From Gammaproteobacteria bacterium (GTDB lineage: Bacteria; Pseudomonadota; Gammaproteobacteria; UBA6429; Thiohalophilaceae), in assembly GCA_029881995.1 (NCBI GenBank), contig JAOULO010000002.1, positions 1 through 64,000 on the forward strand: 64,000 nt of DNA, in the 5' to 3' direction. The translations under genes and the position numbers were made by a program. The first letter of the stretch is position 1. Each line of letters starts with the position of its first letter. Below the pieces are notes generated by a model, which was not told the origin of the DNA, ran no database searches, and saw only the letters and a list, made by a program, of their open reading frames with translations. Shown in pieces: positions 1 through 64,000 of the stretch.

Positions 1-334
1 GATTTATTATTAACAACCAAGAGATATTTGCACCACACATGCCAAGCACTCGTCGTATTTGAAATAGATGTACTAGTTAAGTTTGTTTGATGATAAGATT
101 TGTTAGATAAATACATATTTAATTTATATGTATCTTCAGTGATAAGACTGGAGATTTGGCGACCACTATCTGAGTTAGATGAATGTGTATGTGAAATCAG
201 TTGTAGTTACTGATAAAAATTGATACCAATTAACATAGAATTGAAAAATATAAGCATTAAATTATTTTATATTACAGATATATTAAATTTAGTAACAGTG
301 ATAGAATATCCTTATTTATAGATAGAGTTTAGGT
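1..334. other. AT-rich intergenic region at window edge
   Basis: No convincing gene. A short open tail without its start runs to a stop at 60-62 in frame 3 and could be the C-terminal end of an upstream plus-strand gene, but it is too short to identify. The rest is AT-rich and presumably holds the promoter of the acyl carrier protein operon; I could not fix a -35/-10 pair. Confidence 0.4.
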
Positions 335-580
335 ATGGCTACGTTAGATGATATAAAACTGATACTTGGTGATGTACTGCAGTTGGGTGATAAAGTAGAT
401 TCATTTACTGCTGATACTGGTTTGTTAGGTGAGATTGCAGAGTTCGATTCCATGGCGGTTGTTAGTGTTATTACTTCTATTGAAGATAACTACGGTATTA
501 CTGTTGATGATGATGAGATTGATGCAGATACATTCGAAACAATTGGAAGTTTAACAGCTTTTGTTGAAAGTAAATTATAA
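335..580 (+). CDS. acyl carrier protein, exosortase-cluster type
   Basis: An 81-residue acidic protein of the phosphopantetheine carrier family. The motif FDSMAV at residues 37-42 places the 4'-phosphopantetheine attachment serine at Ser39. Length and helical pattern fit a free-standing ACP. It is followed 2 bp later by hydrolase 2 and then hydrolase 1, the arrangement seen in exosortase A (XrtA)/EPS loci, where this ACP is not the fatty-acid-synthesis one. Together with the acyl-CoA ligase and the PLP decarboxylase at 21.9-24.7 kb it probably carries an acyl or aminoacyl group for polysaccharide or lipid-carrier modification; the real substrate is unknown. The start is ATG with a weak upstream AGG. 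Confidence 0.9.
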   Translation: MATLDDIKLILGDVLQLGDKVDSFTADTGLLGEIAEFDSMAVVSVITSIEDNYGITVDDDEIDADTFETIGSLTAFVESKL

Positions 581-582
581 AT

Positions 583-1416
583 GTGAAAAATAATTCTATT
601 ATTACATTTCCATTTTTTAACGATAGCGAGTCGGGAAAGATATTCTGTACATATTTTAAATCCACGACGATAAATACAAATCAAGCTGTAGTGTTTGTTC
701 CTCCGTTCGCGGAAGAAATGAATAAGTCCAGACGAATGTTTTCACAGCAAGCCCGTAGACTCGCGTCGAACGGGATAAATTCGATATTAGTAGACCTGTA
801 TGGGACCGGTGATAGTGAGGGAGAGTTTTATGAGACAACATGGGATACCTGGGTTTCAGATATTATCTGCACTATAAACTGGTTAAAGAATCAAGGCAAA
901 ACATCAATCGGCCTGGTTGCTTTAAGGCTTGGTTGTCTGTTGGCGATAGATGTTGCGCAGAAATGCAATATACAACATATAGTATTTTGGCAGCCAGTTA
1001 TCAATGGGGACAATTATCTTGGTCAATTTTTAAGGCTTAGGCTTGCAGCTGAAATGAATTCCGTTTCAGGAGAGAAGTCTTCAGTTAAAAATCTAAAAGA
1101 TATGTTAAATTCGGGTGAAAATGTAGAAGTGGCGGGTTATATGCTATCTTCAAAATTAGCAATAGAGTTGCAAAATAAACAACTGGATAAGTTTACGAGC
1201 TTGAAAAACACAAAGACGATATTTTGGTACGATATTGTAGCTGATTCTAATCGTGAACCACCTCTAATACATCGGAAAACTCAAGAACAAATTCGAGAAA
1301 AAAATATACATATGGAATCATTTAAAATTGCTGGTGCTTCATTTTGGAACTGTGTTGAAATTGTTGATATAAAAGAACTATTGCAATCAACGGAACAAGC
1401 TTTATTAAATACCTAA
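583..1416 (+). CDS. alpha/beta hydrolase, exosortase A system-associated hydrolase 2
   Basis: 277 residues, alpha/beta-hydrolase fold. The signature PPFAEEMNKSRRM at residues 40-52 is characteristic of the exosortase-associated hydrolase 2 family (TIGR03101-like), followed by DLYGTGDSEG at 71-80. Where a normal hydrolase has the GxSxG elbow this protein reads ALRLGC (113-118), so there is no serine nucleophile; I recall a similar change in other family members, so it may not be a normal esterase. The start is GTG at 583, overlapping a non-productive ATG at 581 that is followed by a stop. It sits 2 bp after the ACP gene and 1 bp before hydrolase 1, so the three genes are almost certainly one operon. 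Confidence 0.85.
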   Translation: MKNNSIITFPFFNDSESGKIFCTYFKSTTINTNQAVVFVPPFAEEMNKSRRMFSQQARRLASNGINSILVDLYGTGDSEGEFYETTWDTWVSDIICTINWLKNQGKTSIGLVALRLGCLLAIDVAQKCNIQHIVFWQPVINGDNYLGQFLRLRLAAEMNSVSGEKSSVKNLKDMLNSGENVEVAGYMLSSKLAIELQNKQLDKFTSLKNTKTIFWYDIVADSNREPPLIHRKTQEQIREKNIHMESFKIAGASFWNCVEIVDIKELLQSTEQALLNT

Positions 1417-1417
1417 A

Positions 1418-2272
1418 ATGAATGTAGCAGAGAAACCTGTCGTATTTAACTGTGGTGATGATGAGCTTGTTGGCATTATTCATCAGCCTGATAAACCAAC
1501 AAAAACAGGTTTAATACTTGTTGTAGGTGGACCTCAATATCGTGTTGGGTCACATCGGCAGTTTGTGTTGCTAGCAAGATATTTAGCAAAAAACGGTGTA
1601 ACAGTATTTCGCTTTGATTATCGAGGAATGGGAGATTCAAGTGGTGAACTTCGTACATTTGAGTCAATCAGAGAAGATTTAAAGGCAACAATATCATTTT
1701 TCAAAACATCATATCGGAAAATTGAGAATTTTGTGTTATGGGGTTTATGTGATGCGGCTACTGCAAATGTATTCTATGCATGTAACGATCCCGATATACA
1801 TGGACTGATATTATTGAACCCATGGATTAGAACTGAAAGTGGTGAGGCTGGGGCATACATAAAGAGATATTATTCTTCCCAAATAATTAATTTGGATTTT
1901 TGGAAGAGACTAATAAATGGCGAAGTGGCGATAACAAAATCAATGCTGTCTTTTCTTTCAATTATTAAAAAATACAAAAGTAAGAATACCGAAAATGTTG
2001 GTGATGATGAATCATTACCTGTACGTTTTTTGCAGGGGATAAAAAAATACCGAGGTAAAGTGCTTATTGTTCTAAGTGGGAACGATATAACTGCCGCAGA
2101 ATTTAAAAATCAGGTAGCTATGAATAAAGATTTAAAAAGAGAATTGGCCAAGACATCAGTGACGACGATAAACATAAAGGAAGCTAACCACACATTTTCA
2201 TCTAAGGATTGGCGATCATTGGTGGAAGAGTTAACCTTCGAATGGATTTCAGATAACTTTGAGCTAAGCTGA
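1418..2272 (+). CDS. alpha/beta hydrolase, exosortase A system-associated hydrolase 1
   Basis: 284 residues. GGPQYRVGSHRQF at 37-49 and FDYRGMGDSSG at 66-76 are the signature of exosortase-associated hydrolase 1 (TIGR03100-like). The nucleophile elbow is WGLCDAATA (108-116), with Cys111 in the place of the usual serine. A candidate catalytic histidine lies in the C-terminal EANHTF segment. The ATG starts one base after the hydrolase 2 stop, so translation is probably coupled. It probably acts on a thioester or ester intermediate of the ACP/ligase pathway in the cytoplasm; the substrate is inferred, not known. The next gene is 129 bp away. Confidence 0.87.
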   Translation: MNVAEKPVVFNCGDDELVGIIHQPDKPTKTGLILVVGGPQYRVGSHRQFVLLARYLAKNGVTVFRFDYRGMGDSSGELRTFESIREDLKATISFFKTSYRKIENFVLWGLCDAATANVFYACNDPDIHGLILLNPWIRTESGEAGAYIKRYYSSQIINLDFWKRLINGEVAITKSMLSFLSIIKKYKSKNTENVGDDESLPVRFLQGIKKYRGKVLIVLSGNDITAAEFKNQVAMNKDLKRELAKTSVTTINIKEANHTFSSKDWRSLVEELTFEWISDNFELS

Positions 2273-2401
2273 TAAATGTTGGGAGAAATAAGGCTTTCCG
2301 TAACGCTTTTTTACTAATGAATAGTTTTGTAAATAACTGCATGTTTATAGAATATTGATTTCATAGTTATGCTGGAAAATTATTAAGTATATAAAACTTC
2401 C

Positions 2402-3694
2402 ATGTTAAATTTTACAAAAAACAAATGTGGTAAATGGTCTGGCTTTATAATTTTTATTATGGCTAATCAATGTTACGCAGACTTGCCTGAAAAGCCGGTA
2501 TATACAGAGGAATATCATAATCTTTCCAAGCCGTATGTGAAGAGGAATAGGAGTAAAAATAAAATATCACCACTAAATAAACTTGATATAAAAGAAAATA
2601 AGGCCGGTGAAATAAAAAGAAATACAATATTACAAGTTGGACCAGGAAAAGAATTCAGTTTGCCAAGCATTGCAGCTAATTTTGCACAAGATGGTGATAC
2701 TGTGGAAATATATTCAGGCGGTTATTATCGTGGAGATGAGGCGGTCTGGAAACAAAATAACATTCATATAAAGGGGGTCTCAGGAAGGCCTCATATAGAG
2801 GGCTACGGTAAAATTAAAAATGGAAAAGCAATATGGGTGATTAAAGGGAGTAATGTTACTATCGAGAATATTGAGTTTTCCAAAGCGAAAGTAAACCATA
2901 AAAACGGAGCAGCAATTCGAAATATTGGCAAGCATTTAAAAATTGTCAACTGTTTTGTACATGATAATGAAAACGGTATATTGGCAGGCGCAGGAAAAGA
3001 TACAATAATAGAAATTAAAAATTCAGAATTTTCATTTAATGGGTATGGAAAAGGTTATACGCATAACATTTATATAGGGAAAATAGCCAGGTTTACAATA
3101 ACTGGAAGTTATGTACATCATGCAAATGTCGGGCATAATATTAAATCACGAGCGAATAATAACTATATTCTTTACAATAAAATACTTGATGGTGTTAATG
3201 GAAGATCAAGTTATTCAATTGATATACCGAATGGTGGTAAAACTTATCTCATAGGTAATGTAATTCAACAAGGAAGAAAAACGGAGAATTCAACAGTTAT
3301 TTCTTACGGTGCAGAGGGATTAAAGAATATCGATAAAAAAATTATGCTAGTGAATAACACTATTGTAAATGATCGACATTATGGTGTATTTGTTAAATCA
3401 GTCAAAGAAAGCAAGGTTTATATTTATAATAATATATTCTATGGTAAGGGTAAGTTGGGCAACATCAAGTTTTATGAAGGAATAAATTTAATAACAAAAG
3501 ATACAAAGCTGTTTGTTAATCCTGAAAATTATGATTATAGACCTCTTAATTCAAAATTGATTATAGACAAAGGACGTCAGGTAAATAATGATAGTGGGTT
3601 TGAACTTGTTCCACAGTATGAGTACGTGCATCCAGTTAAATTAGTAGAAAGGATGGTTGATAATAGAATCGACCTGGGTGCTTTTGAGTATTAA
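2402..3694 (+). CDS. secreted right-handed parallel beta-helix protein
   Basis: 430 residues. A short basic N-terminus and hydrophobic stretch ending near residue 26 (NQCYA) look like a Sec signal peptide. The body shows spaced Asn/Gly/Ile-rich turns typical of pectin-lyase-like beta-helices (for example around residues 140-340), beginning with a VGPGKEF/GDTVEI capping segment. It ends in DLGAFEY, a common C-terminus of secreted beta-helix proteins. Likely a periplasmic or secreted polysaccharide lyase, epimerase or binding protein for the EPS made by this locus; catalytic residues cannot be assigned. A frameshifted remnant of a close relative lies near 21.6 kb. It has no strong ribosome binding site. 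Confidence 0.8.
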   Translation: MLNFTKNKCGKWSGFIIFIMANQCYADLPEKPVYTEEYHNLSKPYVKRNRSKNKISPLNKLDIKENKAGEIKRNTILQVGPGKEFSLPSIAANFAQDGDTVEIYSGGYYRGDEAVWKQNNIHIKGVSGRPHIEGYGKIKNGKAIWVIKGSNVTIENIEFSKAKVNHKNGAAIRNIGKHLKIVNCFVHDNENGILAGAGKDTIIEIKNSEFSFNGYGKGYTHNIYIGKIARFTITGSYVHHANVGHNIKSRANNNYILYNKILDGVNGRSSYSIDIPNGGKTYLIGNVIQQGRKTENSTVISYGAEGLKNIDKKIMLVNNTIVNDRHYGVFVKSVKESKVYIYNNIFYGKGKLGNIKFYEGINLITKDTKLFVNPENYDYRPLNSKLIIDKGRQVNNDSGFELVPQYEYVHPVKLVERMVDNRIDLGAFEY

Positions 3695-4054
3695 TCGCTA
3701 ATAATGTTATTTCTGTTGGCAGTATCTAAAAAATTAATTATACAATAATACTTTCAAGATAGCTCAGAATATGTTAAAGCATGAACGTGTTGTCTCAATT
3801 ATTTTTAATTTATTATATTATATCTTTGATATAGATGTATATTGAATTTTATAGGCGAGGACAAAACTAAGTTGTAAACTGATTTAACGAAGGGTATAGG
3901 GGTATAGGCTATGAATTACAGGATTTGATAGTGAGTTGCAACAAGTGTTAGAAAGATAACAGTTATATAAAACTCATTTAAAGGTTATGTTAGTGAATTA
4001 TTTAATAGTTATGGCCAAGACATTTTATCTTGTTTTATTGAAAATTACAGAATT
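3695..4054. other. intergenic gap, no gene seen
   Basis: 360 bp of AT-rich sequence with frequent stops in all frames. No hairpin, repeat or convincing promoter was recognised. Confidence 0.5.
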
Positions 4055-5131
4055 GTGTTAGCAAAAAATCAAAATCAGGGTTCGATGGAAAACACACCGC
4101 CCTTAGAATATGTCGGAATTGCTAGTGCTATTGGCATTATATTGGTAGTTTTTGGACACTCCATCCCTCCGCACTTAACCTTTCCTAATGATGATCTTTT
4201 CTCAATTATTTCATATGCAATAGTTGATTATATATATGTGTTTCATATGCCGCTGTTTTTCTTTATTTCGGGATTGCTGTTTATACATACCAATACTCCA
4301 AATCTAAAAAGAAAATATAGCGATTTGTTGAAAAATAAAGCGGTGCGTTTATTGCTGCCTTATCTTGTCTTAGGGACATTGGCCTTTATTCCAAAAATTT
4401 TTCTTGCCGAGTTTGCAAAAAATCCAATTGAGCCTTCGTTAGAATATTATCTTAGAACGATTATTTACCCATGGAATAACTCAATTAGGTTTTTCTGGTT
4501 TCTTCCAACATTATTTTTAATGTTCCTGATTGCACCAATCGTATTAAATGTTATACATCGCGAGCAGTTAAAATTACAACAATTTTACAATATTTTGATC
4601 TTTGTCATGCTGGTCTCATTGAATTATTTATTTGACCACAATCAAAAACCCGAGACTTTTATGAACTATTCAGGTGTTTTCCATAATTTAATATATTTCT
4701 GGCTGGGTATGTGGATTTACAATAAATTGGGTAAATCAACAAATAAGAGAGTATTTGAAACAGGAATACACACGTTATTATGGGGAGTTATTTTATTTTC
4801 ATTAAGTGTAATAATGTATTTATTTTTTAATAATAATGTTGCTGAATTGCTAAGTGCAGTATTTGCAATTTTGGGTGTGATTACATTGTCAGTATTTTTA
4901 GTCAAGACAAAACTAGAAATACTGAAATTGATTGGTAAATATTCTTATCAGATTTATTTGTTTTCGTTTTTCTTTCAGGTTCCAGTTCAATTGATTTTGT
5001 ACTACAAGTTGCAAACAGGAAGCGCTCTTTTGATGGTGGGATCTTTTGTTATTGGCTTGTTCGGTCCTTTATTGGCTGTATATATTATCAAATCACTCAA
5101 AATACGAGGCCAGGTATTAGTTGGACTTTGA
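4055..5131 (+). CDS. acyltransferase 3 family membrane protein
   Basis: Up to 358 residues with about ten hydrophobic segments. The first helix carries the family motif VVFGHS, whose histidine is the likely catalytic residue, and a second marker, FHMPLFFFISGLLF, follows. This is the OafA/NodL-type acyltransferase 3 family, integral membrane O-acetyl or O-succinyl transferases that decorate polysaccharides. The annotated start is GTG at 4055; ATG at 4085 (MENTPPLEY), preceded by CAGGG, is at least as likely. Lying in the EPS cluster, it probably acylates the exopolysaccharide or its lipid-linked repeat unit. It stands alone between two long gaps. Confidence 0.85.
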   Translation: MLAKNQNQGSMENTPPLEYVGIASAIGIILVVFGHSIPPHLTFPNDDLFSIISYAIVDYIYVFHMPLFFFISGLLFIHTNTPNLKRKYSDLLKNKAVRLLLPYLVLGTLAFIPKIFLAEFAKNPIEPSLEYYLRTIIYPWNNSIRFFWFLPTLFLMFLIAPIVLNVIHREQLKLQQFYNILIFVMLVSLNYLFDHNQKPETFMNYSGVFHNLIYFWLGMWIYNKLGKSTNKRVFETGIHTLLWGVILFSLSVIMYLFFNNNVAELLSAVFAILGVITLSVFLVKTKLEILKLIGKYSYQIYLFSFFFQVPVQLILYYKLQTGSALLMVGSFVIGLFGPLLAVYIIKSLKIRGQVLVGL

Positions 5132-5872
5132 TGTTTACAAATAGTATTTAGCGAAAAAAGTTATGTTACAATAAATTAACATATAATTTTAGAATGAAAA
5201 GATCAGTATGTAATATATTCGGATTAACATAGAGATTGGTGGCAAAATTGTAACAAAGAATATTATCAGCGGATGTAAAAAAAACAATACTAGTAAAATT
5301 CTTCGCTTCTAAAGGGTGACTACAAATCAAACTCACAATAAAAACCATAAAAAAAAAATGGAATAAGAGCATGTTTTATTACAATCAGTGTTTAGTTGTT
5401 AGTTAAATGCCTATTTGAACGGCTCTAGGGATAAGTAGAGCCACTTTTATCCATTTTCGCTACCTATCCACATTTACCACGTCAAAAAACAAGAATATGG
5501 CTGTATCCTCTCCATCGGTTGTTAAATATTAACCGCAATATTATAGAGTTAATTGTTTTGTTTTGGTACATCTGCTAATCCGCTGAACTAGCTTCTGGCC
5601 GTGAGCAGATAGTAGATGCCTCTGATTCAAATTGTATGACTGGAATGTATTTTATGGTTTATGGGAACTAAGATTCACGTGTGTTAATTGTTATAAAAAT
5701 GATTTTCCGATTGTAATTTCAGGTTGATGAAATAAGAGATTAGCCCATATGCAAGGCTGCTCATGACCTGATATTGTACATGTGGTCTAATCCTGATATA
5801 AAGAACGCACAATATTCAGTGTTTTGCAACACTATTTCTAAAATAAGATACTAAAGTACTTGGAAGTTAAAT
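5132..5872. other. long AT-rich intergenic region
   Basis: 741 bp with no supportable gene on either strand. Apart from the 5421-5442 hairpin, nothing recognisable was found. Stretches near 5440-5560 are locally less AT-rich and could be decayed coding sequence, but I could not match them to any family. Confidence 0.5.
5421..5442. terminator. hairpin, possible terminator
   Basis: GGCTCTA (5421-5427) pairs perfectly with TAGAGCC (5436-5442) around an 8-nt loop and is followed by ACTTTTAT. The stem is short and the T-run imperfect, and it lies nearly 300 bp after the acyltransferase stop, so termination is only a possibility. Confidence 0.35.
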
Positions 5873-6631
5873 ATGTCACAGGCTTATAGCAAGGTTGGAA
5901 AAAATAAGGTAGTTCGGAAAGAGTTAGAACGTGCTCGAAAATCTCCGTTAAGTTCATATAAAAAATTAACAGTCGGGGATGAAGGCATGAAATTTTTTAT
6001 TTTCTATGAACTTATAACATCACTGCTCGGTTCAATATCCGGTGGCCTCGGTTTATTTCTTAGAAAAAAATTTTACTCCCGATTATTTATTAACCCAACA
6101 CCAGGACTGGTTGTTGGAAGAAATGTCACAATTAGAAATTCCAGGAAGATAAATATTGGAAGAAATGTATTTTTTGATGATAACACATTGATAGATGGGC
6201 GTGGTGGTGATCAACAGTTTGGTGTCGAGCTGGGAGATGAGGTGATACTTAACCGTAATTGTATGTTAAAGGCAAAGACTGGCCAGATCAAACTGGGTAA
6301 CAAAACGAATATTGGTACGAATAGTGTTATTGTTTCATATACAGGTGTGGAGATCGGTGAGTCTGTGCTTGTTGCTGGTGGATGTTACATAAATCAGGGT
6401 GGATATAACATAGATGATACTTCAGAAAAAATGGTTGATAACGGAGTTGTTTCTAAAGGGCCAATTAAAATCGGAAATAATGTATGGATAGGTACTGGTG
6501 CAATCATTTTAGATAATGTAACTATAGGTGATAATGCCGTCATTGCCGCTGGCGCTGTTGTTAATAAAGATGTGCCGGCATCAGCAATAGTTGGCGGAAC
6601 TCCTGCAAAACTGATTCGCATGAGAGCTTAA
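5873..6631 (+). CDS. hexapeptide-repeat acyltransferase (LbH family)
   Basis: 252 residues. The C-terminal half has hexapeptide repeats of the left-handed beta-helix type ([27 protein letters not shown]) and ends with the usual [20 protein letters not shown] segment of WbbJ/CysE/NodL-like O-acetyltransferases. The N-terminal 70 residues are basic and then hydrophobic and may associate with the membrane. Likely a cytoplasmic acetyl-CoA-dependent O-acetyltransferase acting on a sugar of the polysaccharide. The flippase-like gene begins 67 bp downstream, so they may be co-transcribed. Confidence 0.88.
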
Positions 6632-6698
6632 TGTAATTTTTCTACAACTGAGCTGTTAATTAATGTATTGTCTACGGTTGTCACTAAACGGGGATTAA

Positions 6699-7664
6699 AT
6701 GAAATTTTATATAAAACTAATTATTGGGCTTGTTTTATGTGGAATTCTTATTTACTTTGTTGACTGGCAAAAAACCAGCGATGTGCTGCTTCGTGTTTCT
6801 ATTATCACAGTGTTTGCTGCATTTGTTGTTTTGTCTACAAATATTTTCACGTCCAGTTTGAAATGGTATATTTTACTTAAAGCTCATAATGTGAATATTC
6901 CATTATGGGAACTCACAAGAATATATTGGATTAGTACTTTTTTAGGTAATTATTTACCAACAAATTTTGGTGGAGATGTTTTTAGAGTGGTTATGCTCAA
7001 ACATCTTGGACATACAGCCACAATTGCCGCCAGTATAGCTGTCGAAAGAATAACTGGATTTATCATATTAATTGCATGGTCGGTAATTGCACTTTTAATG
7101 CGTCCTGAATATTTCTCTTTAGGAAATCTACTGTTTTTTTTATGGATGGCCGTAGGAGGGTTTAGTTTAATCCTGGTCGGTATTTGGTTCTGGGGAGGAG
7201 GGGTTTCTAAATTACTTCATTATTTTGAAAAAAAGATATCGAGTAATAAACTTAATAAAATAATACTAAAAATTATAAAACTCTCAGATTCAATGGCTAA
7301 ATACAAGAAATGTAAAAGGGAGCTGTTTTTGTCTTTTGCCCTTTCAGTAGTATTTTATTCAGTGCTGCTTGCCAGTAATTATCTGGTGTTGATGGCTGTT
7401 GGAGTGAATCTTTCTGTAAAGGAAGTTGCACTAATTGTACCTATTATCCCGCTGGTCTCTTTATTGCCTATCTCTTTGAATGGGTTGGGAGTGTCAGAGG
7501 GTGCATTTATTTTATTTTTCTCTCAGGCCGGAGTTCAGCCATCTGAAGCTTTGGCAGCAGCTTTAATCCGTAGAGTTGTACATTTACTGGTTTCACTGAT
7601 TGGGTTTATATTTTGGCTGCCAAAAAGAGCAGCTATTGCACTTCAAAAGGACAATTTACAATAA
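6699..7664 (+). CDS. lysylphosphatidylglycerol synthase TM-region (flippase-like) family membrane protein
   Basis: 321 residues with about eight hydrophobic segments. The block LGNYLPTNFGGDVFRV and the C-terminal SLNGLGVSEGAF identify the family of the MprF/AglD integral-membrane domain (PF03706, formerly UPF0104). There is no aminoacyl-transferase domain, so this is the stand-alone form often found in polysaccharide loci, where a flippase or lipid-linked transfer role is suspected but unproven. GGGGA upstream of the ATG is a fair ribosome binding site. Its stop codon overlaps the start of the next gene by one base (TAATG), which suggests translational coupling. Confidence 0.85.
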   Translation: MKFYIKLIIGLVLCGILIYFVDWQKTSDVLLRVSIITVFAAFVVLSTNIFTSSLKWYILLKAHNVNIPLWELTRIYWISTFLGNYLPTNFGGDVFRVVMLKHLGHTATIAASIAVERITGFIILIAWSVIALLMRPEYFSLGNLLFFLWMAVGGFSLILVGIWFWGGGVSKLLHYFEKKISSNKLNKIILKIIKLSDSMAKYKKCKRELFLSFALSVVFYSVLLASNYLVLMAVGVNLSVKEVALIVPIIPLVSLLPISLNGLGVSEGAFILFFSQAGVQPSEALAAALIRRVVHLLVSLIGFIFWLPKRAAIALQKDNLQ

Positions 7665-9436
7665 TGAGCGCAATTTTTGGTATATATGGTGACGCAGAAC
7701 CTGGTGAACTGGATGGAATGTCGACAAGACTTACGCATTTAGGTAGTCACTCGAATATATGGTCTGTTAAATCAGGTTTATACTTTGGTGAAAGGTTTAG
7801 AAAAGATGGACAGGAAGAGGGACCATCAGACGGTAAAACTGTAATATTTGATGGTGTTATTGATAATGTTACAGATATTTGCGAATTGCTAGGTATAAAA
7901 GATTCAGAAAAATTTGATATAACTGAACTACTATTTGAGCTGTACAATAAAATGGGTTCGAATAGTTTTAGCTATATTAATGGACAGTTCTCAGTTGCAT
8001 TATGGGACAACAAGAAAGAATGTTTGGTTTTGGCATGTGATGCATTGGGGACGCGCCCGTTATATTATGTAGAGAGTAATGGAAGATACATATTCGCAAG
8101 CGAGTATAAAGCAATTCTTGCAATTTCATCAGTGTCTGCCAAACCTGATGTTAACGTTTTTCAATATTTGCATCTGACAAAATATATTCCGCCTGGTACA
8201 AGTTGTGTTGCAGGCATAAAAGGCGTAGCTGGAGGAACATTTGTTGAAATATATGGTAATCAGGTTAAAATTAACAAGTATAATAATGTAGCAATTAATA
8301 TTACCGGCAAATCAGATGGTGAGTACACTCAATCACTGCAGCAATGTTTCCTTGATGCAGTAGATCGTCAGTCACAAAGCTTTGATAAAATAGGTGTGTC
8401 TTTAAGCGGTGGGCTTGATTCTCTCCTTCTTGTTGCGGCGCTCAAAAAAGTTTCTCCCGATAAACAACTATTAACCTATACATCAGGTTTTGATTCTACA
8501 GATGAAAATATTATAGGTGCATTGGAAGTCGCAGACTATTACAACACATCTCATCATGAAATATTTCTGAAACCTAATGAGCTTCCGCGGCTTATATCTG
8601 AAACCTTATGGCATATGGAGGATCCGATTGGTCGAGAAGAAAAAATATTTTATAATATAACAGCTCGGGAAGCAGCAAAGTCAGTTGATATGTTGTTTGC
8701 AGGACATAATGCAGATGCTCTTTTTGGTGGTATGCCCAGGCATCTTGTAGTAAGTCTTGCAACAAAGGTTCCATTTCTAAAAAAACCTCTTGAAGAGTTT
8801 TATGATTATACTCAACTTGGTATAAAACCTAATACGATGGTTGGAAGCACGTTAACTAATTTATATTTTAAAGGTAAAAATTTTCCACCGCCAAATTTGA
8901 TTGGTTCAACATTTAAACCAGAAAGAACTACATTCCCATCTAATATGGAACCACTAAATCAATTACTGAGAAACAGTCTTTGTAATGGCGCAAATGCGAA
9001 TTCTGCAATTGAAAAGATTCACGCAGGATATGGGATAAATTTTAATTCACCTTTTCTTGATTCGGAATTTGTAAAACGCTCTTTTGAAATACCTGACAGG
9101 TTAAAAATTAAAGGAAAAAAACAGAAATATATTTTGCGAAAAATTGGTGAAGGCATTATCCCTGAGGCGATGCAAAACAGAAAAAAAGGACTGTTACGGT
9201 TACAGCATGATAATAAATTTTGTGATGTATTAGATAGTTTGTCATCGAAATATTTAACGCAAGATAAAATAAAGAGTCGCAGATTGTTTGAGGCTGAATA
9301 TGTCAGAATGGTTACTAAACGTAACAAAAATGAAGTATATTCTACAGACCGGATTTATCGAATATGGTCACTTATACTCACAGAACTTTGGTGTCAGATA
9401 TTTATAGACAATAGGGGGCTTAATTCCAATTGTTAA
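7664..9436 (+). CDS. asparagine-synthetase-like enzyme lacking the amidotransferase cysteine
   Basis: About 590 residues from ATG at 7664, which overlaps the previous stop (TAATG). An in-frame upstream start at 7613 would lie inside the flippase gene. The N-terminal half has the class II glutamine amidotransferase fold (GTRPLYYVE, FASEYKAIL). The synthetase half has the PP-loop SLSGGLDS near residue 246 and a later AGHNADALFGG segment, as in asparagine synthetase B-type enzymes. The N-terminus reads MSAIFGIYG where family members start MCGI; the nucleophilic Cys2 is replaced, so glutamine hydrolysis is not expected. It may use ammonia or another amine, or act like beta-lactam synthetase or lasso cyclase relatives. 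The usual XrtA-associated amidotransferase keeps the cysteine. Confidence 0.83.
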   Translation: MSAIFGIYGDAEPGELDGMSTRLTHLGSHSNIWSVKSGLYFGERFRKDGQEEGPSDGKTVIFDGVIDNVTDICELLGIKDSEKFDITELLFELYNKMGSNSFSYINGQFSVALWDNKKECLVLACDALGTRPLYYVESNGRYIFASEYKAILAISSVSAKPDVNVFQYLHLTKYIPPGTSCVAGIKGVAGGTFVEIYGNQVKINKYNNVAINITGKSDGEYTQSLQQCFLDAVDRQSQSFDKIGVSLSGGLDSLLLVAALKKVSPDKQLLTYTSGFDSTDENIIGALEVADYYNTSHHEIFLKPNELPRLISETLWHMEDPIGREEKIFYNITAREAAKSVDMLFAGHNADALFGGMPRHLVVSLATKVPFLKKPLEEFYDYTQLGIKPNTMVGSTLTNLYFKGKNFPPPNLIGSTFKPERTTFPSNMEPLNQLLRNSLCNGANANSAIEKIHAGYGINFNSPFLDSEFVKRSFEIPDRLKIKGKKQKYILRKIGEGIIPEAMQNRKKGLLRLQHDNKFCDVLDSLSSKYLTQDKIKSRRLFEAEYVRMVTKRNKNEVYSTDRIYRIWSLILTELWCQIFIDNRGLNSNC

Positions 9437-9766
9437 ATCTGGTATGGTATCCTAGTCAGTCTATTATTTATCAGTTTATTTCAACCTAACACTTATTGGT
9501 ATGAGTTAAGTCATAGAAGTTTATTGCGTACTAATGCAAACTATTATGACACTCAGTCAAGTTTATCTTAATATATAGAATCTCATCTAATATATTCAAC
9601 ATTGTTTATACACACAAATAAATAATGGAGAATAGTGCGGAAAATTGTCTGATAAATATGTGACTGAATACACTGTTTCGCTAATTAGAGTAATTGCCTA
9701 GAATAAATTGAACTAAAATATGCTGAGTAAGTTTAGCAATATAGTATTTCATAAAGGAGATAAGTA
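9437..9766. other. AT-rich intergenic region with strong RBS at its end
   Basis: 330 bp without a gene. It ends in AAAGGAGAT about 7 bp before the ATG at 9767, the clearest ribosome binding site in this half of the window. No terminator or palindrome was recognised. Confidence 0.5.
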
Positions 9767-10897
9767 ATGTCAATCCCCTTCATATCAAAGATGATGTTAG
9801 GTGTTTCATGCGTGTTTAAAAAGCAGATACAAATCCATCTAACAAAATTTATAATTGTTATTTTTGTTACTGGGGCTAATACAGTAGTAGCAGCACCATA
9901 TCAACAAAGTGACTTGATTAAAGGAATAAACTTTGAATTTTCTACACAATTTAGTCATGGACCTGATAGTGACCAGTGGCCAATGACCTGGGCCACTGAT
10001 GGTAATATGTATTCAGCTTGGGGAGATGGAAGAGGCTGGAATGTATTAGGCAGTAAGGATTATCTAGGAATTACAAAAATATCCGGATTTCCACCGAATC
10101 TGACTGGAACAGATCTCTATGGAGATAATCAGTCTGGAATGAACAGGAAACCTGTCGATATTATTGCATACAATAATAATTTGTATTTATTCTGGAACCC
10201 ATCAAATGAGACAAAATGGGTTGACATCTATGGTGCTACTTCGACTGATAACGGTAACACATGGTCATTTACTGCTAGTCCGGTTTTCCCTGTTGCTAAT
10301 GGTGCCATACCATGTGGGTTCTTGAAATTTGGGCAGGGCTACACTGGAATACCACAGGGTATAGATGCTAATTATGTGTATTTATATTTAGTCGATGGAC
10401 CTAAGATAGATGGTGATAATTTGTATCTTGCTAGAGCTCCCAAAAATAATATATTCCAAAACTCTGCATACGAATATGTTAGTAAAATTGATATTGATAA
10501 TAAGGTGACATGGTCAAAAAACTGGGGAGATAAAATTCCAGTTTTTAATGATCCAAACGGTAGAGAATACCAGGCTATTGTTAATTATAATCCCGGGATT
10601 AAGAAATATATTCTGACAAAAGCACATAATATAAGCAATCTTGGGATTTTTGAATCAGACACCCCATGGGGGCCATGGAAAACTATCTATTATGGACAGT
10701 TTAAAGATAACTTCTGGAAGTTTACATACGAATTCCCCCAAAAGTGGATGAGTAAAAATGGAATGTCTATGTGGATGTCATTTTCTGGATGGCCAGAGTA
10801 TGACAATATAAGTTTTGTTAGAGTTACAATGTCAACTTCAGCTAACAAGGCAGATACAACTCCACCAGACTCTCCCAAGGATTTAGTTGCTGACTAA
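9767..10897 (+). CDS. secreted beta-propeller-like protein (DUF4185-like)
   Basis: 376 residues. A long N-terminal region with a hydrophobic segment at about 24-44 ending VVAAP looks like a signal peptide. The rest is rich in Trp/Asp/Asn and contains sialidase-like Asp-box features such as STDNGNTWSF, plus DGRGW and WPMTWATDGNMY segments, so a five-bladed propeller as in DUF4185/GH43-like proteins is likely. It ends TTPPDSPKDLVAD, a sequence that normally introduces a fibronectin type III domain, but the stop follows directly, so the C-terminus appears truncated relative to modular relatives. Probably periplasmic or secreted, acting on or binding the local polysaccharide. A clear terminator follows. 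Confidence 0.7.
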   Translation: MSIPFISKMMLGVSCVFKKQIQIHLTKFIIVIFVTGANTVVAAPYQQSDLIKGINFEFSTQFSHGPDSDQWPMTWATDGNMYSAWGDGRGWNVLGSKDYLGITKISGFPPNLTGTDLYGDNQSGMNRKPVDIIAYNNNLYLFWNPSNETKWVDIYGATSTDNGNTWSFTASPVFPVANGAIPCGFLKFGQGYTGIPQGIDANYVYLYLVDGPKIDGDNLYLARAPKNNIFQNSAYEYVSKIDIDNKVTWSKNWGDKIPVFNDPNGREYQAIVNYNPGIKKYILTKAHNISNLGIFESDTPWGPWKTIYYGQFKDNFWKFTYEFPQKWMSKNGMSMWMSFSGWPEYDNISFVRVTMSTSANKADTTPPDSPKDLVAD

Positions 10898-11545
10898 TTG
10901 AATTTTTCTTATTTGTCGTTGTAAATCATATATAAATATTGTTCCTAAATGTATATGGTTCACCACTATGCCCCTATGTTTATATGAATTACATAGGGGC
11001 TTTATTTTGTAAATAAAAAAATTAACTAGAGTAAAAATGGTATCATCACACTGAATAGCATCTGAATAACCTGTATTATCAGGCAATAAATTAAAGACTA
11101 ACAGATATCTGTTAATCTTTTGATTGATCATATCTTCAATGGTTCTGGTGGTAATTCTTTCGCAGACTGTTTCAATGAAGCTACACACTTTATATAACAA
11201 AATAGTTTTAATAATTTCATTTAGATGAAATGCAAATAATGTGGTTTTTATTTGCTGAATGAAAAATCATGTGCGGAATATTATTACAAGAATTGTTTAC
11301 TCTGTGAACACTGTCCCAAATTCAATAATTACAATCTTGATTTGCGAACTGTACCACAATGATCGAATTTAAATCTGAACGGTTATTACCGATACTATCG
11401 CATAGTTGATTATAAATTATCATCCGCGAACACTAGAAATGGTGGACAGTTAAAGATAGGATACAAATGCTCATAAAATGAGTGGGAAAATGTATAAAAA
11501 TTATGCAATAAGGCACACAAAAAAAGTGGTAATGGAGTTGGTAAG
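10898..11545. other. intergenic region, no gene apart from the terminator
   Basis: About 650 bp. It holds the terminator at 10970-11010; the rest has many stops and no family I can recognise. The open minus-strand stretch 10883-11200 runs straight through the terminator and has no protein-like features. Confidence 0.5.
10970..11010 (+). terminator. rho-independent terminator
   Basis: GCCCCTATGT (10970-10979) pairs perfectly with ACATAGGGGC (10991-11000) around an 11-nt loop and is followed by TTTATTTTGT. It lies 73 bp after the beta-propeller gene and should end its transcript. Confidence 0.85.
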
Positions 11546-12400
11546 TTGGTTAGATTGATTAAACTCAGACAAGTCTTTTTATACGCTATCATAGTTAGTT
11601 TGATGCTTACGCTGATCGCCTGCGGTGGTGGTACTAGAAGATCTACAACTGGTAATGTTAACCAGAATAATGGTGGGGTTAACAATGTGTCTGATAATAC
11701 TGTAGTTGTTGTTTCAGCCACAAATCCCAGTACATATAATTGGTCAACCTTAACAGAAGGGACAACAGTCTATATCGATCGTGATTATACATATTCTTCA
11801 ATCCCAGCCGTGTACGAAGGATTCTCTGTATTACAAACAGCCAATAATGACAAATCGGTTACAACTAACCCATTTCTTACGTTCAATATAGATAAGTCTG
11901 TAACAGTTTTTGTTGCACATTATCAAGAAAGTATTTCAAGACCATCATGGTTATCATCATGGGATGTGACGGGTGATTCAATAATTACAACTGATAGAAC
12001 ATTAAATGTATATAGCAAAGAATTTTCTGCTGGAACAGTAGCGTTGGGTGGTAATGAAGGAGCTGGAGGCAGTAGTTATGTTGTGTTTATAAACACAGGT
12101 ACAACTTTATACAAAAATCCAGACATCCCTCCTGTAGGAACTGGATCAGCATCATTGTCATGGACTCCACCTGCTACAAATAGTGATGGCTCTGAACTGA
12201 CGGACCTCGCAGGGTATATTATTCGATTTGGTACTTCACCAGGATCATATATATTTACTATAGCTGTAGATGATCCTAATGCCTCAGCATATACAATTAA
12301 CGGTTTGGCATCAAAAACGTACTATTTTGTTGTTTCAGCTATTGACAATTCAGGTAATGAAAGTATTTTTTCGAATGAAGCTCAAAAAATAATACCTTGA
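11546..12400 (+). CDS. lipoprotein with C-terminal fibronectin type III domain
   Basis: 284 residues. The N-terminus has basic residues, a hydrophobic stretch and the lipobox LIAC, with the lipidated cysteine at Cys26. A Gly/Asn/Thr-rich linker follows, then a beta-rich middle domain of unknown family (about 50-185). A fibronectin type III domain at about 195-284 is recognisable from SLSWTPPATNSDGS, LAGYIIRFG, YTINGLASKTYYFVVSAIDNSGNES. The start is TTG at 11546, with GGAG at 11534-11537 suitably placed; TTG at 11555 is an alternative. Likely an outer-membrane-anchored binding protein. It may be functionally linked to the preceding propeller protein, which ends at a fibronectin-type linker. 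Confidence 0.78.
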   Translation: MVRLIKLRQVFLYAIIVSLMLTLIACGGGTRRSTTGNVNQNNGGVNNVSDNTVVVVSATNPSTYNWSTLTEGTTVYIDRDYTYSSIPAVYEGFSVLQTANNDKSVTTNPFLTFNIDKSVTVFVAHYQESISRPSWLSSWDVTGDSIITTDRTLNVYSKEFSAGTVALGGNEGAGGSSYVVFINTGTTLYKNPDIPPVGTGSASLSWTPPATNSDGSELTDLAGYIIRFGTSPGSYIFTIAVDDPNASAYTINGLASKTYYFVVSAIDNSGNESIFSNEAQKIIP

Positions 12401-12552
12401 TCGTTGCAGTGCAACAAAATTAGAGATTACAGAAAATACTAACTTCGATGTTGAATATGACAAGCTATACAAAAAATAAGCTTTCATGGTTGTCAACTAT
12501 CTATAAGGTTTAGCAAGCCTAAAAATTATAACTAGTTAGTTATGAGTGTCTA

Positions 12553-13713
12553 TTACATTTTGTTTTTATCTTGAATGATTCTGGTGAATAACTCTTCGTA
12601 CTGGTTTGCACAGTGCTCTATGAAGTAAGTTTCAACCAGCTCCCTGTTATTATTACCCAGGTTCTTTCTCAAATCAGCATTTTCCGATAAATGACGGCAA
12701 CCACTAATAAATGCGTCTTTGTCATTTAGTGGGAGGAAAAAACCGGTTTTTTCATTTTCAAGAAAATCTTCCTGTCCCCCATGGTTGTAACAGACAATGG
12801 GCAAACCAAATGCCATGGCTTCAAGAAAAACCAGTCCAAATCCTTCGTGTTGACTAGTTGTTGCAAAAATATCTGCAATACTGAGCAGACGAAATTTTTC
12901 CATTTCATCAACAAATCCGTAAAAGTGGACCTGCTTATCAATACCGAGGCTAGTAGCTAGTTCCATCAACATTGGTTGCTGTGGTCCATCTCCAATGATC
13001 AGTAGATGGACTTTGGGATTTTCTAAACGGTGTAAGTTACTGATAAGTTGATCTACAGCTTTACGGCCTACTAGACGACCGACGGTAACAAAAAGAATAT
13101 CATCAGATTCAAATCCATAACTCTGACGTTGAGCATCGACTTTAGGCGGCCGCTTAATACCCAATGGTATTCGAGATACCTCTACAGAGGCATCGTAATA
13201 GTTATGAACATTCTGAACAGTATTTTGTGATTGTCCGACGATGTAATCAGCTTTCCTGAGTAAATGTCTGATCCAGGAACGTAAAATGGCGTGTCTGTGA
13301 GGGGACGTTAATTTAGAAGGGTCATACAAGTCTCCACCATGGACAGAAAGAATATTAGGAATATGGGCAAACCGGGACAAATGATGGCCGACTGGACCAC
13401 TGGGAATGACAAAATGTGTATTGATGATGTCAAACGACTCACTGCCTAATAGCTCCCTTCCAGCCCTGATGCCCATAGGTATATAGGCTAGCAGGGAAGG
13501 AATATTTGCAGCCGCCTTCTGTCGCCTAAAGAAGACTGGTGCACGGACTATACGAACACCGTTTTCTATGCTGGATCTTGGTAAATCCAGGCCTTGAGAC
13601 GTTAGTACTGTGACTTCATGCTGTTTGGCGAGTTCTTCGGCGAGAAGGGCGTTAATGACGCCACCACCACCTCCAAGTGGAGGATATTCGTAATTACAGA
13701 AAAGTATGCGCAT
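12553..13713 (-). CDS. glycosyltransferase family 4
   Basis: 386 residues, GT-B fold. The N-terminal NYEYPPLGGGGGV glycine-rich loop binds the acceptor or nucleotide side. VTVGRLVGRKAVDQLI starts the C-terminal domain, and EGFGLVFLE with its two glutamates (E-x7-E) is the donor-sugar motif of GT4 retaining transferases. It probably adds one sugar to the lipid-linked EPS repeat at the cytoplasmic face. It is transcribed divergently from the methyltransferase gene, and the 257-bp gap between them contains a perfect palindrome. Confidence 0.9.
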   Translation of the reverse strand: MRILFCNYEYPPLGGGGGVINALLAEELAKQHEVTVLTSQGLDLPRSSIENGVRIVRAPVFFRRQKAAANIPSLLAYIPMGIRAGRELLGSESFDIINTHFVIPSGPVGHHLSRFAHIPNILSVHGGDLYDPSKLTSPHRHAILRSWIRHLLRKADYIVGQSQNTVQNVHNYYDASVEVSRIPLGIKRPPKVDAQRQSYGFESDDILFVTVGRLVGRKAVDQLISNLHRLENPKVHLLIIGDGPQQPMLMELATSLGIDKQVHFYGFVDEMEKFRLLSIADIFATTSQHEGFGLVFLEAMAFGLPIVCYNHGGQEDFLENEKTGFFLPLNDKDAFISGCRHLSENADLRKNLGNNNRELVETYFIEHCANQYEELFTRIIQDKNKM

Positions 13714-13748
13714 TTATGTTCTTTTAATATTTTATAAATTGCTGAAAT

Positions 13749-13780
13749 TAGATAACATATGCGAATAATTATGTTATCTA
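13749..13780. promoter_or_regulatory. 11-bp perfect inverted repeat between divergent genes
   Basis: TAGATAACATA (13749-13759) and TATGTTATCTA (13770-13780) are perfect inverted repeats separated by 10 bp. They sit 36 bp upstream of the glycosyltransferase start and about 190 bp upstream of the methyltransferase start. This looks like an operator for a dimeric regulator; which regulator is unknown. Confidence 0.45.
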
Positions 13781-13970
13781 TCCATAACGTATTGAATTAC
13801 ATAATAAATCAATCACCAACTGAAAGACAGTATTAAATATGTAAAGTTTATCGACACCAATAATAATCGCTTTACACCATTAGGCTATATCCTATATCAG
13901 GTCATGTTATTTTTAGAATAAGCCTAAAATTCTGAAGCAATCATCAAAATGTATTAATTAGAGGTTATAT

Positions 13971-14705
13971 ATGACAATGGAAAGAAGAAAAGTCCTGACT
14001 GCAAAGATGGAACCATTCGACTCGTTCTGGGAAGGTCCTGAAAATGTCGAGAAAGGTTATTCCAAGTTTTATGCATTTTACAAGGATAATTATTTGAAAT
14101 TCATACCAAATGATAAATCATCACGGATTTTGGTAGTGAGTTGTGGTCCAGGATATTTCGTTAATATGCTGAATAAAGAAGGATATAGCAATGTAGTTGG
14201 TATTGACTCATTTGAAGATAAAATCGAATTTGCTAAATCTAAAGGGCTAAATTGTATCGCAGCAACTGTATTTGAATATCTGGAAGACTGTAATGAAACA
14301 TTCGATGTTATATTCTGTGAGCAGGAGCTGAATCATATGACTAAGGACGAGATACTTGAGTTTCTACCTCTATGCAGGCAGAAAATGAATCAGGGAGGAG
14401 TCTTGATAGCACATGCGCTCAATGGAGCAAATCCAATAACTGGAGCTGAAGCGCTAGCACAGAACTTTGATCATTATAATACGTTTACTGAATACACAAT
14501 GAAGCAGGTTATGGAATATAGTGATTTCAAAGAAGCTAAAGTGTTTCCACTTAATCTTTATGTGTTCTGGAAAAACCCACTAAATTATGTTTTATATTTG
14601 GCGGCTGGATTCTACACACTTTTCTTCAGGGTAAGTTTTATTATGTATGGGAAAAGTAACAAAATATTTACCAAGAAAATTGGTATGGCATGCAAGAAAA
14701 TTTAA
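13971..14705 (+). CDS. class I SAM-dependent methyltransferase
   Basis: 244 residues. Motif I, ILVVSCGPGYFVNML (about 53-67), and the acidic end of strand 2 at VVGIDSFEDKIEFA give the SAM-binding Rossmann fold, and FDVIFCEQELNHM is motif II. The C-terminal portion (about 195-225) is hydrophobic and may insert in or lie on the membrane. AGAGG, 7 bp upstream, supports the ATG at 13971. Likely methylates a sugar or lipid-linked intermediate of the surface polysaccharide. Confidence 0.82.
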   Translation: MTMERRKVLTAKMEPFDSFWEGPENVEKGYSKFYAFYKDNYLKFIPNDKSSRILVVSCGPGYFVNMLNKEGYSNVVGIDSFEDKIEFAKSKGLNCIAATVFEYLEDCNETFDVIFCEQELNHMTKDEILEFLPLCRQKMNQGGVLIAHALNGANPITGAEALAQNFDHYNTFTEYTMKQVMEYSDFKEAKVFPLNLYVFWKNPLNYVLYLAAGFYTLFFRVSFIMYGKSNKIFTKKIGMACKKI

Positions 14706-14725
14706 TTCAATAAAAAGGCTTGCAT

Positions 14726-15715
14726 CTATATTAAATTTTGATCGGTATACCATTTTGCAGTCTCTTCCGCACCTTGCGCAAAGTTCTTTTTGGGTTTAAA
14801 TGTAAGAATCTTTTCTGATTTATCCTGAACAAAATAAAAGCTTTTACGAAAGAAATCCAGTCTCCGTCTATGTAACGGAGGCTGGATACCAAGAGGCTGT
14901 AGTGTTTTTTCTAATATTATGGCGGCTAACAGGAATGGCCAAAGAGGGGAGCGGAATTTCCGTATAGGGCTATCAACGGAATTAGCGACAATTTTAACCA
15001 TATCATTGGTTGTTAATCTCTCCTGGCCGGCCAGGACAAAGACTTCACCAATGGCAGCATCACTTTCAATGGCCTGATACATTCCATCAATCAAATCATC
15101 AACATGGATAAGTTGATGAATATTTTTACCGTCTCCTATCATAAAAAATACGCCTTTCTTTATTGCTTTAAATAATTTTAATAGGCGTCTATCCCCGGGG
15201 CCGTATGTTTCAGAAATGCGTATTACAGTCAAAGGGATTTTGTCAGCATAAGACAGGGCCAACTGCTCTCCTTTTAGTTTTGTAACGCCGTAAATATTAT
15301 TGGGGCTAGGTGAAGTGGTTTCGTCGATGTCGCCATCCATCGCTGAACCATATATCCCAATAGTACTGCCATGCAAAAAACGTTTCACACCGGCTGCAAT
15401 ACTTGCCTCGATAATATTTTGAGTGCCGTCTACATTGACATCATAAAAGTGTTTATCAGGAACATTTGCTTCATGTTGTGCTGCGGCCAGATGAAAGACA
15501 TAATCACAGCCGCTTACTGCTTGTTCAATAATTTTTTTGTCTGTAACAGCACCATATATGATATTAACACCAGCTTTTTTCAAGATGTCTATATTGGTCT
15601 CTTCTGCTTTGGTATTAGTCTGGCCAAATACAATAACTTCATGACCCTTGTTTATACTATTTAGCGCGAGCCTGCTACCAATAAAACCGGTGCCCCCTGT
15701 GATGAGGATTTTCAT
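14726..15715 (-). CDS. NAD-dependent epimerase/dehydratase (extended SDR)
   Basis: 329 residues. TGGTGFIGSRLA at 7-18 is the NAD(P)-binding glycine motif; the catalytic YGVTK (YxxxK) and the STIGIYG segment carrying the serine/threonine are present. This is a UDP-sugar epimerase-like or 3-beta-HSD-like extended SDR; the substrate cannot be told from sequence. It begins 27 bp after the GlpD-like gene on the same strand, so the two are probably one operon. It converges on the methyltransferase gene with a 20-bp gap. Confidence 0.85.
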   Translation of the reverse strand: MKILITGGTGFIGSRLALNSINKGHEVIVFGQTNTKAEETNIDILKKAGVNIIYGAVTDKKIIEQAVSGCDYVFHLAAAQHEANVPDKHFYDVNVDGTQNIIEASIAAGVKRFLHGSTIGIYGSAMDGDIDETTSPSPNNIYGVTKLKGEQLALSYADKIPLTVIRISETYGPGDRRLLKLFKAIKKGVFFMIGDGKNIHQLIHVDDLIDGMYQAIESDAAIGEVFVLAGQERLTTNDMVKIVANSVDSPIRKFRSPLWPFLLAAIILEKTLQPLGIQPPLHRRRLDFFRKSFYFVQDKSEKILTFKPKKNFAQGAEETAKWYTDQNLI

Positions 15716-15742
15716 CTTTAAAACTCCAATATTACATTACTG

Positions 15743-17410
15743 TTAATTTAGGGTTGGAAACGAACCTTTGACAATTGCGATTTCTTTTTCTATTTGTTCT
15801 GTTGTCCAGTTAAATTCAGAGCCAGCAAGTGCTGCGCACTCAGTTAAAACCTCTTCACCAGGGTTTCCTGCTGTAGCCAGGTCTGTTCGGCGGAATATGA
15901 TATCAGAAAGATTTTGTGCCATTTCATATTTTATAGAATTGATGACTTCTGCTTTAAGAACAGTTGAGTTAACAAATGGCTTTGATAACATCGGTTTTTC
16001 TTTCGCAAGGTCAATAATCCGATCAGCATTTGTACCATAGTTATGACCGATTGCACTCCAAACATCCGATGACATCTCAGGTAGTTGTTCTGATATCTTT
16101 GAGACAAGCTTGTCAAATGAGTCTATATCCCCCCCGAATACCGGGGTGTAATCTGTTGGTGATCGTTTTACTGGATTGCCCAGTTTTTTCTGGATTAAAT
16201 CAACAGCCTTGGCAGAATCACCTCGCCCCATAGTGTACCGGACACCAATTATTGAAACTAATCCCTCAATGTCATCTGTTAGCTTGTGATCAATTATATG
16301 GCTACGTTTTCCGTAACTCAGGTTCTCTGAGCCTGGTTCATTTTCACCAAATGGTACCAGCCCGGCATTCCACATCAGTACATCATCTAGTGATATATTT
16401 AAATGTGGGTAGGCCCAGTTAATTTCGTCTATAAAATTTGTTAATTCATCCCTTGTCACCTGTATTTTCTCAGGATGCATATCAGTTACAACATGCCATA
16501 CTCCAATCAATGTATAATTTCGCCAGGGTGAAACAAACAGGTGTCTGGCGGGACGGCTTAGTACTGCATCGGGATCCTTGGTTTTTCCCTGAACAGCAAT
16601 GGTGAGTTTTTCGTTAAGTTGCTTTTTAATTACAAAGCAAGCATCTCTTGAATATGTTATCCCGGGTTGCTTTATTTTCTCATTGTCTGAAAATAGTATT
16701 TCAGACCATGGGCCAGACGCGTTTAAAACTGTTTTGGCCCTAATCAATATATCTTTTTGTGATATATTATCAAACGCTTTAATACCACTAACTTTCCCGT
16801 CAGTATAAATTGGCTCTCTGGCTTCCACATAGTTTGCGACGCAAGCGCCATGTTGATCAGCTGACTGTGCAAAAGACAACACCAGGCGGGTTGGGTTATA
16901 CATACGGCCGTCACAAAAAATAACACTACCAGTTAAACCATCCTGATCCAGATCAGGAAATTCTTTTAAGGTCTCATGTTTGTTTAGTAATTTTGTCAGT
17001 GGTATATGACGTTGACGATCAGTGATACCTTTATTTCGATCCATTGTTAGAAAGTCATAAAGGTATAAACCAGTGGCGAGAAAAGCTTTTCCAGATTTAC
17101 CATGTCCATAGGTAGGAACTAGAATTGGTAAAGGTTGAACAAGATGAGGTGCAACTCTCAGGAATGAACTACGTTCATGGCATGATGCACGGAGTCTCTT
17201 TATGTCAAAATGCTGAAGATACCTCATACCTCCGTGAACAATTTTAAATGAATTTGCTGAAACACCGCTTGCAAAGTCGAATTTTTCAATTATTGCGACA
17301 TTTAAACCTCGTAATGTTGCATCCCAGGCAGCACAAGCGCCAAAAATACCACCACCAATTATTAGAACGTCGAACTCTGAGTTAGTCAGCTTCTGGATGT
17401 CTCGTTTCAT
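15743..17410 (-). CDS. glycerol-3-phosphate dehydrogenase-like FAD protein (GlpD family)
   Basis: 555 residues. The dinucleotide-binding motif DVLIIGGGIFGACAAWDA spans 14-31, and the GlpD landmarks ASGVSANSFKIVHGGMRYL and SPWRNYTLIGVWH are present. GlpD proteins are usually about 500-560 residues, so this is full length. The family oxidises sn-glycerol-3-phosphate to dihydroxyacetone phosphate and passes electrons to quinone. The location among polysaccharide genes and the tight linkage to an SDR epimerase suggest a role in EPS or lipid-linked precursor metabolism, but a housekeeping role is equally possible. Confidence 0.87.
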   Translation of the reverse strand: MKRDIQKLTNSEFDVLIIGGGIFGACAAWDATLRGLNVAIIEKFDFASGVSANSFKIVHGGMRYLQHFDIKRLRASCHERSSFLRVAPHLVQPLPILVPTYGHGKSGKAFLATGLYLYDFLTMDRNKGITDRQRHIPLTKLLNKHETLKEFPDLDQDGLTGSVIFCDGRMYNPTRLVLSFAQSADQHGACVANYVEAREPIYTDGKVSGIKAFDNISQKDILIRAKTVLNASGPWSEILFSDNEKIKQPGITYSRDACFVIKKQLNEKLTIAVQGKTKDPDAVLSRPARHLFVSPWRNYTLIGVWHVVTDMHPEKIQVTRDELTNFIDEINWAYPHLNISLDDVLMWNAGLVPFGENEPGSENLSYGKRSHIIDHKLTDDIEGLVSIIGVRYTMGRGDSAKAVDLIQKKLGNPVKRSPTDYTPVFGGDIDSFDKLVSKISEQLPEMSSDVWSAIGHNYGTNADRIIDLAKEKPMLSKPFVNSTVLKAEVINSIKYEMAQNLSDIIFRRTDLATAGNPGEEVLTECAALAGSEFNWTTEQIEKEIAIVKGSFPTLN

Positions 17411-17927
17411 TTGGAGTAATAAAAGTTATTATTTTTAGGAAAAATGGTTTTACTAAATAAATACAAACACGTATTGTTTAAGTTTTTATAATACCATATT
17501 ACTAGTAGATAATTGTTATTAATTTATTCGATTTTACGACAACTGGCTAGCCTGAATCCTGGTGAATAACGCTGGATTTTGTGCTAACGATGGTCTTAAA
17601 ATCGGACAATAAATACGCAATTTACAAACTAACGCGCAGGTTAGTTTGTACAGAATTATATGCATTTTCAATAAAATATAATATATTGTATGTAATTCTA
17701 ACTATAAACCATATATTTTGTGGTAAAATGACTGTTCATTATATTGAAAAGTCTCCAATAAACGGTTTTTTGTTACTCGGGTGAGCATCAGGGATCAGGG
17801 TTACGAGTACATAATTAATTTTTGGATTCATGTATCGCATTGTATTATTTTTAAAATTAAAACAGATTTATTAACCTGAAAATTATCGAAATACTTTTTT
17901 TCTCTCAATCTTGGAAATTGTAGTTAT
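17411..17927. other. divergent promoter region
   Basis: 517 bp between the GlpD-like gene (minus) and the first GT2 gene (plus). It should contain promoters for both. No supportable gene; the open stretch near 17581-17784 has no protein-like features. The palindrome at 17623-17650 is the only structured element. Confidence 0.5.
17623..17650. promoter_or_regulatory. 11-bp perfect inverted repeat, possible operator
   Basis: TACAAACTAAC (17623-17633) and GTTAGTTTGTA (17640-17650) are perfect inverted repeats around GCGCAG. There is no T-run, so it is not a typical terminator. Its position in a divergent intergenic region fits an operator. Confidence 0.5.
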
Positions 17928-18872
17928 ATGAAGCTTTCAATTATTGCACCCCTTTATAATGAAGAAGATAGTGTTAAGGCTCTATACGAATCAATCACAG
18001 GTGCAGTTAAACCGCTTGGATATGATTATGAAATCCTTTTTGTAGACGATGGTAGTAAAGACAATACATTTGAGATAGCCAAATCTCTTTCTCAACAGGA
18101 TGAGCATCTAATTATTATCAAATTCAGACGAAATTATGGTCAGACACCGGCCATGGTTGCTGGTATCGATAATGCGAGTGGTGATGTATTGATCACCATG
18201 GATGGTGATTTGCAGAATGATCCACGCGATATAGCGGAATTGCTAACAAAAATTAATGAAGGTTACGATATTGTGGTGGGCTGGCGACATAAAAGAAAGG
18301 ACAAACTTATAACTAGAAAAATACCATCCAAGATAGCAAATTGGTTAATAGGTAAAGTTACAGGTGTTCCTATCAAGGATAATGGCTGCTCTTTAAAATG
18401 TTATCGAGCTAATATTATCAAAAATGTCCCTTTATACTCTGAAATGCATCGTTTTATACCTGCCATGGCTTCAATAACAGGAGCTAAAATTGCTGAAATT
18501 AAGGTGAGACATCATGAAAGGCAATTTGGCGAATCAAAATATGGATTATCCAGAATTTATAAAGTCCTACTTGATCTGTTGACCATTAAAACCATCACTA
18601 CTTTTGCAAGTAGACCATTGCTATGGTTTAGTATTTTGGCAATTCCGCCATTTATAGTTAGCGTAGTGGCTTTTGGTATTAGTGTGTGGAATTTGTATTC
18701 AGGGTCTAATGATATGTTGTTATCATTAGCTGGCACTGGTCTGTTATTTGCGGGTCTTGTCATTATTTTGCTTATGTCTGGTGTTGTATGCGAATTAATA
18801 TATAAGACGGGGAATTTGAAGCACAAAAGTCTTGCATTCTTAACAACTAATATCACAAACTCAAAAAATTAG
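17928..18872 (+). CDS. family 2 glycosyltransferase (DPMS/ArnC-like) with C-terminal membrane segments
   Basis: 314 residues. The GT2 catalytic elements are intact: FVDDGSKDNT (about 38-47), the DxD motif in ITMDGDLQNDP (about 87-97), and a substrate segment ERQFGESKYG. Two hydrophobic helices follow (about 230-255 and 265-290). This matches the dolichol-phosphate-mannose-synthase/ArnC/GtrB group, which transfers a sugar to undecaprenyl phosphate at the cytoplasmic face. The next gene, 17 bp downstream, encodes a related protein that lacks the DxD motif. Confidence 0.9.
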   Translation: MKLSIIAPLYNEEDSVKALYESITGAVKPLGYDYEILFVDDGSKDNTFEIAKSLSQQDEHLIIIKFRRNYGQTPAMVAGIDNASGDVLITMDGDLQNDPRDIAELLTKINEGYDIVVGWRHKRKDKLITRKIPSKIANWLIGKVTGVPIKDNGCSLKCYRANIIKNVPLYSEMHRFIPAMASITGAKIAEIKVRHHERQFGESKYGLSRIYKVLLDLLTIKTITTFASRPLLWFSILAIPPFIVSVVAFGISVWNLYSGSNDMLLSLAGTGLLFAGLVIILLMSGVVCELIYKTGNLKHKSLAFLTTNITNSKN

Positions 18873-18889
18873 ATAATTGGATAAAATAA

Positions 18890-19822
18890 ATGGGAAAAGA
18901 ACTAGTTTCAATAATTGTGCCAGTTACAGAGCGGTTTGATAATGTTACTGAGTTATTTCAAGAATATAAAAATGGACTGTTAAACATCGAGAACCCTACC
19001 GAATTTATATATGTACTGGATGGGGATTTTCCCGAGGTTTTTTCCGAGCTTGTAAAGTTGCAGGAAACAGGTGAAACAATAAAAATCGTTAAACTCGCTA
19101 AATGGTTTGGAGAATCTATCGCCCTTACTGCAGGAGTGGAGGTTGCTGCGGGGGAACTAATATTAACTCTACCTGCATATTACCAAGTTAAAGCAGAGCA
19201 TTTAGGGAAAATGTTTGAGAGCCTAGAAGGAAATGACATGGTGATTTGTCGTAGATGGCCACGCTCTGATTCTCTTTTTAGTCGTGTACAAACAAGGGTA
19301 TTTCACAGGATATTAAAGTTTATTGATGGTTATTTGTTTCGTGACCTAGGGTGTGGAGTCAGGTTGTTTAAAAAAGTGGTAATGGATGAAATTAGTGTCT
19401 ATGGCGATCAACATCGTTTTTTGCCAATATTAGCGTTAAGGCAGGGTTTTAAGGTACTAGAGATAAATATACCTCAGTCAGAAAAGGAAAAGGGCACAAG
19501 GATTTATGGAGCCGGCGTTTACCTTCGTAGATTGATTGATATTCTAAGTATATTCTTTTTGGTTAAATTTACTAAGAAGCCATTGCGTTTTTTTGGCCTA
19601 ATCGGTAGTGCAACTTTTATATTGGGTGGAGCGCTATTGTTGTTTTTAGCGATCGAGAGGCTCTTTTATGGAGTCCCACTAGGAGATAGGCCTTTACTAT
19701 TACTCGGTGCATTATTATTTGTGCTAGGGATTCAGGTTTTTGCGACAGGGCTAATTGGTGAGCTGATAATTTTTACCCATGCAAAAGAACTCAAAGAATA
19801 TACAATTGAAGAGATTGTATAA
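18890..19822 (+). CDS. degenerate GT2/ArnC-like glycosyltransferase paralogue
   Basis: 310 residues, alignable along its length with the preceding GT2, including RDLGCGVRLF, QHRFLPILA and two C-terminal membrane helices. The positions of the active-site acids differ: VDDGS is replaced by VLDGD, and the DxD segment ITMDGDLQNDP by LTLPAYYQVKA. A metal-dependent transferase activity is therefore doubtful. It may be a partner or regulatory subunit for the upstream enzyme, or have changed chemistry. It starts 17 bp after the first GT2, so the pair is likely one operon. Confidence 0.82.
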   Translation: MGKELVSIIVPVTERFDNVTELFQEYKNGLLNIENPTEFIYVLDGDFPEVFSELVKLQETGETIKIVKLAKWFGESIALTAGVEVAAGELILTLPAYYQVKAEHLGKMFESLEGNDMVICRRWPRSDSLFSRVQTRVFHRILKFIDGYLFRDLGCGVRLFKKVVMDEISVYGDQHRFLPILALRQGFKVLEINIPQSEKEKGTRIYGAGVYLRRLIDILSIFFLVKFTKKPLRFFGLIGSATFILGGALLLFLAIERLFYGVPLGDRPLLLLGALLFVLGIQVFATGLIGELIIFTHAKELKEYTIEEIV

Positions 19823-19838
19823 ACTCAACCTTAAAAAA

Positions 19839-21161
19839 TTACTGCACAATTAAACGCACGGCATCGGCCGAGGTGGTCCCGCCCCCGAGTGAGTGAATAA
19901 CAATCCGGGCACCGGTATTGAAGGTATATGTCCCGAGGGCATTCCAGGCACCCCCATTGGCGGTCTGATTGACCGTGACAGTATCGAGCAGGACAGTCCC
20001 ATCATAGATCTCGACGGGGACATTGGTGACCCGGTTGGTGTAAGCCGTCCACCACAGCGAGACTTCCTGAGTGCCAATCACACCGGTGTCGAAGGTGTAG
20101 GTGTTACCAGCAGCGTTGCTAAATAGAGAGTCAAAACCAAATGGGTTAATTCCACCTGAAATGGACCAAGTACCTTTAGCTGTGGTACCAAGGTCGCCAT
20201 TATCCAAGACAAATGTATCTTGAACATCAATAGAGAAGTTGATGAAAGTATCGCCTTGTGCGTTATATACCCTGAGTTGAACATCAGCGATACCAGCTGT
20301 TGTTGGATTCCAGCTCAGTAGCCCAGTATCTACATCAATAGTCATATCGACTGGAGCAGATGTTAATTCATAGAATAAAGGAGCTTCCCCAAATGCTCGA
20401 ACATCGTATTGATACTTTCGACTCGTATAACCCATAGGTTCTGGAGTGGATGTGATTTTCGGCACCCCTGAACAGCGAGTTGTTAGATGAGGTGCTAAAG
20501 ATGCATACCATGTATCAGCCATTTTTTGATAGCCAGTATTATTTGGGTGTACTGCATCAGCAAGATCTGTTGGATAAATGAGAGCACTTTGTTGATCTAC
20601 TACGACAATTTTGTCATTTAACAGATTGATTCGATCGAGTGCCATAGCTTCAACTGCGTCATTAAATATGGTTGTTTCAATAGGTTGAGTATCACGGTCA
20701 ATAATTCTTGCAAGGAATACAGTAGTCTCTGGACTGAATTTATCAATTTCATCCAAGACTTTTGCAACTTCTGCAGCATCTTCACTATTCGAAGATATAT
20801 CATTTGTACCTATATGCAATAAGACATAGTCTGCTGGATTTTTTCTTAACCATTCATAGGTATATGGGGCGATGCTATTCTGAACTGGGTCATCAGTATG
20901 CCACCCACCATGACCTTCGTGATCAAAATCGAATGTATCCGGACCATTTTGAAGTGAACCTACCAAATCAAAGTTGAAGCCATTATTAGAAAGATGGGTT
21001 GACAGGGGGCGTCTATAGCCAGAACCGCTAGTACTTCCTGTTCCTTTAGTTATCGAATCCCCTAGCGGCATTATAATGGTATTACAAACACCTGCGAATG
21101 TGGTATTTGTGAGAGATAACAAAATGGCGACAAAAACCACCCTAATACACCCATACTTCAT
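19839..21161 (-). CDS. secreted SGNH/GDSL hydrolase with Ig-like and golvesin-type C-terminal domains
   Basis: 440 residues from the ATG at 21161, chosen because AGGAGA lies 9 bp upstream and a signal peptide (MKYGCIRVVF to NTTFAG) begins there; the frame is open further upstream. The SGNH hydrolase domain (about 25-215) shows GDSITKG (block I), HIGTND (block III) and DAVHPN (block V, DxxH). An Ig/cadherin-like domain follows (about 220-310). The C-terminal part (about 315-440) resembles the golvesin/xanthan-lyase C-terminal domain (LDNGDLGTTAKGTWSISGG, SADAVRLIVQ). Likely deacylates a secreted polysaccharide. The DNA for the last domain is clearly more G+C-rich than the rest of the gene. Confidence 0.85.
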   Translation of the reverse strand: MKYGCIRVVFVAILLSLTNTTFAGVCNTIIMPLGDSITKGTGSTSGSGYRRPLSTHLSNNGFNFDLVGSLQNGPDTFDFDHEGHGGWHTDDPVQNSIAPYTYEWLRKNPADYVLLHIGTNDISSNSEDAAEVAKVLDEIDKFSPETTVFLARIIDRDTQPIETTIFNDAVEAMALDRINLLNDKIVVVDQQSALIYPTDLADAVHPNNTGYQKMADTWYASLAPHLTTRCSGVPKITSTPEPMGYTSRKYQYDVRAFGEAPLFYELTSAPVDMTIDVDTGLLSWNPTTAGIADVQLRVYNAQGDTFINFSIDVQDTFVLDNGDLGTTAKGTWSISGGINPFGFDSLFSNAAGNTYTFDTGVIGTQEVSLWWTAYTNRVTNVPVEIYDGTVLLDTVTVNQTANGGAWNALGTYTFNTGARIVIHSLGGGTTSADAVRLIVQ

Positions 21162-21870
21162 ATTTATAATTCTCCTAAACTTAACTCTATATAGATAACA
21201 CCTGTGATCAATACTACTACAGCAAGAATAGGGCCAAAATAAAAATAATGTATATTTCAATAAGTTAATCTGTTAGATGTACTTAGGTGTATAGTTTTGA
21301 AAAAAACTGTAAAAAAATTCGACACCCTTACTTAGCAATTAGTATCAGGTGAAAATTCTGTAGTATTAATAAAGGTTAACTTCATGTGTATTTACTTGGA
21401 GTGGGTTTTAAAATTATTAAATTTAATCGGTTCCTGGTTTATTGATAATTCCATGTGTCCTGAAAGATAAACACGATTCTCAATAAAGAAAAGTTATATT
21501 GATCGTGTTTAATTTAGTCCGATAGCATCAAGTCAAGAGAAAGATTAGTTTACAGAAAATTTCGCAATCATCTCTTATGCTGCAGAAGGAAAAAGTATAT
21601 TGAAAAAGTTTTTTCCTTGTAAACAATACTATTGTGAATGATAGAGATAGAGGGATTTTATTAAAATCAAGAAAAATAGTTTTGTAAGACGACTTAAGAA
21701 TATATTTTTATAAGAAGTGAAAGCATGGTAAAGGGGACTATGGCGCTGAGTGTTATCTCATACGATCTAAAAAATAAGCTTGAAAATTTATCAGAGAATG
21801 GCGCGGATAACATTTCATAGTAAAGCAAGGCGAATACTTAATAAAAATTGATATGGAGATGAGTGAATAA
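21162..21870. other. intergenic region holding a decayed beta-helix gene
   Basis: About 700 bp between two minus-strand genes. The first 240 bp contain only AT-rich sequence and the SGNH gene's ribosome binding site. From about 21420 to 21720 the plus strand carries the pseudogene fragment listed separately. The remainder has no recognisable feature. Confidence 0.55.
21543..21720 (+). pseudogene. frameshifted remnant of a parallel beta-helix gene
   Basis: In one frame, 21552-21599 reads TENFAIISYAAEGKS, matching TENSTVISYGAEG of the intact beta-helix protein at 2402-3694. After a frameshift, 21619-21684 reads VNNTIVNDRDRGILLKS, matching VNNTIVNDRHYGVFVKS of the same protein at the corresponding distance. 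In-frame stops lie at 21546 and 21685. Weaker similarity may extend back to about 21420. This is a decayed second copy on the opposite strand to its neighbours, showing duplication and loss within the EPS region. Confidence 0.8.
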
Positions 21871-23097
21871 TCACACAAGAATTTGAAGAGGAGGTGGATG
21901 GCTAAGAAATGCATGTGGGCTAGCAGTATATCCATATGCACCAGACTGAAATATTACAACAAAGTCACCAGCCTCAGCTTTGGGTAAATCCATTTTTGAC
22001 CCAAGAATATCCAGTGGAGTACAAAGTGGGCCAACAATACTTACAGTTTCATTTTTCCCCTGAATTTTATTGCCAATTGCAACGGGATAATTTTTCCTAA
22101 TAACCTGACCAAAGTTTCCAGATGCGGCAAGGTGGTGGTGTAGACCACCATCAACAATTAGAAAAGTTTCCCCACGTGATATTTTTTTCTCAATGATTTG
22201 GCAGACATATACGCCAGATTCACCAACAAGATATCTACCTAACTCAATAATAACATCTACACCGGGTATCGATTCATCAAGTTTTGGGAGTATAGTTTCA
22301 AGGTTTTTACCGATTGGTGCAAGGTCAAGGTGTGATTCACCAGGAAAATATGGAATTCCAAACCCTCCGCCAATATTTAATTTTTTCACAACTGATGGTG
22401 CATGTTCTGATAGTCTAACAGCTAGATCCAGGGTTTTGTTATGTGCTTCAATTATTGCTTCAGCACTGAGATTTTGAGAACCACTGAAGATATGAAAACC
22501 CATAAACTCAACATCTAGTTTTCCTATATCTTTTAATACTTCAGGAACTATTTCAGTATCAATACCAAATTGTTTTGGGCCACCACCCATTTTCATTCCT
22601 GAAGACTTGAGTTCAAAATCGGGGTTAACCCTAATGGCTACTCTAGGTTTTTTACCAATAGTTTCAGCGCCAGCAATAATTCTAGTTAATTCGTGACTTG
22701 ATTCGATATTGATTGTTACACCTGCCATGATTGAAGCATTCAATTCTTCCTGGCGTTTTCCTGGACCAGCAAAACTGATTTTTTCTGAAGGCATAGACGT
22801 ATCTAGTGCTACATTCATTTCTCCGAGTGATGCCAGATCAAATCCATCAACTAAGCCAGATAAGAATTGAACAACATCAGGCATAGGATTGGCTTTTATT
22901 GCGTAATGCAGTTTAATTCTGGAGGGAATAAATTTTTTAAATGTTTCAACTTTCTGGGCTATTACCTGCTTATCGTAGGCATAGAAGGGGGTCCGTCCCA
23001 TTTTTATGGCAAGGTCTTTAATAGACATACCGCCCACGATAAGTGAGTTATCCTGTACGGAAAACTGATTCATAACAGTGTGGATAGGTTTTTTCAT
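21871..23097 (-). CDS. PLP-dependent decarboxylase, exosortase A system-associated
   Basis: 408 residues, fold-type III PLP decarboxylase (alanine-racemase-like barrel, DapDC/ODC group). KLHYAIKANPMPDV contains the PLP lysine, Lys68. NIGGGFGIPYFPGE is the phosphate-binding glycine loop, GPLCTPLDIL carries the second-subunit cysteine, and the C-terminal GAYGYTASPHAFLSHPPP is typical. This matches the exosortase-associated family (TIGR03099). The gene starts 5 bp after the acyl-CoA ligase gene, so the pair is an operon. It probably works with the ligase and ACP to supply an amine or amino-acid-derived group for EPS modification; the true substrate is not known. Confidence 0.9.
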   Translation of the reverse strand: MKKPIHTVMNQFSVQDNSLIVGGMSIKDLAIKMGRTPFYAYDKQVIAQKVETFKKFIPSRIKLHYAIKANPMPDVVQFLSGLVDGFDLASLGEMNVALDTSMPSEKISFAGPGKRQEELNASIMAGVTINIESSHELTRIIAGAETIGKKPRVAIRVNPDFELKSSGMKMGGGPKQFGIDTEIVPEVLKDIGKLDVEFMGFHIFSGSQNLSAEAIIEAHNKTLDLAVRLSEHAPSVVKKLNIGGGFGIPYFPGESHLDLAPIGKNLETILPKLDESIPGVDVIIELGRYLVGESGVYVCQIIEKKISRGETFLIVDGGLHHHLAASGNFGQVIRKNYPVAIGNKIQGKNETVSIVGPLCTPLDILGSKMDLPKAEAGDFVVIFQSGAYGYTASPHAFLSHPPPLQILV

Positions 23098-23102
23098 ATT
23101 GG

Positions 23103-24695
23103 CTATGAGGATTCCTGAAAAATATTCTTATATCTGTTATGCAGGGATTTTCTGTCTATTTTGCCGTTTGGATTTCTAGGCAAAATACTCTCTTCAATTA
23201 TTTCATATGGTAACATAAAATTAGGAAGATGCTGTTTACAATATTGCTGTAAAAGTTCTTTGTCGATGGGTTCATTATTTTTACTTGAGACGATTAAAAC
23301 AATTGCCTGACCAAGTTCTTGGTGTGATACACCGAGAGCTACAGCCTCATTTACCATACCAGCCTGATAAATCACCTCTTCAACCTCAGTTGGACTAACA
23401 CGATATCCTGAAGTTTTAATCATTTCATCCATGCGTGATACAAAGTAAAGATATCCTTCATTGTCCATTTTGACATTGTCACCAGACCAGACTGCCATTT
23501 CTGTTATTGGTAATTCATTGGCTTGGTTCGGCAGTGGTTTAAATCTATTAGCGGTTTTTTCAGGGTCATTCCAATATCCCATTGCGACCAGAGAGCCTCG
23601 GTGAACAAGTTCTCCGGTTTCTCCAGGAGAACAAAGTGTTCCATCATCTCTAACAACCAGAATTTCAACATTTGGAATGGCTTTGCCCATTGAATCTGGT
23701 CGTTTATCAATCTCCTCAGGAGGCAAATAGGTTGATCGAAAAGCTTCTGTTAGTCCATACATTAAATAGATATCAGTACTTGGCATGGTCGATCTATAGA
23801 AACTAATACAGTTAGTTGGAAAGGCGCCACCAGAATTAGTTATATAGCGTAAGGAATTTATTGCGTCATCAGGCCACTCTAGTTTCGAGAGTTGAATCCA
23901 TAGTGGTGGAACTGCTGCTAATCCGGTAATGTTTTCTTTGGCTATTTTTTTTATAACATCCCGTGGTAATAAATATTCCATTAAAACGACTGTTGCCCCA
24001 ACATAAAATGCAGTAGTCAATTGACTAAAACCATAATCAAAACTAAATGGCAAAACAGCCAAAATTCTGTCATTTTCATCATTTTTAAGATAGTGAGAGA
24101 CACTTTTTGCACCAGTAACCATATTACGGTAAGAGAGAATAACACCTTTTGGTTTTCCAGTACTGCCAGAGGTATAGAGTATTGCTACCATGTCTATGTC
24201 AATTATATCTGGCACCAGATCGTTTGGTGTAGTAGATAACAATGTTTCCCATTTTTCTATATTAAAAAATGTTTGCCCACCAGTTTGTGAAAATTCATTA
24301 TTACCAACCAATATAATAGTTTGTAAATCATGGCAATTATGGATTTCTGATTCTAACGTTTTAAGTCTGTCTGAACTTGTTACCAGAATTCGAGCATTGC
24401 TATCAGCGAGGATATGACAAACTTGTTCAGACTTAAGAACAGGGTTAATTGGTACAAAAACAGCACCAGCCATAGAAGCAGCAAAATATGAAATAACGGC
24501 TTCGGGTTGTTTGGGTAAGTAAACAGCAATACGTTCTGAGCGTTGTAAATTTAAACTTAAGAACCCAGATGCAATCGAATGAATTGTTGAATCCAGCTCT
24601 GTGTATGTAAGAGAAACAGTTTTGTGTTTCAATGCTACGGCATTTGGAAAGTTTTGAGCTGATGCGTTAACTATTTGATGTAATAATTCACTCAT
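23103..24695 (-). CDS. acyl-CoA ligase (AMP-forming), exosortase A system-associated
   Basis: 530 residues of the ANL superfamily. AILYTSGSTGKPKGV is the P-loop-like AMP motif, YGLTEAFRSTYLPPE the A5 motif, and DEMIKTSGYRVSPTEVE plus NPNGKIDRKSL the A8/A10 motifs with the catalytic lysine. This fits the exosortase A-associated ligase family (TIGR03098). It likely adenylates a carboxylate and loads it on CoA or on the ACP encoded at 335-580. It is the first gene of the operon with the PLP decarboxylase. Confidence 0.9.
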   Translation of the reverse strand: MSELLHQIVNASAQNFPNAVALKHKTVSLTYTELDSTIHSIASGFLSLNLQRSERIAVYLPKQPEAVISYFAASMAGAVFVPINPVLKSEQVCHILADSNARILVTSSDRLKTLESEIHNCHDLQTIILVGNNEFSQTGGQTFFNIEKWETLLSTTPNDLVPDIIDIDMVAILYTSGSTGKPKGVILSYRNMVTGAKSVSHYLKNDENDRILAVLPFSFDYGFSQLTTAFYVGATVVLMEYLLPRDVIKKIAKENITGLAAVPPLWIQLSKLEWPDDAINSLRYITNSGGAFPTNCISFYRSTMPSTDIYLMYGLTEAFRSTYLPPEEIDKRPDSMGKAIPNVEILVVRDDGTLCSPGETGELVHRGSLVAMGYWNDPEKTANRFKPLPNQANELPITEMAVWSGDNVKMDNEGYLYFVSRMDEMIKTSGYRVSPTEVEEVIYQAGMVNEAVALGVSHQELGQAIVLIVSSKNNEPIDKELLQQYCKQHLPNFMLPYEIIEESILPRNPNGKIDRKSLHNRYKNIFQESS

Positions 24696-25123
24696 AGTCC
24701 ATAATAAAAGTTAGGGTTATTTTTTATAATTTTGCGATACTAACATAGTGAGAGATTGTAAATAAAAAAAATACTTCATAGTAAATTGATTAAAGGTTAA
24801 GTATTATCCGAACAGGTAATATTAGGAATTCCAAATACCATACGCTATTTTTTATTGAGAGTACGCTTAAATCAATGATTGTGTCGAAATAATTAACACT
24901 AAAATAAAAGCGCATAATGTTCTGAAGGCTAAGTTGCTGATTTTATTCTATAAATAATTTTGATTAGATATGGTACAATATGTGCAGGCATTGTAAGGGT
25001 AGCATTGATAATGTTATTGCCTTTACCATAGAATAACATTATCATTTGCAGTGTATTGCACCAGATTTTATCGCCGTTGTGCAAATTTCTTTTAACTTAC
25101 TGTAATTTAAAGATTATATTCAT
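24696..25123. other. divergent promoter region of ligase and HPr-rel-A modules
   Basis: 428 bp, AT-rich, between the minus-strand ligase operon and the plus-strand Tat-type protein gene. No gene was seen. It should contain two promoters and contains the long inverted repeat at 25006-25044. Confidence 0.5.
25006..25044. promoter_or_regulatory. 13-bp perfect inverted repeat upstream of HPr-rel-A module
   Basis: TGATAATGTTATT (25006-25018) and AATAACATTATCA (25032-25044) are perfect inverted repeats with a 13-nt spacer, ending 79 bp before the ATG at 25124. No T-run follows, so a regulator site or 5'-UTR hairpin is more likely than a terminator. Confidence 0.55.
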
Positions 25124-25753
25124 ATGGACAAAATGGATAAAACATCAGTTGAACCAGAATTGAACATCTCAGACAAGGAAGCTGATTGCACTCTGCGTAG
25201 TCGCCGCAAGATTCTCAAAGGAGCTACGGTGACTCCCCTGCTTATGACGGTTGTAAGTCGTCCTGTATTAGGTGCTCAATGCTCACCATCGGCATGGGTG
25301 TCGGGAAATTTGTCAGATCATGGCCACGAAAGGGATACATGCGGTGGTAGAAGCCCTGGGTATTGGCAAACAAATAGGCATTACCGTTGGTCTCCAACCG
25401 GTTACAATCCTGGTACCAAAGAAGACCAAGATCATGCTGGCCATGGTCAGTGTCCATATAAGAGTGATGGTACTAAGTTTCATGAAATCTTCGCTGGGCA
25501 TCGTTACAGCGATAAGTCATTAATGCAAGTTCTCTGGTTAGAGGGTCATGATGACAAATATCAACTCGGTGCTCACATTGTCGCTGCATTACTTAACGCG
25601 GCATCTATGCCAGACTATGGGATGTCTGTAGATAATGTTAAAGAAATTTACAGGCAGTTGGAAATGTATGGGGAATATAGGACATCGACAGGTGAGACAA
25701 TGACACCTGAAGCTGTTGTTATGTTTATACAAAATACCTTTCTAGATAGCTAG
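25124..25753 (+). CDS. Tat-type exported protein of unknown function, HPr-rel-A neighbour
   Basis: 209 residues. Residues about 26-51 form a twin-arginine-like signal (SRRKILKGA, hydrophobic stretch, SRPVLGA). The mature part begins with a Cys/Gly/His-rich section containing CGGRSPGYWQTNRHYRW and further His/Asp/Gly residues, followed by a helical C-terminal half (HIVAALLNAASMPDYG, EAVVMFIQNTF). I do not recognise a characterised family. It starts the plus-strand run that continues 19 bp later with the PqqD-like protein, the HprK-related kinase and the nucleotidyltransferase, so it is a candidate substrate or effector of that system. ATG at 25133 is an alternative start. Confidence 0.75.
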   Translation: MDKMDKTSVEPELNISDKEADCTLRSRRKILKGATVTPLLMTVVSRPVLGAQCSPSAWVSGNLSDHGHERDTCGGRSPGYWQTNRHYRWSPTGYNPGTKEDQDHAGHGQCPYKSDGTKFHEIFAGHRYSDKSLMQVLWLEGHDDKYQLGAHIVAALLNAASMPDYGMSVDNVKEIYRQLEMYGEYRTSTGETMTPEAVVMFIQNTFLDS

Positions 25754-25772
25754 GCCACTAATTTTTTAAAAT

Positions 25773-26051
25773 ATGTCTGAATACTGGGAAGCTGTAGCTG
25801 GTTTCGAAGTATTAAGAAAAACGTGGGGTAGTGAGTCAGCTATTTATCATACAGGTTCAGGCGATACCCAACTCCTTGACGAACTTGGAATAGCAATTCT
25901 AAACTTAGTACAAGCTCAGCGATTAGAAACTGAAGAAATTAGAGAGCATATTTTACGTAAACATAAAGTTGAGCTTGAAGGGGATTCCTTAGCAAGATTG
26001 TTGGCAGAGTTAAACAGATCGGGTGTTATCACTCGCGTACAAACCCCATAA
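25773..26051 (+). CDS. HPr-rel-A system PqqD-family peptide chaperone
   Basis: 92 residues with the PqqD winged-helix pattern: an N-terminal strand pair, a central LDELGIAILNLVQ helix and C-terminal LARLLAELNRSGVI. PqqD proteins bind leader peptides of modified peptides. The linkage with the HprK-related kinase A and a nucleotidyltransferase in an exosortase-type EPS locus matches the HPr-rel-A system (TIGR04353-like). It likely presents a peptide or protein segment to the kinase; the partner may be the 209-residue protein encoded immediately upstream. Confidence 0.85.
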   Translation: MSEYWEAVAGFEVLRKTWGSESAIYHTGSGDTQLLDELGIAILNLVQAQRLETEEIREHILRKHKVELEGDSLARLLAELNRSGVITRVQTP

Positions 26052-26075
26052 AACTTTTAAATATTCCTGCCTGAT

Positions 26076-26987
26076 GTGATTCTTTCCTCACTTACATTTC
26101 ACGAAGCTAGAACTCGTTTGAAAAGCAATGGTCTGTATTTTAAGACTGGACCATTTACAATTCACTTTAATACACATATAGAAAATATAACTAAAAATTT
26201 TTATAAACTATACAGCGAAAACCAAATATTTGAGCAAGAAGTATTTAGTGATTTTCACATAAAGATAGACCTACCAAATAACTTCAGAAGATGGGTTAGA
26301 CCGCAAGTTTTCTTTTATCTTGATAATGAAATTCCATTTAAACCATTACCATTTAATCAAGCTTATCCTATGCTGGAATGGGGTATGAACTGGTGTATAG
26401 CAAATCATTCACACCAATACCTGATAATTCACGCTGCTGTACTGGAAAAAAATAATAAAGCCATTATTCTTCCTGCTGAACCTGGTTCAGGGAAAAGTAC
26501 TCTTGCTGCCATTCTAACTTTAAACGGGTGGAGGTTGCTGTCAGATGAGTTAGCACTGATCTCACTCAAGGATTTGTCTGCTATACCACTTTCACGCCCC
26601 ATCAATTTAAAAAACGACTCAATAGATATAATAAAGTCAATGAGTGAGACGTGTATTTTTTCTGATGTATATGATGACACAAATAAAGGTAGCGTTGCTT
26701 TGCTTAAGACGTCTAATGAAAGTGTGTCAAGGGCAGATGAGGTTGCGATACCTTGTTTTATTATTAAACCAAAATATATAAACGAATCTAAAGCAAGTCT
26801 TGCTAGAGTTTCGCCAGGCAAAATGTTTATGCATGTTGCAGAAAATAGTTTTAATTATAGTGTACTTGGCAAGGAAGGATTTGAGGTTCTGTCAAATTTG
26901 ATTGATTTATGTGGCTGCTTTGATTTTATTTATGGAAATAATACTGAAGCGGTAAATATCATGAATTCGCTCGTTGCTAATAATTAG
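26076..26987 (+). CDS. HprK-related kinase A
   Basis: 303 residues. The P-loop EPGSGKSTLAA at 135-145 and the downstream LLSDELALI acidic motif resemble the C-terminal kinase domain of HPr kinase/phosphorylase; the HprK N-terminal domain is absent, as in HprK-related kinase A (TIGR04352-like). It starts at GTG 26076, overlapping a blocked ATG. It is 24 bp from the PqqD-like gene and 8 bp before the nucleotidyltransferase gene. Predicted to phosphorylate a serine or a small molecule using the PqqD-presented target; no HPr protein is encoded in the window. Confidence 0.85.
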   Translation: MILSSLTFHEARTRLKSNGLYFKTGPFTIHFNTHIENITKNFYKLYSENQIFEQEVFSDFHIKIDLPNNFRRWVRPQVFFYLDNEIPFKPLPFNQAYPMLEWGMNWCIANHSHQYLIIHAAVLEKNNKAIILPAEPGSGKSTLAAILTLNGWRLLSDELALISLKDLSAIPLSRPINLKNDSIDIIKSMSETCIFSDVYDDTNKGSVALLKTSNESVSRADEVAIPCFIIKPKYINESKASLARVSPGKMFMHVAENSFNYSVLGKEGFEVLSNLIDLCGCFDFIYGNNTEAVNIMNSLVANN

Positions 26988-26995
26988 CAGTCAAT

Positions 26996-28078
26996 ATGAA
27001 TAATATTTTATTAATCAGGGCACTAAGAAATCCGGCTGCAATTGCTGATTTTGATATCTTGGATTGGGATTTGTTGCTTCGCCAAGCACGTCAATCAAAT
27101 TTACTTCCGAAACTTTATTATATTGTTAAATCAATAAATCATCATTCAAAATTGCCAGATAAAATCCAAGATATTCTTGTTTCGGCTAAAAAAATGGCAG
27201 ACAAGCATAGGCAAACTGTTATTTGGGAGATAGACAGGATATCTGAAGCTTTGAAAGACATCCCTGTTTCAGTTATATATTTAAAAGGGGCGGCATACAC
27301 ACTTCAAAATTTACCAGTTTCTGATGGTAGGCTATTTTCTGATATTGATATCCTAATAGACAAAAAATTAATTAATAAAGTTGAACATTATTTAATCTTG
27401 AATGGGTGGGTTTCGGTAAAACAATCAAATTATGACCAAAAATATTACAGGAAATGGATGCATGAAATTCCCCCGCTCAAACACCGAAGAAGGCTAATTG
27501 TAGTCGATATTCATCATAATATATTACCACCAACCGCTAAATTTAAAACGAATATTGATTTATTGATCGATTCATCAATGCACGTGAATGAACTAAATAA
27601 TGTTCGAGTTTTTTCTCCATATGGCATGTTAATTCATAGCATGGCACATCTGTTTTGTGAGGGAGAGTTTAATAATGGATTGAGAGACCTGGTAGATATA
27701 GATGAGTTGATTCGTTTGTTTTCAAAAGAAAAAGGTTTTTGGGACGAATTGCTCGATTTGGCGAATAAACAAAATTTAAATATACCTTTATTTTACGGAT
27801 TAAGGTATTCAAGAAAAATTTTGTCAACACCGGTACCTGAAGATGTCATAAGGAAAATTTCTGTCAGTCAATTATTTCGAGTGAATCTGGTCATTATGGA
27901 CAGGCTTTTCAGTAGGGTATTTATCCCAAACCATAAGAGCTGTATTAAACATAGTGTCTACTTGGCAAAATTTTTTCTTTATATCAGAGGGCACTATTTG
28001 CGTATGCCATTACATCTGCTTATACCTCATTTGATGATTAAATTATTCACTGTTTGGAATGATAAAGAGTCACACTAG
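26996..28078 (+). CDS. nucleotidyltransferase family protein (HPr-rel-A/EPS type)
   Basis: 360 residues. LKGAAY (96-101) and LFSDIDILID (113-122), with Asp116 and Asp118 as the metal-binding pair, define the NTP_transf_5-like nucleotidyltransferase family (PF14907). The C-terminal portion is helical and basic. Such proteins occur with exosortase and HPr-rel systems; a nucleotidyl or protein-AMP/UMP transfer role is inferred from family only. It follows the kinase gene by 8 bp and ends the module. Confidence 0.84.
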   Translation: MNNILLIRALRNPAAIADFDILDWDLLLRQARQSNLLPKLYYIVKSINHHSKLPDKIQDILVSAKKMADKHRQTVIWEIDRISEALKDIPVSVIYLKGAAYTLQNLPVSDGRLFSDIDILIDKKLINKVEHYLILNGWVSVKQSNYDQKYYRKWMHEIPPLKHRRRLIVVDIHHNILPPTAKFKTNIDLLIDSSMHVNELNNVRVFSPYGMLIHSMAHLFCEGEFNNGLRDLVDIDELIRLFSKEKGFWDELLDLANKQNLNIPLFYGLRYSRKILSTPVPEDVIRKISVSQLFRVNLVIMDRLFSRVFIPNHKSCIKHSVYLAKFFLYIRGHYLRMPLHLLIPHLMIKLFTVWNDKESH

Positions 28079-28152
28079 TCTTGACAGACTGGTTACTGTA
28101 CAGGTATAGATGGAATTAGAAAAATATTAAAATATTATACTGGAGGACGTGG

Positions 28153-28347
28153 ATGTTTAAGCTTGTAGATTATCTGGAAAAAGTTAGTGCTGTACTTGGT
28201 GCATTTACTTGTGTTGTGTCAGGAGTTTTTAGACTCAGCGGTAGTTACTATCTGGCTGGGGTACAGGTGATGAGTATTTTTACTGCCGGTATGGCTCTGA
28301 TGGTTTTTGCATGTTTACTTAAACTGCATCATAATGACTTCAAATAG
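28153..28347 (+). CDS. small membrane protein with two transmembrane helices
   Basis: 64 residues with hydrophobic segments at about 13-27 and 33-57 and a His/Lys C-terminus. GGAGG at 28142-28146, close upstream of the ATG, is a strong ribosome binding site, which is the main support for its being real. It follows the HPr-rel-A nucleotidyltransferase gene by 74 bp on the same strand. Function unknown. Confidence 0.6.
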   Translation: MFKLVDYLEKVSAVLGAFTCVVSGVFRLSGSYYLAGVQVMSIFTAGMALMVFACLLKLHHNDFK

Positions 28348-28480
28348 TATGGTTGCAGGACTAGTTATGATTCAACGTACTTTTCTTATTTTGAGAAGTT
28401 ATGACATTTTGGGCATTCATTAACAAAGATGATGGAGGATGTTAGTAGTAGCTATGTTACTATCTGAATCCATCGGTTAT

Positions 28481-29116
28481 TTAATTCGTCGGTATGCTAT
28501 TTAGAATACCTCTCTCCTGCAAGAGCCTCAAAACTTGTTCTACACATTCATTTAACTCAACTTCACCTGTTGATACAACTAGCTCAGGTTTTTCTGGATG
28601 TTCGTAAGGTGAAGAAATACCGGTAAAATTCTTAATTTCTCCTTTGCGTGCTTTTTGGTATAAACCTTTGATATCTCGTTCTTCGCAGATCTCTATCGGA
28701 GTATTACAATAGATTTCTAGAAAATCCCCATGTAAAACCATATTTCTTACTAGTTTTCGATCGCTTCGAAAAGGTGAAATGAAAGCAGTAAGAACTATTA
28801 CACCAGCTTCAAGAAATAACTTGGAGACATTGCCAACGCGACGAATATTTTCTTTTCTATCATCTTCTGAAAATCCAAGATCACCACAGAGCCCATGTCG
28901 CACATTATCACCATCAAGTACATACGTAGAACACTTTAGTTGGTGAAGTTTTTCTTCCACTGCATGTGCCAGCGTAGATTTTCCTGCACCTGAGAGGCCT
29001 GTAAACCATAAAATTGCACTTTTATGGTTTTTTAAATTTTCTCTGCGTGCGCGAGTTACAGTTGCATGATGCCAGACGGTATTGCTGCTTTTTGGTTTGT
29101 CGTCGTTGGTAGACAT
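28481..29116 (-). CDS. cysC: adenylylsulfate (APS) kinase
   Basis: 211 residues. [14 protein letters not shown] (about 37-50) is the P-loop, and [10 protein letters not shown] and FISPFRSDR are the APS-binding motifs. The enzyme phosphorylates APS to PAPS in the cytoplasm. No ATP sulfurylase gene lies beside it. In this locus PAPS could feed sulfation of the exopolysaccharide or normal sulfate assimilation; no sulfotransferase was recognised in the window. It is convergent with the small membrane protein gene and divergent from the DHH protein gene. Confidence 0.93.
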
Positions 29117-29227
29117 GAAAATCCCTACAGGTAGAAAATCTGTAAGTATTAAAGCATACTATATGACATTAGAGCAAATTGCTGAAGTTATATAAAAGAA
29201 TATAAAACAATACAATATAAATAAACG

Positions 29228-30193
29228 ATGAGACATTTTGATGTGTTTAATGGTGATGCAGATGGTTTATGTGCATTACATCAGCTTAGATTAAAGCAAC
29301 CAGTTGATAGCATTCTGATTACAGGTGTAAAACGTGACATTAACCTATTGAGGAAAGTTGATGCTGGTACGGGTGACAGGGTAACAGTTCTTGATATATC
29401 TATGGATAAGAACAAAGAAGGTCTTGAGCAGCTCCTGGGTAATAATGTTTCAGTGATTTATTTTGACCATCACTATCCTGGGGAGTCACTTCCCAAACAC
29501 CTGAATCTTGACGCTTATATTGATACCTCACCTGAGGTTTGTACAAGCTTATTAGTTAATGATTTTATCAATGGTCAATTTTTACCCTGGGCAGTTACTG
29601 CTGCATTTGGTGATAATTTACCATGCGCTGCCAGGAATGCTGCAAAACAGCTGGACTATTCAGAATCCCAATTAGAGACTTTATGTGAACTAGGAATATG
29701 TCTGAATTACAATGGATATGGCCCAACTGTCGAAGATCTGTATTTTCATCCAGCTAGCCTCTACGAAAAGATAAAACCCTATTCTAGTCCTTTTGATTTT
29801 GTTAATAATGAGGAGGCCTATCAGGTTCTTCGTACTGGATATTACGAAGATATTGCCAATGCTGAAAAAATAGCACCAGAGTTCAGTAACGATTCTGTCA
29901 GCCTTTATATACTACCCGATGAGAAATGGGCCAGGCGAGTCAGCGGTGTATATGGCAATCAGCTTTCTACTTCGGTACCTGATAATGCCCATGCTATTCT
30001 CACTATCCTTCCTGAAGGAGGCTATCAGGTCAGTGTCAGAGCCCCACAAACAAATAAAACTGGTGCCGATGAGCTCTGCCGGTCATTTTCAAGTGGAGGG
30101 GGGAGAAAAGGCGCAGCAGGTATCAATCTATTGCCCGAAGAAGATTTGGAATTATTTATTCAGCGCTTCCAGCAGCAATACCAGAAAAACTAA
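29228..30193 (+). CDS. DHH-superfamily phosphoesterase
   Basis: 321 residues. FNGDADGLCAL (about 7-17), VTVLDIS and the name motif YFDHHYPG (about 78-85) give the metal site of DHH phosphoesterases. The C-terminal FSSGGGRKGAAGINLLP is the DHHA1-type GGG motif. The family includes oligoribonucleases, bis-phosphate nucleotidases and cyclic-dinucleotide phosphodiesterases; lacking CBS, PAS or GGDEF domains, it cannot be assigned further. PAP (left from PAPS use) would be a plausible substrate given the divergent cysC next door, but that is speculation. Confidence 0.8.
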   Translation: MRHFDVFNGDADGLCALHQLRLKQPVDSILITGVKRDINLLRKVDAGTGDRVTVLDISMDKNKEGLEQLLGNNVSVIYFDHHYPGESLPKHLNLDAYIDTSPEVCTSLLVNDFINGQFLPWAVTAAFGDNLPCAARNAAKQLDYSESQLETLCELGICLNYNGYGPTVEDLYFHPASLYEKIKPYSSPFDFVNNEEAYQVLRTGYYEDIANAEKIAPEFSNDSVSLYILPDEKWARRVSGVYGNQLSTSVPDNAHAILTILPEGGYQVSVRAPQTNKTGADELCRSFSSGGGRKGAAGINLLPEEDLELFIQRFQQQYQKN

Positions 30194-30214
30194 GCGGTGC
30201 CGCAAGGCACCGCT
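30193..30214 (+). terminator. GNRA-loop hairpin at the end of the DHH gene
   Basis: AGCGGTGCC (30193-30201) pairs perfectly with GGCACCGCT (30206-30214) across a GCAA tetraloop. The stem starts on the last base of the stop codon. Only GCTTGGTTAA follows, without a proper T-run, so it may stabilise the mRNA end rather than terminate efficiently. Confidence 0.5.
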
Positions 30215-30236
30215 GCTTGGTTAATGTAAATAAATA

Positions 30237-30749
30237 CTATGGGAATGCAGGAATAGTCGGTTCCACATCATACAGGTCAGCTTCTGGATGATGTCGTCGC
30301 ACTAAATCACTGATGTCATCAACCTGACTGGCCGGGATATCAACACAAAACAGGATTTGACCACTTTCAATGGCCCTCTGAAATGATTTCAGGCGGGTAT
30401 TTGGAATATTGACCGCGACCATACTCGAAGTCCAGGCACCCAAAAAGGCACCACCTACTGCCAGCGATGTCACTGACCAGACTTCCAGTCCTGATACCAA
30501 CCAACCCATCATGGCCGCCAGGCTGCCAGCCAGGACTCCGGAAAAGCCACCTATGATGAAGCCCAGTTGCGCGCCATGCACAACATCACTGGTCTGGAAA
30601 AGGTTGGCCTGGGGTAAATCTGTCAGGTCAATTCCATCGCGAGCAATAGCATGCATCTGTTTCTCAGGGATACGCGAAAGCAGGAGTTCATTATGGACGG
30701 TTTCAGCGGTGATGGTGTCGGGTAGAACAAAATAGAGACGTCTTTTCAT
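30237..30749 (-). CDS. membrane protein with glycine-rich helices, unknown function
   Basis: 170 residues from the ATG at 30749, which has GGAGGT 5 bp upstream; the frame stays open upstream but that start has no such site. The N-terminal domain of about 60 residues is soluble; two glycine-rich hydrophobic helices (FIIGGFSGVLAGSLAAMMGW and LAVGGAFLGAWTSSMVAV) follow, then a soluble tail with SQVDDISDLVRRHHPEA. The layout resembles DUF1269-like membrane proteins. Function unknown; it is divergent from cysG. Confidence 0.75.
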   Translation of the reverse strand: MKRRLYFVLPDTITAETVHNELLLSRIPEKQMHAIARDGIDLTDLPQANLFQTSDVVHGAQLGFIIGGFSGVLAGSLAAMMGWLVSGLEVWSVTSLAVGGAFLGAWTSSMVAVNIPNTRLKSFQRAIESGQILFCVDIPASQVDDISDLVRRHHPEADLYDVEPTIPAFP

Positions 30750-30977
30750 ACTGCACCTCCTTCCACAGTTGTGGGTTGGTGAGATTGTTGTTGTGTAAGT
30801 CCTCCAGCTACCAAAGAGAGTATAGGCCAAATATCTGTTTCTAATTGTTACTATCTTTGTGGATAGAGGCTATCACCCCTGGGATACGGCCTGGCGGGAG
30901 ACAAGTAAACCCGATAAAGGTATGATTGCTCACCCTAAATTTTGCTTCAGATCGAAATAATCTATTGAGGTGCAGTT

Positions 30978-32405
30978 GTGAATTTTCTGCCAATTTTCAT
31001 GAATATCAAATCTCAGCCCTGTCTGGTCGTCGGTGGGGGCGAAGTTGCGGCGCGCAAAGTATTTTTATTGCTACGTGCTCGAGGCGAGGTCACCGTAGTT
31101 TCCCCTGAACTTTGTAATGAATTAACGCACTGGTTTCAGGCGGGTGATATTCAACATGTGGCCAGGGAATTTGAAGAGGCTGACATTGATGGTAAGCAAA
31201 TTGTTATTGCGGCAACGGATAATGAAGCGGTTAATCAGCAGGTCTCAAGCCTGTGTAAGGCCCGAGGGATTCCGGTCAATGTGGTTGATAATCCGAAGCT
31301 GTGTGGTTTCATTATGCCCTCAATTATTGACCGCAGCCCCGTACAGATTGCCATTTCCACCAGTGGTGCCTCTCCCGTGTTGGCAAGGCTGCTGAGAGCC
31401 CGCCTGGAAACAATAATCCCCTCTGCCTATGGTCGACTGGCCATGATGGTTGAGGAGTTCAGGGAACGTGTCAAAGCCCGTTTTAAGGGGAATGACATTC
31501 GACTATTCTGGGAAAATATTTTACAGGGGCCGATTGCCGAGATGTTACTGGCTGGCAAGGATCATGAGGCCCGTGAAGCCCTGGCCGATGCCGTGGCAAA
31601 TGGTGCTGCACCGGATAACCGGGGCGAGGTCTACCTGGTTGGGGCCGGTCCTGGTGACCCGGATTTGCTCACATTCCGGGCCCTGCGTCTCATGCAGCAG
31701 GCCGATGTGGTGGTGTACGACCGGCTGGTGACAGCCCCCATCCTTGACCTGGTCCGCCGTGATGCGGAATTTATTTATGCAGGCAAGGCCAAGGACAAAC
31801 ACACTATTCCCCAGGAAAACATCAACTCACTATTGGTCAGGTTGGCCAAAGAGGGCAAAAAAGTCCTGCGCCTCAAAGGGGGGGACCCCTTTATTTTTGG
31901 TCGAGGTGGTGAGGAAATAGAGACATTGATGGCCGAAGGGGTGGCTTTCCAGGTAGTCCCGGGTATTACTGCCGCGGCTGGGTGTGCCTCGTATGCCGGG
32001 ATTCCCCTGACCCACCGTGATTACGTGCAGTCCTGTATGTTTGTCACCGGTCACCTGAAAGACGGCACTATCAATCTCAACTGGAAGGCACTGGCTCAAC
32101 CCCATCAGACAGTCGTGTTTTACATGGGGCTGCACGGGGTGGCGGAAATATGTAAACAGCTCAAGGCCCATGGCCTTGATAGCAGTACCCCCGCAGCACT
32201 GGTCGAGCAGGGCACCACCCAGAACCAGAAAGTCCATATTGGGAATCTCGATACGCTGCCGAAGTTGGTGGCTAATGGTGATATCAAACCTCCCACCCTG
32301 ATCATTGTGGGTGAGGTGGTGAAATTACATGAGAAACTGGCCTGGTTTGATCCCGGTGGTGAGCAGGTGGCGGAATACCCCAACCTGGAAAATATCAATC
32401 GTTAA
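30978..32405 (+). CDS. cysG: siroheme synthase (precorrin-2 dehydrogenase/ferrochelatase + uroporphyrinogen-III methyltransferase)
   Basis: 475 residues, full-length CysG. The N-terminal Sirohm_synth domain has LVVGGGEVAARK (about 15-26) and ISTSGASPVLAR (about 127-138). The C-terminal SUMT domain starts at VYLVGAGPGDPDLLT (about 218) with VVYDRLV, RLKGGDPFIFGRGGEE and VVPGITAA. It makes siroheme from uroporphyrinogen III, the cofactor that DsrAB needs. The start is GTG at 30978, supported by GAGG 7 bp upstream and by the family's usual N-terminus. Its 3' end overlaps the convergent RND pump gene by 11 bp. Confidence 0.96.
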   Translation: MNFLPIFMNIKSQPCLVVGGGEVAARKVFLLLRARGEVTVVSPELCNELTHWFQAGDIQHVAREFEEADIDGKQIVIAATDNEAVNQQVSSLCKARGIPVNVVDNPKLCGFIMPSIIDRSPVQIAISTSGASPVLARLLRARLETIIPSAYGRLAMMVEEFRERVKARFKGNDIRLFWENILQGPIAEMLLAGKDHEAREALADAVANGAAPDNRGEVYLVGAGPGDPDLLTFRALRLMQQADVVVYDRLVTAPILDLVRRDAEFIYAGKAKDKHTIPQENINSLLVRLAKEGKKVLRLKGGDPFIFGRGGEEIETLMAEGVAFQVVPGITAAAGCASYAGIPLTHRDYVQSCMFVTGHLKDGTINLNWKALAQPHQTVVFYMGLHGVAEICKQLKAHGLDSSTPAALVEQGTTQNQKVHIGNLDTLPKLVANGDIKPPTLIIVGEVVKLHEKLAWFDPGGEQVAEYPNLENINR

Positions 32406-35400
32406 CCTGTTTCTGTTGCTTGGCCGAGAGCACATAGAGATTGCTGTCTTCGTTTGTCACAGGGGCCTCTTGTCTGGGTGATTGTTTAGGCTGCATCAGG
32501 TAGTAGATCATCGGGATCAGGAGCAGGGTCACCAGCATGGAGAACAACAGGCCGCACACCAGCACGATGGCCAGTGGCTGAAGCATCTCTGCACCACTAC
32601 CTATCCCCAATGCCAGGGGTGACATGCCAATCGCGGTTGTCAGTGTGGTCATCAGGATAGGGCGCAAACGCAGTCGGGCTGCCGTAATAATGGCCTCGAC
32701 CAGTTCGATATTTTTTTCCCGTTCGATTTCGATCTGTTCCACCAGTACGATGGCATTATTCACCACAATACCTGCCAGCATAATCAATCCCAGCCAGACC
32801 GGCATGGAAAGGGTAATATCAAATACCAGCAGACCAATAGCCACCCCGATCAGTCCAAAGGGTACGCCTAACATGATGACCACCGGGTTACGCAGGGATT
32901 CGTATTGCACGGCCATCACCACAAACACCAGGAACAGCGCGAGGGCCAGCAACAAGGAACCGGTCTTCTGTCCTTCCTTGAGGTTGTCCAGGGTACCGCC
33001 GTCATACAGGGTGTAGCCTTCAGGGAGCTGAAGATCGGCCAGTCGGTGATTGATCTCTTTCACAATTCCAGTGAGATCCGATGCCTCCTGCAGGCTGGCG
33101 CTGACCTCGACGATACGTCGTTGCCGGTCCCGTTTGATATTGGCAGGGCTCAGTACCATCTCTATTTTGGCCACATCGCGTAGTCGAATCACCCGACCCT
33201 GGTAGAGCCCGACAAAGGTATTCTTGAGTGCCTCGTGAGTGTTGGCCTGTTGGAGGGGCAGGCGCAGACGAATATCGTATTGCCGATCACCGTCGATGAA
33301 TTCAGACACCACCAGTCCCTCCAGGGCCACCTGCATGGCCTTGCCGATGTCATTGACTCGAACGCCGAGATCGGCGGCGCGGGCCCGATCGATAACCACA
33401 TTAATCTCTTCACGGGCATCTTCATAAGAGTGGGTCAGGTTACGTAGCCCCTTCAAATCCTCCAGGCGGTCGACGATCTGGTCACCGATGAGGGTCAGGC
33501 TTGCCAGTTCGGGGCCCTGTACACGGATACTGATGTCATCATCCCCACGGCTCATATTAAAGCCGCGCACCCCGGTGACACGCATGCGCACCTTGAAGCC
33601 CACCAGACTGAGTTTGGCAATGGACTTGTTCATGCGTTTTATCCAGGCCTCGCTGTCAGTACCCGGCTTGAGCTGGATCTCCATGCGACTGTAATGGCTC
33701 GACTGGTATTCAGATCGCCCAAAAATACGACCCCCAACGGAGGAGAACACGGTGACCAGTTCAGGCGATTGACGAAACAGTTTTTCGAGTCGAGTGACCG
33801 TATGGTCCATCTCACTCAGTTGCAGACCGGGATCACCGGCCACACTGATGCGGATCTGACCCTCATCCATCTTGGGCAGGAAGATCTGTTTGCCAAACAG
33901 GAACAGGGGCAGGCTCAGTACCAGGATCGGGATGAAAATCATCAACAGCCGCCAGGGATGGCTTAACTGCTTGTGCAGAAAGCCGCTGTAGCGTGTCTGC
34001 AGCCGGGTAATATTTGAGTCGACCTTATTGCGTATTTTGAGTTCGAAGGGCTTAGGCTGGCTGTTCTGGTCGGTAATGCGTGCCCCCAGGGTTGGCACCA
34101 GGGTAATGGCGACGATCAGGGAGGCGACGATGGCGGCGGTGAGGGTAAAGATGAGTTCTGAAAACAGCAGGCCGGTCAGACCACCGATAAACAGGAAAGG
34201 CAGGATGGCGGCCAGGTTGGTGCTGGTAGAGGCGACAATGGCACTGTTGACCTCGGCAGCGGCATGCACCGAGGCCTCGGCCGGGGCCTCGCCTTCACGC
34301 TGATGACGGGTGATGTTCTCCAGCATGACGATAGTATTGTCCACCAGCATGCCCACTCCCAGGGCGAGTCCACCCAGGGTCATGATATTGAGGGTCAGCC
34401 CGGCCATGCTCATGAGGATAAAGGTCACCATGATGGCGATAGGGATGGCCGTGCCGATCACCAGGGTACGGCGGAAATTGCCCAGGAAGAGATAGACCAC
34501 TAGCATGGCCAGGATGGCGCCCGACAGGGCAGCGGTACTGGCATTATTTAGGGCATGGCGGACAAAGATCGACTGATCACCCACCGCTACCACCTGCACA
34601 TCCCCCGGGATGAGCTTTTGTTCACGGAGCCAGTCCATCTGTGCCTTGACCGTATCCACCACGGCCACGGTGTTGGCCGAGGGCTGTTTCTGAACCGACA
34701 TCTTCACTCCGGGCCGCCCATTCAGACGGACCTTTAGACGCTCATCCTCGTGAGTGGCCACCACACGTGCCACATCACGTAGGCGGATGATGTCTTTCTT
34801 ATTGGTCGAGGTACCAAACCAGAGTGGCAGCGTGGCCAGATCTTCGACGGTCTGAAAACGGCCGCTGGTGCGAATGGTGTATTCACGACCACCTGTGTTC
34901 ATGCGCCCGCCGGGGGTCTCCTGATTTTCCACGGCGAGGAGTTCGGCCAGTTCCTGGAAGCTGTGGCCCAGGCTGGCCAGTCGCTCCTGATCCACGATGA
35001 TATGGATTTCTTTTTCCAGACCGCCGCCCACCTCGGTGGAGGCGACCCCGGGCAGGTTCAAAAACCAGCGAGAAAACTCATAATCGACCCAGTTGCGTAG
35101 CTCGACGGGATCGCGTGTATTGGAACTGACCACGAATTCCAGTACCGGGATCTGCATAGGGTCACGTTTATAGATGACAGGTGGGTCGATGGTGTCAGGC
35201 AGAAATCGCTTGGCCCGATCCAGGCGGGTACTGGCGTCACGCAGGGCAATGTCGATGTCCGTGCCATAGGGGAAACTCAGATCCACCGAACTCTCCCCCT
35301 CGTTGGTGGTGGATTGCACCGAGATGGCATTCTCGGTAATGGCCAGCTGTTCTTCCAACTGGCGAGTAACCTTGTCTTCCATGATCTGAGAAGGCACCCC

Positions 35401-35577
35401 AGGGTCACGGATTCGTACCCGCACCTCGGGGTAGATGATATGGGGCAGGAGATCGATACCCAGGCGCTGCAGGGCAAACAGCCCCAGCATCATCACCGCC
35501 AGGGTAAGCATGATGACACTGACGGGTCGTCTTATAGACCAGGCTGCCAGACCTCCTGTGCGAAATCGTTTTTGCAT
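32395..35577 (-). CDS. RND-type efflux transporter permease
   Basis: About 1060 residues from ATG 35577, chosen because the preceding adaptor gene ends at 35585 and the RND N-terminus MQKRFRTGGLAAWSIRRPVSV begins there. Twelve membrane helices in the AcrB/HAE1 layout with two large periplasmic loops. Helix 4 has ALGVGMLVDNTIVMLEN, where the proton-relay pair is Asp-Asn rather than Asp-Asp, a variant seen in other proteobacterial RND pumps. It forms a tripartite pump with the adaptor encoded just upstream; no outer-membrane TolC gene is present nearby. Substrate unknown. Confidence 0.93.
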   Translation of the reverse strand: MQKRFRTGGLAAWSIRRPVSVIMLTLAVMMLGLFALQRLGIDLLPHIIYPEVRVRIRDPGVPSQIMEDKVTRQLEEQLAITENAISVQSTTNEGESSVDLSFPYGTDIDIALRDASTRLDRAKRFLPDTIDPPVIYKRDPMQIPVLEFVVSSNTRDPVELRNWVDYEFSRWFLNLPGVASTEVGGGLEKEIHIIVDQERLASLGHSFQELAELLAVENQETPGGRMNTGGREYTIRTSGRFQTVEDLATLPLWFGTSTNKKDIIRLRDVARVVATHEDERLKVRLNGRPGVKMSVQKQPSANTVAVVDTVKAQMDWLREQKLIPGDVQVVAVGDQSIFVRHALNNASTAALSGAILAMLVVYLFLGNFRRTLVIGTAIPIAIMVTFILMSMAGLTLNIMTLGGLALGVGMLVDNTIVMLENITRHQREGEAPAEASVHAAAEVNSAIVASTSTNLAAILPFLFIGGLTGLLFSELIFTLTAAIVASLIVAITLVPTLGARITDQNSQPKPFELKIRNKVDSNITRLQTRYSGFLHKQLSHPWRLLMIFIPILVLSLPLFLFGKQIFLPKMDEGQIRISVAGDPGLQLSEMDHTVTRLEKLFRQSPELVTVFSSVGGRIFGRSEYQSSHYSRMEIQLKPGTDSEAWIKRMNKSIAKLSLVGFKVRMRVTGVRGFNMSRGDDDISIRVQGPELASLTLIGDQIVDRLEDLKGLRNLTHSYEDAREEINVVIDRARAADLGVRVNDIGKAMQVALEGLVVSEFIDGDRQYDIRLRLPLQQANTHEALKNTFVGLYQGRVIRLRDVAKIEMVLSPANIKRDRQRRIVEVSASLQEASDLTGIVKEINHRLADLQLPEGYTLYDGGTLDNLKEGQKTGSLLLALALFLVFVVMAVQYESLRNPVVIMLGVPFGLIGVAIGLLVFDITLSMPVWLGLIMLAGIVVNNAIVLVEQIEIEREKNIELVEAIITAARLRLRPILMTTLTTAIGMSPLALGIGSGAEMLQPLAIVLVCGLLFSMLVTLLLIPMIYYLMQPKQSPRQEAPVTNEDSNLYVLSAKQQKQVND

Positions 35578-35584
35578 AGAAAGA

Positions 35585-36682
35585 TTATGGCCCCTTCTGT
35601 TGTGCTGGACTATCCACGGCGGCAGGTTGAACCTCCGTTGAGGTCGCACGAGCAATTTTCACCTTGCTACCGTCGCGCAGCCCAATGATGCCCTTGGTGA
35701 CGACCTTGTTACCTGCCTCGAGCCCCTCAAGAATCTCTACCCGGGTATTGAGCTGCAGGCCAGTTTTGACCCTTGTGTGGCGGCTCTGGTTCTGTGCATC
35801 GACCCGGTAGACATATTCTCCCTGTGCATCGTGGCGCAGGGCGGCGAGGGGAATGGTGCGCAGGGGACCGGTCTCGGTCGACAGGTAGAGCCGGCACAAC
35901 TGACCCGGGACAGCGCCAACCGGTACAGGGTCAAGCAGGACTTCCATCACCCCCTGCCTGGAAACCGGATCTACCACCGGGTGTACGCGCAGAATTCTGG
36001 CCGGGAACAGGGTATCCCCCAGTGCATCGATACGTAGTTGGACGAGGGCATCTTTTTGTAAATGGGGCAGCAGCAGGCCTGAAATATTCATTGTTGCCTT
36101 GAGGCTATGGGGATTCACTAAGTCCAATATGTGGCTGTGCAGGGGCACCACGTCGCCGGGGTCTTTGTGACGGGTGCTGACCACCCCGGCAAAGGGGGCT
36201 CGTATTCGGGTGTTATTGAACCGGGTTTCCAGTAATCGGACTTCGGCCTGGGTCTGGTCCACGGCTGTCTTTGCCCGGGCCAGCTGATCTTCAGAAGCCA
36301 GGTTGCTGGGTACCAGACGTTTCAGGCGTTTTAGATCCAGTTTTGCCTGGTTCAAACTGGCCCTGGCCTTATCAAGCTGGGCCTGAATCAGGCTGCCATC
36401 CAGCTCTATCAACAGGGCATCCTGTTCGACCTTGTCACCTTCATAAAAATGGATCTGTTTTATTTTGCCCGGTTCCTCATTAAAGATTTGAACCTTTTGA
36501 ATGGCCTCCAGGCTACCGGTGATAATGCGTGTTACCTTGACCGGTTGTCTGTCTACGGTGATGACTTCCACGTTACGGGCCTTATCCCGTTTGGCTTTTT
36601 TGTCACTCTCACTACAGGCCATCAGCAGACTCGAACCCGCCAGGGAAAAAACGAGATAGAGAAAATATTTTTTTAATTGCAT
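35585..36682 (-). CDS. RND efflux periplasmic adaptor (HlyD/AcrA family) lipoprotein
   Basis: 365 residues from ATG 36682. This start gives a signal peptide with lipobox LLMAC and lipidation at Cys23; the frame is open further upstream but without a signal. The body shows the lipoyl-like half motifs (EEPGKIKQIHFYEGDKVEQD, RAPFAGVVSTRHKDPGDVV) on either side of an alpha-hairpin (about 95-150), then the beta-barrel and membrane-proximal domains. It links the RND pump to an outer-membrane channel. Its stop lies 7 bp before the pump start, so the two are an operon. Confidence 0.92.
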   Translation of the reverse strand: MQLKKYFLYLVFSLAGSSLLMACSESDKKAKRDKARNVEVITVDRQPVKVTRIITGSLEAIQKVQIFNEEPGKIKQIHFYEGDKVEQDALLIELDGSLIQAQLDKARASLNQAKLDLKRLKRLVPSNLASEDQLARAKTAVDQTQAEVRLLETRFNNTRIRAPFAGVVSTRHKDPGDVVPLHSHILDLVNPHSLKATMNISGLLLPHLQKDALVQLRIDALGDTLFPARILRVHPVVDPVSRQGVMEVLLDPVPVGAVPGQLCRLYLSTETGPLRTIPLAALRHDAQGEYVYRVDAQNQSRHTRVKTGLQLNTRVEILEGLEAGNKVVTKGIIGLRDGSKVKIARATSTEVQPAAVDSPAQQKGP

Positions 36683-36801
36683 GCGAATGTTCACGAGTTT
36701 GATATGCTTGATATAACCCTGTAGGTTCAGGCATTTTATTCGGCCCAATACCTGCGATAATAACGCTTTTTATAAAGCTGGCAATAGCTATTTAATCGTT
36801 C

Positions 36802-38631
36802 ATGAATCATTACATTCGCTACGAAAGCAATCCCCATTCCGCTCGTAAAGACCGGCAAAACCTGAAACGGATGTTTCCCTTCATCTGGGAATACAAAGGG
36901 CGGGTGCTGTTTGCACTGCTTTGCCTGATATTCTCAAAGCTTGCCATCGTAGGGGTGCCTTTTATTTTAAAAGAGGTGGTGGATACCCTGGATGTAAAAT
37001 CAAATGTCGCTTTGGTTCTGCCACTGGCCCTGTTGCTGGCATATGGGGCGCTACGGTTAGCAGGCAGCATGTTCAATGAGTTGCGAGATGCTGTATTTGC
37101 CCGGGTTCGTTATCACGCCATGCGCCGGGTTTCCACTCGGGTATTCGAGCATCTGCACAACCTGTCTTTACGTTTTCATCTGGATCGCCGAACAGGCAAT
37201 ATCTCTCGTGACCTTGAACGAGGCGCAGGCAGTGTGAGCTCAATCCTGAACTATATGGTGTTCAACATCCTGCCCACCATCGCCGAATTTTTACTGGTGG
37301 CAGGCATATTACTGACTCAGTATGAATCCCGGTTTGCCCTGGCCGTATTTAGCACTGTCATTATCTACTTTATTTTTACCTTCATGATCACTGAGTGGCG
37401 CATGCATTTTCGCCATGAGATGAATGCCATGGATTCCCAGGCCAATGGCCGTGCTGTGGATGCCCTGTTGAATTATGAAACCGTCAAATACTTCAACAAC
37501 GAAAAACTGGAATTGCGCCGGTACGATGAAACCCTGGGCAGATGGGAAGGGGCGGCCGTACGTAGCCAGACCTCCATGTCACTATTGAATTTTGGTCAGG
37601 GCGGTATTATTGCCATTGGTGTAACAATGATCATGGTATTTGCCGGTCAGGGAGTGGTCAGTGGCCAGATGAGCATTGGTGATCTGGTGATGGTTAATGC
37701 ACTTATGTTGCAGCTGTTTATGCCGCTGGGTTTTCTGGGCATTGTGTATCGACAGTTAAAATATGCCCTGGCAGATATGGACCTGATGTTTCGCCTGCTG
37801 GGACAACAAAGTGATATTCAGGATACTGAGCAGGCTGTTCAGCTTCAGATCAAACAAGGGCATGTGCATTTTGAGCATGTTGCCTTCGCCTATCATGAAG
37901 AACGTCCTATCCTGCACGATATTAGCTTTGACATTCAGCCGGGCCAGAAGCTCGCAGTGGTAGGGCCTTCAGGTGCAGGTAAATCGACCCTGGCTCGTCT
38001 GTTGTTTCGCTTTTATGATGTGACAGGGGGACAAATCTTTATTGATGGCCAGGATATTGCCAAAGTCACTCAACAAAGTCTGCGTGAAACGATTGGTATC
38101 GTGCCACAGGATACGGTGCTGTTTAATGACTCTATTTATTACAATATCCAGTATGCCAAACCCGATGCCAGCCGAGAGGAGGTCATTCAGGCGGCAAAAC
38201 TGGCCCATATTCATGAATTTATCGAATCCCTGCCTAATGGCTATGAAACGGTAGTGGGTGAGCGAGGTTTAAAACTGTCAGGTGGGGAAAAACAACGGGT
38301 CGCCATTGCGCGTGTTATTTTGAAAAACCCAACTATCCTGGTGTTTGATGAGGCCACTTCCAGTCTGGATTCCCAGTCAGAAAAGGTCATTCTGAAGGCC
38401 CTGCAGGAAGTTTCAGAAAATCATACTACCCTTGTAATCGCCCATCGACTCTCCACAATTATCGATGCCGATCAGATCCTGGTGCTCGATAATGGTAGAA
38501 TCGTGGAACAGGGATCGCATAGACAATTGCTAAAACAAAAAGGGGTTTATGAAAACCTATGGCAATTGCAACAGGAGCAGAATGATCTGCCTGAACAAGA
38601 TACACAAGATAAAACACCAATAAATGAATAA
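36802..38631 (+). CDS. ABC exporter, ATM1/HMT1 (ABCB) family
   Basis: 609 residues. Six N-terminal membrane helices with the ATM1-family segment NYETVKYFNNEKLELRRYD, then a complete ATPase: Walker [15 protein letters not shown], signature LSGGEKQRVAIARV, Walker B ILVFDEATSSLD and switch histidine AHRLS. The family exports glutathione- or persulfide-linked sulfur compounds or metal complexes. In a sulfur oxidiser, export of sulfur-containing thiols is plausible but not shown. It is divergent from the RND operon and followed 13 bp later by rfbB. Confidence 0.9.
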   Translation: MNHYIRYESNPHSARKDRQNLKRMFPFIWEYKGRVLFALLCLIFSKLAIVGVPFILKEVVDTLDVKSNVALVLPLALLLAYGALRLAGSMFNELRDAVFARVRYHAMRRVSTRVFEHLHNLSLRFHLDRRTGNISRDLERGAGSVSSILNYMVFNILPTIAEFLLVAGILLTQYESRFALAVFSTVIIYFIFTFMITEWRMHFRHEMNAMDSQANGRAVDALLNYETVKYFNNEKLELRRYDETLGRWEGAAVRSQTSMSLLNFGQGGIIAIGVTMIMVFAGQGVVSGQMSIGDLVMVNALMLQLFMPLGFLGIVYRQLKYALADMDLMFRLLGQQSDIQDTEQAVQLQIKQGHVHFEHVAFAYHEERPILHDISFDIQPGQKLAVVGPSGAGKSTLARLLFRFYDVTGGQIFIDGQDIAKVTQQSLRETIGIVPQDTVLFNDSIYYNIQYAKPDASREEVIQAAKLAHIHEFIESLPNGYETVVGERGLKLSGGEKQRVAIARVILKNPTILVFDEATSSLDSQSEKVILKALQEVSENHTTLVIAHRLSTIIDADQILVLDNGRIVEQGSHRQLLKQKGVYENLWQLQQEQNDLPEQDTQDKTPINE

Positions 38632-38644
38632 TTGAGAGAACGCT

Positions 38645-39715
38645 TTGAGTAAAACAATCATTATTACGGGTGGAGCTGGCTTTATTGGTTCAGCTGTTAT
38701 TCGCTATATCATTTCAACGCAGGTCGATGTTCGTATTATCAATGTTGATAAATTGACCTATGCAGGGAATCTTGAATCATTAACCGGAGTTGAAGACCAT
38801 CCCAACTATCAGTTTGAGCAGGTGGATATCTGTGAGACGAATGAGCTTGAACGTATCTTTACTCAGTATCAACCACAGGCCATTATGCACCTGGCAGCCG
38901 AATCTCATGTGGATCGTTCTATCGATGGTCCGGCAGAGTTTATTCAAACTAATATTGTTGGCACCTATAACCTATTAGAAACAGCTCGTCAGTACTGGTT
39001 AAAACTCGAAGATAAAGATAAGGTAGCTTTTCGTTTTCATCACGTTTCTACCGATGAAGTCTATGGTAGCCTGGGTAAAGATGGTTTGTTTACGGAAACT
39101 TCTACCTATAAACCTAATTCCCCTTATTCGGCCAGCAAGGCATCATCGGATCACCTGGTACGTGCCTGGCACAAAACCTATGACTTCCCGGTGGTACTGA
39201 CAAATTGCTCAAATAATTATGGGCCTTATCAATTTCCTGAAAAACTGATTCCTCTGGTGACTCTCAACGCCCTGTCAGGCAAGCCTTTGCCAATCTATGG
39301 TAAAGGAGATCAAATTCGTGACTGGTTGTATGTCGATGATCATGCTCGAGCCTTATATCGTGTCCTGACCGAGGGTAAGGTGGGTGAGACTTATAATATT
39401 GGTGGGCATAACGAAAAGCAGAATATTGAAGTAGTACAGACCATTTGTGAAATTCTTGAGGACTTAGTGCCTGAACATCCAGCAGGGGTGAAGGCCTATC
39501 AAGATTTGATTACCTATGTTGCTGATCGCCCTGGCCATGATCAGCGTTATGCGATCGATGCGACAAAAATTAAAAATGATCTCAACTGGGTCCCTGAAGA
39601 GACTTTTGAAACGGGAATGAAAAAAACCATTCAATGGTACCTCGATAACATGCAATGGTGTGAACGTGTTCAAAGTGGAAAATATCAACAGGAACGGCTC
39701 GGCCTCAACGTTTAA
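38645..39715 (+). CDS. rfbB: dTDP-glucose 4,6-dehydratase
   Basis: 356 residues. [14 protein letters not shown] (about 7-20) is the NAD motif; [10 protein letters not shown] and [10 protein letters not shown] hold the catalytic Thr/Asp/Glu and YxxxK residues, and [15 protein letters not shown] is the RmlB fingerprint. It converts dTDP-glucose to the 4-keto-6-deoxy sugar, step 2 of dTDP-L-rhamnose synthesis. The start is TTG at 38645 with GAGAG upstream. First gene of rfbBACD; the ABC transporter gene lies 13 bp upstream and may share its transcript. Confidence 0.96.
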
Positions 39716-39724
39716 GGTTAAAAG

Positions 39725-40597
39725 ATGAAAGGAATAATACTTGCTGGTGGTGCTGGCACACGTTTACATCCCGCCACACTGGCGGTTTCAAAACAGCTAT
39801 TACCCGTCTATGACAAACCTATGATCTATCATCCTCTCAGTACACTAATGCTGGCGGGGATACGAGATATTCTGGTGATATCTACCCCACAGGATACTCC
39901 CCGTTTTGAACAGTTATTAGGTGATGGTAGTCAGTGGGGGTTGAACCTTTCTTACACCGTTCAAGCTAAACCGGAAGGCCTGGCTCAGGCATTTATTCTT
40001 GGCAAGGACTTTGTAGGCAATGACACTTGTTCTCTGGTATTGGGTGATAATATATTTTACGGCCATGACCTGCAGGTATCACTGCAAAATTCAGCAGACA
40101 GGAAAGAGGGTGCGACTGTGTTTGCCTATCTGGTAGATGACCCAGAGCGCTATGGCGTGGTGGCCTTTGATAAAAATGACAAGGCCATCAGTATCGAAGA
40201 AAAACCGACTAAACCCAAGTCCCGCTATGCCGTAACTGGCCTGTATTTTTATGATAACCAGGTGGTGGATATTGCACATAATATAAAACCTTCAGCGCGT
40301 GGTGAACTGGAGATAACCGATGTTAATAAAGTCTATCTCGAGCAGGGTAATTTACATGTTGAAAAAATGGGTCGAGGTGTGGCTTGGTTGGATACAGGAA
40401 CACATGAGTCTTTGTTAGAAGCTTCTCATTTTATCCAGACACTGGAGAAAAGGCAGGGTCTTAAGATAGGAAGCCCCGAAGAAGTTGCCTGGCGCATGGG
40501 GTGGATCAATGATGAACAGTTGTTAAAGCTGGCTGAACCACTGGCCAAGAGTAATTATGGTACTTATCTCCAGAAATTACTGGTGCTGGAACTCTAA
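39725..40597 (+). CDS. rfbA: glucose-1-phosphate thymidylyltransferase
   Basis: 290 residues. [14 protein letters not shown] (about 4-17) is the nucleotidyltransferase signature, [18 protein letters not shown] the substrate loop, [11 protein letters not shown] the metal-site Asp. It makes dTDP-glucose, the first step of the dTDP-rhamnose pathway. Length equals that of typical RmlA. Its stop overlaps the rfbC start by one base (TAATG). Confidence 0.97.
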
Positions 40598-41154
40598 TGA
40601 ATATTATTGAAACAAATTTGCCGGGAGTATTGTTAATCGAGCCCAAAGTCTTTGGTGATCAACGAGGGTTTTTCCTCGAAACCTTCCAGGCAGAAAGATA
40701 CAAAGAAATCGGTATTGAACTGGATTTTGTGCAGGATAATTTGTCACGTTCTTCTAAAGGGGTATTACGTGGTCTGCATTATCAATTGAATTATCCCCAG
40801 GGCAAACTTGTGTCCGTGATTCGTGGCAAGGTGTTTGATGTGGCGGTAGATATTCGCCAGGGTTCACCCCATTTCGGGAAATGGTTTGGTGCTGAATTAA
40901 GTGATGAAAATCATCACCAGCTCTATGTACCTCCCGGTTTTGCCCACGGCTTTTGTGTAATGTCAGACACCGTCGACTTTCAGTACAAGTGTACCGACTA
41001 TTATCACCCGGAAGATGAGGTTGGTATCATCTGGAACGATCCCAGCATTGCGGTTGACTGGTCCATCGCGGATCCCACCTTATCGGATAAAGATAAACAA
41101 CTGTTAGCGCTCTCTGAACTTAGCTCAGAGCAACTCCCAAAATACATTCCATGA
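40597..41154 (+). CDS. rfbC: dTDP-4-dehydrorhamnose 3,5-epimerase
   Basis: 185 residues, cupin-fold RmlC. DQRGFFLETFQ, QDNLSRSSKGVLRGLHYQ with the catalytic histidine, and VPPGFAHGF are the family blocks. Third step of dTDP-L-rhamnose synthesis. It overlaps rfbD by 4 bases (ATGA), a sign of coupled translation. Confidence 0.96.
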   Translation: MNIIETNLPGVLLIEPKVFGDQRGFFLETFQAERYKEIGIELDFVQDNLSRSSKGVLRGLHYQLNYPQGKLVSVIRGKVFDVAVDIRQGSPHFGKWFGAELSDENHHQLYVPPGFAHGFCVMSDTVDFQYKCTDYYHPEDEVGIIWNDPSIAVDWSIADPTLSDKDKQLLALSELSSEQLPKYIP

Positions 41155-42029
41155 TGAAGGCCCTGGTCACAGCTGCAAATGGTCAGGTTGGTCATGCCTT
41201 GTCTCAACTGGCAGAGGCTTATGATGTAGATGTGGTATCTCTGCCAAGAACGGCGCTGGATATCTCTCAAGCTCAATCTATTGAACAGGCCATCGGCGAA
41301 ACTAAACCTGATATCATTATCAATGCCGCGGCCTATACTGCAGTGGATAAGGCCGAGTCAGATCAAAAAACTGCTTTTCTGGTCAATGAAACAGGTGCGG
41401 CCAATCTGGCATCGGCCTGTCACAAAGCCAATCTTCCATTAATCCATATTTCCACTGACTACGTGTACTCAGGTGAACAAACCACGTCTTATAAAGAGAC
41501 AGATGGCACCGGTCCACTCAATATCTATGGTAAAAGCAAACTGGCCGGGGACATGGCCATTGTAGATTTACTGACACGACACATCATTTTGCGTACCAGC
41601 TGGGTGTTTGGATTGCATGGAAATAATTTTGTAAAAACTATGTTGCGATTGGGTAAGGATCGAGATGAACTCGGCATCATTAATGATCAACATGGCGGAC
41701 CAACGGCGGCAGAAGATATTGCCGAGACCATTCTCAAGCTATGTGGATTTATACAGAAAGGTGATGTGGAGTGGGGACTGTATCATTACAGTGGCCAACC
41801 CGCCTGTAGCTGGTATGATTTTGCAGTAGAAATCTTTGACCATGCCAGGAGCCTGGATTTTGACCAGGGCGTGACCGTTAAACCCATCCCCACCTCAGAC
41901 TATCCCACCCCGGCGGCAAGGCCAAAATCCACTATTCTGGACTGCAGCAAGATTAAAAATCGGTATAATATCCCCCAGCCCGATTGGCGAAGCAGACTGG
42001 ATACCCTGATCCAGGCCGAATTCGCCTAG
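41151..42029 (+). CDS. rfbD: dTDP-4-dehydrorhamnose reductase
   Basis: 292 residues, SDR fold. ANGQVGHALSQLA is the cofactor motif, ISTDYVYSG and YGKSKLAGD contain the catalytic Thr and YxxxK, and HYSGQPACSWYDFA is the RmlD C-terminal marker. It reduces the 4-keto sugar to dTDP-L-rhamnose, finishing the pathway. The product is a likely precursor for the surface polysaccharide assembled by the 1-29 kb locus or for LPS. Two adjacent ATGs (41151 and 41154) could start it. Confidence 0.95.
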   Translation: MMKALVTAANGQVGHALSQLAEAYDVDVVSLPRTALDISQAQSIEQAIGETKPDIIINAAAYTAVDKAESDQKTAFLVNETGAANLASACHKANLPLIHISTDYVYSGEQTTSYKETDGTGPLNIYGKSKLAGDMAIVDLLTRHIILRTSWVFGLHGNNFVKTMLRLGKDRDELGIINDQHGGPTAAEDIAETILKLCGFIQKGDVEWGLYHYSGQPACSWYDFAVEIFDHARSLDFDQGVTVKPIPTSDYPTPAARPKSTILDCSKIKNRYNIPQPDWRSRLDTLIQAEFA

Positions 42030-42060
42030 TCAGAAATCAAGTCCTGAGCAGGAACACAGC

Positions 42061-42414
42061 ATGAGTCAGAGTGAAAAAGAGATATTCGAAGCCAGTATGA
42101 GCAGTTGTGGAGGCAGTGAACCCATTGCTTTGCAGGTTGTTGATGACAGTATGGAGCCTGAATTCAAACGCGGTAATATCATCATCCTTGATAGTTCAGC
42201 GCCAGTCTCCCATGAATGCTATGTTGTTGCCATGATTGAAAATGGTCCGATCTTTAGACAACTCCTTATCGATGAAGGTCGGTATTTCATCCAGCCCCTC
42301 AATGAAGCCTATATGCATGAACGTCGTGAAATAAAATTCGAAGCGATACATTCGCGAGTCGTGCAACAGGCCAGCCCGAACGGGCAGCGCAAGGAACGTA
42401 AGCATTATCTTTAA
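42061..42414 (+). CDS. S24/LexA-like protein without the catalytic lysine
   Basis: 117 residues. VVDDSMEPEFKRGNIIILD (about 26-44) matches the nucleophile region of S24 peptidases and LexA/phage-repressor C-terminal domains, with Ser30 in place. The strand that should contribute the general-base lysine reads GPIFRQLLID, with Arg66 at the lysine position, so autoproteolysis is unlikely. No DNA-binding domain is present. It begins 31 bp after rfbD on the same strand; its role is unknown. Confidence 0.75.
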   Translation: MSQSEKEIFEASMSSCGGSEPIALQVVDDSMEPEFKRGNIIILDSSAPVSHECYVVAMIENGPIFRQLLIDEGRYFIQPLNEAYMHERREIKFEAIHSRVVQQASPNGQRKERKHYL

Positions 42415-42708
42415 TATATTTTAAAAGGTTTTGTTTTCCACCAAAATATCTGCAACAGTTAATAAGCCTTTATATTCATGGACTATTAATCCATACGATA
42501 TCTTGCTTAACCAAAGCAAACAGCGTTATGCTGTCTAAGTATTGTGACTGGTGTAAAGGAGTAGACTAGGCATCGAACTGAAATACTATTAACCTTTATC
42601 CTGTATTTTCCTTTTTCCACATTAGTCATCACAAGTAATATTGAAAACTGGCTTCAGCACCTAAATTCTTAATTACGGATTGATAATTTAACATTATTGG
42701 AGGGAAAT

Positions 42709-43299
42709 ATGACTCAAGCAAACACTTCAGGCCCTGTGGTTCCTGGGCACGAAAATACCATGCCAAAATTGATCCCTGTTCCAATTGAAACCAAGGGCAA
42801 AGGATTTTTTAAAGCTTTATGGATATGGATCAAATCTACCCGTGAATGGAAATTCGAATCAGATTGGGATTTTTATTTGCCAGACATTGATAAGACCATG
42901 GTGATTCCCAAAGATTTTGTATTTGATGGTGCCTCAGTGCCAAAAAGACTCCGTGCCTATCTCTCACCCGTCGGCTTATTGTTAGTGCCAGGCATTATTC
43001 ATGACTATGGATATAGATACGATTATATCTGGGTTAGAAAATCGGATGGTAGTGTTGAAAAAGAATATCTTGATGCTGGCCGAAAGCATTGGGATGATAT
43101 ATTTTTTAAAGTCGGTAATCACGTTAATGGTGTTTTTGTCATAAATTTCCTCGCCACTTTTGCTCTGGCCCTTGCCGGTTGGATTGCCTGGAAAAATAAT
43201 CGAAAAAAGACATTTCCACCACTAGAGCCTGAAACATTGAATATGACATCCTGGACTGAAATTATTACTGCTGAAGCGGAAGAACCTGCCACGGTGTGA
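42709..43299 (+). CDS. DUF1353 family protein with C-terminal membrane helix
   Basis: 196 residues from ATG 42709, chosen because GGAGGG lies a few bases upstream; the in-frame TTG at 42697 lies before this site. The DUF1353 core is recognisable from MVIPKDFVFDGASVP and GIIHDYGYRYDY. A hydrophobic helix near 145-168 (VFVINFLATFALALAGWIAW) anchors it. DUF1353 proteins occur in phages and bacteria and have no assigned activity; the conserved His-Asp suggests a peptidase-like site. The 280-bp gap upstream shows no other feature. Confidence 0.78.
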   Translation: MTQANTSGPVVPGHENTMPKLIPVPIETKGKGFFKALWIWIKSTREWKFESDWDFYLPDIDKTMVIPKDFVFDGASVPKRLRAYLSPVGLLLVPGIIHDYGYRYDYIWVRKSDGSVEKEYLDAGRKHWDDIFFKVGNHVNGVFVINFLATFALALAGWIAWKNNRKKTFPPLEPETLNMTSWTEIITAEAEEPATV

Positions 43300-43450
43300 T
43301 TCTGCGGTGTTGAATATTATGAACAAGGAGCGGAGGGTAGTCATCATTTTATAGTGTTGGTGAGGACTCTTTGCTCTTTGTTTATCACAGGAACTAAAAT
43401 GTATTGTTGCTTAAGTGCCAGTTTTTAACACTTCCTGATTATTAGATAAG

Positions 43451-44881
43451 CTAAGGACAATCATCATAGATTGAAACTAACGTAGGCTCCACACGTTCCC
43501 CGCCAATTGTATCGTCACTAATTTTACCAATTGACAAAATGCTGTTATCGGTTGTATCCCTTAGAATAAAAATAAATGGTCTGGCTTGTTCTGGCGGGTA
43601 ACACTCCTTCTGAGGATCCCAGCCAAAATTAGAGATAGAGCCAGACATACCACCTTCTGTGTAAATATCTGTATATATATCAGGGGAAGGGTATAAAACA
43701 ATTAGGTCAGAATTGAGTTGTGGACTATTAATAAGAGAGTATTCGATAGACTCTCCCTGTAAACCCTCTTCATTAACCGAGAAATATGTATAGTGCCCAA
43801 GCTGCTTTAGATAAAGTAAACCATCAATATTGATTCCACTAAAATCATCGGTGGAGTTCTCTTTATAGTGATTCGAGCCGTATCTGTCTATTGAAAAAAC
43901 AGGTAGATATACAGTTCGAGCGTTTGTGAAAAAATTTTTATCGATATGATCAAATTCTACTTCAGAAAACTGATGGATGGTACTGCCAAGTTGCCCATAA
44001 AACGGCATAATGATCATCAATTTTATCGGGCTGTTGAATAAACTTAATTCAAACGCTTCATACCGATCATTGCTGTAATAAGGAATGTCTCCCGATATCT
44101 CTTTCATAGGAACAACTGCCTGATTTTCATAGCCATCATAATTGAGATATCCAAAGTTGGCTTGAACACTGTTAACGATATATTCATTATTGTCCCAACT
44201 AGCAGATAGCCTGAAGGTGTGGGAATGGGCGACAGCAGTAACCAAATTTACAGTATTAATACTTTCTATTAATTGATTGATGTTTGACTGAAAATTCTGT
44301 GATAAAAGCCAGTTTGTTATTGAGTTTTTATCATCAGGTTCCGATGAGATATTTATTGAATTTAGCTCTGAATTAAAGTAACCCATTTTAACAAGATACT
44401 CAGTGGCGAACTGGAAGTCATGTTTCCCCCAGGTGGTTGTCTTTATTGGCATATGTTGTTTATTACTTAAATCAACAAGAGCATTCATCAACTCATCAGG
44501 CTGAAAGTTTAATATTGTTGATTCCATATCTATTTCTAAATCAGACAGAACTTGTTGATAAGTATCCCCTTTGGCCCCAACCAATAATGTGGCCAAGGAA
44601 CGAGACAATAGTATGGGGGAAATTACTGTGTCTGAGTCAGTGGTGCTGCTAAGGTGTTTTAGACCTAGTTTAATATTTGCAGACAGTACTGTTGCATTTG
44701 CCTCATGGCTATACGCTTTCTCGGTATTAATGTTTTGCAGGGATTTAAAGTCATTAATTGTTACTTGGAGGGGGGGTAGTGTACTGGAATTTTCAGTGGA
44801 TTCAGGACTATCAGAATTACCACAGGCAGAAACAAGAAGGAGTAAACAACTTATAAGAAATATATTAACCGCAAATTTCAT
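43451..44881 (-). CDS. serpin-family lipoprotein
   Basis: 476 residues. Lipobox LLLVSAC with lipidation at Cys20, then a serpin fold: ISPILLSRSLATLLVGAKG (helix B region), FRLSASWDN, and the C-terminal signature RPFIFILRDTTDNSILSIGKI. The hinge preceding the reactive loop reads VNEEGLQGESIE instead of the inhibitory EEGTEAAAAT pattern, so loop insertion and protease inhibition are doubtful. The segment between hinge and signature is long. Serpins are uncommon in proteobacteria. Likely anchored in the outer membrane, facing the periplasm or surface. No operon partner. Confidence 0.82.
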   Translation of the reverse strand: MKFAVNIFLISCLLLLVSACGNSDSPESTENSSTLPPLQVTINDFKSLQNINTEKAYSHEANATVLSANIKLGLKHLSSTTDSDTVISPILLSRSLATLLVGAKGDTYQQVLSDLEIDMESTILNFQPDELMNALVDLSNKQHMPIKTTTWGKHDFQFATEYLVKMGYFNSELNSINISSEPDDKNSITNWLLSQNFQSNINQLIESINTVNLVTAVAHSHTFRLSASWDNNEYIVNSVQANFGYLNYDGYENQAVVPMKEISGDIPYYSNDRYEAFELSLFNSPIKLMIIMPFYGQLGSTIHQFSEVEFDHIDKNFFTNARTVYLPVFSIDRYGSNHYKENSTDDFSGINIDGLLYLKQLGHYTYFSVNEEGLQGESIEYSLINSPQLNSDLIVLYPSPDIYTDIYTEGGMSGSISNFGWDPQKECYPPEQARPFIFILRDTTDNSILSIGKISDDTIGGERVEPTLVSIYDDCP

Positions 44882-45328
44882 TCCCCTTCTCTCCCCCGTT
44901 CCTTATAGACAATGACTGCATTACATAACCATGTCGGAAATGAGATTATAACTCCTACATTTGCAGAATAACCACCTCTTTGGAGGGTATTCATAGTAAA
45001 GGGTGCAGTGATCTGTATAAAAAATGACCAGATCGAAAAAAATTCTACAGTACTTATTAATGCCAACATCAAATTGATAAGAATTGTGTATAAACACCTA
45101 TTAACAGGTGAAAACACAGTCATTACGACGAAGTAATTTTTTGAAGCAAGAAGTTTTATCTAATATTGTCATATCGACACAAAAGGTAATAATCTTTAAG
45201 TGTGTCTTTATAACGACTAGCAAGCTGAATATTATGGAAAAAGTATCGATGTGAGTAGACTCATGGCTCTATGATAGGTTCATAGCTGGAATGCACTGGC
45301 TTTAAGAGAAAATAAAAAGAAGAGGAAC
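44882..45328. other. intergenic gap, no gene seen
   Basis: 447 bp between two minus-strand genes. The open stretch 44878-45123 has no protein-like features or ribosome binding site. It should contain the serpin gene promoter and the end of the rhodanese operon; no hairpin was recognised. Confidence 0.5.
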
Positions 45329-45793
45329 TTACTGATTAGAACTCAATTGCTCCGGCTTTAACTTAGCCGTAAAATATTCATCCGCATCATCCACATCAAC
45401 CTCATTCCCATCCTTATCAATCATTGGCTGTTCAAACTCATTCCAGCCACGCAAACCAGTCTTGAGTGAAATCACATTTCCAAACCCCATCTCCTGCATG
45501 ACCAGACAGGCGAGGGCGCTACGGCGACCGGAACGGCACACTACGATCACCTCTTTGTCACGGGCATGAGCCAATTCGGGTATGGTTTCTTCGTAATCAA
45601 ATTCAACGGCACTTTCAAGAATACCGCGGGGGACATTGATGGAACCCTCGATCTTCATGGCTTCGAATTCATAAGGTTCTCGTACATCGATGATCATGGG
45701 TTTATCGTGTTCCAGTTTTTCCGCCAGGTCCCAGGGAAAGATCTCCTGGATATGTTGCAGACACTCGTCAACCAGTTGGGTGAATGTTTTCAT
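45329..45793 (-). CDS. rhodanese-domain sulfurtransferase
   Basis: 154 residues, single rhodanese domain. MIIDVREPYEFEAMKIEGSI is split across the N-terminal half of the fold, and the active-site loop VVCRSGRRSALA carries the persulfide cysteine. It lies 30 bp after the response regulator gene on the same strand, so it is probably the last gene of the sensor-regulator operon. In this context it may move sulfane sulfur to the Dsr pathway (rhodanese to TusA/DsrEFH relay) or away from it; the partner is inferred. Confidence 0.9.
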   Translation of the reverse strand: MKTFTQLVDECLQHIQEIFPWDLAEKLEHDKPMIIDVREPYEFEAMKIEGSINVPRGILESAVEFDYEETIPELAHARDKEVIVVCRSGRRSALACLVMQEMGFGNVISLKTGLRGWNEFEQPMIDKDGNEVDVDDADEYFTAKLKPEQLSSNQ

Positions 45794-45823
45794 GGGTAAA
45801 CCTTGTTATTTTTATGAAGAGGA

Positions 45824-46483
45824 TTATGCTGTTGAGCGTGATAGCCCTTTCTCTACTGCCATCACGGCGGCCTCGACACGGGAGTGGACTTCCAGCTTTC
45901 TTAAGATCGCTTTGACATGTAATTTTACTGTGCCATCTGAGATACCGAGGTTACGGGCAATGGCCTTGTTGCTCTGACCTTCGGCAAGCAGTCCCAGAAT
46001 CTCGGTTTCTCGTGGGGTGAGATGAGAAAAGGGGGTGACCTTCTTGTCATCCACCGCATCACTTTTGCCGGATACTGCCTTGGCCAGGATGGGGGCCAGG
46101 TCTGGGGCGACGACGGTTTTACCTGCCACGATGTCGCGCAGGGCCAGTACCAGGTCATCTGGCTCCATATCTTTTAACAGGTAGCCCTGGGCACCGGCCC
46201 GTAGGGATTCCACTAGATCTGATTCTTCACTACTGGTGGTAAGCATGGCGATGGGCATTTCCAGGCCCTGTTCGCGTAACATACCGAGAACTCCAAGGCC
46301 GTTCATGCCGGGCATTCGCATGTCGAGGAGAATCACATCAGGTTTATGTTGATCGATAATGGGCAGGCATTCCTGACCGCTGTTGACGGAGGCAACTACC
46401 TCAATCCCGCGACTACTCAGCAGTCCTTCCAGGCCGACACGAAACAGGGTGTGATCATCGATTAATAAAACTCGCAGGCTCAT
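45824..46483 (-). CDS. NarL/FixJ-family response regulator
   Basis: 219 residues. Receiver domain with LLIDDHTLF (acidic pair), phospho-acceptor Asp in ILLDMRMPGMNG and the conserved Lys in LLKDMEPDD; LuxR-type helix-turn-helix in TPRETEILGLLAEGQSNKAIA and GISDGTVKLHVKAIL. Its start overlaps the sensor kinase stop (ATGA). It is the NarL type, and the dsrA leader contains NarL-heptamer-like repeats, so dsr is the obvious target to test. Confidence 0.93.
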   Translation of the reverse strand: MSLRVLLIDDHTLFRVGLEGLLSSRGIEVVASVNSGQECLPIIDQHKPDVILLDMRMPGMNGLGVLGMLREQGLEMPIAMLTTSSEESDLVESLRAGAQGYLLKDMEPDDLVLALRDIVAGKTVVAPDLAPILAKAVSGKSDAVDDKKVTPFSHLTPRETEILGLLAEGQSNKAIARNLGISDGTVKLHVKAILRKLEVHSRVEAAVMAVEKGLSRSTA

Positions 46484-48156
46484 TTAATAACCTTGTCAAT
46501 GTTTGTTTGAAAATCCACCGGCACATTCTGGTAGGCTGGCATGGCTTGATATTTGAATTGCAGGATCACCTGGGTACCTTCACCCGGTTCACTTTCGATA
46601 CGGATCTCACCACCTATCTGTGTGGCGCGTTCTTGCATGATATTGAGACCATAATGGTCTGTTCTGTTATCAGGGGAACCGGTTGTGATACCGACACCAT
46701 CGTCCTCGATCATGATCATGCAGTTACCATTGGGATCACTGCGTAGCAGGATGCGTACGTTATGGGCATCACTGTGTTTGCGAATATTGTTTAGTGCTTC
46801 TTGAATGATGCGCAGGGCCTGCACCTCGACATTGGCGGCCATGTGTACCAGGTTCCATTCCTTTTGCAGATAGACCTGAATGTCGGTCTGTTTACGGAAG
46901 CGATCCACCAGGTGCTGTACGGCTGGTACCAGGCCTCGATGATCGATAGGCGCACGGAAGTGAGTGATTAACTCACGCAGTTCAGCATAGGCCTCATCGA
47001 GGTTGTTTTCGATCTGCTCCAGTTCGTGCCAGATGTCCTGTTCCTGGCCCTGGCGCAGGGTTTCATCCAGTACCCGCACCTGGAAGCGCAGGCTGGCCAG
47101 GGTCTGGGCCAGGGAGTCATGCAGTTCATGGGCGATACGAGTGCGTTCTTCCATAATAGAGAAGCGGTTGGATTCTTCATCAGAACGTGCCTTATCAATG
47201 GCCATACCCAGGTGGCGTCCGATACTGGTAAGCAGTGCCTCAATACCCTTGGGGTCGACGTAGTCTTCACGATAGACAAACAGGTTATACACACCGAGGG
47301 TTTTATCACGATATTGCAGCGGTACCACCACCATGCCGACGTCTTCCTTGCCGAAGAAGGCGCGACCTACGATTTTGTCACACTCCTTGATATCACGTTG
47401 GAACAGGACCTTGCCTTCATCATAGGCACTGCCACACAGACAGCTGGCAGAGGGGATGATCTGTTCGCGGGACATGAGGTCATCATCCAGACCAATGCTG
47501 GAGACCAGTCGCATCTGGCCATCTTCGGTAGCCAGTCTGACTATTGCAGCACGGGCATGAACCACATCTTTTAAGGTATGTAGAAAACGGGTCAGCAGGT
47601 CTTCCAGATCACGGGAGACATTAATGCTGGCAGCCACATCATAGATGATTTCCAGTGAACGAGTTTTCTGTTCAATATGACGGGTCTGTTTGCGTACCTG
47701 ACTCTGCATGTCCTCGGAGAGGTTTTGCAGGGTGTCACCAAACTCATTGATATCCTTGGCCAGGGCAGCAAACTCACCGGGATAATTGGTCGGGATACGG
47801 GCAGACAGATTGCCGTTATGCATTTCCACAGCCCAGTTACGCAGGTGGGTCAGGGGGGCCAGCAGGTAATTCTGAATTCGATAAAACATGATGCCGAGTA
47901 TTCCCAGTGCGACTACCGTGAGCAGGGTGACAATGGAGTAATACAAAGCGGGTTCAAGTTGATAAACGGCTCCCCACAGACTGAACATACCCAGTGCCAG
48001 GGTTGTGCTGCATAGGGAGAGAAACAGCACACAGAGCCGACCGCGCCACAGGCCGCGAAACAGCTTTTTGTGCAGGCGGTTACTTTCCTCCTCGAATGTC
48101 AGGCTGGCACCCAGAAGGGGAGATTTTTCGGTATGTTCAGTCGGGATACTACTCAT
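46480..48156 (-). CDS. NarX-like sensor histidine kinase
   Basis: About 558 residues from ATG 48156; a GTG at 48165 is also in frame. Two N-terminal membrane helices (about 38-60 and 72-94) separated by only about ten residues, so there is no large periplasmic sensor domain as in NarX. Then HAMP, a GAF-like domain (about 165-320), a HisKA_3 dimer-phosphoacceptor domain (IAHELHDSLAQTL) and an HATPase domain (IEDDGVGI, EPGEGTQV). The GAF region contains a cysteine cluster, SCLCGSA and KECDK, as in the NarX/NreB central module, suggesting redox or FeS sensing. It overlaps the response regulator gene. Confidence 0.92.
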   Translation of the reverse strand: MSSIPTEHTEKSPLLGASLTFEEESNRLHKKLFRGLWRGRLCVLFLSLCSTTLALGMFSLWGAVYQLEPALYYSIVTLLTVVALGILGIMFYRIQNYLLAPLTHLRNWAVEMHNGNLSARIPTNYPGEFAALAKDINEFGDTLQNLSEDMQSQVRKQTRHIEQKTRSLEIIYDVAASINVSRDLEDLLTRFLHTLKDVVHARAAIVRLATEDGQMRLVSSIGLDDDLMSREQIIPSASCLCGSAYDEGKVLFQRDIKECDKIVGRAFFGKEDVGMVVVPLQYRDKTLGVYNLFVYREDYVDPKGIEALLTSIGRHLGMAIDKARSDEESNRFSIMEERTRIAHELHDSLAQTLASLRFQVRVLDETLRQGQEQDIWHELEQIENNLDEAYAELRELITHFRAPIDHRGLVPAVQHLVDRFRKQTDIQVYLQKEWNLVHMAANVEVQALRIIQEALNNIRKHSDAHNVRILLRSDPNGNCMIMIEDDGVGITTGSPDNRTDHYGLNIMQERATQIGGEIRIESEPGEGTQVILQFKYQAMPAYQNVPVDFQTNIDKVIK

Positions 48157-48388
48157 AGAGTCCACTACTGGCTGTCTTATTCAGACAATATTAACAGATT
48201 CTGATAGATAACAGGCCTGGATTTGCATGATTTATCAATTAGATGACCGAAATAGACCTGGTTTAAGCTTTACACCACCTTTCTGATATTCACTCAACAA
48301 TGGAGGGAAATCTTTTATTCTTCAGATTGGAGATGATTAGCACATAAACAGGGCTAATAATGCGTTTAAATGTCCCTAAAAGTGTCTA

Positions 48389-48697
48389 TTATGCTGTTTT
48401 ATAGTTTGGATCATTCGGGTTTTTGAAAATGAAATTCTTTTCCCCATTTTCCAGCTCGACATAGTCTATCTCGGTATTGTTCAGGAGCTCCATGTAGCTG
48501 GGGGCAACCACGACAGTTACATCATTGGACTTAAAACGCAGATCGTCTTCGGTATCCAGGTCGGCAAAGCCCATGCCATAGTGGATGCTGCCATCAGCAT
48601 TTTTAGTTGCTGCCAGGCGCAGGGGCAGACCCTCGGCATTGCCCTGTTTGGCAGAGAGCTTGATTTGTTCAGCAGCAGCAGATGTTATGGTAATCAC
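48389..48697 (-). CDS. dsrR: DsrR, IscA-like protein of the Dsr system
   Basis: 102 residues. A-type iron-sulfur carrier fold (ITITSAAAEQIKLSAKQ, LRLAATK, YGMGFADL) but with no cysteine at all, which separates DsrR from IscA/SufA. In Allochromatium, DsrR is reported to act post-transcriptionally on dsr expression. It starts 2 bp after dsrN ends, so they are co-transcribed. dsrS, which follows in Allochromatium, is not here; the sensor kinase lies next. Confidence 0.9.
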   Translation of the reverse strand: MITITSAAAEQIKLSAKQGNAEGLPLRLAATKNADGSIHYGMGFADLDTEDDLRFKSNDVTVVVAPSYMELLNNTEIDYVELENGEKNFIFKNPNDPNYKTA

Positions 48698-48699
48698 AA

Positions 48700-50082
48700 T
48701 TAACCTCCGTTAGATTCTTTACATTGACGGACAAATTCAACAAAGCGTTTCGTCCAGTGATTTTGCCTGGTGTCCCTCAAGTGGGCATAACAGGCGAGCA
48801 GATTCTTATATATAAGGCCATCCTGCTGGCCATCAATCCCAAAGCCGCGTAAAACTTTGTAAACTGATTTGACCGAGGGATCGAGATTCTCCAGGCCGGA
48901 ATAATGAAACTCATGGCCGACGATCTCTTTGTTATTTTGATCGCTCGATGGCCAGGGGTGGCCATTGTTTTCTTCAAGCCGAATATACCCTCGACCCTGT
49001 GGTTTTTGATACATACGGACATCAGCAGGAACGATGCCTACCATTTCATGGATCTTCTTGTTCCAGTCGATGGATCGACATAGATACATCAGTCCACCAC
49101 ACTCAGCATAGCCTGGTAGGCCATTGTCGATAGCCGTACGAATGGATTCGCGCATGGTTTGATTGGCATTGAGTTCTTTCAGGAAGGATTCAGGGAATCC
49201 ACCACCGATAAACAGGCCATCGACCTCAGGTAGTTTTGTATCTTTCAGGGTATCGAAAAATACCAGTTCAGCACCTGCTTGCCTGAGGGCATCAAAATCA
49301 TCCTGATAATAAAAACCAAAGGCAGAGTCTCGGGCGATACCAATCTTGATATTTGGCTTGATGGTTTCTAGCGGATCTATTTTTATCTCGGGCAGTGTAG
49401 GTGCCTGTTTGGCAATTTCTATGAGCTTACCAAGATCCACTTGCTCTGCCACCAGTTGGCCGATGGTGTCGATCTTGTCTTTAACCTGTTGTGCTTCATT
49501 ACTGGGAATCAAACCCAGGTGGCGCTCATCAATGTTCATCTCGGGGTTTTTGGCCACAGCACCGATAACATGTATATCCGTATAGTGTTCGATAACCTTG
49601 CGTAACTTGGATTCATGTCGTTGACCACCGACCTGATTAAAGATGACACCGGCAATATGTATGTCTTTGCAAAAGGCCTGATAGCCTAGCAGCAGGGGAG
49701 CGATACCGCGGGTGACACCGCGTACATCGATGACCAGAACTACGGGGGCCTTTAATAATTGTGCGAGCGCGGCATTGCTATTAGAGCCCTCGATATCCAG
49801 CCCATCGTAGAGTCCCTTATTGCCTTCGATCAGCGAGATGTCGGCACCCTCACTATAAGACTGAAAGCGTTGATGGATCTCTTCGTGTTGCATGGTATAG
49901 AAATCAAGATTAATGCAGGAACGTCCTGTGGCCTGACTAAGCCACATGGGATCGATGTAATCCGGGCCTTTTTTAAAGGGCTGTACCCTGTGGCCAGCCT
50001 GAGACAGGGCATGACACAGACCAATACTGACGGTGGTTTTACCAGAAGATTTGTGGGCGGCTGAGATCAATAAGCGGTTCAT
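48700..50082 (-). CDS. dsrN: DsrN, cobyrinate a,c-diamide synthase-like siroheme amidase
   Basis: 460 residues from ATG 50082 (an in-frame TTG lies at 50088). ISAAHKSSGKTTVSIGL (about 6-22) is the P-loop; the C-terminal GATase domain has the nucleophilic Cys in YAECGGLMYL and a late GHEFHYSG histidine. The CobB/CbiA family amidates corrinoids with glutamine; DsrN is thought to amidate siroheme for DsrAB. A strong terminator lies between dsrP and this gene, so dsrNR probably has its own promoter or depends on read-through. Confidence 0.93.
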   Translation of the reverse strand: MNRLLISAAHKSSGKTTVSIGLCHALSQAGHRVQPFKKGPDYIDPMWLSQATGRSCINLDFYTMQHEEIHQRFQSYSEGADISLIEGNKGLYDGLDIEGSNSNAALAQLLKAPVVLVIDVRGVTRGIAPLLLGYQAFCKDIHIAGVIFNQVGGQRHESKLRKVIEHYTDIHVIGAVAKNPEMNIDERHLGLIPSNEAQQVKDKIDTIGQLVAEQVDLGKLIEIAKQAPTLPEIKIDPLETIKPNIKIGIARDSAFGFYYQDDFDALRQAGAELVFFDTLKDTKLPEVDGLFIGGGFPESFLKELNANQTMRESIRTAIDNGLPGYAECGGLMYLCRSIDWNKKIHEMVGIVPADVRMYQKPQGRGYIRLEENNGHPWPSSDQNNKEIVGHEFHYSGLENLDPSVKSVYKVLRGFGIDGQQDGLIYKNLLACYAHLRDTRQNHWTKRFVEFVRQCKESNGG

Positions 50083-50120
50083 GATCAATTCGCCTGTGAG
50101 AAAAACTTGCGGACGTTAAA

Positions 50121-50150
50121 AAACCCTGTCTGTACAAACAGACAGGGTTT
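50121..50150 (-). terminator. rho-independent terminator between dsrP and dsrN
   Basis: A 13-bp perfect stem: AAACCCTGTCTGT (50121-50133) and ACAGACAGGGTTT (50138-50150), with a 4-nt loop. Read on the minus strand it is followed by a run of T and then AAC, so it terminates transcripts coming from dsrP. It lies 19 bp after the dsrP stop. Confidence 0.88.
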
Positions 50151-50169
50151 CAGAAAATGAGCGCGGGTG

Positions 50170-51381
50170 TTACTTTTCCGCTTTGTAGTGAGGGTCAGCA
50201 ATAGCATCTGACATGCTTTCAGGCAGAACGCGCAGCACTTTCACGACTAAAGCCACCATGATGAGTGCCAGGGCAAAGCCACCGATGCCTAACAGCGTTT
50301 CAGCCAGGGTAGGTGAATAGGCTTTTACACCACCGTCAAAGAATGAGCTTTCTACAATCTTGCCGGGGAACATTTCCAGTGGATAGGCCTGGCCACCTAT
50401 GACAATCACATAAATAGTTGCCAGACCACCCAGAATCACGAGGACACTGGCAAGGCCAATAGCACTGCGGTTGTCGCCAGTTGGACCGTACAGCAGGGCC
50501 AGTGGTAGCACTCCACCAATCACAACCCAGCCCCACCAGAACAGAGTAGTGTAGATTCCGCCATCACGCAGCATGAAGGCCTCAACACCGTGATGCTCAG
50601 TGGCATACAGGTTGGTCAGGTGATAGACCAGAGTGAAGTAGAGTACGGCACCGACGAAGACACCCAGCAGGTTCTTCATACGGCGGACTGTGGCATCACC
50701 CAGTTCACGACCACTCCAGTTGTAGGCAGCCATCATCACCAGGATAAATATCGCCAGACCATAGGCAAAAGACATAATGATAAACATCGGTGCCATGATC
50801 GCGGCATCGTAGGCCTGACGTGCCACCAGGAAGCCGAAGATAGAACCGGTACCAGTGGTAAGAATCAGTCGCCAGAAGAAGGCAGCAAAACCGGCATACT
50901 TACTGTATTTGTTCATGCGTTTTTCCAGCATGAACCAGATGTAAACAGCAACGATAGCAATGAAGCCGTTATAGAGAATCATGTTCCAGGCAAAAATGGA
51001 TTTGAAGTTATAAATGGTCATGGCCACGATCAGTCGATCAGGCTGACCCAGATCCAGTACCAGAATAGTCAGACCACCTAATAGCAGGCAGATAGACAGG
51101 AATGCTGAGAGTGGGGCGAGGGGCTTGTATTGTTTCTTGCCAAATACGGAAGAAATAGAAGCGACATTGAGTGCACCTGAGGCAGCGACAATCAGGAAAA
51201 TGGCAAATACATGGGGCATACCCCAGACGACTTGATTCGTCATACCGGTTACCCAGTGGCCATTGTGTTCCATGTAGAATGCTGCAAGTCCACCCGCTGC
51301 GACGATCAATCCCAGAATGCCGAGTAAGGCAAAATAACCAAAGCTATTGCCCTGAATTTCTTGATATCTGATTGCTTTCAT
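50170..51381 (-). CDS. dsrP: DsrP, NrfD-family membrane subunit of DsrMKJOP
   Basis: 403 residues from ATG 51381, preceded by GGCGGA; the in-frame TTG at 51393 overlaps that site. About ten hydrophobic helices of the NrfD/PsrC fold. It has no heme motifs; family members handle quinone at the membrane. It pairs with the FeS protein DsrO in the DsrMKJOP complex, which links DsrC thiol/disulfide chemistry to the quinone pool. A terminator follows. Confidence 0.95.
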   Translation of the reverse strand: MKAIRYQEIQGNSFGYFALLGILGLIVAAGGLAAFYMEHNGHWVTGMTNQVVWGMPHVFAIFLIVAASGALNVASISSVFGKKQYKPLAPLSAFLSICLLLGGLTILVLDLGQPDRLIVAMTIYNFKSIFAWNMILYNGFIAIVAVYIWFMLEKRMNKYSKYAGFAAFFWRLILTTGTGSIFGFLVARQAYDAAIMAPMFIIMSFAYGLAIFILVMMAAYNWSGRELGDATVRRMKNLLGVFVGAVLYFTLVYHLTNLYATEHHGVEAFMLRDGGIYTTLFWWGWVVIGGVLPLALLYGPTGDNRSAIGLASVLVILGGLATIYVIVIGGQAYPLEMFPGKIVESSFFDGGVKAYSPTLAETLLGIGGFALALIMVALVVKVLRVLPESMSDAIADPHYKAEK

Positions 51382-51412
51382 TGTTTCCGCCAACCTGATT
51401 TTATCGTTTTAA

Positions 51413-52156
51413 TTAAAGTCCCTGATAACGGACGCCGGTGTTCAAGCCGAGATCGGCACGGATTTGCTCACCACCAAACTCTTTCAGTCGTTTAGAGATT
51501 TCGCTATTGGGATCATGCAGATCACCAAAGTACATTGCCTTGTGACCCTTGGCATTACAGGATTCAACACAGGCAGGTATACCATCGTTATCAACACGGT
51601 GAACACATAGGGTGCAGCTTTCAACCGTACCCATACCACGAGGGGCATGTGGTTTCTGATTCATTAATGGCTCATGGATAAATGAACGGGCCTTATAAGG
51701 GCAGGCCATCATGCAATAACGACAACCGATACAGATGTGTTTGTCGACCAGTACAATGCCATCGGCACGTTTCATGGAAGCACCGGTAGGACAAACATCC
51801 ACACAGGGAGGCGTCTCACAGTGCTGACACATCAGAGGTAAAGATTGTACATGACCAGTTTGCTTATCAGTCAGTTTGACCTTACGGATCCACTGGGCCT
51901 GCTGCTCAGCATTGGATTTGGTTTCGGTAGAGCCCCAACCATGTTCTGTTTTACAGGCGGTGACACAATCGGTACAACCTGTTGAACATTTAGAGGTGTC
52001 GATCAACATACCCCAACGTTGTTTACTGGTGGCGGCCTGATCGGCAGGGCGGGCCTGTACTTCATAAAGCATTACGCCGGGGGCAACGGTCAACCCAGCT
52101 GCGGCAGCAGCCTGACCCAGAAACCGGCGACGATTCATATCGGTATCCTGTTTCAT
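51413..52156 (-). CDS. dsrO: DsrO, periplasmic FeS subunit of DsrMKJOP
   Basis: 247 residues from ATG 52156, which overlaps the dsrJ stop by one base (TGATG). A Tat signal, MNRRRFLGQAAAAAGL, leads to the periplasm. Four ferredoxin-type cysteine groups follow: CSTGCTDCVTAC, CQHCETPPCVDVC, CIGCRYCMMAC and CTLCVHR plus a distal CVESC. This is the electron-transfer partner of DsrP, similar to HmeA and NrfC. Confidence 0.95.
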   Translation of the reverse strand: MKQDTDMNRRRFLGQAAAAAGLTVAPGVMLYEVQARPADQAATSKQRWGMLIDTSKCSTGCTDCVTACKTEHGWGSTETKSNAEQQAQWIRKVKLTDKQTGHVQSLPLMCQHCETPPCVDVCPTGASMKRADGIVLVDKHICIGCRYCMMACPYKARSFIHEPLMNQKPHAPRGMGTVESCTLCVHRVDNDGIPACVESCNAKGHKAMYFGDLHDPNSEISKRLKEFGGEQIRADLGLNTGVRYQGL

Positions 52157-52569
52157 CAATGGTTCCCCTTCACAGCGTGTCTATATTGAGCATTTTCAGG
52201 CTTGTCGGTATGACACTCAAAGCAATCGACTTTTACAGCAGAATAGATGTGGCAGCTACTGCAGAAGTGCTCCTTGTTACCAACACGGGCAACCTTACCG
52301 TCTTTTGCCGGTGCATTATGGCACTCGATACATTCTTTCAGGCTGTGCTTGCTGGTGCGAATACCACGACGCATCGTATCGTCACGCTGATGGAGAATGT
52401 ACTCCATGTGGTTTATGCGCATGTCGGCAGTGGGTTCTACACACTTGTCACCTTTACCTTTAGGAATCGAAGGTAAAAGGTCGCCGGCCTGGCTTGTCAG
52501 AGGCAGGGCCAGCAGCAGGCTGACCCCGAGGATTCCGACAAGTTGTTTAATATACCTTGGCAAATACAC
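52156..52569 (-). CDS. dsrJ: DsrJ, triheme cytochrome c
   Basis: 137 residues. N-terminal signal peptide (hydrophobic 11-28, cleaved near SQAG). Three heme-binding motifs, CIECH, CSSCH and CFECH. Cys43 in GDKCVEPT is at the position of the conserved extra cysteine known to give the unusual His/Cys ligation of one heme in this family. Periplasmic subunit of DsrMKJOP. The start is GTG at 52569 with GGGGAAA upstream. Confidence 0.95.
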   Translation of the reverse strand: MYLPRYIKQLVGILGVSLLLALPLTSQAGDLLPSIPKGKGDKCVEPTADMRINHMEYILHQRDDTMRRGIRTSKHSLKECIECHNAPAKDGKVARVGNKEHFCSSCHIYSAVKVDCFECHTDKPENAQYRHAVKGNH

Positions 52570-52592
52570 GATGGTTTCCCCAATAGTTATTA

Positions 52593-54542
52593 TTATTCAC
52601 CCATACCCATGTCGATGTAGCCAGTTGGGCAAACATCCTGACAGATATGACAACCAACACACTTGGCATAATCAGTCGTTACATAACGACCCATGGTGGC
52701 TTCTTTCTTCGGTGTACGGAAAATGGCATCCTGTGGGCAGAAGATTACGCAGTTATCACACTCGAAGCACATACCACAGCTCATGCAACGGTTGGATTCT
52801 TCGATAGCCTGCTCTTCGCTAAGACCTTTCATACGCTCCTGGAAGTGACCCAGAACTTCATTTGAATCAGGTACTTCTTCTTCACGCTTCAGTCGCTCAG
52901 TAAATTCGAAATGCCCCAGGAACAGTTTGTCTGAGGGAATGATTTCTGCAGCAGAACGATCTTCGTAGTTGTGTACAGCATAGTTAGAGCTGTTAGTACC
53001 GCGTTGATCGCCAACAGTGGCATCAAAACTTTCTGGCTCCAGACCGGCTTCACGCAATTTGGCCAGCAGGTTAAAGTGGTGCTTATCAACCTTAGGACGC
53101 TTACGCAGCTCATCTTTTTTGAAGTAGTGATCGATACTTTCAACAGCGATAGAGGCCTGACCAATAGCAGTAGTCAGCAGGTGAGGGCGAACAATATCAC
53201 CAGCAACGAAGTGACCGGATTTGCCAGGTACCTGATAGTGCTGGTCGGCATCCATCAGGCCACGGTCATTACCCAGGCCATCAAGGCCAGTCAGGTCACC
53301 ACCCTGACCAATCGCTGCAACGATCAGGTCAGCTTCGATTTCAAATTCAGAACCTGCTTTTTCAGTCTTGCCATCTTCTTCCAGTTCGATAACTTTCAGG
53401 GCACGGGCTCGACCATCATCACCCAGTACAACTTCAACCGGGCTCAGGCAACCGCGAACGTTAACGCCTTCGCGCAGTGCATCATCAATTTCGTGTTTAG
53501 CAGCATTCATTTTCTCAACAGGAGAACGAGACATCAGGGTAACAGTGGCTCCCTGACGCTTGGCAGAAGCCGCAACATCATGAGCAGTTTGACCCAGAAC
53601 AACATTCTCTGGACGATCTTTTTCATGGATTTCAGTGATATGACCCAGACGACGTGCAACCGAGGCCACGTCGATAGAGGTATCACCACCACCGATTACG
53701 ACAACCTTTTCAGATACCAGCTGCAGGCGACCGTCGTTAAAGGCTTCCAGGAAGTCAACACCAGTCAGACAGTTAGAGGCCTTGTCTGCATTTGGAATAG
53801 GCAGCTGACGACCAGATTGTGCACCCAGGGCCCACAATACGGCATCAAATTCTTTTTCAACATCGGCCATGGAAACGTCAACACCAACTTTAACACCCAT
53901 GCGAGTCTCAACACCCATGTCGATAATACGGTTGATTTCACCGTCCAGAACGTCACGTGGTGTACGATAGCCAGGGATACCGTAGCGCATCATGCCACCC
54001 AGTTCCGAGTGGTTATCAAAGATAGTGGCGCCGTGACCTAACAGGCGTAATTGGTAAGCGGCAGCCAGACCAGCTGGGCCACCACCTATGATGGCGACCT
54101 TCTTGCCAGTGTCTTTACCGGCTTCAAACTTCAGGCCGGCATCCAGTGCCGAGTCACCAATGAACTGTTCAACAGCATTAATACCAACAAAGTCTTCAAC
54201 CTGGTTACGGTTACAACCATCCTGACAGGGAGCAGGACAAACACGACCCATAATTGAAGGGAATGGATTAGCAGCCGTAGAACGGCGGAAAGCGTATTCC
54301 TGCATAGTCATTTCACCAGCCGGTTTTTCAATACCACGTACGATGTCCAGCCAACCACGGATATCTTCACCTGAAGGGCAGCTGCCCTGGCAAGGTGGTG
54401 TACGGTGTACGTAAGTAGGGCACTTATGAGATGTGTCGCCTTTGAAAATTTTGGCGGTCATTGAACCCCACTCATCGTCACCATCCTTAAATTTACGGAA
54501 GGTCAACTTATCGTTTTGCATATCATCACGGGATGTAGCCAT
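52593..54542 (-). CDS. dsrL: DsrL, NAD(P)H:acceptor oxidoreductase of the Dsr system
   Basis: 649 residues. N-terminal alpha-helical FeS region (CPAPCQDGCNRNQ), FAD motif GGGPAGLAAAYQL, NAD(P) motif VVIGGGDTSIDVASVA, as in GltD-type flavoproteins. The C-terminal extension has two ferredoxin motifs, CMSCGMCFECDNC and CVGCHICQDVC. DsrL is essential for sulfur oxidation through reverse DsrAB and couples with NAD(H). Length is close to Allochromatium DsrL. It sits between dsrK and dsrJ, as in that organism. Confidence 0.96.
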   Translation of the reverse strand: MATSRDDMQNDKLTFRKFKDGDDEWGSMTAKIFKGDTSHKCPTYVHRTPPCQGSCPSGEDIRGWLDIVRGIEKPAGEMTMQEYAFRRSTAANPFPSIMGRVCPAPCQDGCNRNQVEDFVGINAVEQFIGDSALDAGLKFEAGKDTGKKVAIIGGGPAGLAAAYQLRLLGHGATIFDNHSELGGMMRYGIPGYRTPRDVLDGEINRIIDMGVETRMGVKVGVDVSMADVEKEFDAVLWALGAQSGRQLPIPNADKASNCLTGVDFLEAFNDGRLQLVSEKVVVIGGGDTSIDVASVARRLGHITEIHEKDRPENVVLGQTAHDVAASAKRQGATVTLMSRSPVEKMNAAKHEIDDALREGVNVRGCLSPVEVVLGDDGRARALKVIELEEDGKTEKAGSEFEIEADLIVAAIGQGGDLTGLDGLGNDRGLMDADQHYQVPGKSGHFVAGDIVRPHLLTTAIGQASIAVESIDHYFKKDELRKRPKVDKHHFNLLAKLREAGLEPESFDATVGDQRGTNSSNYAVHNYEDRSAAEIIPSDKLFLGHFEFTERLKREEEVPDSNEVLGHFQERMKGLSEEQAIEESNRCMSCGMCFECDNCVIFCPQDAIFRTPKKEATMGRYVTTDYAKCVGCHICQDVCPTGYIDMGMGE

Positions 54543-54557
54543 GCCAGTTCTCCTGTG

Positions 54558-56084
54558 CTATTCGTCTGAATCGGACTCTGACTTAGCTTGGTCAGAATCT
54601 TTTTTGGTTAATACAATCGCGTCACTCACTAACTGGTGAACGCTGACAATTTGATCCATGGTAAAGCCGTAATAGGGCAATACCTTGGTGAATTGGCTCT
54701 TACAAATGGCGCAGATCGCTGCCATGTGTGTGACACCATTATTTTCGGTTACCTGTTTCAGGGCTTCGGCACGAGGCTTGGCACCCTTAACTCGGATTTC
54801 CATCAGGTCATCGGTCAACAGACCACCACCACCACCACAGCAGAAGGTGCCTTCTTTAATGGTTTCGGCGGGCATGTCGACGTAGTTGTTACAAACGGCC
54901 TTGATTACGGCACGTGGAATATCAAACTGACCACCAGGTTTTGGACCCATACGTGAAGCACGTGCCACGTTACAGGAATCGTGGAAGGTCATGGTACGCC
55001 AGTCATTCTCTGATTTATCAAAGGTCAGTTGGCCAGCCTGAATGGCGTCATAGGTGTATTCGCAAATGTGCTGTGGGACTGGATATCTAGGATCCAGGAA
55101 GTCCCATGGACCTGCCAGCGTATTCAGGAAGCTGTAGGCAACACGCCAGGCATGACCACATTCACCAAATACAATACGTTTTACACCTAGCTCAAGAGCA
55201 GCAGTACGAACGCGGCGGGCAATCTTGCGCATGTTTTCGTAAGAGCCGATAAACATGCCAAAGTTACCGGCTTCAGATGCAATGGAACTCATGGTCCAGC
55301 TGGCACCGGTTTCATGGAAGACCTTGGCATAACCGATCAGGCCATCTACATGGGGTTCAGCAAAGAAGTCAGCCGATGGAGTGACCAGCAGGATATCAGC
55401 ACCTTTCACATCCAGTGGGAATTTGACGGCTACTTCAGTATCTTCTTCAACTTCTTCTTCCAGACCTTCCAGAGTATCTACTAGAGCAGGCTGGGGCAGG
55501 CCAAGATTGTTACCTATCTTGAAAACCTTGCCAATAATTTCGTTACAGTACTTCTGACCGACACCCACGCTATCCATGATCTCACGTGCAGCCATGGAAA
55601 TTTCCGCAGTATCGATGCCGTAAGGGCAGTAAACCGAACAACGACGACACTGTGAACACTGGTGGAAGTAGCTGTACCACTCATCCAGGATGTCCTTGTC
55701 CATATCGACAGCGCCGACCAGTTTGGGGAAGTACTTGCCAGCAAAGGTAAATTTGCGGCGATAAACTTTACGCAATAGATCCTGACGTGCCACTGGCATG
55801 TTTTTCGGATCAGAGGTACCCAGGTAGTAGTGACACTTATCAGTACAGGCACCGCATTTTACGCAGGAATCCAGGTAGACCTGAAATGAACGATAGCGCT
55901 TTCGCAGGTCGTCCATTTTTTCATAGACCTTTTCTTCCCAGTTTGGGACTAACTCACCGGGGAAACCGAGCGGCTCCTGGAACTGTTCCTTGGAGATGAA
56001 CGGCGAACTGTGAGACATGGCCCCTTCTTTAATATGAGGGACGACCGGAATCTCTTCTAATTCTGGGACTTCAAAATCAGCCAC
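54558..56084 (-). CDS. dsrK: DsrK, HdrD-like catalytic subunit of DsrMKJOP
   Basis: 508 residues. N-terminal 4Fe-4S motifs CVKCGACTDKC and CSQCRRCSVYC, then CCG-type domains with HDSCNVAR and TFCCGGGGGLLTDD, which bind the noncubane cluster active in disulfide reduction in HdrB/HdrD. It probably handles DsrC trisulfide or disulfide on the cytoplasmic side of the complex. The start is GTG at 56084; dsrM is 44 bp upstream. Confidence 0.96.
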   Translation of the reverse strand: MADFEVPELEEIPVVPHIKEGAMSHSSPFISKEQFQEPLGFPGELVPNWEEKVYEKMDDLRKRYRSFQVYLDSCVKCGACTDKCHYYLGTSDPKNMPVARQDLLRKVYRRKFTFAGKYFPKLVGAVDMDKDILDEWYSYFHQCSQCRRCSVYCPYGIDTAEISMAAREIMDSVGVGQKYCNEIIGKVFKIGNNLGLPQPALVDTLEGLEEEVEEDTEVAVKFPLDVKGADILLVTPSADFFAEPHVDGLIGYAKVFHETGASWTMSSIASEAGNFGMFIGSYENMRKIARRVRTAALELGVKRIVFGECGHAWRVAYSFLNTLAGPWDFLDPRYPVPQHICEYTYDAIQAGQLTFDKSENDWRTMTFHDSCNVARASRMGPKPGGQFDIPRAVIKAVCNNYVDMPAETIKEGTFCCGGGGGLLTDDLMEIRVKGAKPRAEALKQVTENNGVTHMAAICAICKSQFTKVLPYYGFTMDQIVSVHQLVSDAIVLTKKDSDQAKSESDSDE

Positions 56085-56128
56085 GTTATTATCCTCAGTC
56101 TACAGTTATTAACTTAAGCGTTATCCAT

Positions 56129-56899
56129 TTAAGCCTTATTGGCTTCAGCATCGTCGATGGCCTGACCCCAGGCGGAGATATGACGTTTCTCGCGAGGGTT
56201 GTCCACCTGGTTACGGGTCGGGCTAAAGAACAGTCCCGGCGCATGTAACAGCTTGCTGATGGGGAAAATAATCATCAGGAAAGCCACCAGACCCAGGTGC
56301 AGGATGACCAGAGCATCAGCGGGCATGTTCTGCCAGTTGAAGGTAATCAGGCCCAGGACAAAGGCTTTCAGTTGTACGATGTCTGTGTGTTCTACAAAAG
56401 ACATCAGGGTGCCGGTACCTGCAATTGCAAATAACAGGATCAGCATCAGGTAGTCTGACGGTGCAGAGATGTAACGCACACGGTCAACAAAGATACGACG
56501 GCCAAACAGACCAATCAGGCCAAGTAGCATGGCAAAGGCCGCATACTGGCCAAAGGCCAGAACGATGGGATTATTAATCAGTGGCCACATAAATCCGAAC
56601 ACGCCATCTGGATGTATCGTATAACGCAGGTGGCGGAAAAAGGCCAGTAACAGGGCCAGGTGGAACATCCAGCCAAACAGCCAGGTCCATTTATTGGACT
56701 TGAACAGGCTGGCAAACAGCACCACTTCGCGCGCCATACGCAAAACCACACCTGTCTGTGTCACCGGGGCAGGAGTGGTAGGAATCTTTAAAGGAGCAGG
56801 GGTGCGTGCATATTGCATAATCTTGCGCGCCAGACCTATTACAAAAATAGCTGTCGCTGCATAGAATAAAAGTGCAAAAAATATGGACAATACTGTCAT
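56129..56899 (-). CDS. dsrM: DsrM, NarI-like membrane cytochrome b
   Basis: 256 residues with five hydrophobic helices and helix histidines (FHLALLLAFFRHLRYTIH, VILHLGLVAF) that can bind two b hemes, as in NarI/HdrE. It anchors DsrK and passes electrons to or from the quinone pool. It starts 79 bp after dsrC; a stable hairpin fills that gap. Confidence 0.95.
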   Translation of the reverse strand: MTVLSIFFALLFYAATAIFVIGLARKIMQYARTPAPLKIPTTPAPVTQTGVVLRMAREVVLFASLFKSNKWTWLFGWMFHLALLLAFFRHLRYTIHPDGVFGFMWPLINNPIVLAFGQYAAFAMLLGLIGLFGRRIFVDRVRYISAPSDYLMLILLFAIAGTGTLMSFVEHTDIVQLKAFVLGLITFNWQNMPADALVILHLGLVAFLMIIFPISKLLHAPGLFFSPTRNQVDNPREKRHISAWGQAIDDAEANKA

Positions 56900-56946
56900 G
56901 CCACTAACCCTTTTCTATCTAATTATTTTTTGATTGATTTAGTGGA

Positions 56947-56967
56947 AGAGGGGGCAGCACCCCCTCT
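56947..56967 (-). other. stable hairpin downstream of dsrC
   Basis: AGAGGGGG (56947-56954) pairs with CCCCCTCT (56960-56967) around CAGCA, starting 12 bp after the dsrC stop on the minus strand. No T-run follows directly, so it is more likely an mRNA-stabilising or processing hairpin, or a partial terminator, than a full one. Confidence 0.6.
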
Positions 56968-56978
56968 ACACATCTGCT

Positions 56979-57311
56979 TTATACGCAGCCAGTTGGCTTA
57001 GGTAGACCGGCGTATTTACAGGCCTGTTTACCTGGGCCATAAGGAAACAGTTCGTACAGGTACTTGCTGTTGCCTTTTTCTTTACCCAGTTTTTTGCCAA
57101 TTGCTTTGGTTAAAACACGTACTGCAGGAGCAATTTGATACTCTTCATAGTACTCACGCAGAAAGTTGATAACTTCCCAGTGGCTATCAGTCAGTTCAAC
57201 ATCTTCATCCTTAGCCATGGCAGTTGCCACTTCAGGTTCCCATTCGTTCAAGTTAGCCAGGTAACCTTCTTCATCGGTCTCAAGGACCTTGCCGTTTACT
57301 TCAATACCCAT
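56979..57311 (-). CDS. dsrC: DsrC, sulfur-carrier protein
   Basis: 110 residues. The C-terminal arm carries both conserved cysteines, Cys98 (QACKYAG) and Cys109 (PTGCV), ten residues apart, so this is true DsrC and not TusE. It carries sulfur as a persulfide or trisulfide between DsrEFH, DsrAB and DsrMKJOP. It has GGAG upstream of ATG. A second, cysteine-free paralogue lies at 63286-63624. Confidence 0.97.
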   Translation of the reverse strand: MGIEVNGKVLETDEEGYLANLNEWEPEVATAMAKDEDVELTDSHWEVINFLREYYEEYQIAPAVRVLTKAIGKKLGKEKGNSKYLYELFPYGPGKQACKYAGLPKPTGCV

Positions 57312-57351
57312 GGTATTTTCTCCTAGTGCTAGTTAAGTAGTGACGAAAGTA

Positions 57352-57660
57352 TCAGAGCCAGTTCTGAACCTTATCGTTTTCTACAGTCAGGTTAACAAAG
57401 CCGCTGTAATCAACGACCTTTACCCCATCAATGAGTTTCCCCTCATCCACACCCCGAGCCTTCAGGTCTGGGCCTAATACGTAGAAGGTTAAATCCTTCA
57501 TCGCATTGGATACCATGTCGGACTTGCTTGTTCCTTTCATGGCACCGTAAACGCCGTCCTCAATCATCAGGACTGCGCCGCCTTTGGCCGCAAGACGTAC
57601 ACAAGACTCTAATGAGTTGCGGTCAAAAGGTGATTTGTTAACGGTATGTAAAATAGACAT
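57352..57660 (-). CDS. dsrH: DsrH, TusB-like subunit of DsrEFH
   Basis: 102 residues of the DsrH/TusB family (MSILHTVNKSPF, VLMIEDGVYGA). Cys20 in LESCVRL is at the family's conserved position. It forms the hetero-hexameric DsrEFH sulfurtransferase with DsrE and DsrF. DsrEFH marks sulfur-oxidising, not sulfate-reducing, dsr clusters. Confidence 0.95.
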   Translation of the reverse strand: MSILHTVNKSPFDRNSLESCVRLAAKGGAVLMIEDGVYGAMKGTSKSDMVSNAMKDLTFYVLGPDLKARGVDEGKLIDGVKVVDYSGFVNLTVENDKVQNWL

Positions 57661-57678
57661 TATTAGTACCTCATCCCG

Positions 57679-58086
57679 TTAGAAGTTAAACAAGACATCG
57701 CTTTGCTCGAAGAGCTCAGCCATTTCCTGTGAACTGACAACTTTGATAGAATCCTTTTCTGCCCAGTCGTCATCTTCGTCTTCATATACCAGAGGCATAA
57801 GATCGTCTAAGGTCAGACCGCGAGCTTCAAGTGACTCTTTTTCGATGTACAGTTTGTTAACATCGTAATCCCCCAGTGCCTTGTAGGTGGCTGAGAAGTT
57901 TTTGATGCCCAGTCCAGTTGTATCCTGGTCCTTACAAAGCTGATAAACGCCATCGTCAACGAAAGCAACGCTTACGTCTTGCTCGAAAGCAGCACCGATC
58001 AATACAACCTCGAGAGATTCCCAAGCATAGATGGTGCCATATGGAGCCTTGCGGTTGACGTACATGAGTTTTTTAGTTTCTGACAT
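57679..58086 (-). CDS. dsrF: DsrF, TusC-like subunit of DsrEFH
   Basis: 135 residues. APYGTIYAWESLEVVLIGAA and VSVAFVDDGVYQL are DsrE/F-fold signatures of the TusC branch. It has no cysteine at the DsrE active-site position, as expected, so it is a structural subunit. It begins 12 bp after dsrE. Confidence 0.95.
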   Translation of the reverse strand: MSETKKLMYVNRKAPYGTIYAWESLEVVLIGAAFEQDVSVAFVDDGVYQLCKDQDTTGLGIKNFSATYKALGDYDVNKLYIEKESLEARGLTLDDLMPLVYEDEDDDWAEKDSIKVVSSQEMAELFEQSDVLFNF

Positions 58087-58098
58087 GTGCTTTCCCCG

Positions 58099-58491
58099 TT
58101 AATCCCCAAATACAACCAGACGTTCGCTCTGGATGCCGGCTTCAATCAACTGACCAAGACCAGAAATACGGAAGCCTGGAGCAATGTTGTTGCCATCTTT
58201 ACCATTACGTTCCTGTTCACCTTCATCGACGATACCGCGACGTTGGGCTGCAGCGACACAGACAACCAGATCAAGACCATGTTTGTCAGCCAGCTCACTC
58301 CAGCTGTTGGCGATATTAATATCATCCTGTGGAGGAGTGGTGTAACGCGTGCCGTTATTAACGCCATCGTGATAGAAGAATACGCGGAAGATCTCATGAC
58401 CGGCTTCCAGTGCTGCCTTGGTGTAGTTCAAGGCAGACACAGAAGCTTCATGGTTATATGGACCTTCGTTTACCTGAATCGAAAGCTTCAT
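58099..58491 (-). CDS. dsrE: DsrE, active subunit of DsrEFH sulfurtransferase
   Basis: 130 residues. The DsrE fold starts with MKLSIQVNEGPYNHEAS; LDLVVCVAAAQRRGI holds the conserved sulfur-accepting cysteine (Cys78 in Allochromatium). It receives sulfur (from TusA or rhodanese) and passes it to DsrC. It starts 15 bp after dsrB. Confidence 0.96.
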   Translation of the reverse strand: MKLSIQVNEGPYNHEASVSALNYTKAALEAGHEIFRVFFYHDGVNNGTRYTTPPQDDINIANSWSELADKHGLDLVVCVAAAQRRGIVDEGEQERNGKDGNNIAPGFRISGLGQLIEAGIQSERLVVFGD

Positions 58492-58506
58492 ATTCAGTCC
58501 CTTTTC

Positions 58507-59580
58507 TTAGAAACGGATGTGAGTTGAAGCGTTCAGGCTGTTACGAGCGCCAGTCCAGTTATCAATGTGATACTTGGTGAATGGCAATCCAGTAACTTCG
58601 AAGAAACGCGGCCAACCGATACGGTCGATCCAGTCGTTGATACGTTCCCAATCCTTAGCGCCTTCCTTGTATTCTTTCAGGATGCGCTTAACGATGGCAG
58701 TTGCTTCAGGCCAACGAGGCGGGTTGTTTGGAACACCAGCCGCAACCAGTTTCTGGAAGGTAGGCTTGCTACGGGCATTTGAGTGGTTACCACCAACCCA
58801 GATAGCCAGTTTAGTGTCTTCTGCATCGTTGATCTGCATTGGAGGGCAGGGTGGGAAACACGCGCCACAGCAAATACATTTTTTCTCATCAACTTCCAAA
58901 GAAGGCTTACCGTTGACCATTGCAGGACGAATCGCAGCAACCGGGCAACGGGCAACAACAGTCGGACGTTCACAAACGTTGGCAACCAGATCATGGTTGA
59001 TCTTGGGTGGTTTGGTGTGCTGAACGTTGATGGCGATATCACCCTGGCCACCACAGTTAATCTGGCAGCAGGAAGTGGTGATATGAACACGGTTAGGCAT
59101 GTTGCAGTTTTTGAACTCGTCGATCAGCTCATCCATCATGGACTTAACAACACCAGAGGCGTCAGTACCAGGGATGTCACAGTGCAACCAGCCCTGTGTG
59201 TGAGAAATCATTGCAACAGAGTTAGCAGTACCGCCAACGATGAAGCCAGCACCTTCAATCGCCTCGATTAGAGGTTGAACTTTAGCTTCTTCAGTTACAA
59301 CGTATTCAACGTTAGAACGGATAGTGAAACGGATATAACCGTCAGCAAACTTGTCACCGATTTCAGTCAACTTACGCAGCGTGAAAACGTCGAGGATGCG
59401 CTGAGTACCGCACTTGACAGTCCAAAGCTTGTCACCACTGTGGGCAACGTGCAGCAGAACGCCTGGACGGGGATGCTCATGGTATTTCCACTGACCATAG
59501 TTACGGCGCATCGAAGGATGCATGTACTGGAAGCCATCAGGGCAACCAGATTCGATAGGATGACGCATATCTTGGGCCAT
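58507..59580 (-). CDS. dsrB: DsrB, reverse dissimilatory sulfite reductase beta subunit
   Basis: 357 residues. The siroheme/FeS half motif SCCQINCGGQGD, a ferredoxin insert CICCGACFPPCPPM and VVARCPVAAIRPA are present. With DsrA it forms the alpha2beta2 enzyme that oxidises DsrC-bound sulfur to sulfite in this lineage. It starts 46 bp after dsrA. Confidence 0.97.
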   Translation of the reverse strand: MAQDMRHPIESGCPDGFQYMHPSMRRNYGQWKYHEHPRPGVLLHVAHSGDKLWTVKCGTQRILDVFTLRKLTEIGDKFADGYIRFTIRSNVEYVVTEEAKVQPLIEAIEGAGFIVGGTANSVAMISHTQGWLHCDIPGTDASGVVKSMMDELIDEFKNCNMPNRVHITTSCCQINCGGQGDIAINVQHTKPPKINHDLVANVCERPTVVARCPVAAIRPAMVNGKPSLEVDEKKCICCGACFPPCPPMQINDAEDTKLAIWVGGNHSNARSKPTFQKLVAAGVPNNPPRWPEATAIVKRILKEYKEGAKDWERINDWIDRIGWPRFFEVTGLPFTKYHIDNWTGARNSLNASTHIRF

Positions 59581-59626
59581 TTTAATCTCCTAACTTAACT
59601 TCTTGTTATCTTGTTAATACCTGGAA

Positions 59627-60886
59627 TTAACCCGCAGCCTTTTCAGACTGGCGTTCAAACCATTTCTCGGCTTCTTCGTCCCAACCATCCATACGGACGT
59701 AAGAACTCTGGCGTGGGCTACTGACCATGTTTGGATCAACTTCAACACCAACACCTTCCAGGAAGTTAACCAGGCCGATACGTTCAATCATTTCACCAGT
59801 ACGCTCATGTTCCAGGGCGTTCTCAGCAAAGAAGTCGATGATTTCAGAAGCCAGGTCGACCAGCTTTTCGTAATCTTCAGCTGTATCCAGTTTCATGAAT
59901 GGAACAACAACAGTACCCATCAGGTCACCAATCTTCAGTGTACGCTTACCACCGATGAGGATTGTGACACCTTTGTCGTCTCCAGGAGACAGGGCCTTGT
60001 TCATGACGTTCAGGCAGTGCATACAACGTACGCAGTTACCATTGTCAACGTCGAGAGTGTTGTCATCATTCAGAGTCATGCAGTTAGTCGGGCAACGAGT
60101 CGTTACGTTGTCGATAACATAGTCACGGCCTTTGGCGTCGATGAAGGCTTTAACTTCAGCCTGGTCAACTTTCATCTCATCACGCCATGTACCAATGACA
60201 GAGAAGTCAGAACGTTCAATAGAGTTCTGGCAGTCATTTGGACAACCTGAAATCTTGAACTTGAATTTGTAAGGCAGAGCAGGACGGTGTACGTCGTCAG
60301 TAAAGGTATTTACCAGGTGACGCTGAATACCGTGTTCGTTGGCACAGGACTGTTCACAACGAGCAGCACCAACACATGACATTGCAGTACGTACACATGG
60401 GCCAGCACCACCAAGCTCCCAGCCGTATTCGTTGATTTCATCAAAGAAGTGCTGAGTGTTATCAGTAGTAGTACCGATGAACATGATATTACCGGTCTGA
60501 CCGTGGAAGGTCACCATACCTGAACCCCATTTTTCCCAGCTATCAGCCAGTTGGTTCAGCATATCAGTGGTGTAGTAGTTACCTGGTGCAGGCTGTACAC
60601 GCAGGGTGTGGAATTCTTTAGATTCAGGGAAAGCCTTGGCGACTTCAGAAAAACGGGGGATGATACCGCCGCCATAACCGAATACTGAAACTGTACCGCC
60701 TTTCCAGTAGCCCTTACGAGTTTCATAAGAGTGTTCAAGCTGACCTAACAGGGAGTTAATGGTTTCGTTAATGCGAGCATCTGGATGCTCATCACGCATA
60801 CGTTTGAAACCTGAAACAAAGCTCGGCCAGGGACCATCTTCCAGCACGTCGAGCATGGGGGTAGGATGAATTTTGGATTTATCCAT
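59627..60886 (-). CDS. dsrA: DsrA, reverse dissimilatory sulfite reductase alpha subunit
   Basis: 419 residues. Siroheme-4Fe4S ligands appear as SCVGAARCEQSC and SGCPNDCQN, followed by a ferredoxin insert (TRCPTNCMT and CVRCMHCLN). Full length for rDsrA. First gene of the dsr operon; AAGGAG (60893-60898) is a strong ribosome binding site. The leader upstream carries two inverted NarL-like repeats. Confidence 0.98.
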   Translation of the reverse strand: MDKSKIHPTPMLDVLEDGPWPSFVSGFKRMRDEHPDARINETINSLLGQLEHSYETRKGYWKGGTVSVFGYGGGIIPRFSEVAKAFPESKEFHTLRVQPAPGNYYTTDMLNQLADSWEKWGSGMVTFHGQTGNIMFIGTTTDNTQHFFDEINEYGWELGGAGPCVRTAMSCVGAARCEQSCANEHGIQRHLVNTFTDDVHRPALPYKFKFKISGCPNDCQNSIERSDFSVIGTWRDEMKVDQAEVKAFIDAKGRDYVIDNVTTRCPTNCMTLNDDNTLDVDNGNCVRCMHCLNVMNKALSPGDDKGVTILIGGKRTLKIGDLMGTVVVPFMKLDTAEDYEKLVDLASEIIDFFAENALEHERTGEMIERIGLVNFLEGVGVEVDPNMVSSPRQSSYVRMDGWDEEAEKWFERQSEKAAG

Positions 60887-60945
60887 GGTGTTCTCCTTTG
60901 AGAATGTAACCAGTTTTTGTCGGTTAGTGACTTGTAATTAAATTC

Positions 60946-60969
60946 TGCCCATAGCCATTACTATGGGTA
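60946..60969. promoter_or_regulatory. inverted NarL-like heptamers in the dsrA leader
   Basis: TGCCCATAG (60946-60954) and CTATGGGTA (60961-60969) are inverted copies with one mismatch. On the minus strand the second reads TACCCAT, which fits the NarL heptamer consensus TACYYMT. The site is 60-83 bp upstream of the dsrA start. Confidence 0.5.
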
Positions 60970-61059
60970 GATAAAACCACGCTTATAGCTGCGGTGAAGT
61001 CTAGGGGGACAAAGGGCAGAGGAGAACCTCACTAATGGGGTGAATTGCCTATCCCATAC

Positions 61060-61075
61060 TACCCACAATGGGGTA
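61060..61075. promoter_or_regulatory. NarL-like 7-2-7 site upstream of dsrA
   Basis: TACCCAC-AA-TGGGGTA is an inverted pair of heptamers with a 2-bp spacer, the spacing NarL prefers. Each half matches TACYYMT at six of seven positions. It lies about 175 bp upstream of dsrA; two further half sites occur at 61035-61057. Confidence 0.5.
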
Positions 61076-61316
61076 TACCTATTGCCGCTTGCCTTTGATC
61101 CCGACTCTAACGCTCGGTCGTTTTCCGACAGAATTCATAGATTCTGCTTATATAAACAACAAGTTAGAGAAACTTACTTGCTGTAATGGCGCGGCATTAT
61201 ATAACCCCGTGACCTCGGTGTGAATAGAAATGTAAATATTAATGACCCATATCAGAATGTGGCTGTATTACAATAACTATTATCATCGGCCTTTTAAGCA
61301 CGCTAGAGTTTCTTCA

Positions 61317-62246
61317 ATGCAAACCAATACAGTAACGACAATGTTGGATTACAACACAAGCCCCTTTCTGTTAAACAATGTTTCAGCCTATAGGTATTGG
61401 CGAGAGCAGAAGTTGCTGGATTATCCCACCACAGGTGCAGAGTTGCTGGTGGAGATAGAAAATGCCCATTCTCTGAACGATGGGGAATACCAGGCCCTGT
61501 TGCAACTCTGTCACAAGACCAATATGGCAATATATAGTATAAAACAGGGTGACTACGAGTCGAAACAAAGTGTCCTGTCGATTGGTCGACGATTTGGCCT
61601 GGAAAGGCTGGATAATAACCTTTGTGCCGATGAAGATGCGGTGACCTCTCTGAAAATCATGTCTGAGGGACGGCATACAGGATATATCCCCTATACCAAC
61701 AAACCCATTAGCTGGCATACCGACGGCTATTACAACAAACCCGAAGAGCAGATTAGAGGCATGATCCTGCATTGCGTGCAAAATGCCGCCAAAGGTGGGG
61801 AGAATCTGCTCCTGGATCATGAAATTGCTTATCTACACTTGAGAGATCATAATCCCGACTATATAACTGCGTTAATGCATCCGCAGGCCATGACCATTCC
61901 GCCCAATATCGAGGCAGGGAAGGAGATTCGTCCGGAACAGACCGGACCGGTATTTTCTATCGATTCTCTGGGCAATCTGCATATGCGCTATACCGCTCGA
62001 AAGCGGAATATTGCATGGCGTGAAGATGCGTTGACCCAGGAGGCCGTGGCCTGCCTGACTGAATTTTTAGATAGTGATAGTCCTTATATCTTTCGACATG
62101 CGCTACAGCCGGGAGAGGGTTATCTGGGAAATAATGTGCTGCACAATCGCACGGTGTTTGAAGATGATGAGGTCCATCATCGTTTGTTATACCGGGCCCG
62201 TTACTTTGATCGCATCAGCAATACCGATGTGCGTTTGAGTACTTAA
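61317..62246 (+). CDS. TauD/gamma-butyrobetaine-hydroxylase-like Fe(II)/2OG dioxygenase
   Basis: 309 residues from ATG 61317; the frame is open to 61242, but those 25 extra residues look non-coding. The iron-binding motif is WHTDGYYN, His134 and Asp136 by this numbering; the distal histidine is probably in NVLHNRTVF. RALYRARYFDR-like sequence near the end carries the 2OG arginine. Members hydroxylate taurine, carnitine precursors or other small molecules. Divergent from dsrA and first gene of a tight plus-strand run; a substrate containing sulfur is possible but unproven. Confidence 0.82.
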   Translation: MQTNTVTTMLDYNTSPFLLNNVSAYRYWREQKLLDYPTTGAELLVEIENAHSLNDGEYQALLQLCHKTNMAIYSIKQGDYESKQSVLSIGRRFGLERLDNNLCADEDAVTSLKIMSEGRHTGYIPYTNKPISWHTDGYYNKPEEQIRGMILHCVQNAAKGGENLLLDHEIAYLHLRDHNPDYITALMHPQAMTIPPNIEAGKEIRPEQTGPVFSIDSLGNLHMRYTARKRNIAWREDALTQEAVACLTEFLDSDSPYIFRHALQPGEGYLGNNVLHNRTVFEDDEVHHRLLYRARYFDRISNTDVRLST

Positions 62247-62263
62247 AAAACAGGATTAAATCG

Positions 62264-62455
62264 ATGTTATGGTTGAGTGAAGTACTGATGGAAGGGTATG
62301 ACCTGGAGAGTTTTGCTGATCTGGAATCACGTATTGCGGAGAAGGCTAAAACCGGTGAAATGTTTTTCCGAATGGATGTGAAACCGCCTTTTGGCGATAC
62401 CCCGGATAACTGGGAAGAAAAACTTGAGACAGTGTTTACCTCGGCGGGTCGATAG
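62264..62455 (+). CDS. small acidic protein of unknown function
   Basis: 63 residues, acidic, starting MLWLSEVLMEGYDLESF and containing DVKPPFGDTPDNWEEKLE. No cysteine, signal or membrane segment. It is 17 bp after the dioxygenase gene and 9 bp before the Cas6-like gene, which is the main reason to call it. I do not recognise a family. Confidence 0.6.
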   Translation: MLWLSEVLMEGYDLESFADLESRIAEKAKTGEMFFRMDVKPPFGDTPDNWEEKLETVFTSAGR

Positions 62456-62464
62456 GAAACTAAT

Positions 62465-63148
62465 ATGTTCTGGTCTGAAGAAACCAAAAAAGTAGAATTT
62501 ACAGTTCCCGATGATGTTGTTGATCTGGTCTTTAAACTCGACTGTAAAATGTTACCTCTGGAGCATGCCCATGCCCTGTCACAGGCCATCCATTCTGTAC
62601 TGGACTGGATCATCGATGAGGAACTGGCGGGGATTCATCAGATACATGTGGCCGAATCCGGCAATGGCTGGATGAGACCGGAAGATCCCACCAATGAAGT
62701 ATTAAACCTCTCACGGCGTACTCGTATGACACTACGTGTGCCGAAGGAGCGAGTCGAAGATGCCAGACAACTGACCGGTCAGACCCTGGATATTGATGGC
62801 TATAGCCTGACCGTAGGTGAAGCCAGTATCAAGCCTCTTAGCGATATCACCATTCTGTTTTCCCGTTATGTGGTTTGTGATCAGGAATCCAGTGAAGAAC
62901 AGTTTTTATACGCTATTGCCGAAGAATTAAAGGCCATGGATATTCCAGTGAAAAAGATGATGGCCGGTAAACAGCATGTGATCAAGACGCCTGATAGTGA
63001 GCTCACAACCCGCAGTGTGATGGTGGCGGATCTGGATAAAGAGCATGCTATTCTTTTGCAGCAACGAGGTATTGGGCCAGGGCGTCATCTTGGTTGTGGG
63101 ATATTTGTTCCTCAGAAGGGAATCAAGCCGGTAAAGGACACTTCCTGA
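62465..63148 (+). CDS. Cas6/Cmx6-like RAMP protein, no CRISPR array nearby
   Basis: 227 residues. The sequence resembles the type I-MYXAN Cas6/Cmx6 family (TIGR02807) as I remember it: ESGNGWMRPED, LSRRTRMTLRVPKE, and the C-terminal glycine-rich loop GIGPGRHLGCGIFVPQKGI (202-220), the G-x-G-type loop that Cas6 RAMP proteins use for RNA binding. Histidines at 34, 36 and 43 could serve as a general base. Cas6 cuts CRISPR precursor RNA, but there is no array or other cas gene here, and it is packed 9 bp behind a small protein gene beside dsr. It may process or bind another RNA. Identification rests on motif recognition only. Confidence 0.7.
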   Translation: MFWSEETKKVEFTVPDDVVDLVFKLDCKMLPLEHAHALSQAIHSVLDWIIDEELAGIHQIHVAESGNGWMRPEDPTNEVLNLSRRTRMTLRVPKERVEDARQLTGQTLDIDGYSLTVGEASIKPLSDITILFSRYVVCDQESSEEQFLYAIAEELKAMDIPVKKMMAGKQHVIKTPDSELTTRSVMVADLDKEHAILLQQRGIGPGRHLGCGIFVPQKGIKPVKDTS

Positions 63149-63285
63149 TTGATTCAACTCAACTGGTGATAAATCAGCCAGCCATCTATCCCGTTTGGGT
63201 ATTTTTTTCAGTCGTCTAATCTGGTTTAATACGCGCGTTTTTCAATCTGTACGATGAACTGCGTATACGAGAGAGGGAAAGAATT

Positions 63286-63624
63286 ATGGTAATTGAAGTA
63301 AACGGTAAAACAATCGAAACAACCGAAAATGGTTATCTGGTAAATCTAGAAGACTGGAACGAAGATGTCGGCAAGATCCTGGCCGAAGGAGAAGGTATCG
63401 AAATGACCCAGGAACACTGGGATGTTGTCAAATATCTGCGTGATGAGCATTTTAACAACGCTGGCAACGAGCCAAATGAGCGCACCATTCTGAAGGATAT
63501 GGGCAAGAAATGGGGTAAGAAGGTCTCGTCCAAGGATATGTACCTGATGTTCCCACAAATGCCTTCAAAGCAGGGCCGTAAAATCGCCGGTCTACCACAG
63601 AGTACGCGAAAAGGCGGCTACTAA
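63286..63624 (+). CDS. DsrC/TusE-family paralogue without cysteines
   Basis: 112 residues, clearly homologous to the DsrC encoded at 56979 (EVNGKTIETTENGYLVNLEDW; IAGLPQST at the C-terminus), but both catalytic positions are changed: Cys98 to Arg and Cys109 to Lys, and there is no cysteine anywhere. It cannot carry sulfur. Cysteine-less DsrC homologues have been named RspA and proposed to be regulatory. It lies 137 bp after the Cas6-like gene, with GAGAGGG upstream of its ATG. Confidence 0.92.
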   Translation: MVIEVNGKTIETTENGYLVNLEDWNEDVGKILAEGEGIEMTQEHWDVVKYLRDEHFNNAGNEPNERTILKDMGKKWGKKVSSKDMYLMFPQMPSKQGRKIAGLPQSTRKGGY

Positions 63625-63662
63625 GCGATATTTTTAGCCCTAGACCAAAGTGGATATAGGGG

Positions 63663-63703
63663 CGTCGAGGGTCCTGTGCTATAGTTCAGCACAGAATTCG
63701 ACG
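63663..63703. other. two-tier hairpin between the DsrC paralogue and the 71-residue protein gene
   Basis: CGTCGA (63663-63668) pairs with TCGACG (63698-63703), and within it CTGTGCT (63674-63680) pairs with AGCACAG (63688-63694) around a 7-nt loop, with small internal loops. No T-run follows. Possible mRNA processing or attenuation structure. Confidence 0.5.
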
Positions 63704-63750
63704 TCTCTCTATTGAGATTAATAAAATCAAGTACTTAGAGGTACCTTGTC

Positions 63751-63966
63751 ATGAGTGATAAACAGAAGCTTATCCAGGAAATGCTGGAAATGCAGAAAAA
63801 ATTCGTTGAATACGAACACAAAGCTGGTTTTGATGCGGTTGAATATTTCACCGACAATGCTGGCCCCAAGCACGAGCTGAACCAGTATCGTCAGAAATAT
63901 GCAGAGCTGGCCACCAAGGTTGTTGACCTGGCACATTCTGAAAAAGGTTCACAGCGCAACATGTAA
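63751..63966 (+). CDS. small helical protein of unknown function
   Basis: 71 residues, charged and predicted largely helical (EMLEMQKKFVEYEHK, QYRQKYAELATKVVDLAH). No cysteine, signal or membrane segment. It follows the DsrC paralogue by about 126 bp, across a hairpin, on the same strand. AGAGG lies just upstream of the ATG. Family not recognised. The AAAAAAAGCCCGC at 63987-63999 may be the first half of a terminator cut by the window edge. Confidence 0.65.
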   Translation: MSDKQKLIQEMLEMQKKFVEYEHKAGFDAVEYFTDNAGPKHELNQYRQKYAELATKVVDLAHSEKGSQRNM

Positions 63967-64000
63967 TTGCAGTTGCTCAAGAATCAAAAAAAGCCCGCTG

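Follow-up and report, generated by a model that had tools for sequence, protein, structure and literature searches.

The window analysed here is a stretch of 64,000 nucleotides that carries a dsr cluster. The first gene of this cluster, dsrA (59627-60886, minus strand), matched TIGR02064 with 609 bits against a cut-off of 393, and DsrC is also encoded in the cluster. About 14 kb downstream of dsrA, and on the same minus strand, lie the genes for a rhodanese-like protein (45329-45793), a NarL-type response regulator (45824-46483) and a histidine kinase (46480-48165); these correspond to the operon with a NarL-type regulator that the initial annotation had placed at 45329-48156. The rhodanese-like gene adjoins the regulator in many relatives (71 of the 94 loci examined, duplicates counted). 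Upstream of dsrA, a gap extends to a TauD-like gene on the plus strand (61242-62246), and two inverted repeats sit in this gap, at 60944-60971 and at 61060-61075. Just past the dsrA promoter, a cas6/cmx6 gene (62465-63148) was observed between the TauD-like dioxygenase gene and a TusE/DsrC-like gene (63286-63624).

The NarL heptamer has the consensus TACYYMT, with C at position 3. Two inverted arrangements of such heptamers, with 10-bp and 2-bp spacing, had been proposed for this gap; both are present, and the one with the 2-bp spacing turned out to be conserved in relatives. This repeat (61060-61075, minus strand; TACCCCATTGTGGGTA) consists of the inverted heptamers TACCCAC-AA-TGGGGTA, has the 7-2-7 geometry of NarL sites and differs by one mismatch from the palindrome TAYCYC-N4-GRGRTA. 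The dsrA upstream regions used for comparison were taken from 80 named loci and from 40 genomes of the window's family; the 109 loci with a dsrA match gave 93 distinct regions, of which 91 were used and two were too short. The palindrome was found exactly in 63 of the 91 regions, with at most one mismatch in 88 and with at most two in 90, compared to averages of 0.1, 0.7 and 10.6 in 20 rounds of dinucleotide shuffling of the same regions, these loci being related to each other and not independent. With spacers from 0 to 10 other than 4, no exact match was obtained in the 91 regions. The single locus without the palindrome at up to two mismatches (L115) has a dsrA 66% identical to that of the window. 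Position 3 of the palindrome was T in 60 of 90 loci and C in the other 30. As the aligned upstream regions held little information in the columns outside the palindrome and the downstream boxes, an alignable shared promoter is not the explanation of this conservation.

The exact palindrome was also concentrated at dsrA. It occurred 62 times in the 80 named loci (1.30 Mb), versus 0-5 times for each of seven control patterns, and 59 of the 62 copies lay within 360 bp upstream of dsrA. Judging from this conservation, the 2-bp-spaced repeat at 61060-61075 very probably represents a genuine operator. The isolated output domain of E. coli NarL binds an engineered 7-2-7 site, TACCCCTAAAGGGGTA, according to the available text of PMC4549865, and this sequence nearly equals the predicted dsrA operator. 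The extra half sites that had been listed for the gap carried no weight, as single TACYYMT heptamers were not enriched in the window (51 against 62 expected) and were dropped as evidence. A variant of the operator, TATCCC-N4-GGG(A/G)GG, was noticed upstream of dsrA in G220, G427, G332 and G315 (loci L307, L310, L312 and L313).

A motif search was run on 161 palindrome-bearing sequences. In 138 of them, a second box with the consensus CACCCCATCGGTAGGGTTTT started 16-18 bp past the palindrome, and in 126 of the 161 a TANANT hexamer was located 38-40 bp past the start of this box. The ends of the second box resemble the half-sites of the palindrome, in inverted order and with a spacer of 6, where the palindrome has 4; scored against these half-sites, they gave means of 1.1 and -4.6, the background being -21.6 (SD 9.4). 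The quality of the box was uneven, with a median of 20.5 and the lowest 5% of the sequences below -4.4. In five of the six dsrA genomes that lack the regulator (see below) the box was at background, and the score of G342 was reached by 4 of 200 shuffles. The second box probably serves the same regulator as an additional, weaker site.

In the window, motif search and scoring placed this degenerate second box, CACCCC-N6-GAGGTT, at 61025-61042 (minus strand), where it overlaps the -35 region. The -10-like hexamer of the predicted promoter, TAGACT (60998-61003, minus strand), was found by the motif search at a near-fixed distance and would put the predicted start of transcription near 60991; counted from there, the palindrome would be centred near -76 and the box would lie near -42. 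From this arrangement we infer the roles of the three elements and a dsrA promoter in which the -10 is fair and the -35 poor. The predicted layout is similar to that of the E. coli nrf promoter, for which the available text of PMC5434802 gives NarL/NarP at -74.5 and FNR at -41.5.

The 10-bp-spaced arrangement, TGCCCAT-N10-ATGGGTA, behaved differently. It is contained in the inverted repeat at 60944-60971 (minus strand), downstream of the predicted start and hence in the predicted 5' untranslated region. Among five sequences picked as the closest relatives, the stem was kept while the sequence changed: 92.5% of the cells were paired, five of the eight pairs had changed on both sides, the covariation score was reached by 6 of 500 shuffles, and slid versions of the stem scored far lower. 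An Rfam scan of the promoter region gave no match at E≤1. Given its location past the predicted promoter and the compensatory changes, this repeat probably does not represent two paired NarL sites, and that reading was rejected; the evidence that it forms an mRNA hairpin in the 5' untranslated region is good but small in sample.

The distribution of the regulator was then compared to that of dsrA. In the window's family, dsrA (E below 1e-100) was detected in 31 of 40 genomes and the regulator in 29 of these 31, as well as in six of the nine genomes without dsrA (G005, G008, G015, G016, G029 and G032). Across the class, 369 genomes were searched with cut-offs of E≤1e-100 for dsrA and E≤1e-50 for the regulator, revealing dsrA in 117 and the regulator in 124; both were present in 109, dsrA only in 8, the regulator only in 15 and neither in 237 (Fisher p 4e-66, kinship ignored). 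Both genes were on one contig in 60 of the 109 genomes, and in 56 of these 60 the regulator lay within 25 kb of dsrA (median 15.2 kb, 36 families). The kinase/regulator pair comes after dsrN and an IscA-like gene in several distant genomes, as is also the case in the window, and 1.1-Mb genomes with 3-6 first-look regulator candidates still hold the regulator beside dsr (G374 and G128).

The surroundings of the regulator were looked at in 9 of the 15 regulator-only genomes. Other dsr genes adjoin it in G386 and G372, the stretch stops at the contig edge in G156 and G182, and the surroundings hold no dsr genes in G233 and G278. In the latter two, the regulator and kinase orthologues adjoin an ABC-transporter-like gene (L391 4216-6482 and L354 13915-16145, respectively). 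In G222 (L353), which is also without a dsrA match, dsrE-, dsrF-, dsrH- and dsrC-like genes adjoin the kinase and the regulator.

The initial annotation had proposed to look for the motif upstream of dsrA in relatives that carry the regulator. For this comparison, 8 of the 117 dsrA genomes were left out on account of unusable upstream sequence. Among the 103 regulator-bearing dsrA genomes, the site was present within 350 bp with at most one mismatch in 86 and only in a two-mismatch form in 13, which makes 99 with at most two; the remaining four (G392, G285, G354 and G441) had none, and G285 has a one-mismatch site at -443. In contrast, none of the six dsrA genomes without the regulator had the site, the best forms containing three mismatches in five of them and four in the other. 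Counted by family, the site was found in 49 of 53 with the regulator versus 0 of 3 without it (p 0.0013). The six genomes are 94-100% complete, and three of them measure 1.0-1.1 Mb. A search at E≤1e-12 gave no regulator at all in three of these genomes and, in the other three, none above 32-34% identity. All six keep DsrC, with 74-85% identity to that of the window.

Exceptions were also found in the opposite direction. Ten MAGs have the site and no detected regulator: eight of the 50 named genomes (the check covered 50 of the 80 named loci), in which the E≤1e-12 search found distant regulators only, and two of the 40 family genomes (G002 and G020, the locus of G020 lying inside L018). In nine of the ten, with G068 as the exception, the dsr contig stops within ~14 kb of dsrA, short of where the regulator usually lies, so that a gap in the assembly is likely. 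Were the regulator truly missing from all ten, the argument from co-loss would be a weak one. Site-like sequences at some second copies of dsrA were likewise counted against the pairing, as were the genomes with the regulator and no dsrA (15 of the 369 and six of the nine in the family). The association of the NarL-geometry site at dsrA with the regulator at 45824-46483, as originally proposed, was right in substance and reaches well beyond the genome of the window.

The number of possible targets was assayed in 16 mostly complete genomes, which contained 0-5 exact palindromes each and 30 in total, versus 13 for a reversed control. Ten of the 30 were dsrA promoters, and the dsrA promoter was the sole exact copy in G128, G268, G198, G133 and G211; in G108 the single exact site was not at dsrA. 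From these patterns, dsrA would be the main target, with a few others possible. In G000, the palindrome at up to one mismatch was not enriched genome-wide (69 against 63 for the reversed control), and the definition of a regulon in this genome from the pattern alone was dropped. The exact palindrome was absent from the kinase/regulator loci, which gives no sign of self-control, and this candidate was rejected; with one mismatch allowed, sites were found there only in L120, L174 (the same site in L241) and L385, while L388 holds a dsrA site. A second exact operator was detected in the 1.5-Mb genome G412 (L363 1501-1516), where it precedes by 99 bp a gene whose sequence was read as that of sat; in the related genome G198, a copy with one mismatch lies at -100 of sat. 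Among the 27 genomes with a sat match, the other 25 had no site at up to one mismatch at this gene, and sat was rejected as a general target. Exact palindromes were also seen 8-9.5 kb upstream of dsrA in three loci (L023 1914-1929, L024 488-503 and L035 1205-1220).

The regulator contains a receiver domain (PF00072, 104 bits) and a LuxR-type GerE domain (PF00196, 81 bits), both above cut-off, and is a response regulator of the NarL/FixJ type. Against the NarL equivalog NF007935 it scored 225.1, below the curated cut-off of 250; among relatives with a solved structure, the best was E. coli NarL (1a04). Its recognition helix, TVKLHVK, was invariant in 87 orthologues and corresponds to TVKVHVK in E. 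coli NarL; leucine for valine in the helix and T over C at position 3 of the site may go together.

The kinase is made up of two membrane segments, a HAMP domain, a GAF domain with Cys242, Cys244 and Cys262, HisKA_3 and HATPase_c. Its initial label, NarX, is misleading, as it scored 253 against the NarQ model (cut-off 553) and 178 against the NarX model (cut-off 578), and, by a test based on hydropathy only, about 4-17 residues separate the membrane segments where two are called, compared to about 120 in E. coli NarX (residues 33 to 154). As the kinase falls below both cut-offs and has hardly anything between its membrane segments, a NarX-like mode of nitrate binding is not expected of it, and nitrate control of the NarX style is unlikely. 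The GAF cysteines 242, 244 and 262 (window numbering) were conserved in 73 of 81, 67 of 83 and 71 of 82 sequences, respectively; in the dsr-less G233 and G278, the kinase has no CxC motif. We put forward the hypothesis that these cysteines sense sulfur or redox state, with help from the rhodanese. In Allochromatium vinosum, NarX/NarL are described and no obvious nitrate reductase genes are reported in the available text of PMC3368242, which would fit a sulfur or redox signal if that pair is orthologous. In G374, G128 and G268 (L376, L377 and L379; 1.1-1.7 Mb), the kinase-core frame has just 301-329 residues, and the regulator and a site with at most one mismatch are retained.

The operator, its spacing, its rarity elsewhere, its co-occurrence and co-loss with the regulator and the linkage of the genes were all computed. 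On this basis we consider it probable that a two-component system dedicated to dsr activates dsrA, mainly from one operator and in response to a signal other than nitrate. The system would consist of the kinase (46480-48165) and the regulator (45824-46483) and would be devoted to the oxidative dsr operon. Once phosphorylated, a dimer of the regulator would bind TAYCYC-N4-GRGRTA, ~76 bp upstream of the dsrA start predicted above, and probably also the weaker box near -42, and would recruit RNA polymerase to the predicted promoter, whose -10 is fair and whose -35 is poor. The kinase would probably respond to the sulfur or redox state inside the cell, by way of its GAF domain and the cysteines in it, and not to nitrate. 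Binding by this regulator, activation over repression, the occupation of both boxes by one protein and the nature of the signal are what we infer.

Other explanations for the palindrome were weighed against this proposal. It could be the operator of another regulator with the same distribution, such as a different conserved transcription factor of sulfur oxidizers, as the ten MAGs with a site and no detected regulator and the lack of a site at the promoter of the kinase/regulator operon itself would suggest. We regard this as unlikely, because the site has a NarL-specific geometry and is near-identical to one bound by E. coli NarL (available text of PMC4549865), the recognition helix is invariant across the 87 orthologues, the regulator is linked to dsr in 36 families, regulator and site have been lost jointly in three families, and the NarL-type regulator survives in genomes with as few as 3-6 first-look candidates. 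DsrC, which is reported to bind DNA, is encoded in the cluster; Grimm et al. reportedly proposed in 2010, for A. vinosum, that it binds upstream of dsrA and controls the operon. Each of the six genomes that lack both the regulator and the palindrome has retained DsrC, so this protein does not explain why the palindrome is conserved, although it could still bind elsewhere, and we hold its control of dsrA through the upstream region to be very improbable.

Two further readings accept the regulator and change its action. Many sulfur oxidizers respire nitrate, and an ordinary NarX/NarL nitrate switch could couple sulfur oxidation to nitrate as electron acceptor, in line with the sequence relation to NarL, NarX and NarQ and with the 7-2-7 site. 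This seems rather improbable for a kinase without room for a periplasmic nitrate domain and for proteins that score under the curated NarL, NarX and NarQ cut-offs; the A. vinosum NarXL without obvious nitrate reductase genes, if comparable, would also speak against it (available text of PMC3368242). Repression of dsrA in place of activation has to be considered too, as NarL-type regulators both activate and repress. The inferred position upstream of a weak -35, together with the activating precedent of NarL/NarP at -74.5 of E. coli nrf (available text of PMC5434802), makes repression unlikely. An activating, dsr-dedicated system remains the preferred reading: in Gammaproteobacteria, the site and the regulator, whose gene often sits at the opposite end of the cluster, tend to occur and vanish together, which points to a dedicated dsr switch, probably not a nitrate-sensing one.

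A wider proposal can be made only tentatively, and we think it more doubtful than the activating system itself. A sulfur-sensing dsr system would be ancestral to the gammaproteobacterial oxidative dsr locus; the rhodanese would load sulfane sulfur onto the CxC...C cysteines of the kinase GAF domain; the regulator would turn on essentially one promoter, that of dsrA, and in one lineage that of sat too; and streamlined genomes would keep the regulator or lose regulator and operator jointly.

Oxidative Dsr is a main sulfur-oxidation route in Gammaproteobacteria, and its control is poorly known. In the available text of open-licence PMC papers, no assignment of a two-component system to dsr was found. 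The regulator, the 16-bp operator, the second box and the promoter position hold across many families, which makes the proposal testable in any tractable dsr organism, and our results suggest that 'NarXL' labels in sulfur oxidizers may conceal a sulfur regulator.

Compared to known systems, the dsr-linked pair shares with E. coli NarXL a HisKA_3 kinase, a NarL-type regulator with a near-identical recognition helix, and a TACCCC..GGGGTA-type site with 2-bp heptamer spacing. It differs in the absence of a periplasmic nitrate domain, in the CxC...C cysteines of the GAF domain, in the linkage to dsr and in having the dsrA promoter as the sole exact site in 5 of the 16 genomes examined. Among regulators of sulfur oxidation, NreBC of Bacillus licheniformis is likewise a two-component system in a sulfur gene cluster with a rhodanese-like protein, and activates the sulfide-oxidation genes sqr and pdo; it has a PAS sensor reported to sense sulfide, a Gram-positive host and other targets (available text of PMC9918477). 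RsrS-RsrR of Acidithiobacillus caldus also exerts two-component control over a sulfur-oxidation pathway, in its case that of tetrathionate, the likeness being one of description (available text of PMC5093147). Finally, sHdrR and SoxR of Hyphomicrobium denitrificans similarly regulate bacterial thiosulfate oxidation, but as ArsR-type, sulfane-sulfur-responsive repressors and not as a two-component system (available text of PMC12423496).
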